Assembly: GCF_050003625.1 (NCBI RefSeq) | Contig: NC_134398.1 | Location: 196,299,700-196,363,699 of the forward strand | DNA: 64,000 nt | Reading direction: 5' to 3' | From: Haematobia irritans | Taxonomy: Eukaryota > Arthropoda > Insecta > Diptera > Muscidae | Part shown: positions 1 through 64,000 of the stretch, one piece after another | Layout of the letters: every line of letters begins with the position of its first letter | How positions within the stretch are numbered: the stretch's first letter is position 1 | Notes under the pieces: generated by a model | Databases searched by the model: none | The model's input: only the letters and a program-made list of their open reading frames with translations | What the model was told of the DNA's origin: nothing | Program-made: the position numbers and the translations under genes

Positions 1-860
1 TGTAAGAGTTTTACCCTGATTTGCAATTGCTAGTGTCGTATAAATCGGTTAAGATTTAGATGCAGCTCCCAAATATATCTTTCGGCCGATTTAGACTGAT
101 ATGACCCCAGAGGTCATAGTTTTACTCTGATTTACCAAAAATTTTGCACAAGGAGTAGAATTTTTATTCTTACTATGCGTGTCAAATTTGGTTAAAATCG
201 ATTTCGATTTAGATATATCCCCCATATATATCTTTAGCCCGATTTATTCTCATATGACATAGAGATAACAGTTTTATTATGAGTTTCGTGAAATTTTACA
301 CAAGGAATAGAATTAATATTATTACTATGCATGTCAATTTAGGTTGAAATCGGTTCAGAGCTAGATATAGCTCCCATATATATTATTCGCCCGATTTATA
401 CTCATATGACCACCGGAAATCAAAATTTCACTGCGATTTATTTGAAATTTTGCACAAAGAGAATAATAATTAACATTTTAGCAATGTATGCCAAATTTGG
501 TCAAAATCGTCTCAAATTTAGTCAAAGTCCCCATATATATGTTTTTCCGATTTGGCAAAAAAAAAAAAAAAACGCCAATACACCCATGGTTTCCATTTTC
601 TTGTAAAATCGTCACTGTTAAGACGAAAACTTGTTAGCATTGTGTAGCGCCTCTAGGCATTAGCCGATTTAAATTGTATGTCGAGAGATTTAGCATAAGT
701 ATAGAAAATGTTCTCCAAATGTGTTCAAATTTAAATATTTGTATATGGAAATATAAACCTTTATAAATAGCAACCAACACATTTGAAGGATTTGACGTAG
801 TAGGAGTGATTTAGGGTATGATATAATCGGCCCCGCCCGACTTTCTACTTTACTTGCATT
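1..860 (+). mobile_element. HINE-like element, group A, 3' portion (cut by window start)
   Basis: Diverged tandem units carry the group A signature: TATAGCTCCCATATATA, then a CCGATTT block, then a line resembling TTTGCACAAGGAGTAGAATT. The 3' end lies near 815-858, with GATTTAGGGTATGATATA followed by the small hairpin region CGGCCCCGCCCGACTTT and then CTACTTTACTTGC. The 5' hairpin and GTCY core are outside the window. This matches the known layout of DINE-1/HINE elements (tandem central repeats and a hairpin-rich end). No protein is encoded: the short open frames here are fragments of the unit. Confidence 0.7.
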
Positions 861-1250
861 TCGAGCTAACCCAAAATTGAAAACCTATTGATAGTAAAAA
901 ATTTTTAATATTTTTCCAATCTAGACTAATTTATTTATAATTAGGGGAAAATTGAAATGATAAGGCTCATACTTTGAAATTTCTCACTTATTACCGAACA
1001 ACCAATGAGGAACATATCCTTGAACAATAAATGTGAGATCGATTCAAATGCCTGATGGCTGCATTTCTTTATGAACTTATTTTTCTGTTGGTGGCAAAGG
1101 CGTTGATATTACGATTGCCGGTTTATTTGAGGTGGTTGGTTGGTGTAGATGGTGATTTCCTTTCGATTTATTTGTTGTTCCTTGTAAATGGTATTTACAG
1201 ATTTTGTTGTCTGCACTCGAACGCTTCGATAAATTTGATGAGATTTCTTT

Positions 1251-1267
1251 ACACACACACACACACA
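1251..1267. repeat. (AC)n microsatellite
   Basis: Uninterrupted AC dinucleotides, followed by a looser CA-rich stretch to about 1275. Confidence 0.9.
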
Positions 1268-1340
1268 TTCACACAGCTACATACATCCTCCATACATCAT
1301 GTTAATATGTGTTGGTAATACCGAGATTTTGTGTACAGCT

Positions 1341-1354
1341 GTGTGTGTGTGTGT
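1341..1354. repeat. (GT)n microsatellite
   Basis: Uninterrupted GT dinucleotides about 75 bp downstream of the AC run, in the opposite sense, so the two could pair. Confidence 0.85.
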
Positions 1355-2189
1355 AAGTGTACACTATTTGAGTATTGCTTCCTTCGTTTGGTATTTTCTC
1401 ATTCTTTAGCTCTTACCGTAAGGACATCGTCAGAGTATAAGCTGACATTTTATATGAAATATCCAACGTAGGATATGTTCAAATATGCTTTTTTTATTCG
1501 TCCTTTGTAAGGATGGGATTTTTTTGTTGCTCCGATTCTGCTTTCTATTTACATGAGCATTCGTGTTCGCCTTTTATGCCCGCAGTAGTAGTGAGTGACA
1601 TCCACTTTTGCTCGTTTATTTTCAAGTAGGTGTAGCAATTGCATTTATATTTTTTTCTGCTTCTTCTTCTTGATTTTTCTACCTTCACATAGAAAGGTAG
1701 TAATGATCTCACACCGAGTTTGTATGTGTGAGTGTATCTATACGATCTCAGCCATTTATATCAGATGGATGTACTATTGTGTTGTGTGGTATTGGTCCTG
1801 ATGATGGCGGTAGCAATGGTGTGAAGCCATGTTGCCGCGTATAAACGAAACGGAAATGTAGCATTGTGTTACCAGTAATAAACTCTTAAATCAATATAAG
1901 TGCAAAAATACATTCCAAGCCAAGTAACATTCCTTTCGTTTAGCTAACCAGCTATATGGTGCAGAATACAGTGGAATAAATAAAAATAAAATAAATAGAA
2001 AATTTAATTATTTGAAAAATACATTGCCTTTTATATTTCAGGATTTGGCAAAACTAGTTTTGTAATCTGCCAACTTATAGCTCTATTGTATATCTTGATA
2101 TTTTTTTAAGTTATTCGTACCGTAACGCGGTCTTTTAATATGGAGAGCTGAGGTACGTTCAGTCGTTTCCAAGGTCGATCCAAGGAGCT

Positions 2190-3185
2190 ACAACCACGGC
2201 TGCCAATGTTGGTAGAATTCTACCAAAAATGGTTGATTTTTTACTTTTTGGTACATAGGTAAAATTCTTGATGTTTTGGTAGATTTTGCAAAATTTTCTT
2301 CTCCAACTAAGAGGTACTTCAATTTTCTATACATAAAAGGAAAAATTTGACAAAATTTTCCACAGAAATAAAATTTTGACAAAATTTTCTATAGAATTAA
2401 AATGTTGACAAAATTTTCTATAGAAATAAAAATTTGAAAAAATTTTCTATAGAAATAAAAATTTGACGAAGTTTTCTATAAAAATAAAATTTTCACAAAA
2501 ATTTCTATAGAAATAAAATTTTGAAAAATTTTCTATAGAAATAAATTTTTGACAAAATTTTCTATAGAAATAAAATCTTGATAAAATTTTCTATAGAAAC
2601 AAAATATTGACTATATTTTTTATAGAAATAAAATTTTGACTAAATTTTTTATAGAAATAAAATTTTGACTTAATTTTCTAGATAACAAAAATTTGACAAA
2701 ATTTTCTATAGAAATAAAAATTTGAAAAAATGTTCTATAGAAATAAAAATTTGACAAAATTTTATATAGAAATAAAATTTTGATAAAAATTTCTATAGAA
2801 ATAAAAATTGGACAAAAATTTCTATAGAAATAAAATTTTGACAAAATGTTCTATTGAAATAAAAATTTTGACAACATTTTCTATAGAAATAAAATTTTGA
2901 AAAATTTTCTAGGGAACAAAAATTTGACAACATTTTCTATTGAAATAAAATTTTGACAAAATTTTCTATAGAAATAAAATTTTGATATTTTCTATTGGAA
3001 TAAACTTTTGACAAAATTTTCTATAAAAATAAATTTTTTTAAAAATTTCTATAGAAATAATATTTTGTATATAAATAAAATGTTGACAACATTTTCTATA
3101 GAAATAAAAATTTAACAAAATTTTCTGCAGAAATAAAATTTTGACAAAAGTTTTCTATAGAAATAAAATTTTGCAAAATAAGATT
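2190..3185 (+). repeat. 29-bp minisatellite array with a defined edge
   Basis: About 30 diverged copies of a 29-bp monomer whose centre is the palindrome TTTCTATAGAAA, alternating with TTTTGACAAAATTTT. The left edge is not monomeric. It holds GCTGCCAATG followed by the perfect 18-bp palindrome TTGGTAGAATTCTACCAA (2209-2226), then TTGATGTTTTGGTAGATTTT and TTCTTCTCCAACTAAGAG. The same edge recurs at other arrays, so the array probably moves as a unit. The 29-residue periodic open frames across it are a by-product of the monomer length. Confidence 0.9.
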
Positions 3186-4262
3186 TTTTTTTAGAAAAAC
3201 TAAAAAAAAAAAATTCCAAATCGGTCTAGATTTAAATATACGTATACTTTTACAATAGTCTTTAAATTTGAAATTGTGTATTTTTAGCTTCGAAAAGTAA
3301 ATTTTTAATACTTTTTCGTCAACATCATTTATCATCCCTGTCGTATATACTTGTCTTTGTTTCAAAACTACATATCACCTCATTCTACTGTGCTTGGCCA
3401 CAGCTCTTCTTTGATGCACTATTGTTAGGTTGGCATATCTTTTACTCAATCTCCTTTCATAGATGTTTTCCCAAGATATACTTGTCTTTTTGCAAAAGGT
3501 GCTTAAGAGGATGTGCATTCGTACCTTTTTCCTTTGCCGTTTTTATTTTTTTTTTTTGTAGTTGTAGTCTGCTACTAGTGAGCTTCCTTTTGCCATGGCA
3601 TACTATTGGCATTAAAAGTATATTTGTTCCGCTTGGCATATTATTTCAATTATTTTGATCATATTTGCTTTTTAACAATATTTTCTACATTATTTCTTTG
3701 ATTTTATCTGTCTTCTTACTCTCCTGCACAATGTTCAGTATGTGTCATTTAGTCCTGTCCTCAGTCTCCTGCTTGACAATTGGTGATATATTATTTATAT
3801 ATATTTTTTGTCGCCCTCTCTAGAGCTTCTTCATCATTCGATAGATAATGCAATTTTTATTACAACTACCTTTGATTGATTTAAATTTATACCATGCTTA
3901 TGGTTGACTCCTTTTGGTTATGGAATTCGAAGTCTTTATAGTAGAGTTGAGTTTGGGTTTGGGTGTTTTTGCACAGGATGAACTGACACATTTGTGTGGC
4001 ATAATTTTCTTAATTTGTGCCAAGGAGAATGATAATTTGATTATGAAAAATCTATGCTAAATCTGTTAAGATCGTTGAAGTAGAATTTTTCGTCAAGAAA
4101 GCAACATTAAATAGGATTACATTTGTTCGAGTGTACATGCAAAAATTAAAGTTCTTCCCTCACAAAGGAAACTTTCGACCAACAAATATTTTTTTTTCGA
4201 ATTTTTTTAAGGTGATACCTCATTGACATTACACTTCCAAAATCCACTTTAACTAGATTTCA
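3186..4262. other. Unrecognised AT-rich sequence
   Basis: No recognisable gene or repeat. Two overlapping open frames at 3422-3658 (+) and 3457-3639 (-) are low-complexity and look like chance. The right end abuts the terminal inverted repeat of a MITE. Confidence 0.4.
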
Positions 4263-6165
4263 AACGCACGGAAAAAATATCACCAAAATATTCCAATTTA
4301 AAAAAATATTCAATTAAAAAAAATTTTAATTGAAAAAATCAATCACAAAAATTAGTTGTATCAATTAATTATACCCTGCTCCACACTGTGGAACAGGGTA
4401 TTATAAGTTAGTGCACATGTTTGGAACACCCAGAAGGAGACGAGATAGACACATCGTGTCTTTGGCAAAAATGCTCAGGGTGGGCTCCAGAGTCGATATA
4501 GCCATGTCCGTCTGCCCGTGAACACATTTTTGTAATCAAAGTCTAGGTCGCAGTTTTAGTCCAATCGACTTCAAATTTGGCACAAGTATGTGTTTTGGCT
4601 CAGAACAGATACCTATTGATTTTGGAAGAAATTGGTTCAAATTTAGATATAGCTCCCATATATATATTTCGCCCGATATGGACTTATATGGCCCCAGAAG
4701 CCAGAGTTTTACCCTAATTTGCTTAAAATTTTGCACAAAAAGAACACTTAGTACTATAGTCAAGTGTGCCAAATTTTATTGAAATCGGTTCAGATTTAGA
4801 TATAGCTCCCATATATATCTTTCTCCCGATATGGACTAATACGGTCCCAGAAGCCAGAGTTTTACCCCAATTTGATTGAAATTTTGCACTAGGAGCACAA
4901 TTAGTAGTGTAGTCAAGTGTGCCAAATTTTATTGAAATCGGTTCAGATTTAGATATAGCTCCCATACATATCGTTCGCCCGATTTACACTCATATGACCA
5001 CAGTGGCCAATATTTTACTCCGATTTAATTGAAATTTTGCTCTAGGAGTACAATTAGTAGTGTAGTCAAGTGTGCCAAATTTTATTGAAATCGGTTCAGA
5101 TTTAGATATAGCTCCCATACATATCGTTCGCCCGATTTACACTCATATGACCACAGTGGCCAATCTTTTACTCCGATTTAATTGAAATTTTGCACAGGGA
5201 GTAGAATTAGCATTGTAGCAATGCGTGTCAAATTTGGTTGAAATCGGTTCAGATTTATACATAGCTCCCATATATAGCTTTAGGCCGATTTACACAAATA
5301 TGACAACAGAGGCCAATCTTTTACTCCGATTTAATTGAAATTTTGCACAGGGAGTAGAATTATCATTGTAGCTATGCGTGCCAAATTTGGTTGAAATCGG
5401 TTCAGATTTAGATATATCTCCCATATATAGCTTTAGGCCGATTTACACTCATATGACCACAGAGGCCAATTTTTTGCTCCGATTTAGTTGAAATTTTGTA
5501 CAGGGAGTAGAATTAGCATTGTAGCTGTGCGTGCCAAATTTTGTTGAAATCGGTTCAGATTTAGATATAGCTCCCATATATATGTTTTTCCGATTTCGAC
5601 AAAAATGGTCAAAATACCAACATTTTCCTTGTAAAATCGCCACTGCTTAGTCGAAAAGTTGTAAAAATGGCTCTAATTTTCCTAAATTGCTAATACATAT
5701 ATATGTAGCGATAAATCATAATTAAACTTTTGCGAAGTTTCCTCAAAATTGCTTCCGATTTAAATGTTTCCCATATTATTTTATTAACATTGTGTTCCAC
5801 CCTAGTGCATTAGCCGACTTAAATTTTGAGTCTATAGATTTTGTAAAAGTCTATCAAATTCTGTCCACATCGAGTGATATTTAAATGTATGTATTTGGGA
5901 CAAACCTTTATATATAGCCCTCAACACATTTGACGGATGTGATATAGTATCGAAAATTTAGATTTACAAAGTGGTGCAGGGTATAATATAGTCGGCCCCG
6001 CCCGACTTTAGACTTCCCCTACTTGTTTTTTAATTGGAACAATCAAATTTAATTAACTTTGGTGATTGATACTATCATTTCAGTGATTGAAGACATATCA
6101 AGTAAAAATAATTGGATCAATTACTTTCGTGATTGAAGACATTAAATATTTTTTTCTGCGCGTCA
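4263..6165. mobile_element. MITE interrupted by a HINE
   Basis: The left part is 4263-4370 and the right part 6028-6165. The ends form an inverted repeat: left ACGCACGGAAAAAATAT, right (read inward on the other strand) ACGCGCAGAAAAAAATAT. The interior is rich in palindromic CAATTAA and CAATCAC words, shared with related elements at 28.8-29.1 and 50.2-50.5 kb. The 1.66-kb group A HINE sits inside, so the MITE is the older insertion. No coding capacity. Confidence 0.7.
4371..6027 (+). mobile_element. Complete HINE-like element, group A
   Basis: The 5' end begins with the hairpin ACCCTGCTCCACA/TGTGGAACAGGGT. The core follows: GAGTCGATATAGCCATG, then GTCCGTCTGCCCGTG (about 4490-4520). About seven central units follow at an exact 153-bp spacing; for example GTTCGCCC is at 4973 and 5126. 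The 3' end has GTGCAGGGTATAATATAG, the hairpin region CGGCCCCGCCCGACTTT, and CTACTTG plus Ts at about 6027. The 5' (ACCCTGCTCCAC) and 3' (GTGCAGGGT) subterminal repeats are complementary. The flanks show TAATT on both sides, compatible with insertion in a T/A run. This is the layout known for DINE-1/HINE elements; it has no transposase. Confidence 0.8.
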
Positions 6166-6198
6166 TTTGCCGTAGAAAAAGGGATTTAAAGCCATTTT

Positions 6199-7737
6199 TT
6201 ATACCCTCCACCATATGTTTGTCATTCCGTTTGTTAACACATGGAAATATTGCTCTAAGACCCCATAAAGTATATATATTCTGGGTAGTGGTGAAATTCT
6301 GAGTCGATCTAAGCATGTCCATCCGTCTTTTGAAATCACGCTAACTTCCGAACGAAACAAGCTATCGACTTGAAACTTGGCACAAGTAGTTGTTATTGAT
6401 GTAGGTCGGATGGTATTGCAAATGGGTCATATCGGTCCACTTTTACGTACAGCCCCCATATAATCGGACCCCCCAGATTTGGCTAGCGGAGCCTATAAGT
6501 GCAGTATATTTCATCCGATCTGGCTGAAATTTGGTACATGGTGTAAGTATATGGTCTTTAACAACCGTGCAAAAATTGGTCCAAATCGGTCCATAATTAT
6601 ATATAGCCCCCATATAAATCAATCCCCAGATTTGACCTCCGGAACCTCTTGGAGAAGCAAAATTCATCCGATCCAGTTGAAATTTGCAACGTGGTGTTAG
6701 TATAATAATAACCATGACATATTGGTCCAATCACGCAAAAATTGGTCCATATTGGTTCATAATCATGGTTGCCAATCGAGCCAAAAATAATCTACCAAAA
6801 TTTTATTTCTATAGAAAATTTTGCAAAATTTTATTTTTATGGTAAATTTTGTCACAATGTTAATCCTATAGAAAATTTTGTCAAATTTTATTTCTATAGA
6901 AAATTTTGGCAAAATTGTATTTCTATAGCAAATGTTGTCAAAATTTTAATAGAAAATTTTTTCAAATTTTATTTCTATAGAAAATTTTGGCAAAATTGTA
7001 TTTCTATAGCAAATTATGTCAAAATTTTAATTCTATAGAGAATGTTGTCAAAATTTTATTTCTATAGAAAATTTTGTTAAAATTTTATTTCTATAGAAAA
7101 TTTTCTCCAAATTTTATTTCTATAGAAGATTTTGACAAAATTTTATTTCTATAGAAAATTTTGTTAAAATTTTATTTCTATAGAAAATTTTCTCCAAATT
7201 TTACTTCTATAGAAAATGTTGTCAAAATTTTATTTTGTCAAAATTTTATTTCTATAGAAAGTTTTATAAAAATTGTATTTCTATAGAAAATTTTGTCAAA
7301 CTTAATTATATACGTATTTAATAGGCCTTTTTAATTTTAATATATACCACATATGGACTACCTCTCAATTTAGAAGACGGTGTTAGGAAGTTTTAAGATA
7401 CCTTGCCATCGGCAAGTGATACCACAACCCAAGTAATTCGATTGTGGATGACAGTCTTCAGCAGAAGTTTCTACGCAATCCATGGTGGAGGGTACTTCGG
7501 CCTGGCCGAACTTACGTCCGTATATACTTATTTTTGTTTAATATATACCCCGTATGGACTAACTTACTATTGAGAACACGGTGTTAAGAAGTTTTAAGAT
7601 ACCTTGCCATCGGCAAGTGTTACCGCAACCCAAGTAATTCGATTGTGGATGACAGTCTTTAGTACAAGTCTCTATGCAATCCATGGTGGAGGGTACATAA
7701 GATTCGCCCTGGCCGAACTTACGGCCGTATATACTTG
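6199..7737 (+). mobile_element. HINE-like element, group B, carrying a minisatellite and a doubled 3' end
   Basis: It starts with ATACCCTCCACCATATG, then the conserved line CCCATAAAGTATATATATTC and a GAGTCGATCTAAGCATG core with a short GTCC run. Two to three 153-bp units follow. The array at 6766-7305 is a reversed 29-bp minisatellite. The 3' terminal block then occurs twice in tandem (about 7333-7533 and 7537-7737), each ending in CCATGGTGGAGGGTAC and a GGCCTGGCCGAACTTACG-type hairpin plus TATATACTT. The subterminal repeats ACCCTCCACCAT (5') and ATGGTGGAGGGT (3') match. Confidence 0.8.
6766..7305 (-). repeat. 29-bp minisatellite array inside HINE group B
   Basis: About 18 monomers, reading TTTCTATAGAAAATTTTG on the + strand, so reversed relative to most arrays here. 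The left edge GGTTGCCAATCGAGCC followed by AATAATCTACCAAAA is the exact reverse complement of the array edge at about 37.22 kb, also inside a group B HINE. The array was therefore carried along by HINE copying and was not inserted separately. Confidence 0.85.
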
Positions 7738-7940
7738 TTTAAATTTCTATCATAATGTGAAAGGGGTATAAGAGGTTTTTTTTTTGGCACAAAAGTGTAG
7801 TTAAAGTTACTTTGTTGAAAGGATTAAAAAATCAAGACTACACGCACAAAAATAAATCTTTACTCCCATATTATGAAAATTTTGTTCCATCTTTCGCAAT
7901 TCATCGACTATATTAACTTCTATTTGCTAACATATGATCT

Positions 7941-8573
7941 GTACACTGAAAAAAATATTGTCGCAAAGCCAAAGAAATACGAATGCGTCTTTTGCTTTCC
8001 ATAGAAGATGCATTTCTCTGATTTGTCCTTGTCCAAAAGACGATAAACTTTTTTATAAAGTATTTTGATACCCTCCACCATAGGATGGGGGGGAGGGGTA
8101 TATTAACTTTGTCATTCCGTTTGTAACACATTGAAATATTGCCTAAGACCCCATAAATGTGGTGAAATCGATCTAAGCATGTCCGTCCGTCCGTCTGTTG
8201 AAGTCACGCAAACTTCCGAACTAAATAAGCTATCGACTTGAAATTGCAAATGGGCCATATTGGACCACTTTTACGTATAGCCCCCATATAAACCGATCCC
8301 CAGATTTGAGCTCCGGAGCCTCTTGGAGGAGCAAATTTCATCCGATCTGGTTGTTGTTAGTATATGGTCTCTAATAAACATGCAAAAATTGGTTCATATC
8401 GGTCCACAATTATATATAGCCCCCATATAAACCGATCCCCAGATTTGACTTCCGGAGCCTTTTGGAGAAGCAAAATTCATCCGATCCGGTTGAAGAAAAT
8501 TGTCCTTAATATTGTGTAAATTGTGTGTCCTAAATTTAGGTTGCATAATCTTTCAATATATTTTTCAATGTAC
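7941..8573. mobile_element. Small TIR element (MITE) interrupted by a truncated HINE
   Basis: The left end is TACACTGAAAAAAATATTG and the right end is AATATATTTTTCAATGTA, an imperfect inverted repeat. The left part runs to about 8068 and the right part resumes at about 8495. The right part contains CCTAAATTTAGGTTGC, also present in the element at 43461-43584, which identifies one family. Non-coding. The preceding stretch, 7738-7940, is AT-rich and unrecognised. Confidence 0.6.
8069..8495 (+). mobile_element. Truncated HINE, group B (5' part)
   Basis: It begins ATACCCTCCACCATAGGATG, has the line GTCATTCCGTTTGTAAC, the GTCCGTCCGTCCGTCTG core (about 8180), and two partial 153-bp units. It ends abruptly after CATCCGATCCGGTTGAAG with no 3' hairpin block, inside the flanking MITE. 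Confidence 0.75.
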
Positions 8574-9714
8574 TGTCAAAAAATGTCCAAGTATCGACGT
8601 GAAATTATAATGACAATGAGTTTATAATAAAATTGAGCCTCAAAAGCTAACGCAGCTTGAGATAAATGGAGGATCTAAAAAAATACATATAAATAAAAAT
8701 TTGAGGCGATCGTAAGAAAGTATATTAGAAGGGAGTAGCGGAGAGGCAGTCGGAGTGCAGCAATATCTTCAGCTCTCATAGAGACGGGTTTCATGATTTT
8801 ACTTTTTTGACGTTGAGAAAAGAGCATCTTCTATCCGATTTAAGTATTTTTGCGATAAAACCCAATAATTCAAAACTCTGGTTTAGGGTTCCTGTATATC
8901 TTATATATCTTTTGTTTTGGATCGTAAGAAAAAATTCCTTGCCTTTCCGTATATCAAATATTTTACTTCCGCTTTGTTTTACCATGCCTTCCGCTTTGTT
9001 TTACCATCCTTCCTTTGATTTTTCGCTCAATGTTTGCCTCTTTGGTTTCGGTTTCCGCTTTTAGTTCGCCAATTTTATTTTACATTGCTATAAAGGAAAA
9101 CCTTCGAAAGGACCACCAAATTGTTGCTGTTAATGGATATGAATGGGTCAGCATACAAGTCTGTGTGTGTGTGTTCAGAAATTCACAACTACACATGTAT
9201 AATTCTAGAAACAAAATAACTTCACACAGTAGTTAGTAGTTTGCGCAAAGAGCATTATTTCGGCTGCAATTTTAATTAAAAAACAAACAAAAGTTTAATT
9301 TTAGAGAAGACGACTACTGACATCCCATAACAGACATCCGAGCTAGCATTCACATTCATAGTACAGTTTACCAGCAAATGTTTGCTCTCATGTAACTGGA
9401 TATGATGATTGTACGAATAGTACCCGTATGTTTTTTGTTAATATGGGTGTAGACTTGTGTGCGCTTGTGTGTGTTTGTGTGATTTCATAAACATCTGAGA
9501 GTGGCATAACAAAATATGCCAATGCAGACATATTCGGGGCAATGATTGTTTGTACAGGGTACACACATATGCATAGAAATGTATTATTTTTGGGGTACAA
9601 ATATATTTTGGGGATAGGATGTTGCCACATTATTATAAATGTTCGTATAGAAATTTCGAGTAATGGCTTACATTTAAAACGTTTAAAATTGACACCAGAA
9701 TTAAATACTATTAA
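8574..9714. other. Unrecognised sequence
   Basis: Less AT-rich than its surroundings in places. It has short GT-rich stretches near 9162-9175 and 9460-9480. Open frames of 64-112 codons occur on both strands (the longest is 9388-9726, minus) without a recognisable domain, and that one runs into the satellite. Possibly unique fly DNA. Confidence 0.4.
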
Positions 9715-10369
9715 GCATTTTGACAAAATTTTCTATAGAAATAAAATTTTGACAAAATTTTCTATAGAAATAAAATTTTGACCAAATTTTCTATAGAAAT
9801 AAAATTTTGACAAAATTTTCTAGAGACATAAAATTTTGACAAAATTTTCTATAGAAATAAAATTTTGACAAAATTTTCTATCGAAATAATATTTTGACAA
9901 CATTTTCTATAAAAGCAAAATTTTGACAAGATTTTGTAAAGAAATAAAATTGGAGTTTAGGCAATGCATGGTTTTAAGCTGAAATCAAAAAACAACAACA
10001 AAAAAATTTTTACAAAATTTTCTATAGAAATAAAATTTTGATAAAATGTTTTATAGAAATCAAATATTGACAACATTTTCTATTGAAATAAAATTTTCAC
10101 AAAATTTTCTATGGAAACAAAATTTTCTATAAAAGAAAAATTTACACAAAATTTTCTACAGAAATAAGATTTTGACAAAATTTTCTATATAAATAAAATT
10201 TTTAAAAAATTCTGTATAGAAATAACATTTTGATAAAATTTTCTATAGAAATAAAATCTTGATAAAATTTTCTATAGAAATAACATTTTGAAAAAATTTT
10301 CTATAGAAATAAAATGTTGACAAAATTTTCTACAGAAATAAAATTTTGACAAAATGTTCTAAGAAATAA

Positions 10370-12055
10370 AATTTTGACAAAATTTTCTATAGAAATAAAA
10401 TTTTGAAAAAATTTTCTATTGACATGAAAATTTGACAAAGTTTTCTACAGAAATAAAATTTTGACAAAAATTTCACAAAATGTTCTATAGAAATAAAATT
10501 TTCTATAGAAATACAATTTTGAAAAAATTTTCTATAGAAATAAAATTTTGACAAAATTTTCTATAGAAATAAAATTTTGACAAAATTTTCTAAAGAATAA
10601 AATTTTGACAAAATTTTCTACAGAAAAAAAAAATTGGAAAAATTTTCTATAGAAATAAAATTTTTACAAAATTTTCTATAGAAATAAAATTTTGATAAAA
10701 TTTTTTATAGAAATGAAATTTTGAGAAAATTTTCTTTATAACTAAAATTTTGACAAAATTTTCTATAGAAATAAAACGTTGATAAAATTTTCTATAGAAA
10801 TAAAATTTTGACAAAATTTTCTATAGAAATAATTTTTTGACAAAATTTTGTACAGAAATAAAATTTTGACAAAATTTTCTATAGAAATAAAATTTTGACA
10901 AAATTTTCTATAGAAATAAAATTTTTACAAAATTTTTCTATAGACATAAAACTTTTACAAAATTTTCTACAGAAATAAAATTTTGAAAAAAATTTCACAA
11001 AATGTTCTATAGAAAAAAATTAGACTAAATTTTCACAAAATGTTCTATAGAAATAAAATTTTGACAAAATTTTCTATAGAAATAAAATTTTGACAAAATT
11101 TTCTAAAGAAATAAAATTTTGACAAAATTTTCTATAGAAATAAAATTTTGACAACATTTTCTATAGACATAAAATTTTGACAAAATTTTCCATAGAAATA
11201 AAATTTTGACAAAATTTTCTATAAAAATAAAATCTTGACAAAATTTGCTATTGAAATAAAATTTTTACAAGATTTTGTAAACAAATAAAATTTTCACAAA
11301 ATAAATTTGACAAGCATACTCTTCCTCTGTTGGTTAAGCTATACTTGTAGTTTAGTCAATGCATGGCTTTAAGCTGAGATCAAAAACAACAATATAGAAA
11401 TAAAATTTTGACAACATTTTCGGTAGAAATAAAATTTTGACAAAATTTTCTATAGAAATAAAATTTTGACAAAATATTCTATACAAATAAAATTTTGATA
11501 AAATGTTTTATAGAAATCAAATATTGACAACATTTTCTTTTGAAATAAAATGTTCAAAAAATTTCCTATGGAAATAAAATTTAGACAAAATTTTCTATAA
11601 AAGAAAAATTTACACAAAATTTTCTACAGAAATAAGATTTTGACAAAATTTTCTATCGAAATTAAATTTTTACAAAATTTGCTATAGAAATAAAATTTTG
11701 ACAAAATTTTCTATAGAAATAAAATTTTGACAAAATTTTCTATAGAAATAAAATTTTGACAAAATTTTCTATAAAAATAAAATTTTGACAAAATGTTCTA
11801 TAAAAATAAAATTTTGACAAAATTTTTTATAAAAATAAAATTTTGACAAAATTTTCTATAAAAATAAAATTTTGACAAATTTTCTATAAAACTAAAATTT
11901 TTTGTAAAGAAATAAAATTTTCACAAAATTTTCTACCGAAATTAAATTTTTACAAAATTTGCTATAGAAATAAAATTTTGACAAAATGTTCTATAGAAAT
12001 AAAATTTTGACAAAATTTTCTATAGAAATAAAATTTTGACAAAATTTTCTATAGA
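10370..12055 (+). repeat. Higher-order repeat copy 1 (about 1.69 kb)
   Basis: The diagnostic variants TTCTATTGACATGAAAATT, ACAGAAAAAAAAAATTGG, GTTGATAAAATTTTC and the embedded 92-bp unit fragment occur in this order. They recur in the next block with an offset of 1687 bp at the start and 1686 bp further on. Confidence 0.85.
11301..11392 (-). repeat. Fragment of the ribozyme-bearing 427-bp unit
   Basis: The reverse complement matches the first about 92 bp of the units at 20087 and 20514. It includes CTCAGCTTAAAGCCATGC and CAAGTGTAGCTTAACCAACA with minor changes. The ribozyme part is absent. The same fragment recurs at 12987-13078 in the duplicated block, and a shorter piece lies at 9953-10000. 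Confidence 0.85.
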
Positions 12056-13740
12056 AAATTTTGACAAAATTTTCTATAGAAATAAAATTTTGAAAAAATT
12101 TTCTATTGACATGAAAATTTGACAAAGTTTTCTACAGAAATAAAATTTTGACAAAAATTTCACAAAATGTTCTATAGAAATAAAATTTTCTATAGAAATA
12201 CAATTTTGAAAAAATTTTCTACAGAAATAAAATTTTGACAAAATTTTCTATAGAAATAAAATTTTGACAAAATTTTCTAAAGAATAAAATTTTGACAAAA
12301 TTTTCTACAGAAAAAAAAATTGGAAAAATTTTCTATAGAAATAAAATTTTTACAAAATTTTCTATAGAAATAAAATTTTGATAAAATTTTTTATAGAAAT
12401 GAAATTTTGAGAAAATTTTCTTTATAACTAAAATTTTGACAAAATTTTCTATAGAAATAAAACGTTGATAAAATTTTCTATAGAAATAAAATTTTGACAA
12501 AATTTTCTATAGAAATAATTTTTTGACAAAATTTTGTACAGAAATAAAATTTTGACAAAATTTTCTATAGAAATAAAATTTTGACAAAATTTTCTATAGA
12601 AATAATATTTTTACAAAATTTTTCTATAGACATAAAACTTTTACAAAATTTTCTACAGAAATAAAATTTTGAAAAAAATTTCACAAAATGTTCTATAGAA
12701 AAAATTTAGACTAAATTTTCACAAAATGTTCTATAGAAATAAAATTTTGACAAAATTTTCTATAGAAATAAAATTTTGACAAAATTTTCTAAAGAAATAA
12801 AATTTTGACAAAATTTTCTATAGAAATAAAATTTTGACAACATTTTCTATAGACATAAAATTTTGACAAAATTTTCCATAGAAATAAAATTTTGACAAAA
12901 TTTTCTATAAAAATAAAATCTTGACTAAATTTGCTATTGAAATAAAATTTTTACAAGATTTTGTAAACAAATAAAATTTTCACAAAATAAATTTGACAAG
13001 CATACTCTTCCTCTGTTGGTTAAGCTATACTTGTAGTTTAGTCAATGCATGGCTTTAAGCTGAGATCAAAAACAACAATATAGAAATAAAATTTTGACAA
13101 CATTTTCGGTAGAAATAAAATTTTGACAAAATTTTCTATAGAAATAAAATTTTGACAAAATATTCTATACAAATAAAATTTTGATAAAATGTTTTATAGA
13201 AATCAAATATTGACAACATTTTCTTTTGAAATAAAATGTTCAAAAAATTTCCTATGGAAATAAAATTTAGACAAAATTTTCTATAAAAGAAAAATTTACA
13301 CAAAATTTTCTACAGAAATAAGATTTTGACAAAATTTTCTATCGAAATTAAATTTTTACAAAATTTGCTATAGAAATAAAATTTTGACAAAATTTTCTAT
13401 AGAAATAAAATTTTGACAAAATTTTCTATAGAAATAAAATTTTGACAAAATTTTCTATAAAAATAAAATTTTGACAAAATGTTCTATAAAAATAAATTTT
13501 GACAAAATCTTCTATAAAAATAAAATTTTGACAAAATTTTCTATAAAAATAAAATTTTGACAAATTTTCTATAAAACTAAAATTTTTACAAGATTTTGTA
13601 AAAAAATAAAATTTTCACAAAATTTTCTACCGAAATTAAATTTTTACAAAATTTGCTATAGAAATAAAATTTTGACAAAATGTTCTATAGAAATAAAATT
13701 TTGACAAAATTTTCTATAGAAATAAAATTTTGACAAAATT
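12056..13740 (+). repeat. Higher-order repeat copy 2 (about 1.69 kb)
   Basis: A tandem copy of the preceding block. It differs by scattered single-base changes and small indels; for example AATAATATTTTTAC replaces AATAAAATTTTTAC. A third, partial copy of the leading variants (TTCAATTGACATGAAAATT) begins near 13985. Confidence 0.85.
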
Positions 13741-14392
13741 TTCTATAGAAATAAAATTTTGACAAAATTTTCTATAGAAATAAAATTTTGACAAAATTTT
13801 CTATAGAAATAAAATTTTGACAAAATTTTCTACAGAAATATAATTTTGACAAAATTTGTTATAGAAATAAAATGTTGACAAAATTTTCTATAGAAATAAA
13901 ATTTTGACAAAATTTTCTATAGAAATAACATTTTGAAAATTTTTCTATAGAAGTAAAATTTTGACAAAATTTTCTATAGAAACAAAATTTTGACAAAATT
14001 TTCAATTGACATGAAAATTTGACGAAATTTGACAAAAATTTCACAAAATGTTCTATAGAAATAAAATTTTCTAGAGAAATACAATTTTGAAAACATTTTC
14101 GATAGAAATAAAATTTTGACAAAATTTGCTAAGAAATAAAATCTTGACTAAATTTTCTATTTTCAAAAAATTTTCTATAGAAATAAAATTTTAACAAAAT
14201 TTTCGATAGAAATAAAAATTTGACAAAATTTTCAATAGAAATAAAATTTTGACAAAATTTTCTATAGAAATAAAATTTTGACAAAATTTTCTTTATAATT
14301 AAAATTTTGACAAAATTTTCTATAGAAATAAAACGTTGATAAAATTTTCTATAGAAATAAAATTGTGACAAAATTTTCTATAGAAATTGGAA

Positions 14393-16157
14393 CAGAATAT
14401 GAAACTACCAGAAAAAGTAATGGCTCTCGGAGTCTTTGGCAAACGAACGATGTTTGTCTACTCCCAAAATCGTGTACTTGAATCCAAGGATATTGAACTT
14501 TATATAAGATTTTTTTTATTGATTCCGATCCAAAGACTCGGTTTCTTAAAAATACAAATATTGTTTAACATTATGTCTTGGCTCTGTCCAGCATTATATC
14601 TAGGCTCTGTAATAGGTAATATTCTTCCTTTATTTCCAAAATATTAACAAATCTATTAATGTACAAATAAACTCTACAAAAAACTTAAAAAACTGTAAAC
14701 TAAAGATGAAAAATACCTAAAGTCTTACTCTTAATGTGAAGTTGTTTTGTATATAATCCAAAGATTTAATATCTCATTTAATTAAAAAATTATATCTTTA
14801 AATTAGAAATGGGTTTCTCTACTTTGAGGAAAATTTGCCTAACATCATAGATATGCGACATCAACGAAGGGATGCATATTTCAAAGATTCGTGCCTTATT
14901 TAAATTAAAAAAAAAAAATAAAAAAAATTAAAACAAAGATTATGGATTATGGGCAAACAAGACTCTTATTTTAAAGAAATTCTTCTTTTATTCAGGGTTG
15001 AAATCCAAATGGGGTCATTTTAATACAAGCTGCGAATTTTTGTGTCGGTATTATCCTTGATGATTTTTATAAAAATTCCTTGACATTATATAAATTCGTT
15101 TTAACTTCCATACAACATGTGGTCTATCTACCTCCCCTCCAATATATCCCCTACTACAGACTATGCTGGTGGCAAAACAAAAAAAAAACTTTCATAACAT
15201 TTCAATAAGGCCACTTTACAATTTAAATATTCACTAAATGAGTGAAATTATTTTGCCTTTGGCATCTCAGCACTTAACTGCCATCCCTGTAAATATGACA
15301 CAAATATGGACAAAATAGCTGGAAACTATGAAATAAGCTTGCCACTGCATACAACACGGCATATGCAAAATATCATCCTTTCGCAGAATCAGGAATCACT
15401 TTAATAATTTTCCATACTTACAAACACACACCAGCACATATATAGAGAAACAAAAAGCAAAAAATAAAACCCTTTACCCGCTATCAACACAGCACAAAAG
15501 GACATAGGACATAAGTGTTTGTCTTTCCGAAATATACACATACACACATATTTTTTTAGGAAAACATTATATTTTTGTTTTATTTTTCTATGCGAAACTT
15601 TTTGTTGGCTTTAATTTTATTATAATCTTACATTCCTTTTTGAGGACTCACTAAATTGTGAATGGCTTATATCCTTTAACTGGCATATGTATACGTTTGT
15701 GTGTGTGTGTGTGTGTGTGTGTGAGTGTTTTTCAAAGAGATGACTGAGTGCCCCATTGACTATGCAATCCTAAGAGTGTTTTCATTTTGGGGAATGTTGA
15801 CTTTTATTTGGCAAACGTGGTGATGGTGCTAATGTGAAATAATTTCCTTTAGCATATCCGTTTTATTTTTATCAAAAAAAAAAAAAAATAAAAAGAAATA
15901 TTCTTCCGGTTCAACCATTGTCATAGAGAGCTGGACCCACTCCTTGATGGTCACTTATATGTATGAAGAGACCTCATTGAGACAATAGTTCTAATATTAA
16001 TGCAAAAGTTTATTGTTGGAGATTGTAAGCCATCCAGCTGAACATTCCGCTGGTCATCGATGTCACAATAAATGGATTTAGACTTAATTGTTATATAAAT
16101 TATTTTGATAAAAATCTTACAAAAATATAAAATTTTATAAAAACAAAGTAAGTAAAG
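14393..16157. other. Unrecognised AT-rich sequence
   Basis: No gene recognised. The open frames at 14387-14647 (+, 86 codons) and 15951-16163 (-, 70 codons) have no identifiable domain. Poly-A/T runs are at about 14908-14930 and 15875-15890. A long TG run lies at 15699-15723. Confidence 0.4.
15699..15723. repeat. (GT)n microsatellite
   Basis: Twelve uninterrupted GT units followed by GAGTG. Confidence 0.95.
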
Positions 16158-16852
16158 TAACAAGTATATACGGCCGTAATTTCTGCCAGGCCGGATCTTA
16201 TGTACCCTCCACCATGGATTGCGTAGAAACTTCTACGAAAGAATGTCATCCACAATCGAATAACTTGGGTTGTGGTATTTTAAAACTTCTTAACATCGAT
16301 TTCTAAATTGTGAGTGAGTCCATACGTGGTATATATAACTATAGACCGATATGGACCTAGTTAGGCATGGTTGTTAACGGCCATATACCTCCAAGAGGCT
16401 CCAAACCAAATCTCGAGATCGGTTTATATGGGAGCTATATATGATTATGGACTGATATGGACCACTTTTGCCATGGTTGTTAAATATCATATACTATCAC
16501 CATGTTCCAAATTTCAACCGAATCGGATGAATTTTGCTTCTCCAAAAGACACCGGAGGTCAAATCTGGAGATCGGTTTATATGGGGGCTATATATAATTA
16601 TGGGCTGATATGAACCAAATCCTGCATGGTTGTTGGATACCATATACTAACATCACGTACCAAATTTCCACCGAATCGGAAGCATTTTGCTCTTCCGAAG
16701 GCTCCGAAAGTCAAATCTGGGGATCGGTTTTTATGGGGCCCATAAGCGTAGGAAGGCCTCTGGGGAGGGGGCTTAGACCCCCCAGAAAAAGTTTAGCCCC
16801 CCCAGAATTTGAAAACCTATTTACGATTTTCCATTTTTATAAAAATTAAACA

Positions 16853-16950
16853 AGTATATACAACCTCACAAAGTTACGCTAAAGACTTTCATGCACAATC
16901 GAATTACTTGGGTTGTGGTAGCAGTTGCCGATGGCAATGTTTGAAGTCAG
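16853..16950 (-). mobile_element. Decayed HINE group B 3' end inside the hAT-like element
   Basis: AACAAGTATATAC, ATCGAATTACTTGGGTTGTG and TTGCCGATGGCAA match the 3' block of group B. The GGCC hairpin and the TACCCTCCACCATGG segment are lost. Confidence 0.7.
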
Positions 16951-17035
16951 ATATTTATGAAATAAAGCTGTGGTTGACCTTTTGATTGATATATTGATAT
17001 TAAAACTATTCTTTCATAAATTAATATCTTAATAA

Positions 17036-17310
17036 TGCTGCGAAAAAGCGTCGCCAAAAAAGTAGTGAAAATGTTCTTTTTGGGTCTAGAAGTGGTGCAA
17101 AATTGGCGGAGAAGCAATGGATGTAATATGAGCTTGTCATAGGACAAATGTCCACCGTTTCAACAGCCGTTGCAATGAATTTGCATCACTTCTTAAGGTG
17201 AGATCCGAATTCGGTGTTTTGAATGTGAATTTGAAAATTTTGTGATATTTTCCCAAATAAATAATTTTTTTTATTGTTTTTATGATTTTTAATGCATTCT
17301 GACGCTTGTT
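17036..17310 (+). repeat. Unrecognised repeat X, copy 1
   Basis: It aligns over about 260 bp with the reverse complement of 18447-18740. Shared words are AAAAAAGTAGT, TGCAAAATTGG, GCTTGTCATAG, GTCCACC, TTTCAACAGCC, GCATCACTTCTTAA and TTTTTAATGCATTCT. A short related piece (CTTAAGGTGAGAT) is near 52330. I cannot name the family; both copies contain stop codons. Confidence 0.65.
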
Positions 17311-18446
17311 TGAAACGTTTTTCCTCGAATAATTTCCAAAATTATCGATTTTTCTATAATGGATTTAGCAGTTTTATGGCAAAATTTGAATAATTTGTAC
17401 CAATTTATTTATTCTTCCTCTTTTTTTTTAAACTATTAGAAAAAAAGAAAACAAAAAATTACACATTAAAATATGAAAAAAATGAAGTAAAAAAACTTCC
17501 TGTGTAGATAAAATAATTGAGGACATTTTTGGAAGTGCTTTTAAAGTTGTGCCTTTAGAACAACTCACAATTTTTTTGCTGGGAAAAGTGTGGAACTACT
17601 TTTAGTTGCTTTATTACAAATTAATTGTCGAGTTATTTTGATGTCTAATTTTTTATTCAATTTTATGAAATAAAACATTAATTGAACCTATAAGTTCAGT
17701 CTTTAAATTATTAGCTAGGGGGGCTATAGCCCCCCCTAGGAAAATTGTCTAGCTACGCTAATGATGGGGCCTATATATAATCATGAACCGATTTCGACCA
17801 ATTTTGAGTGGTTGAGGCCATATATTAACACCACGTACCAAATTTCAACTGAATCAGATGAATTTTTGTCTTCCAAGAGGCTCCGGAGGTCAAATCTGGT
17901 GATCGGTTTATATGGGGGCTATATATAATTATGGACCGATGTAGACCAATTTTTGCATGGTCATTAAAGACCATATACTAACACCATTTACCAAATTTCA
18001 GCCGGATGCTTCTCTTAGAGGCTTCGCAAGCCAAATCGGGGGATCGGTTTATATGGCGGCTATTTATAATAATAGACCGATGTGGACCAATTTTTGCATG
18101 ATTGTTCGGCCGGATCGGATGAAATTTGCTTCTCTTAGAGGAATCGCAAGCCAAATTTGGGGGTCCGTTTACATGGGGGCTATACGTAAAAGTGGAGCGA
18201 TATGCCCATTTGCAATACCATACGATCTACATAACAACTACTTCTGCGAAGTTTCAAGTCGTTCGCTTGTTTCGTTCGGAAGTTAGCTTGATTTCAACAG
18301 ACGGACGGACGGACATGCTCAGATCGACTCAGAATTTCACCACGACATGGAATATATATACTTTATGGGGTCTTAGAGCAATATTTCGATGTGTTACAAA
18401 CGGAATGACAATGTTAATATACCCCCATCCTATGGTGGAGGGTATA

Positions 18447-18740
18447 AAAAGCGTTAGAATGCATTAAAAATTATAAAAAATTAGAAAAACTATTTATTTA
18501 GCAAAATATGACAAACTTTTTTATTTCACACCCAAAACACTGAATTCGGATTACACGTTAAGAAGTGATGCAAAATACATTGTTGAAATGGCTGTTGAAA
18601 TGGTGGACGTCCGTTCTATGACAAGCCCATATTAAATTCTTCGCTCCTGCTCCAATTTTGCAACACTTCCGGATCCGAAAAGGAACTTTTTGACTACTTT
18701 TTTGACGACGTGTTTTTTTTCTAGGAAATGTTCCCTATCG
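18447..18740 (-). repeat. Unrecognised repeat X, copy 2
   Basis: An inverted homologue of copy 1, beginning exactly at the HINE 5' boundary. The HINE therefore inserted beside or into an X copy, at a T run after TAATGCATTCTAACG (minus sense). Not coding as far as I can read. Confidence 0.65.
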
Positions 18741-18779
18741 AGACATTTGTATCTTGACGCTCACTTCGTACCGGTATAC

Positions 18780-19077
18780 TTGGAATATATATCTAAATCG
18801 GAACCGATTTCGATTGCATCTTAAAAGATGGTGAATTAGATTACTTTGTGCCAAATTTGGCGACGAGTTTGGAGATTTTCGGAATTATTGAAGCCAAGTT
18901 GACCTTAGTTAAAACCATTTTTCTCTCACGTTAAGATATCCATTCTTAAGTCGACGTTTGGACAAGGAAAACATCTTTCCATTAGAGAAATGTGTCTGCT
19001 TTGTTAATCAAAACTCACATTCGCATCTTAAGGACATGAAATCTTTGGCCTCACGGCAATATTTTTTTCAGTGCACC
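18780..19077. mobile_element. MITE-like fragment, CACTGAAAAAAAT terminus
   Basis: The right end, CAATATTTTTTTCAGTGCA, is shared in type with 35290-35640. Internal words are also shared: GGAATTATTGAAGCCAAGTTG here versus AGAATTATTAAAGTCAAGTTG there, and GAAATCTTTGGCCTCACG versus GGAATCTTTGGTCTCACG. The left end is not clear. Confidence 0.5.
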
Positions 19078-19494
19078 AACATAGAATGCATACAATAATT
19101 TTCTTTGAAAATATATTCTCCTAAGGGATTGTCATATATAACTTCACGACTTTGGCTGCGGATAAAAAATAGTGTAAATTGTTTTAATATAGGTTATATA
19201 TTAAATGGTAGGTACTTAGTGACTTGGTTAAGGACATTTGAGGTCATAAATTTAATATAAAGGAGTTCAAGTGAATAACCCTCTCTAAAACCCTATCGGT
19301 TCAAATGGTACGGTTTCCGAGGTTCACTTTGGAATTTGAAAGATTTTAGATTTGAGGGAAAGTTGTTTGTTTAATCTACAAAAAAAAGTTTTTGTGCGGT
19401 ACTCTATCCCCTTACAATAATGCTAACGACATTTCTGAGTTTCCCTACGTGTTTTCACCATAAAGTGAAACATTGTTCGTACTCGGCTTATCAT
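19078..19494. other. Unrecognised sequence
   Basis: No repeat, RNA gene or coding region recognised. It ends where GTGTTGCCAAAATTTG opens the next minisatellite. Confidence 0.4.
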
Positions 19495-20086
19495 CAGTGT
19501 TGCCAAAATTTGAAGAAAATCTTAACACAAATTCTCCCAAACAAATAATTCTATAGAAAATTTTGTGAAAATTTTATTCTTGTAGAAATTTTTGTCAAAA
19601 TTTTATTCCTGAAGAAATTTTTGTCAACCCTTTATTCTATAGACAATTTTGTCAACATTTTATTTCTATCGAAAATTTTGTCAACATTTTATTCCTAAAC
19701 AATTTTTTTCACAATTTTATTTCTATAGAAAATTTTGTCAAAATTTTATTTCTATAGAAAATTTTTTCAAAATTTTTTCTTCTATAGAAGATTTTGCTAA
19801 AATTTTATTTCTATAGAAAATTTTGTCAAAATTTTATTTCTATAGAAAATTTTTTTCAACATTTTATTTCTATAGAAAATTTTTTGAAAATTTTTTTTCT
19901 ATAGAAAATTTTTCCAATTTTTTTTCTATAAAAGATTTTGCCAAAATTTTATTTCTATAGACAATTTTGTCAAAATTTTATTTCTATAGAAAAATTTGTC
20001 GAAATTTGATTTCTATAGAAAAATTTGGTAAAAATTTTATTTCTATAGAAAAATTTCTATAAAACATTTTTTTCAACATTTTATTT
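19495..20086 (-). repeat. 29-bp minisatellite array, reversed
   Basis: About 20 monomers in the orientation TTTCTATAGAAAATTTTGTC. The left edge has GTTGCCAAAATTTG, as at other arrays. The right side runs directly into the ribozyme-bearing unit. The array resumes as a short tail (21915-22008) after that unit. Confidence 0.9.
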
Positions 20087-20513
20087 CGTTATTGTTGTTT
20101 TTGATCTCAGCTTAAAGCCATGCATTGACTAAACTACAAGTGTAGCTTAACCAACAGAGGAAAAGTGTGTTTGTCAAATTTATTTGGGCAAAGCCCTATA
20201 GACTGCAAGATGATTGGATGTACAGCTGTTTCGGAATTACCACATTCCTCATCAGCATCCTCTACTTGCAGCAAAACTATCAACCAATTATCAGAATAAA
20301 TTCGGGTGATTCACTCAACCCAAAGAGAACTACACTTGAACCTCCCGAAAAAGGGTTTGATAGTCGGCTATTGCCTAAACAAATTTGCCAGCATATCTCT
20401 TTTCCTTTGCCAAACTCAAATCATCGATTTGAATGTATTTGGCTGGGTTTGTTTTTGACCGTGCTTCCTCTATCTTCATTCGTTTTGTTTGTTATTGTTG
20501 GCTTCTCTTCAAT
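20087..20513 (-). repeat. 427-bp ribozyme-bearing repeat unit, copy 1
   Basis: A complete unit. The next copy starts at 20514 with the same words (GTTTTTGATCTCAGC, CATGCATTGACTAAAC, GTGTAGCTTAACCAACAGAG), so the two are a direct tandem with a 427-bp period. The minus strand carries a hammerhead ribozyme at 20271-20203. Known hosts of such ribozymes are Penelope-like retroelements, retrozymes and some satellites; I see no reverse transcriptase or GIY-YIG sequence, so this could be a non-autonomous relative. The 130-codon + strand frame over it (20167-20559) is probably fortuitous. Confidence 0.8.
20203..20271 (-). ncRNA. Hammerhead ribozyme (type I-like, short stem III)
   Basis: Read on the minus strand: outer helix CTGCAAG (20271-20265), internal-loop bases TAGA, stem I strand GGATG, core CTGATGA, stem II GGAAT-loop-ATTCC, core GAAAC, a tiny stem III (C...G closing a 4-nt AGCT loop), cleavage triplet GTA, stem I strand CATCC (20220-20216), internal-loop bases AATCAT, then outer helix CTTGCAG (20209-20203). 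Both stem I segments pair perfectly, and the internal loop is placed for the known stem I-stem II tertiary contact. The predicted cut lies between 20221 and 20220 on the minus strand. The very short stem III resembles ribozymes of Penelope-like elements, which often work as dimers; this unit is tandem. Confidence 0.85.
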
Positions 20514-20606
20514 CGTCATTGTTGTTTTTGATCTCAGCTTAAAGCCATGCATTGACTAAACTACAAGTGTAGCTTAACCAACAGAGGAAAAGTATGCTTG
20601 TCAAAT

Positions 20607-21771
20607 TTATTCAGTTGTCAAAATGCCGTCCAAGCAAGAAGAGCAGCGTATCAAAATTTTGCTCGCGCATCGCGAAAATCCGAGCTACTCGCACGCAATG
20701 CTGGCAAAATCGCTAAAAGTTGCCAAATCAACCGATACAAATGTAGTTAAAGTGTTTGGGGAACGTTTGTCGACAGCCAGGAAGTCTGGATCGGGGGGGA
20801 ATCGATAACCGGAAGCCGCTGAGACGACAAAGAGAGTTGCCGGTAGTTTCAAGCGAAACCCTAACCTCTCTCTCTCCGAGATGCCGCAAATAAGCTGGGT
20901 GTATCGTCTACAACCGTGCATCGAGACAAAAAACGAGCCGGACTATCGACTTAGAAGAAGGTAGTGACTCCAAATCGCGATGATAAACAAAATACGACGG
21001 CCAAAGCGCGATCCCGGAGGCTGTACACGACGATGCTGACGAAGTTTGACTGCGTGGTAATGGACGACGAAACCTACGTCAAAGCCGACTACAAGCAGCT
21101 TCCCGGACAGGAGTTTTATACGGCAAAAGGAAGGGGAAAGGTAGCAGATATTTTCAAGCACATAAAACTGTCAAAGTTCGCAAAGAAATATCTGGTTTGG
21201 CAAGCCATCTGTACCTGTGGCTTGAAAAGCAGCATTTTCATAGCTTCCGGGACTGTCAACCAAGAAATTTACGTGAAAGAGTGTTTGAATAAACGTCTGC
21301 TGCCTTTCCTGAAGAAATACGGTTGTTCCGTACTGTTTTGGCCGGATTTGGCATCTTGCCATTACGGTAAAAAGGCCATGGAGTGGTACGCCGCCAACAA
21401 CGTGCAGGTGGTTCCCAAGGACAAGAACCCTCCCAACACGCCAGAGCTCCGCCCAATTGAGAAATACTGGGCTATTGTCAAGCGGAACCTAAAGAAGGCA
21501 AAAAAAACTGCTAAGGACGATCAGCAGTTCAAGGCAAACTGGCTTTCTGCGGCGAAGAAGGTGGACAAGGTGGCTGTACAAAATCTGATGGCAGGTGTCA
21601 AGCGTGAGGCCCAGCAATTCGGATTTGGAAAAGCGAAAGCCTAACTGAATATTTTTCCTGAATTTTATACTAATTGAACTTGAAAAAGAAATTTAATTTG
21701 ATTTTTTAAATAAACGATTTCACCGATTTACACGCGTTTTCCCTTGACCAAATTTTGATCGTATCACCCTT
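20607..21771 (+). mobile_element. DD37E Tc1/mariner-like transposon, left end deleted
   Basis: The right end carries the subterminal sequence ACCAAATTTTGATCGTATCA and CCCTT immediately before TA at 21772. That TA equals the TA of the intact unit at 20221-20222, so it is the target dinucleotide. The matching left terminal repeat is absent: the unit sequence CAAATTTATT joins CAGTTGTCAAAATG just before the transposase ATG. The transposase is broken (see the pseudogene entry), so this copy is dead. Confidence 0.85.
20623..21644 (+). pseudogene. DD37E (ITmD37E-type) transposase, broken
   Basis: About 341 codons, the length expected of Tc1/mariner transposases. The N-terminal part reads MPSKQEEQRIKILLAHREN with a helix-turn-helix region. 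A stop at 20806-20808 interrupts it. A lost base near 20883 shifts the frame after LSLSEM, and the next frame reads AANKLGVSSTTVHRDKKRAG, a second helix-turn-helix. A further stop lies at 20952-20954. From 20955 the catalytic domain is open: first Asp in VVMDDETYV, second Asp in FWPDLASCHYG, and Glu in LRPIEKYW with 37 residues between the second Asp and the Glu. That spacing plus the WPDLASCHY motif identifies the DD37E clade first described in mosquitoes. It would cut and rejoin element ends at TA sites if intact. Confidence 0.9.
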
Positions 21772-21822
21772 TACAGCTGTTTCGGAATTACCACATTCCT
21801 CATCAGCATCCTCTACTTGCAG
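21772..21822 (-). ncRNA. Split hammerhead ribozyme, copy 2 (stem I 3' strand lost)
   Basis: On the minus strand CTGCAAG, TAGA, GGATG, CTGATGA, stem II GGAAT/ATTCC, GAAAC, AGCT and GTA are identical to copy 1. The sequence after GTA is the DD37E element in place of CATCC. Without the stem I partner it cannot fold as a complete ribozyme. Confidence 0.8.
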
Positions 21823-21914
21823 CAAAACTATCAACCAATTATCAGAATAAATTCGGGTAATTCACTCAACCCAAAGTGAACTACACTTGAACCTCCCGAA
21901 AAAGGGTTTGATAG

Positions 21915-22734
21915 TTCTATAGAAATTTTTGTCAAAATTTTATTTCTATAGAAAATTTTGTCAATAGTTTATTTCTATAGAATTTTTTTTTCAAAATTTT
22001 ATTTTTACACCCAGAAAAAAGCGACACCTTCTTTAAGTTAAAATGAACTCATTGTGAAGAAAGTTGAAAAGACATTTTTATTTTTTTGAACGATGTGATT
22101 TTCGTTGAAATTAGGCAGAATGCATTCCATATATTAGTTAACATTTTCCTATATTTATGTACCCTCATACAGCAGAATGAAAAAATTTAACTGAATTGAA
22201 TTCATATATGGGGTGATTTGATTGAACTTTTTTCATTCATTGGGACAAATCTTACATATTTGTGGTAAACCTTTCTACTTCAAACTTAGAACTGCTTACC
22301 TTCGTTTTTGAATACAATTTTATTTATTTATATAGGCAATTTTTTCTTCAATAAAATACACGTTTTATTAATATATTAAATATATTTATTAAGAATAAAC
22401 AGCATCGACTGGCCTTGAAATATTAGTTTGTTATTCCACTATTTCCAATTTCCATGTAATGTCATCAACAGTAAAACGCATTTTCTTCTTCTTGTACCTT
22501 TCACTTTTAATAAGTTGCTGCGTAACGATTATAAAATATCATAAACCAATTTTTTCCCAAAAGGTTAGCGTCACCGAATGTTACCTGTTAATTGAAGATT
22601 CCAAAATGAAAACGAATGAACATAATTTGTTCTCACTAATTTAAAATAACAAATATTTTATATGTTCTATTTGCTATTTATTATATTATTTTTTAACAAT
22701 CCCTCCGCATACCATAACAACGCGATTCCAACTA
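21915..22734. other. Minisatellite tail, then sequence with one MITE-like end
   Basis: Three to four reversed 29-bp monomers run to about 22008. Then ACACCCAGAAAAAAGCGACAC looks like the outer end of another MITE of the CAC...GAAAAAA type, but I could not find its partner. The rest to 22734 is AT-rich and unrecognised; the frame at 22459-22644 has no recognisable domain. Confidence 0.45.
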
Positions 22735-24370
22735 AAACAAGTATATACGGCCAGGCCGAATCTTATGTTCCCTCCACCATGGATTGTATAGAAACTTGTA
22801 CTAAAGACTGTCATCCACAATCGAATAACTTGGGTTGCGGTAACACTTGCCGATGGCAAGGTTTCTTAAAACTTCTTAACACCGTCTTCTCAATTGTAAG
22901 TTAGTCCATACGGGGTATATATTAAACAAAAAAGGGCGATTTAATACGTAAATAATTTAGTTTGACAAAATTTTCAATAGAAAAAAAATTGACGAAATTT
23001 TTTATAGAAATAAAATTTTAACAAAATATTCTATAGAAATAAAATGTTGACAAAATAATGTATAGTAATAAAATTTTGACAAAATTTTCTATAATAATAA
23101 TATTTTGACAAAATTTTATATAGGAATAAAATTTTGGTAGATTATTTTTGAGGATAGGCTATATAACTATAGACCGATATGGACCAATTTTGGCATGGTT
23201 GTTAGCGGCCATATACTAGCGCAATGTACCAAATTTCGCCACGTACAAAATTTCAACCGGATCGGATGAATTTTGCTCCTCCTATAGCTCCGGAGGTCAA
23301 ATATGGGGATCGGTTTACATGGGGCCTATATATAATTATGGACCGATATGGATCAATTTTCTCATGGGTGTTAGAGACCATATACTAACATCACGTACCA
23401 AGTTTAAACCGATTTGGATGAATTTTACTTCTCTTAGAGGCTCCGCAAGCCAAATCGGGGTATCGGTTTATATGGGGCCTATATATAATTATGGACCGAT
23501 ATCGACAAATTTTTGCATGGGTGTTTGAGGCCATATATTAACATCACGTACCAAATTTCAACTGAATCAGATGAATTTTGGTCTTCCAAAAGGCTCCGGA
23601 GGTCAAATCTCCTGATCGGTTTATATGGGGGCTATATATAATTATGGACCGATGTGGACCAATTTTTGCATGGTTGTTAGAGACCATATACTAACACCCG
23701 TACCAAATTTCAGGCGGATCGGATGAAATTTGCTTCTCTTAGAGGCTCCGCAAGCCAAATGGGGGGATCGGTTTATATGAGGGCTATATATAATTATGGA
23801 CCGATGCGAACTAGTTTTTGCATGGTTGTTACAGACCCTATACTAACATCATGTACCAAATTTCAGCCGGATCGGATGATATTTGCTTCCCTTAGAAGCT
23901 CCGGAGATCAAATCTGGGGATCGGTTTATATGGGGGCTATATATAATTATGGACCGATATGGAGCAATTTTCGCATGGTTGTTAGAGACTATACACTTAC
24001 ACCCTGTACCAAATTTCAGCCAGATAGGATGAAATATGCTACTCTTATAGGCTCCGCAAGCCAAATCTGGGGGTCCGTTTATATGGGGGCTATATGTAAA
24101 AGTGGACCGATATGGCCCATTTGCAATACCATCCGACCTATATCAATAACAACTACTTGTGCCAAGTTTCAAGTCGAAAACATGTTTCGTACGGAAGTTA
24201 GCGTGATTTCAACAGACGGACGGACGGACGGACATGCTCAGATCGACTCAGAATTTCACCACGACCCAGAATATATATACTTTATGGGGTCTTAGAGCAA
24301 TATTTCGATGTGTTACAAACGGAATGACAAAGTTAATATACCCCCTCATCCTATGGTGGAGGGTATAATA
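22735..24370 (-). mobile_element. HINE-like element, group B, carrying a minisatellite
   Basis: The 3' end comes first on the + strand: AACAAGTATATACGGCC, CCCTCCACCATGG, ATCGAATAACTTGGGTTGCG and TTGCCGATGGCAAGG. A short minisatellite is at 22962-23150. About six 153-bp units follow, then GACGGACGGACGGACATG (about 24218), the CTTTATGGGGTCTTAGAGC line and CCTATGGTGGAGGGTATA. Several units form a continuous open frame (23723-24295), discussed as a finding. Confidence 0.85.
22962..23150 (+). repeat. Short 29-bp minisatellite inside HINE group B
   Basis: Six to seven monomers. The left flank TAATTTAGTTTGACAAAA and the right edge TTTTGGTAGATTATTTTTG match those at 36985 and, reversed, at 7305-6766. 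Array length differs between the three hosts. Confidence 0.85.
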
Positions 24371-24900
24371 TGAGCAATAATAGGGTCATTATATGTACAA
24401 ACTAGATTAGGTCATGTCGGGTACAAATTGCTGTTCTATTAGTTGAAGAAGTCGAATCGGATCTATAAAGGAGTTGCATCGCAAAATTAGCATAGCTCCT
24501 TTTGGATCTAAAATACCTTGAGATAAATTAAACATTGCGGCCTCCATATCGGCCTATATGGGAGCTCTATATTTCAAAATTTCGGCTAACATGCCCTAAA
24601 GAAATCAAATCGAGAGATAGGCCTATATGGAAGCTATATCAAACCATGGACCAATATATAACAAATTTATCACAGCTCCGTACAATCCACAAATTTAGCA
24701 CAGATCTTTATGGACCTAAAATAAATCGGACGAAAATTGAGGCTTCTAACTAGGGAGATCGGTCTATATGGGGGCTATATCCAAACATGGTCGATATAGC
24801 CAATTTTCGAACTTTATATGCCTATAGACAAAAGAGTTCTTGTAAAATGTTGTAGCGTAAATGCAACAGATAGACGGACATTGTCACTATCCAAAAATGG
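24371..24900 (-). mobile_element. HINE-like fragment, group C-like
   Basis: Units read GGCCTATATGGGAGC, then CTATATCAAACCATGGACC, then a Tyr/Cys-poor AT line, with AGGGAGATCGGTCTATATGG near 24750. It ends with AACAGATAGACGGACATTGTC, the reversed GTCY core. The wording matches groups at 47.4-49.7 and 50.8-51.6 kb. Both termini are decayed. Confidence 0.6.
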
Positions 24901-24929
24901 CATTTTGCTCTTGAATCATGGTTGAGGTG

Positions 24930-25330
24930 ATCATATTTCTTTCCTGAGTTCACGGTCGATGGAGACAAGCGGGGAGAGACCATCGTCCGTTACGGTGGCC
25001 TAAACACTTACTATCCTCGGCGCTTGAGTTCTGGTGGCCAATAAAAGATGTAAATTTCCTATGTCAACTACCCCCGATCATTTTATTTGTTCACAAACTG
25101 CTCAAGCACTCCAAAACTGCGGAAATCCAATTTGTTAACTGTCCACTTTCGTGACAGGGAAGCTCTTTCCAGTCTAATATGTTTTTGCATCGGAGAGCAC
25201 TTGAACTAATTCGAACTTCAATGGCTTTAGTCATTTTTTCAATAATTTTCAGATCAGATCATGAAGTTTTCAAGAACAGCGACGTGAATTTCGTGGTCAC
25301 TTTTCGGATCATTTCTGGTGTTTTTCGTCC
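24930..25330 (-). repeat. Long inverted repeat, left arm (unrecognised family)
   Basis: Its reverse complement aligns with 26035-26425. Matching words are CCAGAAAT.ATCCGAAAA, GACTAAA..CATTGAAGTTC, GAGCAGTTTGTGA.CAAATAA, AATGATCGGG and GGCCACCAGAACTCAA.CG. The arms are diverged, so this is old or consists of two independent insertions in opposite sense. No domain recognised. Confidence 0.7.
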
Positions 25331-26034
25331 ACCTTTTTAGCAAGATGCGAAAGGTACGAAAAACAAAAGATTTATTCACATTTAAATGCTGCAGTACGAA
25401 TGCAACAAAATAAAATTAACTACACTGGAAACGATATCAACTTGAAGTTGGTTACAATTCATATCAGCCACCCCTAAACCTTCTCGAGATATTTTTATAC
25501 CAAGTTAGGTTATTTTGCATTCCATCACATCTCTCTCGTTTTGACTCTTTGCTTGGCCACAAAAATGAATGGATCTGTCTGTGCCATAATCTGCCCATTG
25601 AAGTTTATTTAGTTTTGTTGTTATCTTCACTTTTCTGTTTGGTTTTCTTATTTCAGGCACATTTGTCCACATCTGTTTGTATGTCTTTACATAAGATATG
25701 TACACATATATTGGGCATAGGGGATAGGGGAGGACAATGTTTGCGGATAAATCCATAAAATAAAATTTTTTGACATTCATAGGGGTTTTGTTAGATACTC
25801 TACAAGATTCCATGGCAATGTGCTTGGTCTTTTTTTATTTTTTTATTTTTTTGTCTTATCCTTCGCATCTAGAATTTAATTCAATTTTAGTTTTTAAATT
25901 GGCTTGACTCCGAAAATTGTCTAAGTTTTTGGAGGAAATGGTTTTTATGTCATAGTAAAAAATTGCATTATACATCAAAATAATAATAATGGTTCCTATT
26001 GGACTATTAAACTGTTTTGTTGTTTGTTGCATGC
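25331..26034. other. Sequence between the inverted arms
   Basis: AT-rich with no recognised repeat. Overlapping open frames at 25505-25813 (-, 102 codons) and 25549-25758 (+) and 25856-26197 (-, 113 codons) have no recognisable domain. It could be the interior of a foldback element or host DNA trapped between two insertions. Confidence 0.4.
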
Positions 26035-26425
26035 ACTCGGAAAAAGGGAAAATGCCAGAAATTATCCGAAAATTGAGGGCTAGATCCAAGCCGCAGTGGT
26101 AGAGATCTTGTTCATGAACTGAAAATATCGCGACAACAGGTACAACAAATGAGTTTGGACTAAATGCATTGAAGTTCCAAAAAGTGTAAGAACTCACCGA
26201 GATAGACTGAAAAAACTAAGGCGTTGCCACCAGGTTACGCATTTGATTTTCTTCGATTAGAAGCAATCCAAATTGAGCAGTTTGTGAGCAAATAAAATGA
26301 TCGGGTTTACTTGCTTAAAAGAGCTTAAAATGTACACTTTCGATTCTGGTGGCCACCAGAACTCAATCGCCTCCGATGGTAATGGTGTCGACTGCCATAG
26401 CGGTCGATGGCTCTCGATGGGTGCC
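26035..26425 (+). repeat. Long inverted repeat, right arm (unrecognised family)
   Basis: Homologous to the reverse complement of 24930-25330 along its length, ending in CGGTCGATGGCTCTCGATGG versus CGGTCGATGGAGACAAGC (the latter on the + strand at the outer end of the left arm). It abuts the edge of the next minisatellite. Confidence 0.7.
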
Positions 26426-28690
26426 AAAATTGGTAAAATTCTACCAAAAATAGTACATGTTCATATGACAACATTTTCTTTAGAAATAAAATCTTGAGAA
26501 AATTTTCTATAGGAATAAAATTCTTAGAAAATTTTCTATAGGAATAAAATTCTTAGAAAATTTTCTATTGAAATAAAAAAAATTAAATTTTGATAAAATT
26601 TTGTACAGAAATAAAATTTTGACAAAATTTTTTATGAAAATAAAATTTGAAAAAATATTCTATAGAAGTAAAAATTTTGAGAAACATTTATATAGAAATA
26701 AAATTTTAACAAAATGCTATAGAAATAAAATTTTGAATGAAAATTCTATAGAAATAAAATATTGAGTAAATGTTCTATAGAAATAAAATTTTGACAACAT
26801 TTTCTATATAAGTTAAATTTGGACAAAATTTTCATTAGAAATGAAAGTTTTGACAAATTTTCTTTAGAAATCAAATATTGAGAAAATTTTCTATAGGAAT
26901 AAAATTTTGAGAAAATATTCTATAGAAGTAAACAATTTTTAACGAAATTTTCTATATATATATATAAAATGTTGAGAAATATTTCTACAAAAATAAAATT
27001 CTTAGAAAATTTTCTATTTAAATAAAAAAATAAAATTTTGAGTAGATTTTCTATAGAAATAAAATTTTGATAAAATTTTCTATAGAAGTAAACAATTTTT
27101 AACGAAATTTTCTATATATATATATAAAATGTTGAGAAATATTTCTACAAAAATAAAATTTTGAGAATATTTTCTATAAAAATAAAATAATTAGAAACAT
27201 TTCAACTGCAAAAAAAAAAAAATATAATTTTGTGAAAATTTTGTATAGAAATAAAATGTTGACAACATTTTCTATAGAAGTAAAATTTGGACAAAATATT
27301 CTATAGAATTAAGTTGACAAAATTTTCTATAGAAGTAAAATCTTGAAAAAATTTTCTACATAAATAATTTTTTTGAGAAAATGTTCTTTAGAAATAAAAT
27401 TCTTAGTTTTCAAATGAAACCAAAAACATTAATAGAAATAAAATTTTGACAAAATTTTCTATAGAAGTAAAATATGGACAAAATATTCTATAGAAGTAAA
27501 AATTCTGACAAATTTTCCCATAGAAAAAAACTACACATAGAAATAAAATTATAAAAATAAAGTTTAAAAGATTTCTATAGAAGTAAAATTTTGACAAAAT
27601 TTTCTATAGAAATAAAATTTTGACAAAATTTTCTATAGAAGTAAAATTGTGACAAAATTTTCTTTAGAAATTAAATTTTGGGAAAATATTCTATAGAAAT
27701 AAAATTTTTCGAAAATTTCTATGAATTTGAGAAAATTTTCTACAGAAATAAAATTTTAACAAAAATTTTTATAGAAGTAGAATTTGTACAAAATATTCTA
27801 TAGAAGTAAAAAATTTTTCAAAATTTTCTATAGAAATAAAAATTTGAGAAACATTTCTATAGAAATAAAACTTTTAGAAATTTTTCTACTGCAAAAAAAA
27901 TATATATATTATTTCGAAAAAATTACTATAGAAATAAAATTTTGACAAAATTTTCTGTAAAAATTTGGACAAAATTTTCTATAGAAATAAAATCTTGAGA
28001 AAAATTTCTACATAATTTTTTTTTTTTTTGAGAAAATGTTCTTTACAAATAAAATTCTAAGATGATGAAATGAAATAAAAAATAAATAGAAATAAAATTT
28101 TGACAAAATGTTCTATAGAAATAACATGTGGACAAAATATTCTATAAAAATATTCAATAGAATTCTGACAAATTTTCCCATAGAAATAAAATCTTGAGAA
28201 AATTTTCTATAGAAATGAAATGTTCTATAGAAATTTTGTAATGAAATGAAATTCTCACAAAAGTTTCTATTGAAATAAAATTCTTCGACAATTTTCTGTA
28301 GAAATAAAAAAAAATAAAATTTTGAGAAATTTTTCTATAGAAATAAAATTTTGCCAAAATTTGTTTATAAAAGTAAAATTTGAAAAAAATATTCTATATA
28401 TAAATTAAAATTTTGATAAAATTTCCTTTAGAAATAAAATTTTGAGAAAATATTTTATAGAAATAAAATTTTTAGAAAACCTTCTATTAAAAGAAAATTG
28501 TGAAAAAATCTCCTATAAAAATAAAATGTTGAAAAATTTTTGAAATTTGAGTAAATTTTCTATGGCAATAAAATGTTAACAAAATTTTCTATACAAATAA
28601 AAATTTTGTCAAAAAATTGTTATAGAAGCTAAATTTTGATAAAAATTTTTATAGAAATAAAATTTTGCCAAAATTTTCTATATATTCAAT
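26426..28690 (+). repeat. 29-bp minisatellite array, strongly diverged
   Basis: About 75 monomers, more diverged than elsewhere: TTGAGAAAATTTTC replaces TTGACAAAATTTTC, and GAAGTAAAA variants are frequent. The left edge holds GGTGCCAAAA and TTGGTAAAATTCTACCAA (26430-26447), an almost perfect copy of the 18-bp palindrome. Internal sub-blocks repeat; for example AAACAATTTTTAACG followed by a (TA)n step occurs near 26932 and 27091. Confidence 0.9.
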
Positions 28691-28834
28691 AACTTTACAA
28701 ATTTTAATTTTCATCTTAGATCATAGTATAAAAATCCGTTATGAGTAATTTCTTCCATTTTTGTAGAAGTAGTAACTATCCCTGCAAGCAATATGTTACA
28801 CACACACAAATTCTCATTAAAATTCTCATTCTCA

Positions 28835-29063
28835 TTCAATCACGAAATTAATTGATCCAAAAAAATATTTTAATTGAAATGTCTTCAATCACAGAAATGA
28901 TAGTATCAATTAAAAAATTGATTGATCCAATTAAAAATTGATACTATTAATTTTTTGATTGATTTTAGTTTCAATTAAAAAATTTGAAATGAATTAAATT
29001 TTTAATTGAATATTTTTTAAAACTCAATTAAGAAAAATTTTTGTGAATTTTTTTTTCTGTGTA
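28835..29063. mobile_element. MITE with CAATCAC/CAATTAA palindromic interior
   Basis: Contains TCAATCACGAAATTAATTGA, GTCTTCAATCACAGAAATGA, and on the other side TTGATTGATTTTAGTTTC. It ends in GAATTTTTTTTTCTGTGTA. The same words occur in the interrupted element at 4263-6165 and at 50165-50465. 28691-28834 upstream is unrecognised. Confidence 0.6.
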
Positions 29064-30945
29064 TTGAACCATTTTTCCCCAAACAATTGATTGAATTTTT
29101 ATGTGATTTTTAAATCGACATCGGTGACAGATTTTTTCTATGATTAATGCAATTTAATTTTAAAATTATTTTGATCAATTAATTTCATGATTGAGCTCAA
29201 AAAAATATCCATTGTGGCAATCATTTTTATTTACTAGAGCAACGTTGAGAGTATTTTTCATCAAAAGTCCTAAATACTTAAACTGCTACACAGCCATTAT
29301 TAGCCCTTTTCTCACGAATTTTTGGCTTTAGACTTAAAGTTAAAAATGTCATATAGGTTCAGGTGTGTACTTACTCTGCCATTATGGGCTGGGAAATTTT
29401 TTATCTTACCCATCATCCCTGGTGAAGAGTAATCATATGATTTCACTTGACCTGACTTTCGGTCGGTATAGTATATTTGTTTGTATTAAAAACGACTTAA
29501 ATATTCAGTATCATATTTTGTGATAACCATTTGCTATTTGTAACCACATTGACCACTTTTTCCATTGCAAACGAGTATATCATACAATACTGCATTACAA
29601 TGTCCTCGATACATTCGTTGTGATTTTGTTTTTTTTTCGCTCTTCTCTTTTTGTCGCTCTTCTCATTTTAAAGCACATATCCTCATTGCTCTTTTGTCAA
29701 TATAATACCACTCTTTATTGTCAATTGCATGCATTCGGTTTAACATAAACATTTTTAACCACTTAATACTCACGCTTTAAGCGTACTTTAAGTCCATCCA
29801 AAAAAAAGTGGGAAAAACATTCACTGTAACAAAAATCAACATGTACACCCGGGAACAGGCGGCCTTCTGCTATATTTTTATCATTCATAGAGGATGTCAG
29901 AGGGAGGTGGACAAACAAAACAAGTGAGCCTTGCTCAACTTACTTTCTGTTGGAGAAGCTCTAAAGTAACACAATTTTTGTAAAACACTCACATGCATAT
30001 ATCAGAACAAAGAAGCAAAAAGGCAAACATCACTCTCTCCCACACACACACACACACTCACACACTCATGAACACAACATTAACTCTGTGCCATGTACAG
30101 CTAATGGTTGGGCAATGCGCGTTATTGTATGAATGTTTCCGTGTGTTGGTGTGTATTTTTGTTTCTTTTTTTTTAATTCACCCTGACTTTTGAGATCCTT
30201 TTTCGTGTGCCCAGTATCTCCCCATTTTGTTTGTTTTTTTTTTTTTTGGAGAGTACATATTATGTATGTTTGGGTATATGCGTGTGGTTTCTGTCTATGA
30301 ATGTTTGTATTCTTTTACTGTGTTGGACTGTGATACTCAGCTCTGGTTCGGTTAAAAGCTGAGAGTATCGCAAATGGTTTTACTTGGTGTAAAATGGCAT
30401 ACTTCATGTAAACAAGTGCTACTCCAGTTGGAAAAATTTTTAAACCATTTTTGCCCAATGCTCATACCCCTGCCCCTGCCACTTGTACAGCAGCATCAGC
30501 TGCTGCTGCTGCAGGAGCTCCCACTGCCTGATGTTTGAGCTCCGATATTTTGTTAAACAAATAACAATAAATGAGCGTGAAACTCAAGTAATTGTCTGTT
30601 AGGCTGAGCGGGACCGGAAAAGGGAAACAAAAAAAAGGAAAATAACAAATGACAATGGAAAAGGAAAAGCGCCTGAAAGCAAGGCATCCAAAATTGGTCA
30701 TTGTTGGTTTAAAAATTCCCCAAAATAATTTACTACTGCATCTCCAAGGATTTTTTCTGGCTTCAAAAATTAGTCAACCAGTAAAATGCTCAGCAATTAA
30801 AATTAATCCTTATTTGTAATTAATGATTGTTTATTTTATATTCTACACTAAAAAAATAAATAAATAAATAAATAAAATAAACCCACAAGGAAAGAAAACG
30901 TTGGTTACTTTTAGAAATTTCCAACAAAACTATTAAAAATGTATT
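29064..30945. other. Unrecognised sequence with CA run
   Basis: No gene recognised. A (CA)n run lies at about 30041-30062, a GCTGCTGCTGCTG stretch near 30498, and poly-T near 30232-30247. The frames at 29993-30193 (+) and 30462-30701 (-) include simple sequence and look fortuitous. Confidence 0.4.
30041..30062. repeat. (CA)n microsatellite
   Basis: A run of CA dinucleotides in a wider ACAC/TCAC-rich stretch. Confidence 0.85.
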
Positions 30946-31073
30946 ATTGGCAGCCCTGAGCACGACCCATGGTGGAGGAGAAATAATATTCGCCATGACC
31001 ATATAAACTTATATATATGGTCAGGACGAATCTTATGTCTCCTCCATCATTGGTCGCGCTCAGGACTGCCAAT
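30946..31073. repeat. 128-bp imperfect palindrome related to a HINE end
   Basis: The arms start ATTGGCAGCCCTGAGC on the left and, read inward on the other strand, ATTGGCAGTCCTGAGC on the right. Inside both arms come GGTGGAGGAGA and ATTCG, then TGACCATATA. The GGTGGAGGA...ATTCG words recall the group B 3' end (GGTGGAGGGTACATAAGATTCGG). The fold would be a long hairpin. Confidence 0.8.
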
Positions 31074-31490
31074 AAAATTTCAAGAAGAATCACTTTTTCC
31101 CGAAGAAATCAAAAAAATGTACAATATAAATAATATTAATACCGAACTAATTTTTTGATTAGGGTAAAATGGCAGCCCGATTTATTGTCAGGCTCATTTA
31201 GACTATTTAGTCCATTGTAATACCACACTAACAAATTTTTTGGTTAAAAACAGAAGTATTTATTTCATATAAAGAACAGAAAACTAATATACATAATTAT
31301 GCATTTCAACAACAAAAGCATGTAATGAATTCAGTTTTGTATGAAAATAACATAAATCTTTTTATGGTATACTATGCTATGCTATGTAATTCAAAAAATA
31401 ATATAAAAATTAATTTTTAAATATACATTTTCTAGTTCAGTAAGATTTTTATTTAAAAATAAAAATAACAATCTTTAATATTTGCGTATG
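31074..31490. other. Unrecognised sequence with a short SINE-like piece
   Basis: AT-rich with no gene. At 31169-31229, TGGCAGCCCGATTTATTG and TCAGGCTCATTTAGACTATT match a piece at 34291-34349. Confidence 0.4.
31169..31229. repeat. SINE-like fragment
   Basis: GGCAGCCCGAT..AT, CAGGCTCA.TTAGACTATT, and AGTCCATTGT.ATA are shared with 34291-34349. I believe this belongs to a tRNA-related short interspersed family common in flies, but only the distal part is present, so the assignment is tentative. Confidence 0.4.
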
Positions 31491-32391
31491 TGTTGCCCGA
31501 TTTTCCAAAATTTTACCATGAAATTCTCTTGATTGACTCTCCAATTAAGAGGTACAATTTTCTATACAAATACAATTTTGACAAAATTTTCTATAGAAAT
31601 AAAATTTTGACAAAATTTTCTATAGAAATAAAATTTTGACAAAATTTTCTATAGAAATAAAATTTTGACAAAATTTTCTATAGAAATAAAATTTTGACAA
31701 AATTGTCTATAGAAATAAAATTTTGAGAAAATTGTCTATAGAAATAAAATTTGAGAAAATTTTCTATGGAAATAAAATTTTGATAAAATTGTCTATAGCA
31801 ATAAAATTTTGACAAAATTTTCTGTAGAAATAAAAGTTTGACAAAATATTCTATAGAATTCAAATTTTGACGAAATTTTCTATAGAAATAAAATTTTGAC
31901 AAAATTTTCTATAGAAATAAAATTTTGACAAAATTTTCTATAGACATAAAATTTTGAGAAAATTGTCTATACACATAAAATTTGAGAAAATTTTCTATAG
32001 AAATAAAATTTTGATAAAATTGTCTATAGAAATAAAATTTTGACAAAATTTTCTGTAGAAATAAAAGTTTGACAAAAAATTCTATAGAAATAAAATTTTG
32101 ATAAAATTTTCTAAAGTAATAAAATTTTGATAAAAATATCAGTAGCAATAAAATTTCGATAAAATTTTCTAAGAAATAAAATTTTGACAAAATTTTCTAT
32201 AGAAATAAAATTTTGACAAAATTTTCTGAAGAAATAAAATTTTGACAAAATTTTCTATAGAAATAAAATTTTGACAAAATTTTCTGTAGAAATAAAATTT
32301 TGACAAAATTTTCTATAGAAATAAAATTTTGACAAAATTTTCTATAGAACTAAAACTTTGACGAAATTTTCTATAGAAATATTTTTTTTTT
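31491..32391 (+). repeat. 29-bp minisatellite array
   Basis: About 29 monomers. The edge has GTTGCCCGATTTTCC and CCAATTAAGAGGTACAATTT, matching the edge at about 2310. Monomers with GTCTATAGAAATAAAA are common in this block. It ends at a T run that opens the ribozyme-bearing unit. Confidence 0.9.
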
Positions 32392-32745
32392 GTTTTTTTA
32401 TTTCCGTCTAAAACCATACATTGACTAAACTACAAGTGTAGCTTAACCAACAGAGGAAAAGAATGTTTGTTTGGTTGGATGGACGCACGTTTCGGAATTA
32501 CCCCATTCCTCATCAGCATCCTCTACTTGCAGCAACACTATCAACCAATTATCTGAATAAATTCAGGCAGTTCATTAAACCTAACAATGAACCACGCTTG
32601 AACCTTCCGAAAAAAGGTTTTGTATGATAGCCGGCTTATGCCGAAATAAATTCGAAACAAACATATCTCTTTTCCTATACCACTGTCAAATCATCGATGT
32701 GAGTGCAATTGGCTGGGTTTATTTTGAGCGTGCTTCCTCTTCTTT
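32392..32745 (-). repeat. Ribozyme-bearing unit, diverged copy 3
   Basis: It shares CATACATTGACTAAACTAC, GTGTAGCTTAACCAACAGAG, the ribozyme, CTATCAACCAATTATC, the TGAACC(T)TCCGAAAAA line, and AATCATCGAT with copy 1. The segment GGGCAAAGCCCTATAGACTG of copy 1 is missing, including the outer ribozyme helix. Its orientation relative to the flanking minisatellite is opposite to that at 20.1 kb. Confidence 0.85.
32477..32521 (-). ncRNA. Hammerhead ribozyme, diverged copy
   Basis: On the minus strand: stem I GGATG (32521-32517), CTGATGA, stem II GGAAT-GGGGTA-ATTCC, GAAAC, a tiny stem III with loop GTGC closed by C-G, cleavage triplet GTC, and stem I CATCC (32481-32477). All core bases and both stems are kept, while the stem II loop, stem III loop and third triplet base differ from the 20.2-kb copy (GTA to GTC, both permitted). 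The outer stem I helix is lost. Predicted cleavage is between 32482 and 32481. Confidence 0.8.
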
Positions 32746-34206
32746 TTCAAAATTTTCTAAAGAAATAAAATTTTGACAAAATTGTCTATAGAAATACAAT
32801 TTTGACAAAATTTTCTATAGAAATACAATTTTGACAAAATTTTCTATAGAAATAAAATTTTGATAAAATTTTCTAAAGAAATAAAATTTTGATAAAAATA
32901 TCAATAGCAACAAAATTTTTGACAAAATTTTCTATAGAAATAAAATATTAGCAAAATTTTCTAAAGGAATAAAATTTTGACAAAATTGTCTATAGAAATA
33001 CAATTTAGAAATAAAGAAATAACATTTTGATAAAAATAGCAATAAAATTTCGACAAAATTTTCTAAAGAAATAAAATTTTGACAAAATTTTCTATAGAAA
33101 TAAAATTTTGATAAAAATATCAATAGCAACAAAACTTTTGACAAAATTTTCTATAGAAATAAAATATTGGCAAAATTTTCTAAAGAAATAAAAATTTGGC
33201 AAAATTGTCTATAGAAATACAATTTTGACAAAATTTTCAATAGAAATAAAATTTTGATAACATTTTCTATAGAAATAAAATTTTGATAAAAATATCAATA
33301 GCAATAAAATTTCGAAAAAATTTTCTATAGAAATAAAATTTTGACAAAATTTTCTATTGAAATAAAATTTAGACAAAATTTTCTATAGAAATAAAATTTT
33401 GATAAAATTTGTAAAGAAATAAAAGTTTGACAAAATATTCTATAGAAATAAAATTTTGACAAAATTTTCTATAGAAATAAATTTTTGGGAAAATTTTCTA
33501 TAGAAATAAAATTTTTAAAAAATTGTCTATAGAAATAAAATTTTGAGAAAATTGTCTACAGCAATAAAACTTTGGGAAAATTTTCTTTAGAAATAAAATT
33601 TTGACAAAATTTTCTATAGTAATTAAAGTTTGACAAAATATTCTATAGAAATAAAATTTTGACAAACTTTTCTTAGAAATAAAAGTTTGACAAAATTTTC
33701 TATAGAAATAAAATTTAGAGAAAATTGTCTATAGAAATAAAATTTTGACAAAATTTTCTATAAAAATAAAATTTTGACAAAATTTTGCATAGAAATAAAA
33801 TTTTGATAAAAATATCAATAGCAATAAAATTTCGACAAAATTTTCTATAGAAATCAAATTTTGACAATATTTTCTATAGAAATAAAAGTTTGACAACATT
33901 TTCTATAGAAATAAAATTTTGACAAAATTTTCTAAAAAAAAATTTGATAAAATTGTCCATAGAAAAAAAATTTTGAGAAAATTTTCTATAGAAATAAAGT
34001 TTTGACAAAATTTTCTAAAGAAATTAAATTTTGATAAAATTTTCTATAGAAATAAAATTTTGAGAAAATTTTGTATAGAAATAAAATGTTGACAAAATTT
34101 TCTAACGAAATAAAAATAAAATTTTGACAAAATTTCGTATAGGAATACAATTTTGACAAAAATTTCTATAGCAATAAAATTTTGAAAAAATTTTATTTAA
34201 ATTCAA
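32746..34206 (+). repeat. 29-bp minisatellite array, continuation
   Basis: About 48 monomers. A local higher-order pattern is visible: blocks with AAATATCAATAGCAA recur at about 32896, 33114, 33292 and 33810. Confidence 0.9.
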
Positions 34207-34290
34207 CATACAACATATAACTTTTTTCTGTGTATGGGGGTTGTATATAATTATGGACCAAGTTATGTATGGCTGTTAAAGGGCATATAC

Positions 34291-34349
34291 TAGGTTAGGT
34301 GGCAGCCCGATGTATCAGGCTCACTTAGACTATTCAGTCCATTGTGATA
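34291..34349. repeat. SINE-like fragment
   Basis: GGTTAGGTGGCAGCCCGATG, CAGGCTCACTTAGACTATTC and AGTCCATTGTGATA; the partner piece is at 31169-31229. Confidence 0.45.
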
Positions 34350-34477
34350 AGGGCATAATTAACATAAGACTCTCGTCACATAGAGTCTATAAATACGATA
34401 TGAACCAATTTTCGCATGACAATTACTGGGCTAAATTTCAACTGGAGAGTTCAATGTTGGGGAGTCGCTTATAGGTA

Positions 34478-34944
34478 CACAGAAAAAAGTAAACTATTTT
34501 TATTATGGGATAAATGAACTATCTCGTGCGAAAATTTAACTAAATTGTATTCCAAATTTTGAAATTCATAAAATCCTCGAAAATTTTCCGACATTTTTGG
34601 GATTTTTAATTACCATTTACGAAATTCATTTTTCTCGAAAAGAAAAAATGAACTAAAAATAAAGAATAAAATGTTTGGCGCCAGATCATTCTTACTATTT
34701 TTGAGAAGTGTACGAAAAACTTCTTCTATTTTAGTAAGAATTGAACTAATTTGTATGTCATTGTAATTTTACTGCCAGTTAGATCATAAAATTTTTGAGA
34801 TATACTTGGAATAAAGAAAATATCGTTGGGCTGGAGAAAATTTCTTACAAAATTAAAAAAAAAAAAACTAAAACAAAATAAAATATTTGCACTAAATATT
34901 ACTTCATTTAATTCAATAATTTTACAACAGACTTTTTTTCTGTG
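34478..34944. mobile_element. 467-bp MITE, CACAGAAAAAAGT ends, TA duplication
   Basis: The left end is TA then CACAGAAAAAAGTAAAC; the right end is GACTTTTTTTCTGTG then TA. A TA on each side and short inverted ends fit a Tc1/mariner-mobilised MITE. The interior is AT-rich and non-coding. Confidence 0.75.
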
Positions 34945-35289
34945 TATGGGGGTTGCATATAATTATGAACCAATTTATGTATGACAGTTGCATATAATTA
35001 TGGACCAATTTATGTATGACAGTTAAAGGGCATATACTAATATAGCGTACCAAATTTTAATCGAATCCGATGAAATTTGCTCCTCCAAGGGGCTTCGGAA
35101 ATCAAATTTGGGGATCGCTACGAATGGCGGCTATAAATAATTATGGACCTTTATGGACCTATTTTTGCATGATTGTTAGAGGGAATATATTAACATCGAG
35201 TATCAAATTTCTACCGGATCGGATTTTTCTGCTTTTTTCTTCATTTGCTATCAAGGTCCTTTAAAAACGTGTTAACGACAACTTAAATT

Positions 35290-35640
35290 TCCAAATTCGA
35301 CTTCAAGTAGATATTATGATAGGTTTCAAGTCAAAACCTTTTTAAATAAAGAGGAAAAACATGTCCCAGTTTTGAACGCTGTTTTGCTATGTAGTCAAGA
35401 TACAAAAAGTCAACAAATTTAAAGATGACTTCATTAATTTTAAAGAATTTTTCAGAATTATTAAAGTCAAGTTGGTCTTGATTAAAGTCAAGTTGGTCTT
35501 GATCATGTTAGGTTACCCAGTCTTAATTGTTGTAAAGTTTATCGACTTTTGGAAATAAACTTTATATCTTATAAGAAAAACTCCCATTCGTTTTATAAAG
35601 ACTTGGAATCTTTGGTCTCACGAAAATTTTTTTCAGTGTA
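35290..35640. mobile_element. MITE-like element, CACTGAAAAAAAT terminus
   Basis: A homologue of 18780-19077. The right end is AAAATTTTTTTCAGTGTA. A 22-bp tandem duplication is internal (TTAAAGTCAAGTTGGTCTTG, near 35459-35502). The left end is uncertain. Confidence 0.5.
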
Positions 35641-36584
35641 GGGTTCTCTTTTTTTTTTAGTGTATCCTAATTAAGTCATTGTTAGAACTTGGAGTAAACA
35701 TTTTTATCTCTAAAATAATATATGATTTGACAACGCACTGCAAAAAATCTTAATAAAATATAAATCGTATCTATTACGGAATAGTATAAACCAAATAATG
35801 AAATAAATTCTTAAAAAATATTTAAAATTTAAGGTAGCCACACATAACTTTTCCAGTTAAAACTCTCTTTAAGTTTCATAGAACGTATGTAGAACACTCT
35901 TAGAAACATTCTAACTCTCAAAACACCATTTGTTTTGTTCCCATAAAATGCTGCCGCTCCTCTACTACGAATTTTTCATGTGCATATTTAACTTTAAATG
36001 GTGTAACTACTGTGTCCCAGTTAACCAAACCATCTTGCATTTTGTTCCCTTTTTTGCTCTCTATTCTCGTTTTTTGCGTTGCTGTTCCATCAGTGTCCTG
36101 ATGCTGGGCGCTAATGTCATTTGTTCTGGCACTCCTTGAATGCGAATATGCAATACCACTCTAAATGTTTAAACTTCAATGTCCTTTGGTGGAAATGTTG
36201 ATGGTGGATATAGAGACAAATTCTAGAGGGCGGGTTAAAAAACAAAACAAGCAAATTCACAAAATTGCAATATACCTGTAGTACGTTATTAGCTCTTGCC
36301 ATAGTTTTGATGGGTAGTGAGAATATTGAATGACTGTGAAAAAAAAAACTAGAAAAAAGGTGTCGTCTGTGCGTGGAAAAACTATCCCTAGAGATAAACA
36401 CTGTGATGGATTTTTTTTTTTTAATTTATTGAATGACTTTTTGAACGTGCTGAAATTGCTATTAAAGCTATTAGATATAAAAGGAGAATTTTTAAAATTT
36501 AATTAGGGGTTAAAAAAAGGGAATAAAGGTGGCATTGGCATTAGCCAAATCCAAACATACGTTATTACATAAAACATGTAACGA
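35641..36584. other. Unrecognised sequence
   Basis: AT-rich with T runs. The frames at 35930-36139 (+) and 36117-36401 (-) have no recognisable domain. No repeat recognised. Confidence 0.4.
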
Positions 36585-36760
36585 AAGTCTAAAGTCGGGT
36601 GGGAACGACTATATTATACCCTACACCACTTTGTAGACCCACATTTTCGATATCATATCAAAGCCGTCAAATGTATTGGGTGCTATATATAAAGGTTTTT
36701 GTTCTCCTATACGTACATTCGAACCTGACTCAATCTGGACAAAATTTTTAGACTTAAAAA

Positions 36761-38335
36761 AACAAGTATATACGACCATAAGTTCGGCCAGGCCGAAGCT
36801 TATGTACCCTCCACCATGGATTGCGTAGAAACTTCTACTGAAGACTGTCATCCACAATCGAATTACTTGGGTTGCGGTAACACTTGCCGATGGCAAGGTA
36901 TCTTAAAACTTCCTAACATCGTCTTCTAAATTGCAAGGTAGTCCATACGTGGTATATATTAAACTAAGAAAGGTCGACTAAATAAGTTTATAATTAAGTT
37001 TGACAATATGTTTTATAGAAATAAAATTTTGACAAAATAAAATTTTGACAACATTTTCTACAGAAGTAAAATTTGGACAAAATTTTTTATAGAAATAAAA
37101 TGTTGACAAAATTTTCTATAGAAATAAAATTTTGACAAAATTTTCTATAGAAATAAAATTTTGACAAAATTTTTTATAGAAATAAAATGTTGACAAAATT
37201 TTCTATAGAAATAAAATTTTGGTAGATTATTTTTGGCTCGAGTGGCAACCATGATTATGAACCGATATGGACCAATTTTTGTTTGATTGGGGATCGGCTA
37301 TATATAACTATAGACCGATATGGACAACTTTTGTCGTGGTTATTAGCGGCCATATACTAACACCACGTTTCAAATTTCAACCGGATCGGATGAATTTTGC
37401 TTCTCCAAGAGGCTCCGGAGATCAAATCTGGTTAACGGTTTATATTGGGTCTACATATAATTATGGACCGATATGGACCAATTTTTGCATGGTTGATAGA
37501 GACCATATACTTACAACATGTACCATATTTCTGCCGGATCAAATGAAATTTGCTTCTCTTAGAGGCTCCGCAAGCCAAATCGGGGGATGGGTTTATATAG
37601 GGGCTATATATAATTATGGACCGATGTGGACCAATTTTTGCACAGTTGTTAGAGACCATATACTTACACCATATACCAAATTTCAGCCGGATCAAATGAA
37701 ATTTGCTTCTCTTAGAGGCTCCGCAAGCCAAATCTGGGGATCGGGTTATATGGGGCTATATATAATTATGGACCAATGTAGAATAATTTTTGCATGTTTG
37801 TTAAAGACCATATACCAACACTATGTGCCAAATTTCAGCCGGATCGGATAAAATTTGCTTCTCTTAGAGGCTCCGCAAGCCAAAACTGGGGATCGGTTTA
37901 TATTGGGGCTATATATAATTATGGACCGATTTGGACCATAATTTGCATGGTTATGAGAGACCATATACAAACTGCATGTACCAAATTACCGGATCGGATG
38001 CAGTTTGCTCCTCCAAGATGCTCTGCAAGCCATATTTGCGCGTCGGTTTATATGGGGGCTATACGTAAAAGTGGTCCGATATGGCCCATTTTCAATACCA
38101 TCCGCCCTACATCGATAGCAACTACTTGTGCCAAGTTTCAAAACATAGCTTGTTTCATTCGGAAATTAGCGTGATTTCAACAGACGGACGGACGGACATG
38201 CTTAGATCGACTCAGAATTACACCACAACCCAAAATATATATACTTTATGGGGTCTAAGAGCAATATTTCCATGTGTTACAAACGGAATGACAAAGTTAA
38301 TATACCCCCATTCCTATGGTGGACGGTATAAAAAA
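36761..38335 (-). mobile_element. HINE-like element, group B, near full length
   Basis: The 3' end on the left is AACAAGTATATACGACC, TACCCTCCACCATGG, CGATGGCAAGGTATC. A minisatellite follows at 36985-37232, then about five 153-bp units and the core GACGGACGGACATG at about 38184. It ends with CCTATGGTGGACGGTATAAA at 38331. The array gives a 194-codon open frame (37267-37851) that is unit read-through. Confidence 0.85.
36985..37232 (+). repeat. Short 29-bp minisatellite inside HINE group B
   Basis: Eight to nine monomers between TAATTAAGTTTGACAATATG and TTTTGGTAGATTATTTTTGG, then CTCGAGTGGCAACCATG. The flanks match the two other group B copies that carry an array. Confidence 0.85.
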
Positions 38336-38395
38336 ACTGTAGTTTTAAAATACCAGTCGGCTAATCCACTGGGGTGGAACACAATTTTAGTAAAA

Positions 38396-39511
38396 ACAAG
38401 TAAGGAAAGTCTTAAGGCAGGCGGGGCCGACTATATTATACCCTGCACCACTTTGTATATCTAAATTTTCGATACCATATCACATCCGTCAAATGTGGTA
38501 GGTGCTATATATAAAGGTTTGTCCCAAATACATACATTTAAATATCACTCGATTTTGACAGAATTTGACAGACTTTTACAAAATCTATAGACTCAAAATT
38601 TAAATTGGCTAATGCACTAGGGTGGAACACAATTTTAGTAAATTTAAAATTTTATATTAGTAATTGTACTCCTAGTGCAAAATTTCACCAAATTGGGCCA
38701 AAACTCTGGCTTCTGGGACCGTATTAGTCCATATCGGGCGAAAGATATATATGGGAGCTGTATCTAAATCTGAACCGATTTCAATCAAATTTAGCACACA
38801 TGACTATACTACCAATTGTTTTCCTTGTGAACAATTTCAAGCAAATCGGGATAAAACTCTGGCTTCTGGGTCCATATAAGTGCATATCGGGCGAAAGATA
38901 TATGGGAGCTATATCTAAATCTGAATCGATTTCAAACAAATTTGGCACGCATAGCTACAATGCTAATTTCAAAATTTCAACCAAATTCGGCCAAAAATCT
39001 GACTTCTGGGGCCATATAAGTCCATATCGGGCGAAAGATATATATGGGAGCTATATCTAAATCTGAACCGATTTCAATCAAATTTTGCACATTTGACTAT
39101 ACGACTAAGTGGTATGTTTGTACAAAAATTCAAGCAAATCGGTATTAACTCTGGCTGCTGGGTCCATATTAGTGCATATCGGGCGAAAGATATATATGGG
39201 AGCTATATCTAAATCTGAACCGATTTCTTCCAAAATCAATAGGGTTCTATTCTGATCCAAATTACGAACATGTGCCAAATTTGAAGGCGATTGGACTTAA
39301 ATTGCGACCTAGACTTTGATCACAAAAATGTGTTCACAGACAGACGGACGGACCGACGGACGGACAGACGGACATGGTTATATCGACTCAGGGACCCACC
39401 CTGAGCATTATTGCCAAAGACACCATGTGTTTATCACGTCTTCTTCTTGGTGTTACAAACATATGCACTAACTTATAATACCCTGTTCCACAGTGTGGCG
39501 CAGGGTATAAA
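38396..39511 (-). mobile_element. HINE-like element, group A, complete
   Basis: The 3' end on the left is ACAAGTAAGGAAAGTC, GGCGGGGCCGACTATATTAT and ACCCTGCACCAC. Units spaced 153 bp read TCGGGCGAAAGATATATATG. The core is CAGACAGACGGACGGACC... ACATGG (39339-39377), then GACTCAGGGACCCACCCTGAG. It ends in CCCTGTTCCACAGTGTGGCGCAGGG. The 5' and 3' subterminal repeats agree. Confidence 0.8.
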
Positions 39512-40098
39512 AATATGGGAAACATTTAAATCTGAAGCAATTTTAAGGAAACTTCGTAAAAGTTTATTTATGATATATCGCTCGATATATGTATTAGATG
39601 TTTAGGAAAATTAGAGTCATTTTTAAAACTTTTCAACTAATCATTGGCGATTTTACAAGGAAAATGTTGGTATTTTGACCATTTTTGCCGAAAACAGTAA
39701 AACATATATATGGGAGCTATATCTAAATCTGGCATACTTTACGGCACTATCAATTGCCCTCCTTGTGGAAAATTTAAAGTCAATCAGGCTGAAATTCTGG
39801 CTTCTGGGGCCATATTAGTAGATATCAGGCGAAAGATAAATATGGGAGCTATATATAAAACTGAACCGATTTCTTCCGAAATCCAATAAGGGTCTGTTCT
39901 GACCCAAAACACATCCTTGTGCCAAATTTGAAGTCGATTGGACTAAAATTGCTACCTAGACTTTGATTGCGAAAATGTGTTAACAGACGGACGGAAGGGC
40001 GGACCGATGGACAGACGGACATGGCTAGATCGGCTCAGGGACCGGCCCTGAGTAATATTGCCAAAGGCACTAACGTTCCGCAGTGTGGCGCAGAGTAT
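39512..40098 (-). mobile_element. HINE group A, second, 3'-truncated copy
   Basis: Directly adjoins the previous copy. It has units with GGCGAAAGATAAATATGGG, the core CAGACGGACGGAAGGGCGGACC, GACCGGCCCTGAGTAATATT and CCGCAGTGTGGCGCAGAGTATA. The 3' hairpin block is not intact. Confidence 0.7.
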
Positions 40099-40175
40099 AA
40101 AAATTCTTTCCTTGCTAATTGCATCTTCCCTCACACCTTTCTCACTTCAACGAGATTTTCTAGAGCTTAGCGCCT

Positions 40176-42385
40176 TTTTATACCCTAAACCACATAGTGG
40201 TCAGGGTATAACAAGTTTGATCGGCCAAAAAATGTGCCTACCAGAAATATTGATTTTAGACCCCATAAAATATATACCGATCGACTCAGAATCACCTCCT
40301 GAGTCGATCTATCGCTTGGTGTCCGTCCGTCCGTCCGTCTGTCCATGTATTTGTTGTTCACATGATTCCGGTCGCAATTATTAACCGATTTTGATGAAAT
40401 TTTGTACAGGGAGTTTTTTGGGCACAAGGACGAACGCTATTGAATTTGGAAGAAATGGGATCAAATTTAGATATAGCTCCCATATATATGTATCGCCCGA
40501 TTTCGACAAATGGGGTCACGTTGCGCGTTTTTTCAAACGGATCGTCACCAAATTTGGCAAAAGGTAATATTTTCCATCGCCCTTCAAGTCTCCAAAATTT
40601 CATCCAAATCGGTTTAGATTTAGATATAGCTCTCATATATATGTATCGCCCGATTTTCCCAAATTTGGCCACAAAACCTTTATTTATCAACCGATCTAAC
40701 TCAAAGTTGGCTAAATATAATCTTCTATAGCACTAACTATATGTGCAAAAAATCATCGAAATCGGTTCAGATTTAGCTATAGCTCCCATATATATGTACC
40801 GCCCGATTTTTCTAAATTTGGCCATAAAACCCTTATTTATTAACCGATCTTACCCAAATTTGGCTAAATGTAGTCTTCTATAGCACTAACTATATGTGCA
40901 AAAAATCGTCGAAATCGGTTCAGATTTAGATATAGCTCCCATATATATGTATAGCCCGATTTTCCCAAATTTGGCCTTAGAACCCTTATTTATTAACCGA
41001 TCTTACTAAAAGTTGGCTAGATCCAGTCCTCTATAGTACTAACTATATGTGCAAAATTTCATCGAAATCGGTTCAAATTTAGATATAGCTCCCATACATG
41101 TATCGCCCGATTTTGAAAAATTCGCCCTTATAACCTTATGTTTGACCATACAGGCCTCATTTCCTAACTGATCTTACTCAAATCTTGCACAAGGTAACCT
41201 TTTGTGGTATTAATCAAACCCGCAAAATATTATGCAAATTGGTTCAGATTTAGATATAGCTTCCATATATATGCATCGCTCGATTTTCCCAAACTTGGCC
41301 ATAGTACTCTTATATATTAACCAATGTTACTCAAATTTCAAATTTTGATGTACTAGCCGATCGTACTTATACGTACTTGTAGCTCTTACATATGAATATT
41401 GCTCGATTTTTACAAATTTGTATTTATTACCCACACTAATTTAACGATTTTCTCTTTTTTAATAATGGGCTAAATATTAGTGGCATGCTAGCTCCGTAGG
41501 CGCAATATCAACACAGCCAGTGTTGCTAAAAGTAGGGGAAATTCCCTATATGTATGGTTTTTCTAATATATAGCGTCTTCTAACGTAGGGTCACAATGTA
41601 GGACATTTTCACTCAACACAATTTGTAATAATTTTTACATTTTGGTGCCTCTAGAGGAGGAAATTAGAAGCCGGCAAGGCTTGATCTTTAACAATGTAGA
41701 AAATTTTGTCAACATTTTATTTCTATAGAACATTTTGTCAAAATTGTATTTCTATAAACATTTTTTTCAAAATATTATTTCTATAAACATTTTTCTCAAA
41801 ATTTTATTTCTGTGGAATTTTTTCTCAAAATTTTATTTCTATAGAATTGTCAAAATTATTACTATATTGTCAACATTTTATTTCTATAGAAGAATTTCTC
41901 ACAAAAATTTGTTTATAGAAATTTTTTCCAAAATTTTATTTTTATAGAGATTTAACGAAAAAGATTACTAATTTGGGTAGAATTCTACCAACTGTGGCAA
42001 CCGTGGTGGTAATACAAATTTATATTCTAAGTTATATACGTTGCATATTCATGTTTTAAGATAATAAAGTACTTAGAACCATTTTTGTTTTGTAAAATTT
42101 TTTAAATTTAACGAAAAATGTAGTAGGGAAAATGGTTTGGGAATGTATGGGAAAATAGGGAACATTTTTTGTCCTTGTAGGGTAAACCGAATATTTTCCG
42201 TGGCAACATTGACTATGAGCTATAGTCAGATTGACACAAAGCACCCATAGACATGTACCCCTTAATTTTCTTAAATATGCAACTGCGGTTTATCTCCCAC
42301 AAATGGTTATGATTACTAATTCTGTAATGGTGGTTTAGGGTATGATATAGTCGGCCCCGCCCGACTTTCTACTTTACTTACTTGT
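40176..42385 (+). mobile_element. HINE-like element, group D, complete
   Basis: The 5' hairpin is ACCCTAAACCACATAGTGGT...AGGGT. The core is CTGAGTCGATCTATCGC then GTCCGTCCGTCCGTCCGTCTG (40319-40343). Units have an exact 153-bp spacing; the CGCCCGA line occurs at 40491, 40644, 40797 and 40950. A minisatellite patch is at 41695-41991. The 3' end is GTGGTTTAGGGTATGATATA, CGGCCCCGCCCGACTTT, CTTACTTG. The 3' subterminal repeat GGTTTAGGGT matches the 5' ACCCTAAACC, which is the group D version. Confidence 0.85.
41695..41991 (-). repeat. 29-bp minisatellite inside HINE group D
   Basis: About nine reversed monomers (TTTCTATAGAA). The right edge has TGGGTAGAATTCTACCAA (41974-41991), then CTGTGGCAACCGTGG, the same palindromic edge seen at 2209 and 26430. 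Confidence 0.85.
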
Positions 42386-42448
42386 TCTGTAATACAAACA
42401 ATGTAGAAGAAATTATTCGAATTTATAATTTTATAAATTTTAATTTTC

Positions 42449-42525
42449 GCCTGGACAAATAATCGAACGGTGGATCATACAGTATATAAGTCAACGCCGT
42501 ATCCACTGGCCAACATAGCTGTTAT
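42449..42525 (-). pseudogene. tRNA-like sequence, decayed (copy A, minus)
   Basis: The minus strand contains GGCCAGTGGATACGGCG and ATCGTTCGATTATTTG-like B-box remains in the position of the better preserved sequence at 44133-44205. It will not fold as a functional tRNA. Confidence 0.5.
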
Positions 42526-42677
42526 TGTCGTCAACCGACAATTATCGCCATACCCATCAACGTACCAGTAACGCAAACAGTCAAATACTTATACAGTCAA
42601 ATACTTATATTTATATAGCATAGTTTTGGGCGCCCACGAACCAATGTAAAGAACTTTATTTAATAAAAACATAGTTA

Positions 42678-42749
42678 GCCACCGAGGAGTAATGATTAGC
42701 ATACCCGCCTTGCATACAAAGGGTTGTGGGTACAATCCCTGCTTCGACC
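42678..42749 (+). pseudogene. tRNA-like sequence (copy A, plus)
   Basis: GCCACCGAGGAGTAATGATT gives an A-box region, then CCGCCTTGCATACAAAGG as the anticodon-arm region, GTGGGTACAATCCC as a B-box with one change (GGTTCGAATCC type), and GCTTCGACC at the end. About 72 nt with tRNA spacing. Probably part of the mobile element and not a working tRNA gene. Confidence 0.6.
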
Positions 42750-42984
42750 GAATACCAAAAAGAGATTTGACTTTACATACTACTATATTTAATTTTTACT
42801 ACGAAACTTCAAAATGAAATGTGTTTTTGATACAAAAAAAATATATATATATTGCAAAAATAAAAATTTTTAAAAAAAAAAATTTGTACATAAATGTTGT
42901 AAAAACATCTAACATAAGAAAAACGTGTTCGGTACAAGTTTTCCAAAAGTTATTTTTTTTCTTTGAGTGTAGTTAATTATTTAA

Positions 42985-43814
42985 GTCGTTAAGTGTTTAA
43001 ACTAAAAGTATCTGCTCTTATAGTCTTTTGATCAATCGTGCAACCAATATGTCCAACTTTTACAAAAGTCTTATTTAGAGTTTATTAACATTTTGTTTGC
43101 CACTTTCCCTGCATATTTTTTTGCTCTCTGTCATACTGCGAAATTCAATTGTTTTATGAATCACCAAAATTTCACTGTGAACTGGTAAGAGACAACAAAA
43201 CATAACCCAGTTTTGTATTGAAAAGTCTGCAAAGCATTATGACATGCCATCTGAGGTACGAACATTGTTAGCATATGCTTTACAAATTGAACCACATATG
43301 TACAAGGATTGTATGCAAATTAGTTTTGGTCAATATTAGGACCGAATCGTTTATGTGGATACAATCGATGCTACTAAAAAATTAAACCACTTAAGTTCGC
43401 TGGATTCAAATAGAAAATTTTTATATAATAAGAAAAAATGTGATATTCATTCGATTCAGGTCTACACTCAAAACTAAGTTTACTTGGATCCAAAGATTTT
43501 GGAATTCCTTAAAGGATTTTGATAATGATTCTTAAAATTTAGGTTGCGTGAACTTTAATATAATGTAAATATTTTTTCAGTATACCATTAAAAAACACTG
43601 AAACCACCAGAAAGAAAAAGTTTGGTTAATTTTAGAAAATTTTAATTAAACTTTTGCAAAGGCAGGTGACACGTCAATGTCAACAAAAGTAAATATTTTC
43701 GGCAAATTTAACCCTTTCACTACCGAAATAAACCTAATGATAAAAACTTTTATATTTCTTCTTTTTTTACTTGTACTAACAGCATGTAGAACAAAAATTG
43801 TCATTTTGAAAACC
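42985..43814. other. Mostly unrecognised, with one small MITE
   Basis: AT-rich and without a gene. A small TIR element lies at 43461-43584. The frame at 43677-43895 runs into the next MITE and looks fortuitous. Confidence 0.4.
43461..43584. mobile_element. Small MITE related to 7941-8573
   Basis: The left end is TCTACACTCAAAACTAAG and the right end is AATATTTTTTCAGTATA. The interior has TTAAAATTTAGGTTGCGTG, matching CCTAAATTTAGGTTGCATA at 8535. About 124 bp. Confidence 0.55.
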
Positions 43815-44132
43815 TACACGCAAAAAAATAATTCTTTCCTCTCAAACGAAATTTTAGACAAACAAAGTTCGTTTCTCATTTGCTTTTCGCTGTAAGGAAG
43901 TGTATTTGCAAGAAAAGTATATACTTTTTGTGATAAACGTTTATTCTTTTCCAGGATGTAAAAACAATTTCATAAAGACAAACTAAAAACATTGTTTTCT
44001 TGCTAATTGCATTTTCCCTCACATCTTTCTCACATCCACGAGGTTTTTTAGTTCCTAACGCCTTTTCCCGTAATACCAACAATGTAGAAGAAATTATACG
44101 ATTTTATAAATTTTTAAATTTTTTTTACCTTT

Positions 44133-44205
44133 CGCCTGGACGGAGAATCGAACCGCGGACCATGCAATTTGTAAGCCAACACACTAACCACTGAGCTATG
44201 TACCT
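44133..44205 (-). pseudogene. tRNA-like sequence (copy B, minus)
   Basis: The minus strand reads GGTACATAGCTCAGTGG and TTAGTGTG (A-box type TRGCNNAGY..GG), then GGCTTACAAATTGCATGG (anticodon region), then GCGGTTCGATTCTCCG (a canonical B-box, GGTTCGANTCC) and TCCAGGCG. The spacing of A and B boxes is tRNA-like. It sits inside a MITE, so it is more likely a mobile Pol III promoter than a cellular tRNA gene. Confidence 0.65.
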
Positions 44206-44318
44206 GTTATGGTCATCAATAGATAAATATCCATATAAGTTATATTTATATAGCATAGCTTGCGGCGACCACGAACCGAATAAACAAAGTTTATTTAACA
44301 CAAACAAACATTGAGTTT

Positions 44319-44390
44319 GGCACCGTGGAGCAGTGGTTGCTACGTCCGACTTGCATGCCAAGGGTCGTGGGTTCGATCCCTGCCTCGACC
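44319..44390 (+). pseudogene. tRNA-like sequence (copy B, plus)
   Basis: GGCACCGTGGAGCAGTGGTT carries an A-box-like GTGGAGCAGTGG. The anticodon region is CCGACTTGCATGCCAAGGG. The B-box GGGTTCGATCCCTGC is canonical, followed by CTCGACCA and a T run at about 44394-44402 that could stop Pol III. The length is right for a tRNA. Its placement in a transposable element argues against a host tRNA gene. Confidence 0.65.
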
Positions 44391-44727
44391 AAAGTTTTTT
44401 TTCTTGTTTTTTTTTTTACATATATTCCAGATATGTTCGGATCATTCCGAAAAAATGTTCAACATTACATTGTAGTATTTAAATTTTGAACTGTAAAATG
44501 TGTCTTATTAAATACCTAAAGTCAGAAAAGAACAGTGTTTGATATAAACGAAATGGACTGTGTTGTTGTTTCAAAAATAACTTTTTTATTGAAAAAATAA
44601 AAATTTTGTAACAAACAAATTTGTTTGATGATAAAAGTTTAAAATTTTCGAAGCAATTCAAAAAACTCTAACAAAAGAAAAACGTTTTCGGTACACGTTT
44701 TCCAAACGTTTTTTTTCTTTGCGTGTA

Positions 44728-45170
44728 CCTCAAATACTTCAAGAGTTATATGAGCTTGTTCTGAAAATTTGATTCTTGAATTGTGACCAAATGACCTTAC
44801 GAAAATAAACGCTATTTGGCCTATAATATCTTTCAAAGTATGTGAAAAAATACAAAAAGAACCCGTAAAAATATCAGCTATAGTTTTTGTATAAATGTCC
44901 ATTTACTATAAACATACAGTATAAAAATTGTCTCAAATTTTCGTATTTTTCGTTTATTGTTAAAGAAGTTTATAAAAATGTATTGTAGACCTCACCAATA
45001 TGGACAATATATATTATTATTTAGATGAAAGCCTCTACTTTAAAATAACATCGAGAAATAAATCGAAACTATGTGGGAAAATAGAATTTGGTGTCTTTTT
45101 CGAATGTCCTTCTATGTGGACATCAGTAGTGAAAGGGTTAAGGAAATTTATTAAATTTAATTATTTTTTT
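44728..45170. other. Unrecognised AT-rich sequence
   Basis: No repeat or coding region recognised. It ends in a T run at which the next HINE begins. Confidence 0.4.
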
Positions 45171-47232
45171 TTATACCCTCCACCATAGGATGGGGGGTAT
45201 ATTAACTTTGTCATTCCGTTTGTAACACATCGAAATATTGCTCTAAGACTCCACAAAGTATATATATTCTGGGTCGTGGTGAAATTCTGAGTCGATCTGA
45301 GCATGTCCGTCCGTCCGTCCGTCTGTTGAAATCACGCTAACTTCCGAACGAAACAAGCTACCGACTAGAAACTTGGCACAAGTAGTTGTTATTGATGTAT
45401 GTCGGATGGTATTGCAAATGGGCCATATTGGTCCATTTTTACGAATAGCCCATATAAACCATATAAACGGACCCCCAAATTTGGCTTGCGAGGCCTCTAA
45501 GAGAAGCAAATTTCATCCGCTCCGGCTGAAATTTGGTACATGGTGTTAATATATGGTGTCTAACAACCATGCAAAAATTTGTCCACATCGGTCCATAATT
45601 ATATATAGCCCCCATATAAACCGATCCGCCGATTTGGCTTGCGAGGCCTCTAAGAGAAGCAAATTTTATCCGATCCGGCTGAAATTTGGTACATGGTGTT
45701 AGTATATGGTCTCTAACAACCATGCAAAAATTGGTCCACATCGCTCCATAATTATATATAGCCCTCATATAAACCGATCCCCCGATTTGGCTTGCGAGGC
45801 CTCTAAGAGAAGCAAGTTTCATTCGATCCGCCTGAAATTTGGTACATGGTGTTAATATATGGTGTCTAACAACCATGCAAAAATTTGTCCACATCGGTCC
45901 ATAATTATATATAGCCCCCGTATAAACCGATCCGCCGATTTGGCTTGCGAGGCCTCTAAGCGAAGCAAATTTCATCCGATCCGGCTGAAATTTGGTACAT
46001 GGTGTTAGTATATGGTCTCTAATAACCATGCAAAAATTGGTCCACATCGGTCCATAATTATATATAGCCCCAATATAAACCGATCCCCCGATTTGGCTTG
46101 CGAGGCCAAATCGGGGGATCGGTTTATATGGTGATCGGATGAAATTTGGTACATGGTGTTAGTATATTGTCTCTAACAACCGTGCAAAAATTGGGCCACA
46201 TCGGTCCATAATTATATATAGCCCCCATATAAACCGATACCCCGATTTGGCTTGCGAGGCCTTTAAGAGAAGCAAATTTCATTCGATCCGGCTGAAATTT
46301 GGTACATGGTGTTAGTATATGGTCTCTAACAACCATGCAAAAATTGATTCACATCGGTCCATAATTATATATAGCCCCCATATAAACAAACCGATCACCA
46401 GATTTGACCTCCGGAGCCTCTTGGAAGACCAAAATTCATCTGATTAAGGTGAAATTTGGTACGTGGTGTTAATATATGGCCTCAAACACCCATGCAAAAA
46501 TTGGTCGAAATCGGTCCATAAATATATATAGGCCCCATATAAACCGATCCCCAGATTTGACCTCCAGAGCCCCTTGGAAGAGCAAAATTCTTCCCATTCG
46601 GTTGAAATTTGGTACGTGATGTTAGTATATGGTATCCAACAACCATGCTGGAATTGGTTCCTATCAGCCCATAATTATATATAGCTCCCATATAAACCGA
46701 TCCCCAAATTTGACCTCCGGTGCCTTTTGGAGAAGCAAAATTCATCCGATCTGCTTGAAATTTGGTACGTGGTGATCGTATATGATATTTAACAACCATG
46801 CAAAAACCGATCCCGACATTTGGTTTTGGAGCCTCATGGAGGAGCAAATTTCATCCGAGTGAGTTGAAATTTGGTACATTGTGCTAGTATATGGTCGTTA
46901 ACAACCATGCCTAACTAGGTCCATATCGGTCTATAGTTATATATAGCCCTCAGATAAATCGATCCCCAATCACACAAAAATTGGTCCATATCAAGTTCAT
47001 AATTGTATATAGCCCCCATATTTGTAGACTTAACTATACATAACTTTTGTGTCTAATATATACCATGTATGGACTAACTCACAATTTAGAAAACGATGTT
47101 AAGAAATTTTAAGATACCACAACCCAAGTATTTCGATTGTGGATGGCAGTCTTTCGTAGAAGTTTCTACGCAATCCATGGTGGAGGGTACATAAGATTCG
47201 GCCTGGCCGAACTTACGGCCGTATATACTTGT
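45171..47232 (+). mobile_element. Complete HINE-like element, group B (best example)
   Basis: 5' TATACCCTCCACCATAGG, GTCATTCCGTTTGTAAC, CTAAGACTCCACAAAG, then core GAGTCGATCTGAGCATG with GTCCGTCCGTCCGTCCGTCTG (about 45305). About ten units of 153 bp follow (for example TCCATAATTATATATAGC at 45592 and 45745). The 3' block has the CCACAA...TTGTGG stem, CCATGGTGGAGGGTAC, and GGCCTGGCCGAACTTACGGC with TATATACTTG plus a T run. The insertion sits in a T run. The array keeps an open minus-strand frame of 202 codons made of 51-codon repeats. Confidence 0.9.
46073..46129. repeat. Perfect hairpin made by a local inversion in the HINE array
   Basis: Two 25-bp arms separated by TTGCGAG. The left arm contains ACCGATCCCCCGATTTGGC and the right arm GCCAAATCGGGGGATCGGT. 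It interrupts the regular unit series. Confidence 0.9.
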
Positions 47233-47412
47233 TTTTTTTTTTTTTTTTGTTTCACTTGTTAAAAACAATTTCGTAGTTCTAAGTAAATAATTGAAGTTGA
47301 AAATTGTAAAAATGTCTTTAGTGCAACCTGCAGTTCAAGATGGGAGTATTATTGGTAAAATTCTCCAAATTTTAAAAAAAATTCTGAAATATTTCATTCA
47401 TATGTGTGTGGT

Positions 47413-47460
47413 TAGAATTTCTCCCTGATCATATATATTCTTGATCAGGGAGAAATTCTA
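47413..47460. repeat. Perfect hairpin at the start of HINE group C
   Basis: The arms TAGAATTTCTCCCTGATCA and its exact complement TGATCAGGGAGAAATTCTA are separated by TATATATTCT. The preceding 47233-47412 is unrecognised. Confidence 0.9.
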
Positions 47461-49735
47461 AGACGATATAACAATGTCCGTCTGTCTGTCTATTGTAATC
47501 ACGCTATAGTCTTTTATAAAGTAGCTATAGTCCTGAAATTTGGTACAGAATCTTTTGTCTGCACGCCAGCCAAGTTAGAAGATGAGCTATATCAATCCAG
47601 GTTTTGATGTAGCTCCCATATAAACCGATCCCCCGATTTGGGATCTTGGGCTTTTAGAAACCGTTGTTTTTAGCCAACTTGCCTGAAATTTCAAATCTAG
47701 AGATATTCTAGGACCATAAAGAGGTGTGCCGAAAATGGTGATTATCGGACCATGTTTTGATATATCCCCCATATATGTTAGTCCGATCTCCCGTTTTTAC
47801 TTCTAGAATCCGTAGTTTTTATTCAATTTGCCTGAAATTGGAAATCTAGAGGTATTCTAGGACCGTAAAGAGGTGTGCGGAAAATGGTGAGTACCGATCC
47901 ATGGTTTGATATAGCCCCCATATAGACCGATCTCCGATTTCATTTCTTGGTCTTCTAGAATCCGTAATTTTTACCCAATTTGCCTCAAATCGGAAATCTA
48001 GAGGTATTCTAGGACCTTAAGGAGGTGTGCCGGAAATGGTGAGTATCGGTCCATGTTTTGATATAGCCCCCATATAGACCGATCTCCCGATTTTATTTCT
48101 TGAGCTTCTAGAATCCGTAGTTTTTATCTAATTTGCCTGGAATTTGAAATCTAGAGGTATTCTAGAACCATAAAGGCGTGTGTCGAAAATGGTGAGTACC
48201 GGTCCATGTTTTGATATAGCGCCCATATAGACCGATCTCCCGATTTTATTTCTTGGTCTTCTAGAATCCGTAATTTTTACCCAATTTGCCTCAAATCGGA
48301 AATCTAGAGGTATTCTAGGACCTTAAGGAGGTGTACCGGAAATGGTGAGTATCGGTCAATGTTTTGCTATAGCCCCCATATAGACCGATCTCCCGATTTT
48401 ACTTCTTGGCCTTCTATGATCCGTAGTTTTAATCCAATTTACCTGCAATTGGAAATCTAGAGTTATTCTAGAAATCTAGAGGTATTCCAGGACCTTAAGG
48501 AGGTGTACCGGAAATGGTGAGTATCGGTCCATGTTTTGCTATAGCCCCCATATAGACCGATCTCCCGATTTTACTTCTTGGCCTTCTATGATCCGTAGTT
48601 TTAATCCAATTTACCTGCAATTGGAAATCTAGAGTTATTCTAGAACCATAAAGACGTGTGTCGAAAATGATGAGTACCGGTCCATGTTTTGATATAGCCC
48701 CCATATAGACCCATCTCCCGATTTTATTTCTTGGTCTTCTAGAATCCGTAATTTTTACCCAATTTGTCTCAAATCGGAAATCTAGAGGTATTCTAGGACC
48801 TTAAGGAGGTGTACTAGAAATGGTGAGTATCGGTCCATGTTTTGCTATAGCCCCCATATAGACCGATCTCCCGATTTTATTTCTTGGCCTTCTATGATCC
48901 GTAGTTTTAATCCAATTTACCTTCAATTGGAAATCTAGAGGTATTCTAGGAAAATAAAGAGATGTGCCGAAAATGGTGATTATCGGTCAATGTTTTGATA
49001 TAGCCCCCATATAGACCGATCTCCCGATTTTACTTCTTGGGCTTCTAGAATCCGTAGTTTTTACCCAAATTGCCTGAGATTGGAAATCTAGAGGTATTCT
49101 AGGACCAAAGGGGTGTGCCGAATATATTGAGTATCGGAACAGTTTTTGGTATAGCCCCCTTATAAACCGGCCCTCTGATTTGGGATCTAGATTCTAGAAC
49201 TACAATTAAATGTGCTGAATACTGTGTGTATCCTTCCATATATTGGTATAGCCCCCATTACACCGAACTCCCGATTTAACTACTAGGGTTTCTAGAAATT
49301 GTAGATTTTATCCGATTTGCCACAAATTGAAAATATACTGGTATTTTAGACTCGTAACAAGGTGTATATGATTTAGTTTTACCGGTCCATTTGGTAAGGC
49401 CTACATATAGACCGATTTCGCTTATTGAGGGTATAGAAGGCGCATTGATCATGAAAATTGCATGAAACTGAATGCAAAATTTCCAGATTTTCCATATGAT
49501 TCCTCTAAAACTCAAACAAAAAATGGTTCTTATAAATTCAGAATCTGATGTAGTCTTCATAGGTAAAATATTTACATTTATCTTCGGGAAGCGTACTGGT
49601 TGAACAGATCTGCTTGGGAAAATATTTTTCATCAAACCCTACCTGAAATTTTCAAAGGAAACTATTATTTTTGATTCATGGTGGTGGTATTTAAGATTCG
49701 GCCTTGCCGAACTTACTACTGTATATACTAGTTTT
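47413..49735 (+). mobile_element. Complete or near-complete HINE-like element, group C
   Basis: It opens with a 48-nt perfect hairpin (47413-47460). Then come CTAAGACGATATAACAATG and GTCCGTCTGTCTGTCTATTG. About eleven units have the 153-bp spacing; for example GAGTA.CGGTCCATGTTTTG is at 48041 and 48194. The typical line is CCCATATAGACCGATCTCCC. The 3' end has CATGGTGGTGGTATTTAAG, ATTCGGCCTTGCCGAACTT and ACTGTATATACTAG plus Ts. Group C has CACCACCAT where group B has CTCCACCAT. Confidence 0.8.
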
Positions 49736-50465
49736 AGTTCATTTAACTAACAACATAGGCAAAAAATTATTAGAGTCAAGAAAACTTTCTCCAAAAATAA
49801 TAATTCCCCCTAACTAAAATAGAATTAATTTAGCTTTAGTGCCATATGGGGTTCACGTTTTTTTAGTGTAGATGTTAAATTAAATTGTTAAAATTTTGAC
49901 CAACACATAAAAACAAATAATTTGCCTAATATTTTTTTTTTTTTGTTTTGTATGAAAGAAGTCGTATGTCTTCCGAATATAATGACTCATTGCATTCAAT
50001 TCACCTTATAAACCAACATATGATACATGAATTGGTCAATATATTCATAGTGCATTGTATGCAAATTAGAGTTGGCTAAGATGTCGTATTAATTTCATGT
50101 GAGTTGGATTTATGAGAAACAGTTGTACAAATTACTTTATTTTGTTTATTCCCTTCATTTTGAATAATACACAAAATATTTTTTGTCTTCAATCACGAAA
50201 TTAATTGATCCAATTCATTTTTAATTGAAATGTCATCAATCACAGAAATTATAGTACCAATTATAAAATTAATTGAAAGTCAATTAAAAATTAATTATTA
50301 TTAAAATTAAAAATTAATTTATTAAAAAAATCATTATTAATGTTTGTGATTGATTTTTGTTTTCAATTAAAAAATTTTTTGAATCAATTAAATTTTAAAT
50401 TGAATATTTTTTTAAACTCAACTAAGATTTTAATTGGAAAAATTTTCGGGAAATTTTTTCTGTTA
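49736..50465. other. Two MITE-like pieces with unrecognised sequence between
   Basis: 49736-49872 ends in GGGGTTCACGTTTTTTTAGT and GTA. Its interior (TTTAGTTCATTTAACTAAC, ACTTTCTCCAAAAATAATAA) is the reverse of the element at 54331-56282. 50165-50465 holds CTTCAATCACGAAATTAATT and related words of the CAATCAC MITE family. 49873-50164 is unrecognised. Confidence 0.5.
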
Positions 50466-50570
50466 ATGGACAGGTAAGTTTCTAATTGTAAAATTGCAAA
50501 AATTCATATTTCCAAAAACCTATATATTTTGAGCCAATAAATTCCAAGTCAATGCAATCGTTTCATTCTT

Positions 50571-50781
50571 AGGGTATGGTCACACTAGGCAAATATTTGC
50601 CCAAAATGAGTGTCAAACTTTTTTCCTGGAGCACTTTTGAAATATCTGGCTAACGTTTTTGAAAAGTACTCCAATTGTGATGTAACATATCCAACATGAG
50701 CTAAAAATGTTTGCTGGTTTGGCTGTGGCGACGAATTCTTTTTTGATTTCTGTCAAATATTTGTCCAGTGTGACCATACCG
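50571..50781. mobile_element. MITE of about 210 bp with long terminal inverted repeats
   Basis: The left end is GGTATGGTCACACTAGGC and AAATATTTG; the right end, read inward, is GGTATGGTCACACTGGAC and AAATATTTG. TTAG occurs just outside on both sides (separated by a G on the right). Non-coding; the minus frame at 50613-50804 extends out of the element. Confidence 0.7.
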
Positions 50782-50835
50782 TTAGGCATACAAACTTTAA
50801 ACATCGGCTTGTAGACTATTCGGCTTTATGTAAAA

Positions 50836-51605
50836 TCAACTATATATGGACTTCAGTACGGCCGAAGGAATCTTAAATACCCACCACCATGAATCAAATA
50901 AAATTGTTTTCTTTAAAAACTCTTTGTCGTAGCGGGTTACTTGAAAATATATAGAATTTTAGATGGATTTGATGACGGATACATTGCTAAACAAACATAC
51001 ATATACCAAATCATGGACCATCAAATTGCGCTATCGGTCTATATGGGGGCTATACCAAAACATGGACCGAATCACACCATACTCGCCACACCTATTTGCG
51101 GACCTAAAATACCTATAGATTTTGAATTTCAGATTTTGAAATAAAAATTGGAATGTCTAGACATCAAATCGGGAGATCGGTCTATATGGGGGCAATACCA
51201 AACCATAGACCGATACACACCATATTCGGCATACATATTTATGGATCCAAATTACCTCTCGATTTCCCATTTCAAGCAAATCGGATAAAAATTCGGATGT
51301 GTAGACGCTCAAGAACTTAAATCGGGAGATCGGGGTATATGGTGACTATACTAAAACGTACACCGAATCACATCCTATTCTGCACACTAATTTATGCATC
51401 CAAAAAACCTCTATATTTTGAATTTCAGGCAAATCGGATAAAAATTGCGTCTAGATGCTGAAAGTCACAAATTGAAGGGGTCGGCGTGTATGGGGGGGGG
51501 GCTATATAAAAACCTGGACCAAATTTCAGCACTGTAGCGTGATTACAACAGCCAAACAGACGGACATCGTTATATCACCATTCTATGGTGGTGGGTATAA
51601 TACTA
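50836..51605 (-). mobile_element. HINE-like element, group C, short copy
   Basis: The 3' end on the left is GGACTTCAGTACGGCCG, AAGGAATCTTAAATACCCAC and CACCATGAATC. Four diverged units follow (GGGAGATCGGTCTATATGGG). A short core, CAAACAGACGGACATCG, is at about 51553, then TTCTATGGTGGTGGGTATA. The ends show the group C subterminal repeat ACCCACCACCAT. Confidence 0.75.
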
Positions 51606-52404
51606 TATAATTAATTCCCTTGCACTACAATTTAGGTTTGTGACTGCCTTCCGGCTACGGACAATTTATTTTTTGTACATGTTACCATACTACTCCTACA
51701 GGGTTAATTCTACACTACTGTTGTAAGGTTAATGTCCATGCTAAGCATATTCAAAGACATACATTTTCTCAAGATGTCGTACTTTAAATGCAGAAAATTA
51801 ACAAAAGGGGACTTCAGTGAATATTGTTCCAATCTTTCATTCATTTCTGAAATGCACTCATAACAGTGTTGTCGTTGTGAAACCTACACTAAATGGCACA
51901 GACACATATCTAAAATACCTTTTGTGAGATATTTATCTCACACTTATTTCAAATAAAATTTTGATATCTCCGATTGTTGCAGAGATCATAGAGCTAAATT
52001 TAAATATCACCAACGCTTTGAGAGCATTCGAGATGCCAGTGTTGGGCAAAATTTATTCTAAATAACTAATAAAAAGATAACGAATAAATTCGATTTAGTT
52101 TTTATTTGGAATAACAAATAATTTTTTTATTCGTTTATTTGTTAAAACAAATAACTTCAATCCATTTGTTACCTTTTTATTTGTTATTCGAAAGTTTCAA
52201 ATAAAATTTCAAATAATACACGTATGTGAAAAAAAATTGTTTTCTCATTACCTCCTTCGCTTAGAACGTTTAAGGCGTTTATAGCTCTGGTACTCTTCAA
52301 ACGCATCCTTACCATGTCGTCTCTTAAGGTGAGATATGAAGTTTTATGTTGAATTTTTCTCTAAACAGATAACAGTTGAAATTTTATTTCAAAAAATTCC
52401 AAAT
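51606..52404. other. Unrecognised sequence with a piece of repeat X
   Basis: AT-rich and without a gene. CTCTTAAGGTGAGATATGAAG near 52320 resembles repeat X at about 17190. Confidence 0.4.
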
Positions 52405-53612
52405 GAAAAACAAGTATATACGGCCGTAAGTTCGGCCAAGCCGAATCTTATGTACCCTCCACCATGGATTTCAACTCACATGGTTGTTAAATATCATATA
52501 CTACCACCACGTACCAAATTTCAACCAGATCGGATGAATTTTGCTTCTCCAAAAGGCACCGGAGGTCAAATCTGGGGATCGGTTTATATGGGAGCTATAT
52601 ATTATTATGGACTGATAGGAACCAATTCCTGCATGGTTGTTGGATACCCTATACTAACATCACGTACCAAATTTCAACCGAATGGGAAGAATTTTGCTCT
52701 TCCAAGGTGCTCCGGAGGTCAAATCTGGGGATCGGTTTATATGGGGCCTATATATAATTATGGACCGATATCGACCAATTTTTTCATGGGTGTTTGAGGC
52801 CATATATTAATATCACGTACCAAATTTCAACTGAATCAGATAAATTTTGGTCTTCCAAGAGGCTCCGGAAGTCAAATCTGGTGATTTGTTTATATGGGGG
52901 CTATATATAATTGTGGACCGATGTCGACCAATTTTTGCATGGTTGTTAGAGACCATATACTAACACCATGTACCACATATCAGCCGGATCGGATGAAATT
53001 TGCTTCTCTTAGAGGCTCCGCAAGCCAAATCGGGGGATCGGTTTATATGGGGGCTATATATAATTATGGACCGATATGGACCAATTTTTGCATGGTTGTT
53101 AGAGACCATATACTAACACCATGTACCAAATTTCAGCCGGATCGTATGAAAATTGTTTCTCTTAGAGGCTCTGCAAGCAAAATCGGGGGATCGGTTTGTA
53201 GGGGGGCTATATATAATTTTGGACCGATGTGAACCAATTTTTTCATGGTTGTTAGAGACCATGTACTTACACCATGTACCAAATTTCAGCCCGATCGGAT
53301 GAAATTTGCTTCTCTTAGAGGCCTCGCAAGCCAAATTTGGGGGTCCGTTTATATGGGGGCTATACGTAAAAGTGGACCGATATGTCCCATTTGCAATACC
53401 ATCCGACCGACATCAATAGCAACTACTTGTGCCAAGTTTCAAGTCGATAGCTTGTTTCGTTCGGTGGTTAGCGTGATTTCAACAGACGGACATGCTCAGC
53501 TGACTCAGAATTTCACCACGACCCAGAATATATATACTTTATGGGGTCTTAGAGCAATACTTCGATGTGTTATAAACGGAATGATAAAGTTAATATACCC
53601 TCCATCCTTCAT
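52405..53612 (-). mobile_element. HINE-like element, group B, internally deleted 3' block
   Basis: AACAAGTATATACGGCCG, AAGTTCGGCCAAGCCGAATC and TACCCTCCACCATGG are followed directly by array sequence. The CCACAA...TTGTGG and TTGCCGATGGCAA stems are missing. About six units follow, then a shortened core CAGACGGACATGC (53489) and CAATACTTCGATGTG. It ends AATATACCCTCCATCC with the 5' repeat damaged. Continuous open frames cover the units. Confidence 0.8.
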
Positions 53613-54330
53613 TCAATTCATTCAATGCAAACGGCCCCTCGATTTCATACCCGACAAATTGGTACACCTTGAGTATTTCTGATACATGAGGTATACTATA
53701 AACAGCACAATTTCATCATAAATCGAAATAAAACAAAGAGTTCATGTGACATTGAATTCGTGCCTTAAAAATAAAATGCAATGATAAAAGGTCCGTCGAC
53801 AATATGGCAAGATTGCTTTTATGTGACAAAAATTTGGATAGTTTGATATTTTTAAGAAGTCACTTAAAACGATTAAGTACAGAAGGATTAACACAACCAT
53901 ACGAAACCGTATGCCTAGTATAATAAAAATCCTTAAAAGCTTTGGTTAGTAAGATAGCGATATGAAATTGCCTTTATTTGTTCGTTAAGTATGATAGCAA
54001 TTTGTGATTGCTTTTTAATTTACTCTTATGTTCTTTATTGTGTTTATTTATTTATTTTTCTTTTGGTAATAAAATTTAATTAAACTAAATTGGTTTAATG
54101 TACAACAATTTTGTGGTGGTGTAGATTGTTGTTACTTAAAATATTTAAAGAATCCCGAAAATTTCGGGATCCTTAAAATAAACCCGTGATCCCTGGATTC
54201 CATATTTTGAAATCCCTAATCCCAGCATTTATAAAATTCGATCCCGAATGGGACTGTCCCAGTTCCATAGATTGGATGCATCACACTCTCCACGTACTAG
54301 ATCCAATAATTTTTTTTTTTTTTGGCGTTT
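53613..54330. other. Unrecognised AT-rich sequence
   Basis: No repeat or gene recognised. It ends in a T run near 54322 next to a MITE end. Confidence 0.4.
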
Positions 54331-56282
54331 ACACTCAAAAAAAAGTGAACTCTCTATTTCACTAAAGCCAATTTAACTTTATTTTAGTTCATGGAATTAT
54401 TATTTTTGGAGAAAGTTTCCTTTACTCTAATAATTATACCCTTCACCACTACTGTGGTACAGGGTATAATAAGTTTGTGCATTTGTATGTAACGCCAAGA
54501 AATAGTGGTCATAGACCCATCTTTTAGTATACCGATCGGCTTAGAATTAAATTCTGAGTCGATTTAGCGATGTCCGTCTGTCTGTCTGTCTGTCCGTCCG
54601 TCTGTCTGTATATGTAATTTTGTGCACAAGTTACAGCTCGCTATTTAAGTCCGATCTTCCTCAAATTTGGCATAGGGCCGTTTCTTGGGACAGAGACAAT
54701 CCCTATTGATTTTGGAAAAAATCGGTTCAGATTTAGATATAGCTGCCATATATATTTATCCCCGATGTGGTCATAGTTAGCGTGTTTATCAACCGATTTT
54801 CTTGAAATACCGTACATCCAAATATTTTGTGAATCTCGAAAATCTTGCAAAATATCAGTCAAATCGGTTCAGATTTAGATATAGCTCCCATATATATCTT
54901 TCGTCCGATTTAGACTCATATGACCACAGAGGCCAAAGTTTACTACCGATCTTCGTGAAATTTTGCACAGAGGGTAGAATTGTCATTCTACAATTGCTTG
55001 GTAAATTTGATTGAAATCGGTTCAAATTTAGATATAGCTCCCATATATATCTTTCGTCCGATTTGAACTTATATGGCCACAAACGCCAGAGTTTTGCCGT
55101 GATTTGTTTCAAATTTTGTACAAGGGGTACGTTTAATAGTATCGTTAAGTGTGTCAAATTTTGTTAAATTCGGTTCAGATTTAGATATAGCTCACATATA
55201 TATCTTTCGCCCGATTTGGACTTATATCGTCTCAAAAGCCAGAGTTTTGCCCTGACTTACTTCAAATTTTGCACAAGCGGTACTTTTAATGATACTATTG
55301 TATGTGCCAAATATGGTCAAACTCGATACAGATTTAGATATAGCTCCCATATATATCTTTCGTCCGATTTGAACTTATATGGCCTCAATATCCAGGGTTT
55401 TGCCGTGATTTGCTTCAAATTTCGCACAAGGAGTACGTTTAGTAGTATCGGTAATTGTGCCAAATTTGGTTGAAATCGGTTCAGATTTAGATATGGCTCC
55501 CATATATATCTTCCGTCCGATTTGCACTCATATGACCAGGGGGACCAAAGTTATACTCCCATTTACGTGAAATTCCGCATAGATAGCAGAATTATTATTC
55601 TAACTATACATGCCAAATTTAATCAAAATCGGTTCAGATTATATATAGCTCCCATATATACGTACACCAGAGTTGGGGAAATATGGTAGTTTCGTACAAT
55701 TAACTGGATAGCGTTAGCCGATTTAAATTTTAATTCTAGAGATTTTGTAGAAGTAAAAAATTGTCTCCTTTATATAGCTTCCAGCAAATGTGAAGTAGTT
55801 GAGATGGTAACACAAATTTTGGCCTACATAGGGGTGAAGGGTATAAAATAGTCGGCCCCGCCCAACTTTAGACTTTACTTACTTGTTTTTTGTGTACGTT
55901 AGTTAAATTATCTAAAACCGAGGAAAAAACATATACTCAAATGAAGCATAAAGATGTCTTCCACAAAATAGTTCAGAATATCTTTAAATTTGTAAATTTT
56001 GCTAAAAATGCGTCCATCATGAACTTCGTATGTCACTAAAGACATTCTTGCAATTTTGAACTCCAAGTTTCTCCTCCAAACTACAAAATTTTCTTTAATA
56101 AGTGAAAAAATTTAGTTATGTCTAATATATTTTCTTGAATGAATTTTCTTGAAATATTTACTTATTTTTATGACATCGCCAACGTTTGTAATACAATTTA
56201 GTTAAAATTTTCTACAAATATTCAAAATTTTCTAAAATTAACCGAAAGTTTTCTTCCTGGTGGGTTCACTGTTTTTTCAGTG
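54331..56282. mobile_element. MITE with CACTCAAAAAAAAGTGAAC ends, split by a HINE
   Basis: The left end after TA (54329-54330) is CACTCAAAAAAAAGTGAAC. The right end before TA (56283-56284) reads inward CACTGAAAAAACAGTGAACC. The MITE parts are 54331-54430 and 55889-56282. A reversed relative is at 49736-49872. Non-coding. Confidence 0.75.
54431..55888 (+). mobile_element. Complete HINE-like element, group A'
   Basis: The 5' hairpin is ACCCTTCACCACTACTGTGG...CAGGGT. The core is CTGAGTCGATTTAGCGATG plus GTCCGTCTGTCTGTCTGTC and GTCCGTCCGTCTG (54570-54608). Units have an exact 153-bp spacing (TCG.CCGATTT at 54901, 55054, 55207, 55360). The 3' end is GGGTGAAGGGTATAAAATAG, CGGCCCCGCCCAACTTTAG and CTTACTTG plus Ts. 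The 3' repeat GGTGAAGGGT mirrors the 5' ACCCTTCACC, unlike any other group here. Confidence 0.85.
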
Positions 56283-56414
56283 TACCTATGGTTATTTTTT
56301 GTGTTTTTATACGAGTACCATATAGTTTTAAATATAGATCTTGAATTCCGTAAAGTTTATGTATGTGGTCTCCAACTTAGACCATGTTGATCCATTGTGT
56401 TTCCTCATATTTTT

Positions 56415-57370
56415 ATACCCTCCACCGTAGGATGGGGGTATATATAACTTTGTCATTCCGTTTGTAACACATCGAAATATTGCTCTAAGACCCCATAAAG
56501 TATATATATTCTGGGTCGTGGTGAAATTCTGAGTCGATCTGGGCATGTCCGTCCGTCCGTCTGTTGAAATCACGCTAACTTCCGAACGAAATAAGCTATT
56601 GACTTGAAACTTGGCACAAGTAGTTGTTATTGATGTAGGTCGGATGGTATTGCAAATGGGCCATATCGGTCCACTTTTACGTATATCCCCCATATAAACG
56701 GACCCCCAAATTTGGCTTGCAGACCCTCTAAGAGAAGCAAATTTCATCCGATCCGGCTGAAATTTGGTACATGGTGTTAGTATATGGTCTCCAACAACCA
56801 TGCAAAAATTGTTCCACATCGGTCCCCATATAAACCCGATTTGGCTTGCGAGGCCTCTAAGAGAAGCAAATTTCATCCGATCCGGCTGAAATTAGGTGCA
56901 TGGTGTTAGTATATGGTCTCTAACAACCATGCAAAAATTGGTCGACATCGGTCCATAATTATATATAGCCCCCATATAAACCGATCCCCCGATTTGGCTT
57001 GCGAGGCCTCTAAGAGAAGCAAATTTCATCCGATCCGCCTGAAATGTGGTACATGGTGTTAGTATATGGTATCTAACAACCATGCAAAAATTGGTCCACA
57101 TCGGTCCATAATTATATATAGCCCCCATATAAACCGATCACCAGATTTGACCTCCGGAGCCTCTTGGAAGACCAAAATTCATCTTATTCAGTTGAAGTTT
57201 GGTACGTGGTGTTAATATATGGCCTCAAACTACCACGTATGGACTAACTCACAATTTAGAAAACGATGTTAAAAAGTTTTAAGATACCACAACCCAAGTA
57301 TTTCGATTGTGGATGACAGTCTTTCGTAGAAGTTTCTACGCAATCCATGGCGGAGGGTACATAAGATTCT
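56415..57370 (+). mobile_element. HINE-like element, group B, 3' terminus replaced by mariner sequence
   Basis: Normal 5' end (ACCCTCCACCGTAGGATG), core with GTCCGTCCGTCTG (56548), and about five units. The 3' block includes ACCACAACCCAAGTATTTCG and CCATGGCGGAGGGTACATAA. At GATTC the expected GGCCTGGCC hairpin and TATATACTTG are absent, and mariner coding sequence begins. Confidence 0.8.
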
Positions 57371-57711
57371 TCATATGGGGCCGTTTCGGCCTTCAAACGC
57401 CCCAATAACGCCATATAGTAGTCACTGTTGATGTTTTTTCCCTTCTCAAGATAATCGATAAAAATTATTCCATGCGCTTCCCAAAAAACAGAGGTCATTA
57501 CTTTTCCAGCGGACTTTTGAGTCTTTCCACGCTTCGGAGACGGTTCACCGGTCGCTGTCCACTCAGCCGACTGTCGATTGGACTCAGGAGTGTAGTGATG
57601 GAGCCATGTTTCATCCATTGTCACATATCGACGGAAAAACTCGGGTGTATTACGAGTTAACATGTGCAAACACCGCTCAGAATCATCAACACGTTGTTGT
57701 TAAAATGTAAG
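57371..57711 (-). pseudogene. mariner transposase fragment
   Basis: On the minus strand it reads QQRVDDSERCLHMLTRNTPE, then FFRRYVTMDETWLHHYTPES (first catalytic Asp in MDETW), SAEWTATGEPSPKRGKTQKS, and VFWEAHGIIFIDYLEKGK to LKAE. This is the centre of a mariner-family transposase. Before QQRV there is a stop (57700-57702). After LKAE a small deletion shifts the frame, and KRPHMK can be read in the next frame before the break. The N-terminal DNA-binding part, the second and third catalytic Asp, and both terminal repeats are missing. Confidence 0.9.
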
Positions 57712-57780
57712 ATTTTTTTAATACAAAATTGTGAAACTAAAGAAACAGATTCCAAAACGGGTGATGATGGTGATGGTTAT

Positions 57781-58690
57781 TATACCCTCCACCATAGGAT
57801 GGGGGGGTATATTAACTTTGTCATTCCGTTTGTATCATATCGACATCGAAATATTGCTCTAAGACATCATAAAGTATATATATTGGGTTCGTGGTGAAAT
57901 TCTGAGTCGATCTAAGCATGCTCGTCCGTCCGTCTGTTGAAATCACGCTAAGTTCCGAAGGAAACGAGCTATCGACTTGAAACTTGGCAAAAGTAGTTGT
58001 TATTGATGTAGGACAGACGGTATTGCAAATGGACCATATTGGACCACTTTTACGTATGGCCCCCATATAAACCAAACCCCAAATTTTGATTGAGGATCCT
58101 CTTAGAGAAGCAAAATTCATACGATCCGGTACGTAGTGTTGGTATATGGTCTCTAACAACCGTGTACAAATTGGTCCATATCGGTTCATAATTATATATA
58201 GCTCCCATATAAACCGATCCCCAGATTTGACCTCCGGAGCCTCTTGGAGGAGCAAACTTCATCCGATTTGGAAATTATATATAGCCCCAGGTAAACCGAT
58301 CCCCAATCACACAAAAATTGGTCCTTATCGGTTCATAATTGTATATAGCCCCCATATAAAGCGACCCCCATATTACAATTCTGGCTTTCTAATTACCACG
58401 CAAAAGTTCATATCGGTTCGTAATTATTTGTAGAATTCCCTGTATATACAGGTCAATAACTGTATTATATACATATTTAATCTGCTTTTTTAAATATACC
58501 TCGTATGGATTAACATACAATTTAGAAGACGATGTTAAGAAGTTTTAAGATACCTCACCATCGGTAAGTATTACCACAACCCAAGTAATTCGATTGTGGA
58601 TGACAGTCTTCAGTATAAGTTTCTACGCAATCCATGGTGGAGGGTACATAAGATTCGGCCTGGCCGAACTTACGGCCATAGATACTATTT
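57781..58690 (+). mobile_element. HINE-like element, group B, short array
   Basis: 5' TATACCCTCCACCATAGG, core GAGTCGATCTAAGCATG with CGTCCGTCCGTCTG, and two to three irregular units. A full 3' block follows: TACCTCACCATCGGTAAG, ACCACAACCCAAGTAATTCG, CCATGGTGGAGGGTACATAA, then GGCCTGGCCGAACTTACGGC and TACTATT. 57712-57780 upstream is unrecognised. Confidence 0.8.
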
Positions 58691-59364
58691 TTTATTGTAC
58701 TAGAATTTTATCATAATTAGTAAATGTTTCTATTACACACTCTGCGTAAATCATTGTCAATTGTGGTATTAAAACAAATTGATTTATTTAATTTTAGGTA
58801 ATTTTTTGAATAAAGTATTCCTTCCAATGAATAATTCTCCAGCTAGCTTCTAATTTTAGTTTACCTGATTAAAAATTTCCCCATTTGCTATGGAGTATGG
58901 AAGAATCATGATTATTTGTACGAATTTGGACAAAACTCGAAAAGCCAAAGTACTCCATGTTTTATTTCCGAACATTTTTTTCCAAAACTCTTCAATTTTT
59001 TTTTAATATTTTCAAAAATTACTTCAAAATTGAAAAAGTTTAACTCCATAAACTAAGTGTCTAAAGAACGGATCTAATATCGTCATTTATGAGGCAAAAA
59101 TCAGAATTGTGCAATTTTTGAGTAAAAAATCGTTAAAATGCCGATAAATCGGCAAAATTGGCAGCCCTGATTATATGCCTTGATTAAATTATGTCGTGAC
59201 TGTAACGTAATTACTATAGACAGACGCACATCGGTAAACAAACGCCATCAGTGCTGCCGCTAGTGAAAAATTGAGTGAAGTAGATTTTGGAAAAAAGTGG
59301 AGTAGATTGAATAAAATTGAAGTAGCATACATTTTTGAAAACAAAACAATAGAATTCATTTTAT
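58691..59364. other. Unrecognised AT-rich sequence
   Basis: No gene. ACCATCAGTGCTGCCG-like sequence near 59245 and a loosely inverted TACAGCACTGAACGCCATG near 60090 flank the next HINE, so this may be an older repeat split by it. Confidence 0.35.
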
Positions 59365-59930
59365 TATACCCTCCACCATAGGATGGGGGTATATTAACTT
59401 TGTCATTCCGTTTGTAACACATCGAAATATTGCTCTAAGATCCCATAAAGTACATATATTCTGGGTCGTGGTGAAATTCTGAGTCGATCTGAGCATGTCC
59501 GTCCGTCTGTTGAAATCACGCTAACTTCCGAACGACAGAAGCTATCGACTTGAAACTTGGCACAAGTAGTTGTTATTGATGTAGGTCGGATGGTATTGCA
59601 AATTGGCCATATCGGTCCACTTTTACGTATAGCCCCCATATAAACGGACCCCAAATTTGTCTTGCGGGGATTCTAAGAGAAGCAAATTTCGTCTGATCCA
59701 GCTGAAATTTGGTACATGGTTTCAGCATATGATCTCTTACAACCATGCAAAAATTGGTCCACATCGGTCCATAATTATATATAGCCCCCATATAAACTGA
59801 TTCCCCGATTTGGCTTGCGGAGCTTCTAAGAGAATCAAATTACATCCGATCCGGCTGAAATTTGGTACATGGTGTAAGTATATGGTCTCTAACAACTATA
59901 CAAAAATTGGTCCACATCGGTTAATAATTC
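59365..59930 (+). mobile_element. HINE group B, 3'-truncated
   Basis: 5' TATACCCTCCACCATAGG, core GAGTCGATCTGAGCATG plus GTCCGTCTG, and two and a half units. It stops at ACATCGGTTAATAATTC without a 3' block. Sequence on both sides shares a GAAGTAGATTTTGG / GAAGCAGATTTTTGG theme. Confidence 0.75.
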
Positions 59931-60239
59931 AATGATTATAACCGCTATGTTCATCGTAATTAAAGGAATTGGAAAAACAATTAGGTAATATGGGGAAAAA
60001 TTTAAAAATTTGAAGCAGAACAAAAAGTGAAGCAGATTTTTGGAAGAAGGAGTGACGAAGTAAATTTTGTGAAAATGAACCAAAATACAGCACTGAACGC
60101 CATGATAAACGCATTATACCCTTAACATATGATGGTGGCTACAAGAACAAGCCAATTATGCTGGCGACATCTAGCGGTGGGTAGCATAATGAATTAATTT
60201 CGAAGATATACGAATGAAATAAGAAAGACTAACGAAGAT
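59931..60239. other. Unrecognised sequence
   Basis: AT-rich with no repeat ends identified. CATTATACCCTTAACATATG near 60110 resembles a HINE 5' end, but no core follows. Confidence 0.35.
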
Positions 60240-61062
60240 GGCAGTTAAGTGGCATTGTTCAAAATTTCACATAACTCGTAGTAAAATTCTGGCTTCTGGA
60301 GTCATATAAGTACACATCTGGCGAAAGATATATATGAGAGCTACACCTACATTTGAACCGATTGCTTCCAAAATCAATAGGGTTCTCTTCTGACCCAAAA
60401 CACATACTTTTGCCGTATTTGAAGTCGATTAGACTAAAACTGTGACCTAGACTTTGAGCACAAAAAATGTGTTCACAGACAGACGGACAAGGTCTGGATC
60501 GACTCGGGGTCCCATCCTGAGCATTATTTCCGAAACCACCATGTGTCTAACTCTTCTCCTTCTGGGTATTACAAACATATGCACTAACTTATAATAGTAA
60601 CCTCCCTACGGGTAATTAGTGCAAATTGCCACTAATGGACCCATTACAGGACTGGTACTAGTCCCAGTTTATCAACATTTTTAATTGTCATCTTTTTGGA
60701 TCCACACTTTTACTACAATACGACTATCAGAATTATTTATTGTTCAACATATTCCTTCCTGGTGCGATACGAATGGAAACAGGGTCCTAAAAGTTTGTCC
60801 CAGACTGTTTCATGAGCAGTTGTCTATGGGGTAGGCCTACTAAGTTGTTCCAGGACGTGTCCTTTGAGATGAGTCCAAGTCGTGTCCTAATGTGTAAATT
60901 TTCCCAGTTAACGAGAAACCCATGTTAAAGTGACCGGTCCATTCCTTAAACGTGGACCAGAATTGTGACTGGTCCATACACATCAGGGACTAACTCTGTA
61001 TCGGTCTTGGGGTTGATCCTTTTCCCGTAGGGATGTTCCACAGTGTGGCGCAGGGTATAAAA
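60240..61062 (-). mobile_element. HINE group A fragment, split by a TIR element
   Basis: TTCTGGCTTCTGGAGTCATA, ATCTGGCGAAAGATATATATG, GTGTTCACAGACAGACGGAC and CATCCTGAGCATTATTTCC identify the 5' half of group A, reversed. After ACTAACTTATAATA a foreign element (about 60600-61028) intervenes. GTTCCACAGTGTGGCGCAGG then finishes the hairpin. Confidence 0.75.
60600..61028. mobile_element. DNA element of about 430 bp with CCCTACGGG ends
   Basis: The left end carries CCTCCCTACGGGTAATTAG; the right end reads inward ATCCCTACGGGAAAAGG. Its base composition (more G/C, many GGTCC/GGACC words) differs from everything around it. It is inserted within a HINE hairpin. The exact target duplication is unclear, so I do not name a superfamily. 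Confidence 0.65.
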
Positions 61063-62081
61063 GAAAACAGTACAACAAGCAACAATCGGTAAATTTACGT
61101 ACTATTTTCGATACATTTGAAACCCCTGTACGTCTGACAAGTCTAATCTTATTTATATACTTCAGATATGCACAAATTATTTCATTGCAATATATAAGAA
61201 AAAAACTTGAAAACTATAAATCAATTAATTTTAGCATATTTGCAATGACCTATTTTTTTTTCTTTGTGTATCCTTCCCAAAGGGATTAATTGAAATTTTC
61301 CGCATGTTTTTTTCTTTCTTTTTTTGTGTATGATTAACAAGTTTAACCTGTCTACACATTTTGATTCAAATTGGCGAAAACAAAATCTACAACACGAATA
61401 AAATTTGAATTTAAGAAAATCAGTGTTTTAATATAATTCGTGAACTGTATGTAGTTGGTAAATACAAATAAATAAATTCACTTCTTAACCAAATGATACA
61501 ATACAACCATGTTGGATGTGGTCTAGGATATGTTGTATGGATGTTGTCTCGGATATATCGTATATTTCGAAAGTTATCTTTTCGTATATAAAAACTGGTA
61601 TATATGTGGCATAAACCTTTAGAAATTCATCTTTATTCCAATACATCCCTCTAATGAGGATGGATGGGTCGAAATATCTAAATTTATATTCATGAGTAAA
61701 ATCAGACATCGGTTCATATAGGGGATATGCAAAATAATAGACGTATATAAACGTTATAAGACCTATACATTTAACGGTTAGACCATTGAATATATAGGTC
61801 TTCTTATATAACGCTAAATTCTAATTTTTTTCGGGCAAATCTAATAATGTTCGAGTACAAATTCAAATTGAAATTAAAAATAAAGAACAAATTGAACTGC
61901 AAAGCCTGTTATTTGAATTCTTAGTGTCCCTACCCACTTTTTTAGTTCCAACTGTTTGATTTTAAATTTGAACTTCAATACCCGAGATCACTTGGAGCCC
62001 AGTGGACGCTTTTGTCCCCAAAAATCACTTTTGTCCCCAAAAATAAAATTCCTCACAAAAATGCCAAAAAATTTAACAATT
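61063..62081. other. Unrecognised sequence
   Basis: T-rich runs with TTTTTTTTTCTTTGTGTA near 61252-61270 and TTCTTTTTTTGTGTATG near 61317-61332 resemble MITE outer ends, but their partners are not clear. The minus-strand frame at 61485-61709 (74 codons, starting MSDFTHEYKFRYFDPS) has a more protein-like composition than most here, but I recognise no family and see no splice context. Confidence 0.35.
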
Positions 62082-62208
62082 TTTTATGCTCTAAACCACA
62101 TAGTGATCAGGGTATAATAAAATATGATTTGCCAAAAAAATTTGTTTACCAGAAATGTTAATTTTAGACTCCATTAGATGTATACCGATCGATCCAGAAT
62201 CACCTCCT
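62082..62208 (+). mobile_element. HINE group D, 5' stub
   Basis: CTCTAAACCACATAGTGATC and AGGGTATAATAA form the group D 5' hairpin. Then come GATTTGCCAAAAAAATTTG, TAGACTCCATTAGATGTATA and CCAGAATCACCTCCTGAGC. It stops at the minisatellite edge, before the GTCY core. Confidence 0.75.
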
Positions 62209-64000
62209 GAGCACGGTGGCAACCAAAAATGGTAGATTTTTTTTACTGTTTAGTAGATTGGTTTGGTTGAATTCTTGATGTTTTGGTAGATTTTGCAAAA
62301 TATTCTTCTCCAAAAATTTCCTATCGAAATATTTTTTTTTCTATGGAAATAATATATCGACAAAATTTTCTATAGAAATAAAAATTTGACAATATTTCCT
62401 ATAGAAATCATATTTTGACAATATTTTCTATAGACATCATATTTTGACAAAATTTTCTATAGAAATAAAATTTTGACAAAATTTTCTATAGAAATAAAAT
62501 TTTGACAAAATTTTCTATAGAAATAAAATTTTGACAAAATTTTCTATAGAAATAAAATTTTGACAAAATTTTCTATAGCGATAAAATTTTGACAAAATTT
62601 TCTATAGAAATAAAAATTTGACAATATTTCCTATAGAAATCATATTTTGACAATATTTTCTATAGAAATAATATTTTGACAACATTTTCTATAGAAATAA
62701 AATTATGACAATATTTTTTATAGAAATAAAATTTTTACAAAATTTTCTATAGAAATAAAATTTTTACAAAATTTTCTATAGAAATAAAATTTTTACAAAA
62801 TTTTCTATAGAAATAAAATTTTGACAAAGTTTTCTATAGAAATGAAATTTGTACAAAATTTTCTATAGAAAGAAAATGTTGACAAATTTTTTCTATAGAA
62901 ATAAAATTTTGACAAAATTTTCTATAGAAATAAAATTCAATTCAATTCAATTTCTTTATTGTTTAATAATAGTTACAATATTCATTTATACAAATTTAGC
63001 TATATAATTTTAAAGAGCTTAAGGCTTAAAATCTAGACAAAATTTTCTATAGAAATAAAATCTTGACAAAATTTTCTATAGAAATAAAATTTTCACAAAA
63101 TTTTCTAAAGAAATAAAATTTAGACAAAATTTTCTATAGAAATAAAAATTTGACAAAATTTTTAATAAAAATTAAAATTTTGACAAAATTTTCTATAGAA
63201 ATAAAATTTGAAAAAATTTTCTACAGAAATAAACTTTTGACAAAATTGTATATAGAAAGAAAATTTTGGCAAAATTTTCTATAGAAATAAAATTTTGACA
63301 AAATTTTCTATAGAAATAAAATTTTCACAAAATTCTCTAAAAAAATAAAATTTTGACAAAATTTTCCATAGAAATAAAATTTTGATAAAATTTTCTATAG
63401 AAATAAAATTTTGACAACATTTTCTGCAGAAATAAAATTTTGATAAAATTTTCTATAGAAAGAAAATTTTGGCAAAATTTTCTACAGAAATAAAATTTTA
63501 ACAAAATCTTCTATAGAAATAAAATTGTGACAAAATTTTCTATAACAATAAAATTTTGGCAAAATTTTCTGTAGAAATTAAATTTTCACCAAATTTTCTA
63601 TAGAAAGACAATTTTGACAAAATTTTCTATAGAAATAAACTTTTGACAAAACTTTCTATAAAAATAAAATTTTGACAAAATTTTTTTAAACAAACAAAAT
63701 TTTGACAAAATTTTCTATAGAAATAAAATTTTGACAAAAATTTTCTATAGAAATAAAATTTTGACAAAATTTTCTAAAGAAATAATATATTGACAAAATT
63801 TTCTATAGAAATAAAATTTTCACAAAATTTTCTATAGAAATAAAATTTTGACAAAATTTTCTGTAGAAATAAAATTTTGACAAAATTTTCTGTAGAAATA
63901 AAATTTTCACAAAATTTTCTATAGAAATAAAATTTTGACAAAATTTTCTATAGAAATAAAATTTTGACAAAATTTTCTATAGAAATAAAATTTTGACAAA
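62209..64000 (+). repeat. 29-bp minisatellite array, running off the window
   Basis: The edge has GGTGGCAACCAAAAATGG, GAATTCTTGATGTTTTGG, TAGATTTTGC and ATTCTTCTCC, as at 2190-2330. About 57 monomers follow, many near consensus. A foreign piece of about 100 bp lies at 62937-63037. Copies in the last part are more uniform than in older arrays. Confidence 0.95.
62937..63037. other. Foreign insertion in the minisatellite
   Basis: It opens with a short ATTCA repeat, then TTTCTTTATTGTTTAATAAT, and ends AAAGAGCTTAAGGCTTAAAA before the next monomer. It could be a tiny 3' retroelement end in reverse or filler DNA; not identified. Confidence 0.5.

Follow-up and report, generated by a model that had tools for sequence, protein, structure and literature searches.

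Metazoan non-LTR retrozymes carry a type I hammerhead ribozyme in units of 150-450 bp and occur in many phyla, including insects (PMC7229834). Penelope-like elements (PLEs) were proposed in 2020 as their carriers, while the mobilizing enzyme was left open (PMC7229834, PMC7761336). The first of these papers describes the hammerhead satellites of newts, schistosomes, and cave crickets as transcribed and self-processed repeats (PMC7229834). In the Poseidon element of Anolis, an AC-rich stem loop contains two neighboring internal sites from which reverse transcription starts, and this explains the "tail" of 30-40 bp in its genomic copies (PMC11167929). The protein of this Penelope element cleaves the target after ATT on either strand and extends both ends. 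Its hammerhead is dispensable for insertion in vitro and showed no cleavage when the protein was absent (PMC11167929).

The window analyzed in this study is a stretch of 64,000 nucleotides of DNA from the horn fly (Haematobia irritans), a blood-feeding muscid. It contains copies of a 427-nt repeat that we consider very probably a metazoan non-LTR retrozyme mobilized by PLEs.

The hammerhead ribozyme and its 427-nt unit

A complete hammerhead had been proposed by a first-pass annotation at positions 20203-20271, and a second reading of the minus strand confirmed that this observation is real, with all helices and coordinates correct. Stem I is composed of the inner strands GGATG (20260-20256) and CATCC (20220-20216), an internal loop with the sides TAGA (20264-20261) and AATCAT (20215-20210), and, across this loop, the 7-bp outer helix CTGCAAG (20271-20265) and CTTGCAG (20209-20203), which is present as annotated. 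The core consists of CTGATGA (20255-20249) and GAAAC (20232-20228), separated by stem II (GGAAT, 20248-20244, and ATTCC, 20237-20233) with the loop GTGGTA (20243-20238). The motif AGCT (20227-20224) is followed by the GTA cleavage triplet (20223-20221), which is well placed, and the predicted cleavage site falls between 20221 (A17) and 20220 (C1.1). Helix III, ACAGCUGU (20222-20229, minus strand), has the palindromic loop AGCU, and an 8-bp helix III would be possible between two ribozymes.

The layout, read from the letters, was also recovered by a type I descriptor (CTGANGA, a stem II of 4-5 bp, GAAA, one helix III pair, UH, and a 5-bp stem I), which matched the window twice, both times on the minus strand with cores at 20255 and 32516, and never in 100 first-order simulations of the window. 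The CUGANGA and GAAA motifs, the NUH triplet, three helices, and an open-ended stem I of type I ribozymes are all present and are kept in the consensus of both subfamilies described below. Of the 69 ribozyme positions of the window copy, 68 agree with the family consensus; the one that departs from it is in the internal loop of stem I. The 76-nt ribozyme strand folds better than its shuffles (z -3.56), and its minimum-energy monomer fold is not the hammerhead, with the core GCUG paired to the CAGC of loop III.

No hammerhead was matched by Rfam at the gathering score over the whole window, nor up to an E-value of 10 over a 1001-base stretch. When short stretches were submitted, the best match of the window copy was RAGATH-1-hammerhead (11.9 bits against a cut-off of 56.3, E 7.7), and two sister copies matched Hammerhead_1 (16.2 and 16.1 bits against a cut-off of 34, E 0.15 and 0.22); these sub-threshold matches align with the correct hammerhead layout. 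The first-pass annotation had named a lack of covariance-model hits above threshold, together with a lack of cleavage in vitro, as grounds against the ribozyme. The Rfam half of this is what was found in the stretches tested, and it is outweighed by the evidence from copy number, subfamilies, and simulations.

There are 11,499 exact copies (5842 + 5657) of the 28-nt core in the assembly of 1.17 Gb and none of its reversed control, and copies of the unit were found on all five large contigs. A DNA search of the genome, in which 40 of 1757 candidates were scored, returned 59 matches, where the high-scoring ones were 97-98% identical. The consensus unit is 427 nt long, with a GC content of 38.6%, a longest A run of 5, and longest frames of 58 aa in the sense and 76 aa in the antisense direction. 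Like retrozymes, it thus has a GC content below 50% and no coding capacity, and it falls within their size range of 150-450 bp, with a single type I hammerhead per unit and full or partial tandem copies. Among 65 pieces of subfamily A, in a set partly chosen by long matches, 36 exceeded one unit and reached up to 3.0 units. The reverse transcriptase (RT) and GIY-YIG frame of Penelope elements is missing from the unit, where no frame exceeds 76 aa. The annotated reading of a non-autonomous ribozyme element is supported, in the form of a 427-bp retrozyme; its placement inside a 29-bp minisatellite holds as an association, as the unit is not confined to this repeat.

Two subfamilies were distinguished after the exclusion of eight loci, which were also left out of the variant-sharing and abutting-piece counts below. 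Among 109 unit copies whose ribozyme region is complete, this region read GAAACAGCTGTA in 71, GAAACGTGCGTC in 28, and other variants in 10; a looser assignment gave 88 copies of subfamily A and 39 of subfamily B. The two consensus sequences differ at 49 positions, with five differences among the 69 ribozyme positions and 44 among the other 358, where some rest on as few as seven B copies. All five ribozyme differences fall within loop III or at the H17 base and disturb neither the helix pairing nor the NUH triplet. The block free of consensus differences (unit positions 345-418 and 1-50) is larger than the ribozyme, and other functions may therefore share it.

Helix III is self-complementary in both subfamilies, perfectly as ACAGCUGU and with G-U pairs as ACGUGCGU. 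By predicted energies that leave tertiary contacts out, the core is closed in the minimum-energy monomer of either subfamily, while the cofold minimum of subfamily A is a dimeric hammerhead with both cores open (-49.5 versus -44.2 for two monomers) and that of subfamily B (-48.8) is not a hammerhead.

The window copy occupies 20086-20611 on the minus strand (526 bp, or 1.23 units, running from position 37 of one unit to position 135 of the following one), with its 3' end at 20086. A 5' part, apparently of the same insertion (unit 284-427), lies at 21772-21915 on the same strand. The two pieces appear to form one insertion of about 1.65 units with a mariner-type transposon between them, where 36 unit positions were lost at the split. 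The transposon (20612-21771), which has apparently lost its left end, interrupts the retrozyme at the TA of GUA and contains a 229-aa frame (20955-21644) that we take to be a mariner/Tc1-type transposase. Position 21772 (unit 427) was considered as an end made by the ribozyme, and is better explained by the mariner-type insertion at this TA. The outer flanks are a 29-bp and degenerate satellite on the 3' side (19549-20085), joined directly after ATT of the plus strand, and the 29-bp satellite on the 5' side (21916-22004). When joined, these flanks form a continuous satellite in register that was cut exactly after ATT, with neither target-site duplication nor loss.

Other copies in the window include one of the sister subfamily (32384-32744, minus strand), whose core at 32516 reads GAAAC-GUGC-GUC and whose 3' outer strand of stem I is missing, and two 5'-truncated copies on the plus strand (unit 36-131), at 11299-11394 within the satellite and at 12985-13080. 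The latter two have identical ends and flanks in one satellite array, and probably arose when about 1.7 kb of the satellite was duplicated. The window also contains another transposase-frame fragment at 57256-57699, presumably of mariner type, and tandem arrays of about 153 bp, for example at 45459-46806, 47596-49169, and 52479-53384.

Insertion ends and the 29-bp satellite

The ends of insertions, taken as alignment ends accurate to a few nucleotides, were collected from two sets of loci. Set A (L002-L029) gathers loci similar to a 536-bp query, a choice that favors long copies. Set B (L031-L080) was taken from the first 13 Mb of contig C1 and combined its first 30 core matches with 20 stretches covering the next 27 or so listed places; conservation of the core in set B is partly built in, as its members were picked by the exact core. 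Nine loci that are the window itself or overlap other loci were dropped from the end counts, which left 27 loci in set A and 44 in set B.

Of the 103 outer 3' ends, 89 fell in unit 122-180 (39 of 43 in set A and 50 of 60 in set B), and 14 outside. These 89 tail-type ends lie 122-180 nt after the cleavage site and form two clusters, with 48 in unit 122-142, 40 in unit 158-180, and one between. Inserted copies hence end at either of two AC-rich sites inside the unit, located some 130 and 170 nt beyond the point of cleavage. In the window copy, part of the first site (unit 122-135) is at 20086-20099, joined to the satellite at 20085/20086; the complete first site (unit 122-142) lies at 20506-20526 within the upstream partial unit, and the second (unit 158-180) is internal, at 20468-20490. 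The unit folded as a circle reaches -130.5 kcal/mol, versus -91.0 +/- 5.2 for 100 shuffles (z -7.5). In this predicted fold, unit 119-133 (AAAAACAACAATAAC) is an AC-rich hairpin loop into which the first site falls, and most of the second AC-rich stretch is left unpaired (20 of the 23 positions of unit 158-180).

None of the 103 outer 3' ends was found within 3 nt of the cleavage site. The 5' ends were scattered, with one of 105 in unit 122-180 (0 of 46 in set A and 1 of 59 in set B) and three within 3 nt of the cleavage site. Two of these, at unit 1 in L017 and L061, were rejected as alignment breaks because the element continues upstream, and the third (L039, unit 426), 1 nt from the cleavage site, is a head-to-head joint. 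The ends show that the copied RNA was continuous across the cleavage site and often longer than one unit.

Where unit pieces abut, 21 pairs were head-to-head, one was tail-to-tail, and two were on the same strand. Target duplications accompany some of the head-to-head insertions, with 18 bp in L005, which is outside the satellite, and 14 bp in L074 (by eye). Duplications of 9 bp were seen by eye in L003 and L073, although in the satellite two cut repeats would look alike. Their lengths of 9-18 bp agree with the duplications of over 4 bp that retrozymes have when they have any; the window insertion has none. These observations bear on the proposal of an ordinary satellite, spread by unequal crossing-over and segmental duplication, that carries a fossil ribozyme. 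While some arrays do reach three units and flanks are repeated in L023 and L027, such a history is extremely unlikely given the fixed 3' and scattered 5' ends, the head-to-head pairs and target duplications, and the presence of copies on all five large contigs.

The 29-bp satellite flanked 54 of the 89 tail-type 3' ends, compared with a background of 27% of 1131 positions in the same loci and about 19% of 640 sampled positions in the window. With three ends from the window included, there were 57 satellite-flanked ends, 54 of which agreed with the satellite in at least 18 of 24 positions. The most frequent phase was F1-2 (18 ends), with the junction before (A)ATAAAATT, followed by R18-20 (11 ends), with the junction before AATTTTATTTC, plus or minus one A. 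Both phases are at, or within one base of, the ends of two ATT motifs on opposite strands, about 9 nt apart; if one shared base is allowed, the primer strand therefore ends in ATT in both. The other 25 of the 54 well-placed ends were spread over other phases. The remaining 35 of the 89 tail-type ends lie outside the scored satellite, in AT-rich targets without a single clear motif, and a few of the 36 listed non-satellite targets resemble the satellite below the scoring threshold. The satellite association reflects insertion, with junctions as expected of a Penelope-like element cutting after ATT. Besides these cuts, which characterize the preferred phases and not all ends, the unit shares with Penelope elements the two-site 3' tail and the tandem and inverted copies.

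Resident Penelope-like elements and the probable mobilization of the unit by them

Penelope-like elements are abundant in the same genome. With a Penelope RT probe, all of the 150 candidates scored (of 751) were matched at 31-40% identity; 31 of the 150 lie in open frames of at least 800 aa, the longest of 901 aa, and three have a stop inside the match. A 520-aa Penelope piece matched 450 proteins at an E-value of 0.001 among 8000 scored candidates. The 120 best of these 450 included proteins of Haematobia, Stomoxys, Musca, Lucilia, and Drosophila virilis, many of which carry RVT_1, and PF26215 was among the precomputed domains of the matches listed. RVT_1 was found in three of the four Penelope pieces scanned, one just below the cut-off. 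The fourth is the C-terminal end, which by eye bears what we take to be a GIY-YIG-like motif. The GIY-YIG Pfam model gave a single match among 25 candidates in the genome, presumably the host gene SLX1, as it looks like from its neighbors and adjoins MED31; the model therefore misses the nucleases of these Penelope elements.

Hammerhead-like CTGANGA ... GAAAUAUU sequences were recognized by eye beside the frame in L082, L083, and L089, and with a changed core in L088. These minimal hammerheads may also act only as dimers. Of 27 pairs of Penelope neighbors within 8 kb, 20 were head-to-head, seven were on the same strand, and none was tail-to-tail. The 3' ends of one Penelope family were sampled in 20 slices and L086, where 18 of the 21 could be read (L096 runs on, the end of L101 lay out of reach, and L100 gave no match). 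Ten of the 18 were at +92 to +99 and eight at +123 to +127 after the family's own hammerhead cleavage site. Twelve of the 18 lie in the 29-bp satellite, and in 10 of the 12 the junction range, with shared bases allowed, includes F1-2 or R18-20, the exceptions being L104 and L106. Judged by eye, the ends of L087 and L088 likewise fall in the satellite, at these two types of position, and that of L089 falls in another repeat.

It is the two-step tail, the satellite target, and the inverted pairs, all shared by the two kinds of element, that make Penelope machinery the most likely means by which the retrozyme is mobilized, and insertion of the unit by this machinery is a strong inference from the shared junctions. 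The tail spacing differs, at about 37 nt in the retrozyme and about 30 nt in the Penelope family. Mobilization by a LINE, an ordinary non-LTR retrotransposon, would also account for the 5' truncation, the short target duplications, and the target-primed junctions, and LINEs are to be expected in a fly. This explanation is very unlikely in view of the two internal 3'-end sites about 37 nt apart, the longest A run of 5, the head-to-head excess, and the resident Penelope copies with the same satellite target and two-step tail.

Similarly, the unit could be a deletion derivative of a Penelope element (a pLTR without the gene) instead of an independent retrozyme. The same order of a hammerhead followed by AC-rich 3'-end sites, the same targets, and a short AC-rich similarity seen by eye (AAAAACAACAA) fit this origin. 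However, no blastn alignment between the unit and four Penelope stretches was better than E 0.07. The hammerheads differ as well, with an internal loop in stem I and a tetraloop on helix III in the unit, but a loopless GAAAUAUU ending, as seen by eye, in the Penelope elements. A derivative origin is thus very unlikely, as judged on these four stretches.

For an independent retrozyme inserted by Penelope machinery, the template is most likely uncut, circular, or multimeric retrozyme RNA. Read-through transcripts of the unit would undergo cleavage by the type I hammerhead, probably for the most part when the palindromic helix III ACAGCUGU joins two ribozymes, and the resulting pieces may be closed into circles of 427 nt. 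Judging from the junctions and the published biochemistry, the Penelope protein would cleave the target after ATT on both strands, frequently within the 29-bp satellite, and would start cDNA at the two AC-rich sites with either or both of the 3' ends as primers. One primed end would yield a simple 5'-truncated insertion, and two primed ends would yield head-to-head inverted pairs, sometimes with target duplications of 9-18 bp.

A circular template is a weaker claim than insertion by Penelope machinery, because a linear multimer or uncut read-through RNA gives the same junctions. Variants were shared at 23 of 268 variant sites within insertions versus 187 of 21,795 between insertions, where at least 14 of the 23 came from L042 and L069 and some of the positions also vary between subfamilies. 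Divergence within insertions (2.4%) was not lower than between them (2.0%). The shared variants hint, if weakly, at copying from one template.

More tentatively, and with a probability well below even, the retrozyme could be a specialized parasite of Penelope elements, in which the ribozyme acts as a length sensor that needs dimeric helix III pairing, and the satellite, Penelope elements, and retrozyme reinforce one another. Only RNAs of at least two units would then pair through helix III, cleave, and give monomers, while a closed monomer circle would keep its ribozyme misfolded and persist as an endless template. The Penelope protein would bind the AC-rich tail, cleave the 29-bp satellite after ATT on both strands, and prime on the circle from one or both ends.

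Comparison with known retrozymes and Penelope elements

The kind of retrozyme found here is already known, and the new part is the junction evidence. In the searchable literature on retrozymes, on Penelope and minisatellites, and on Haematobia, surveyed mainly through titles and abstracts, no report of junctions shared between retrozymes and Penelope elements was found. The horn fly combines thousands of retrozyme copies with many long-frame Penelope elements that share the two-step tail, the target, and the inverted pairs. As all of these occur in one genome, the carrier role guessed for Penelope elements in 2020 becomes directly testable, and an in vitro system could be built from the RNA start sites, target DNA, and enzyme of the fly itself.

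The unit has in common with metazoan non-LTR retrozymes the type I hammerhead, the unit size, tandem copies, low GC content, the lack of a protein, and a stable circular fold (PMC7229834). Its weak helix III with a palindromic tetraloop resembles the amphibian motifs described in that paper (PMC7229834). In contrast to the retrozymes described in the text available, the horn fly unit has a dipteran host, a two-cluster 3' tail, and a mapped satellite target (PMC7229834). The hammerhead satellites of newts, schistosomes, and cave crickets belong to other lineages and have other sequences, and the text available describes no Penelope junctions for them (PMC7229834).

The unit is unlike Poseidon in that it codes for no protein (longest sense frame of 58 aa) and in the loops of its hammerhead, an internal one in stem I and a tetraloop on helix III. 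With the Poseidon of Anolis it shares a hammerhead upstream of two internal 3' sites, a tail of 30-40 bp, cuts after ATT on both strands, and tandem copies (PMC11167929), and its junctions follow the Anolis pattern, with the two sites about 37 nt apart and the first of them about 130 nt after the cleavage site (PMC11167929).
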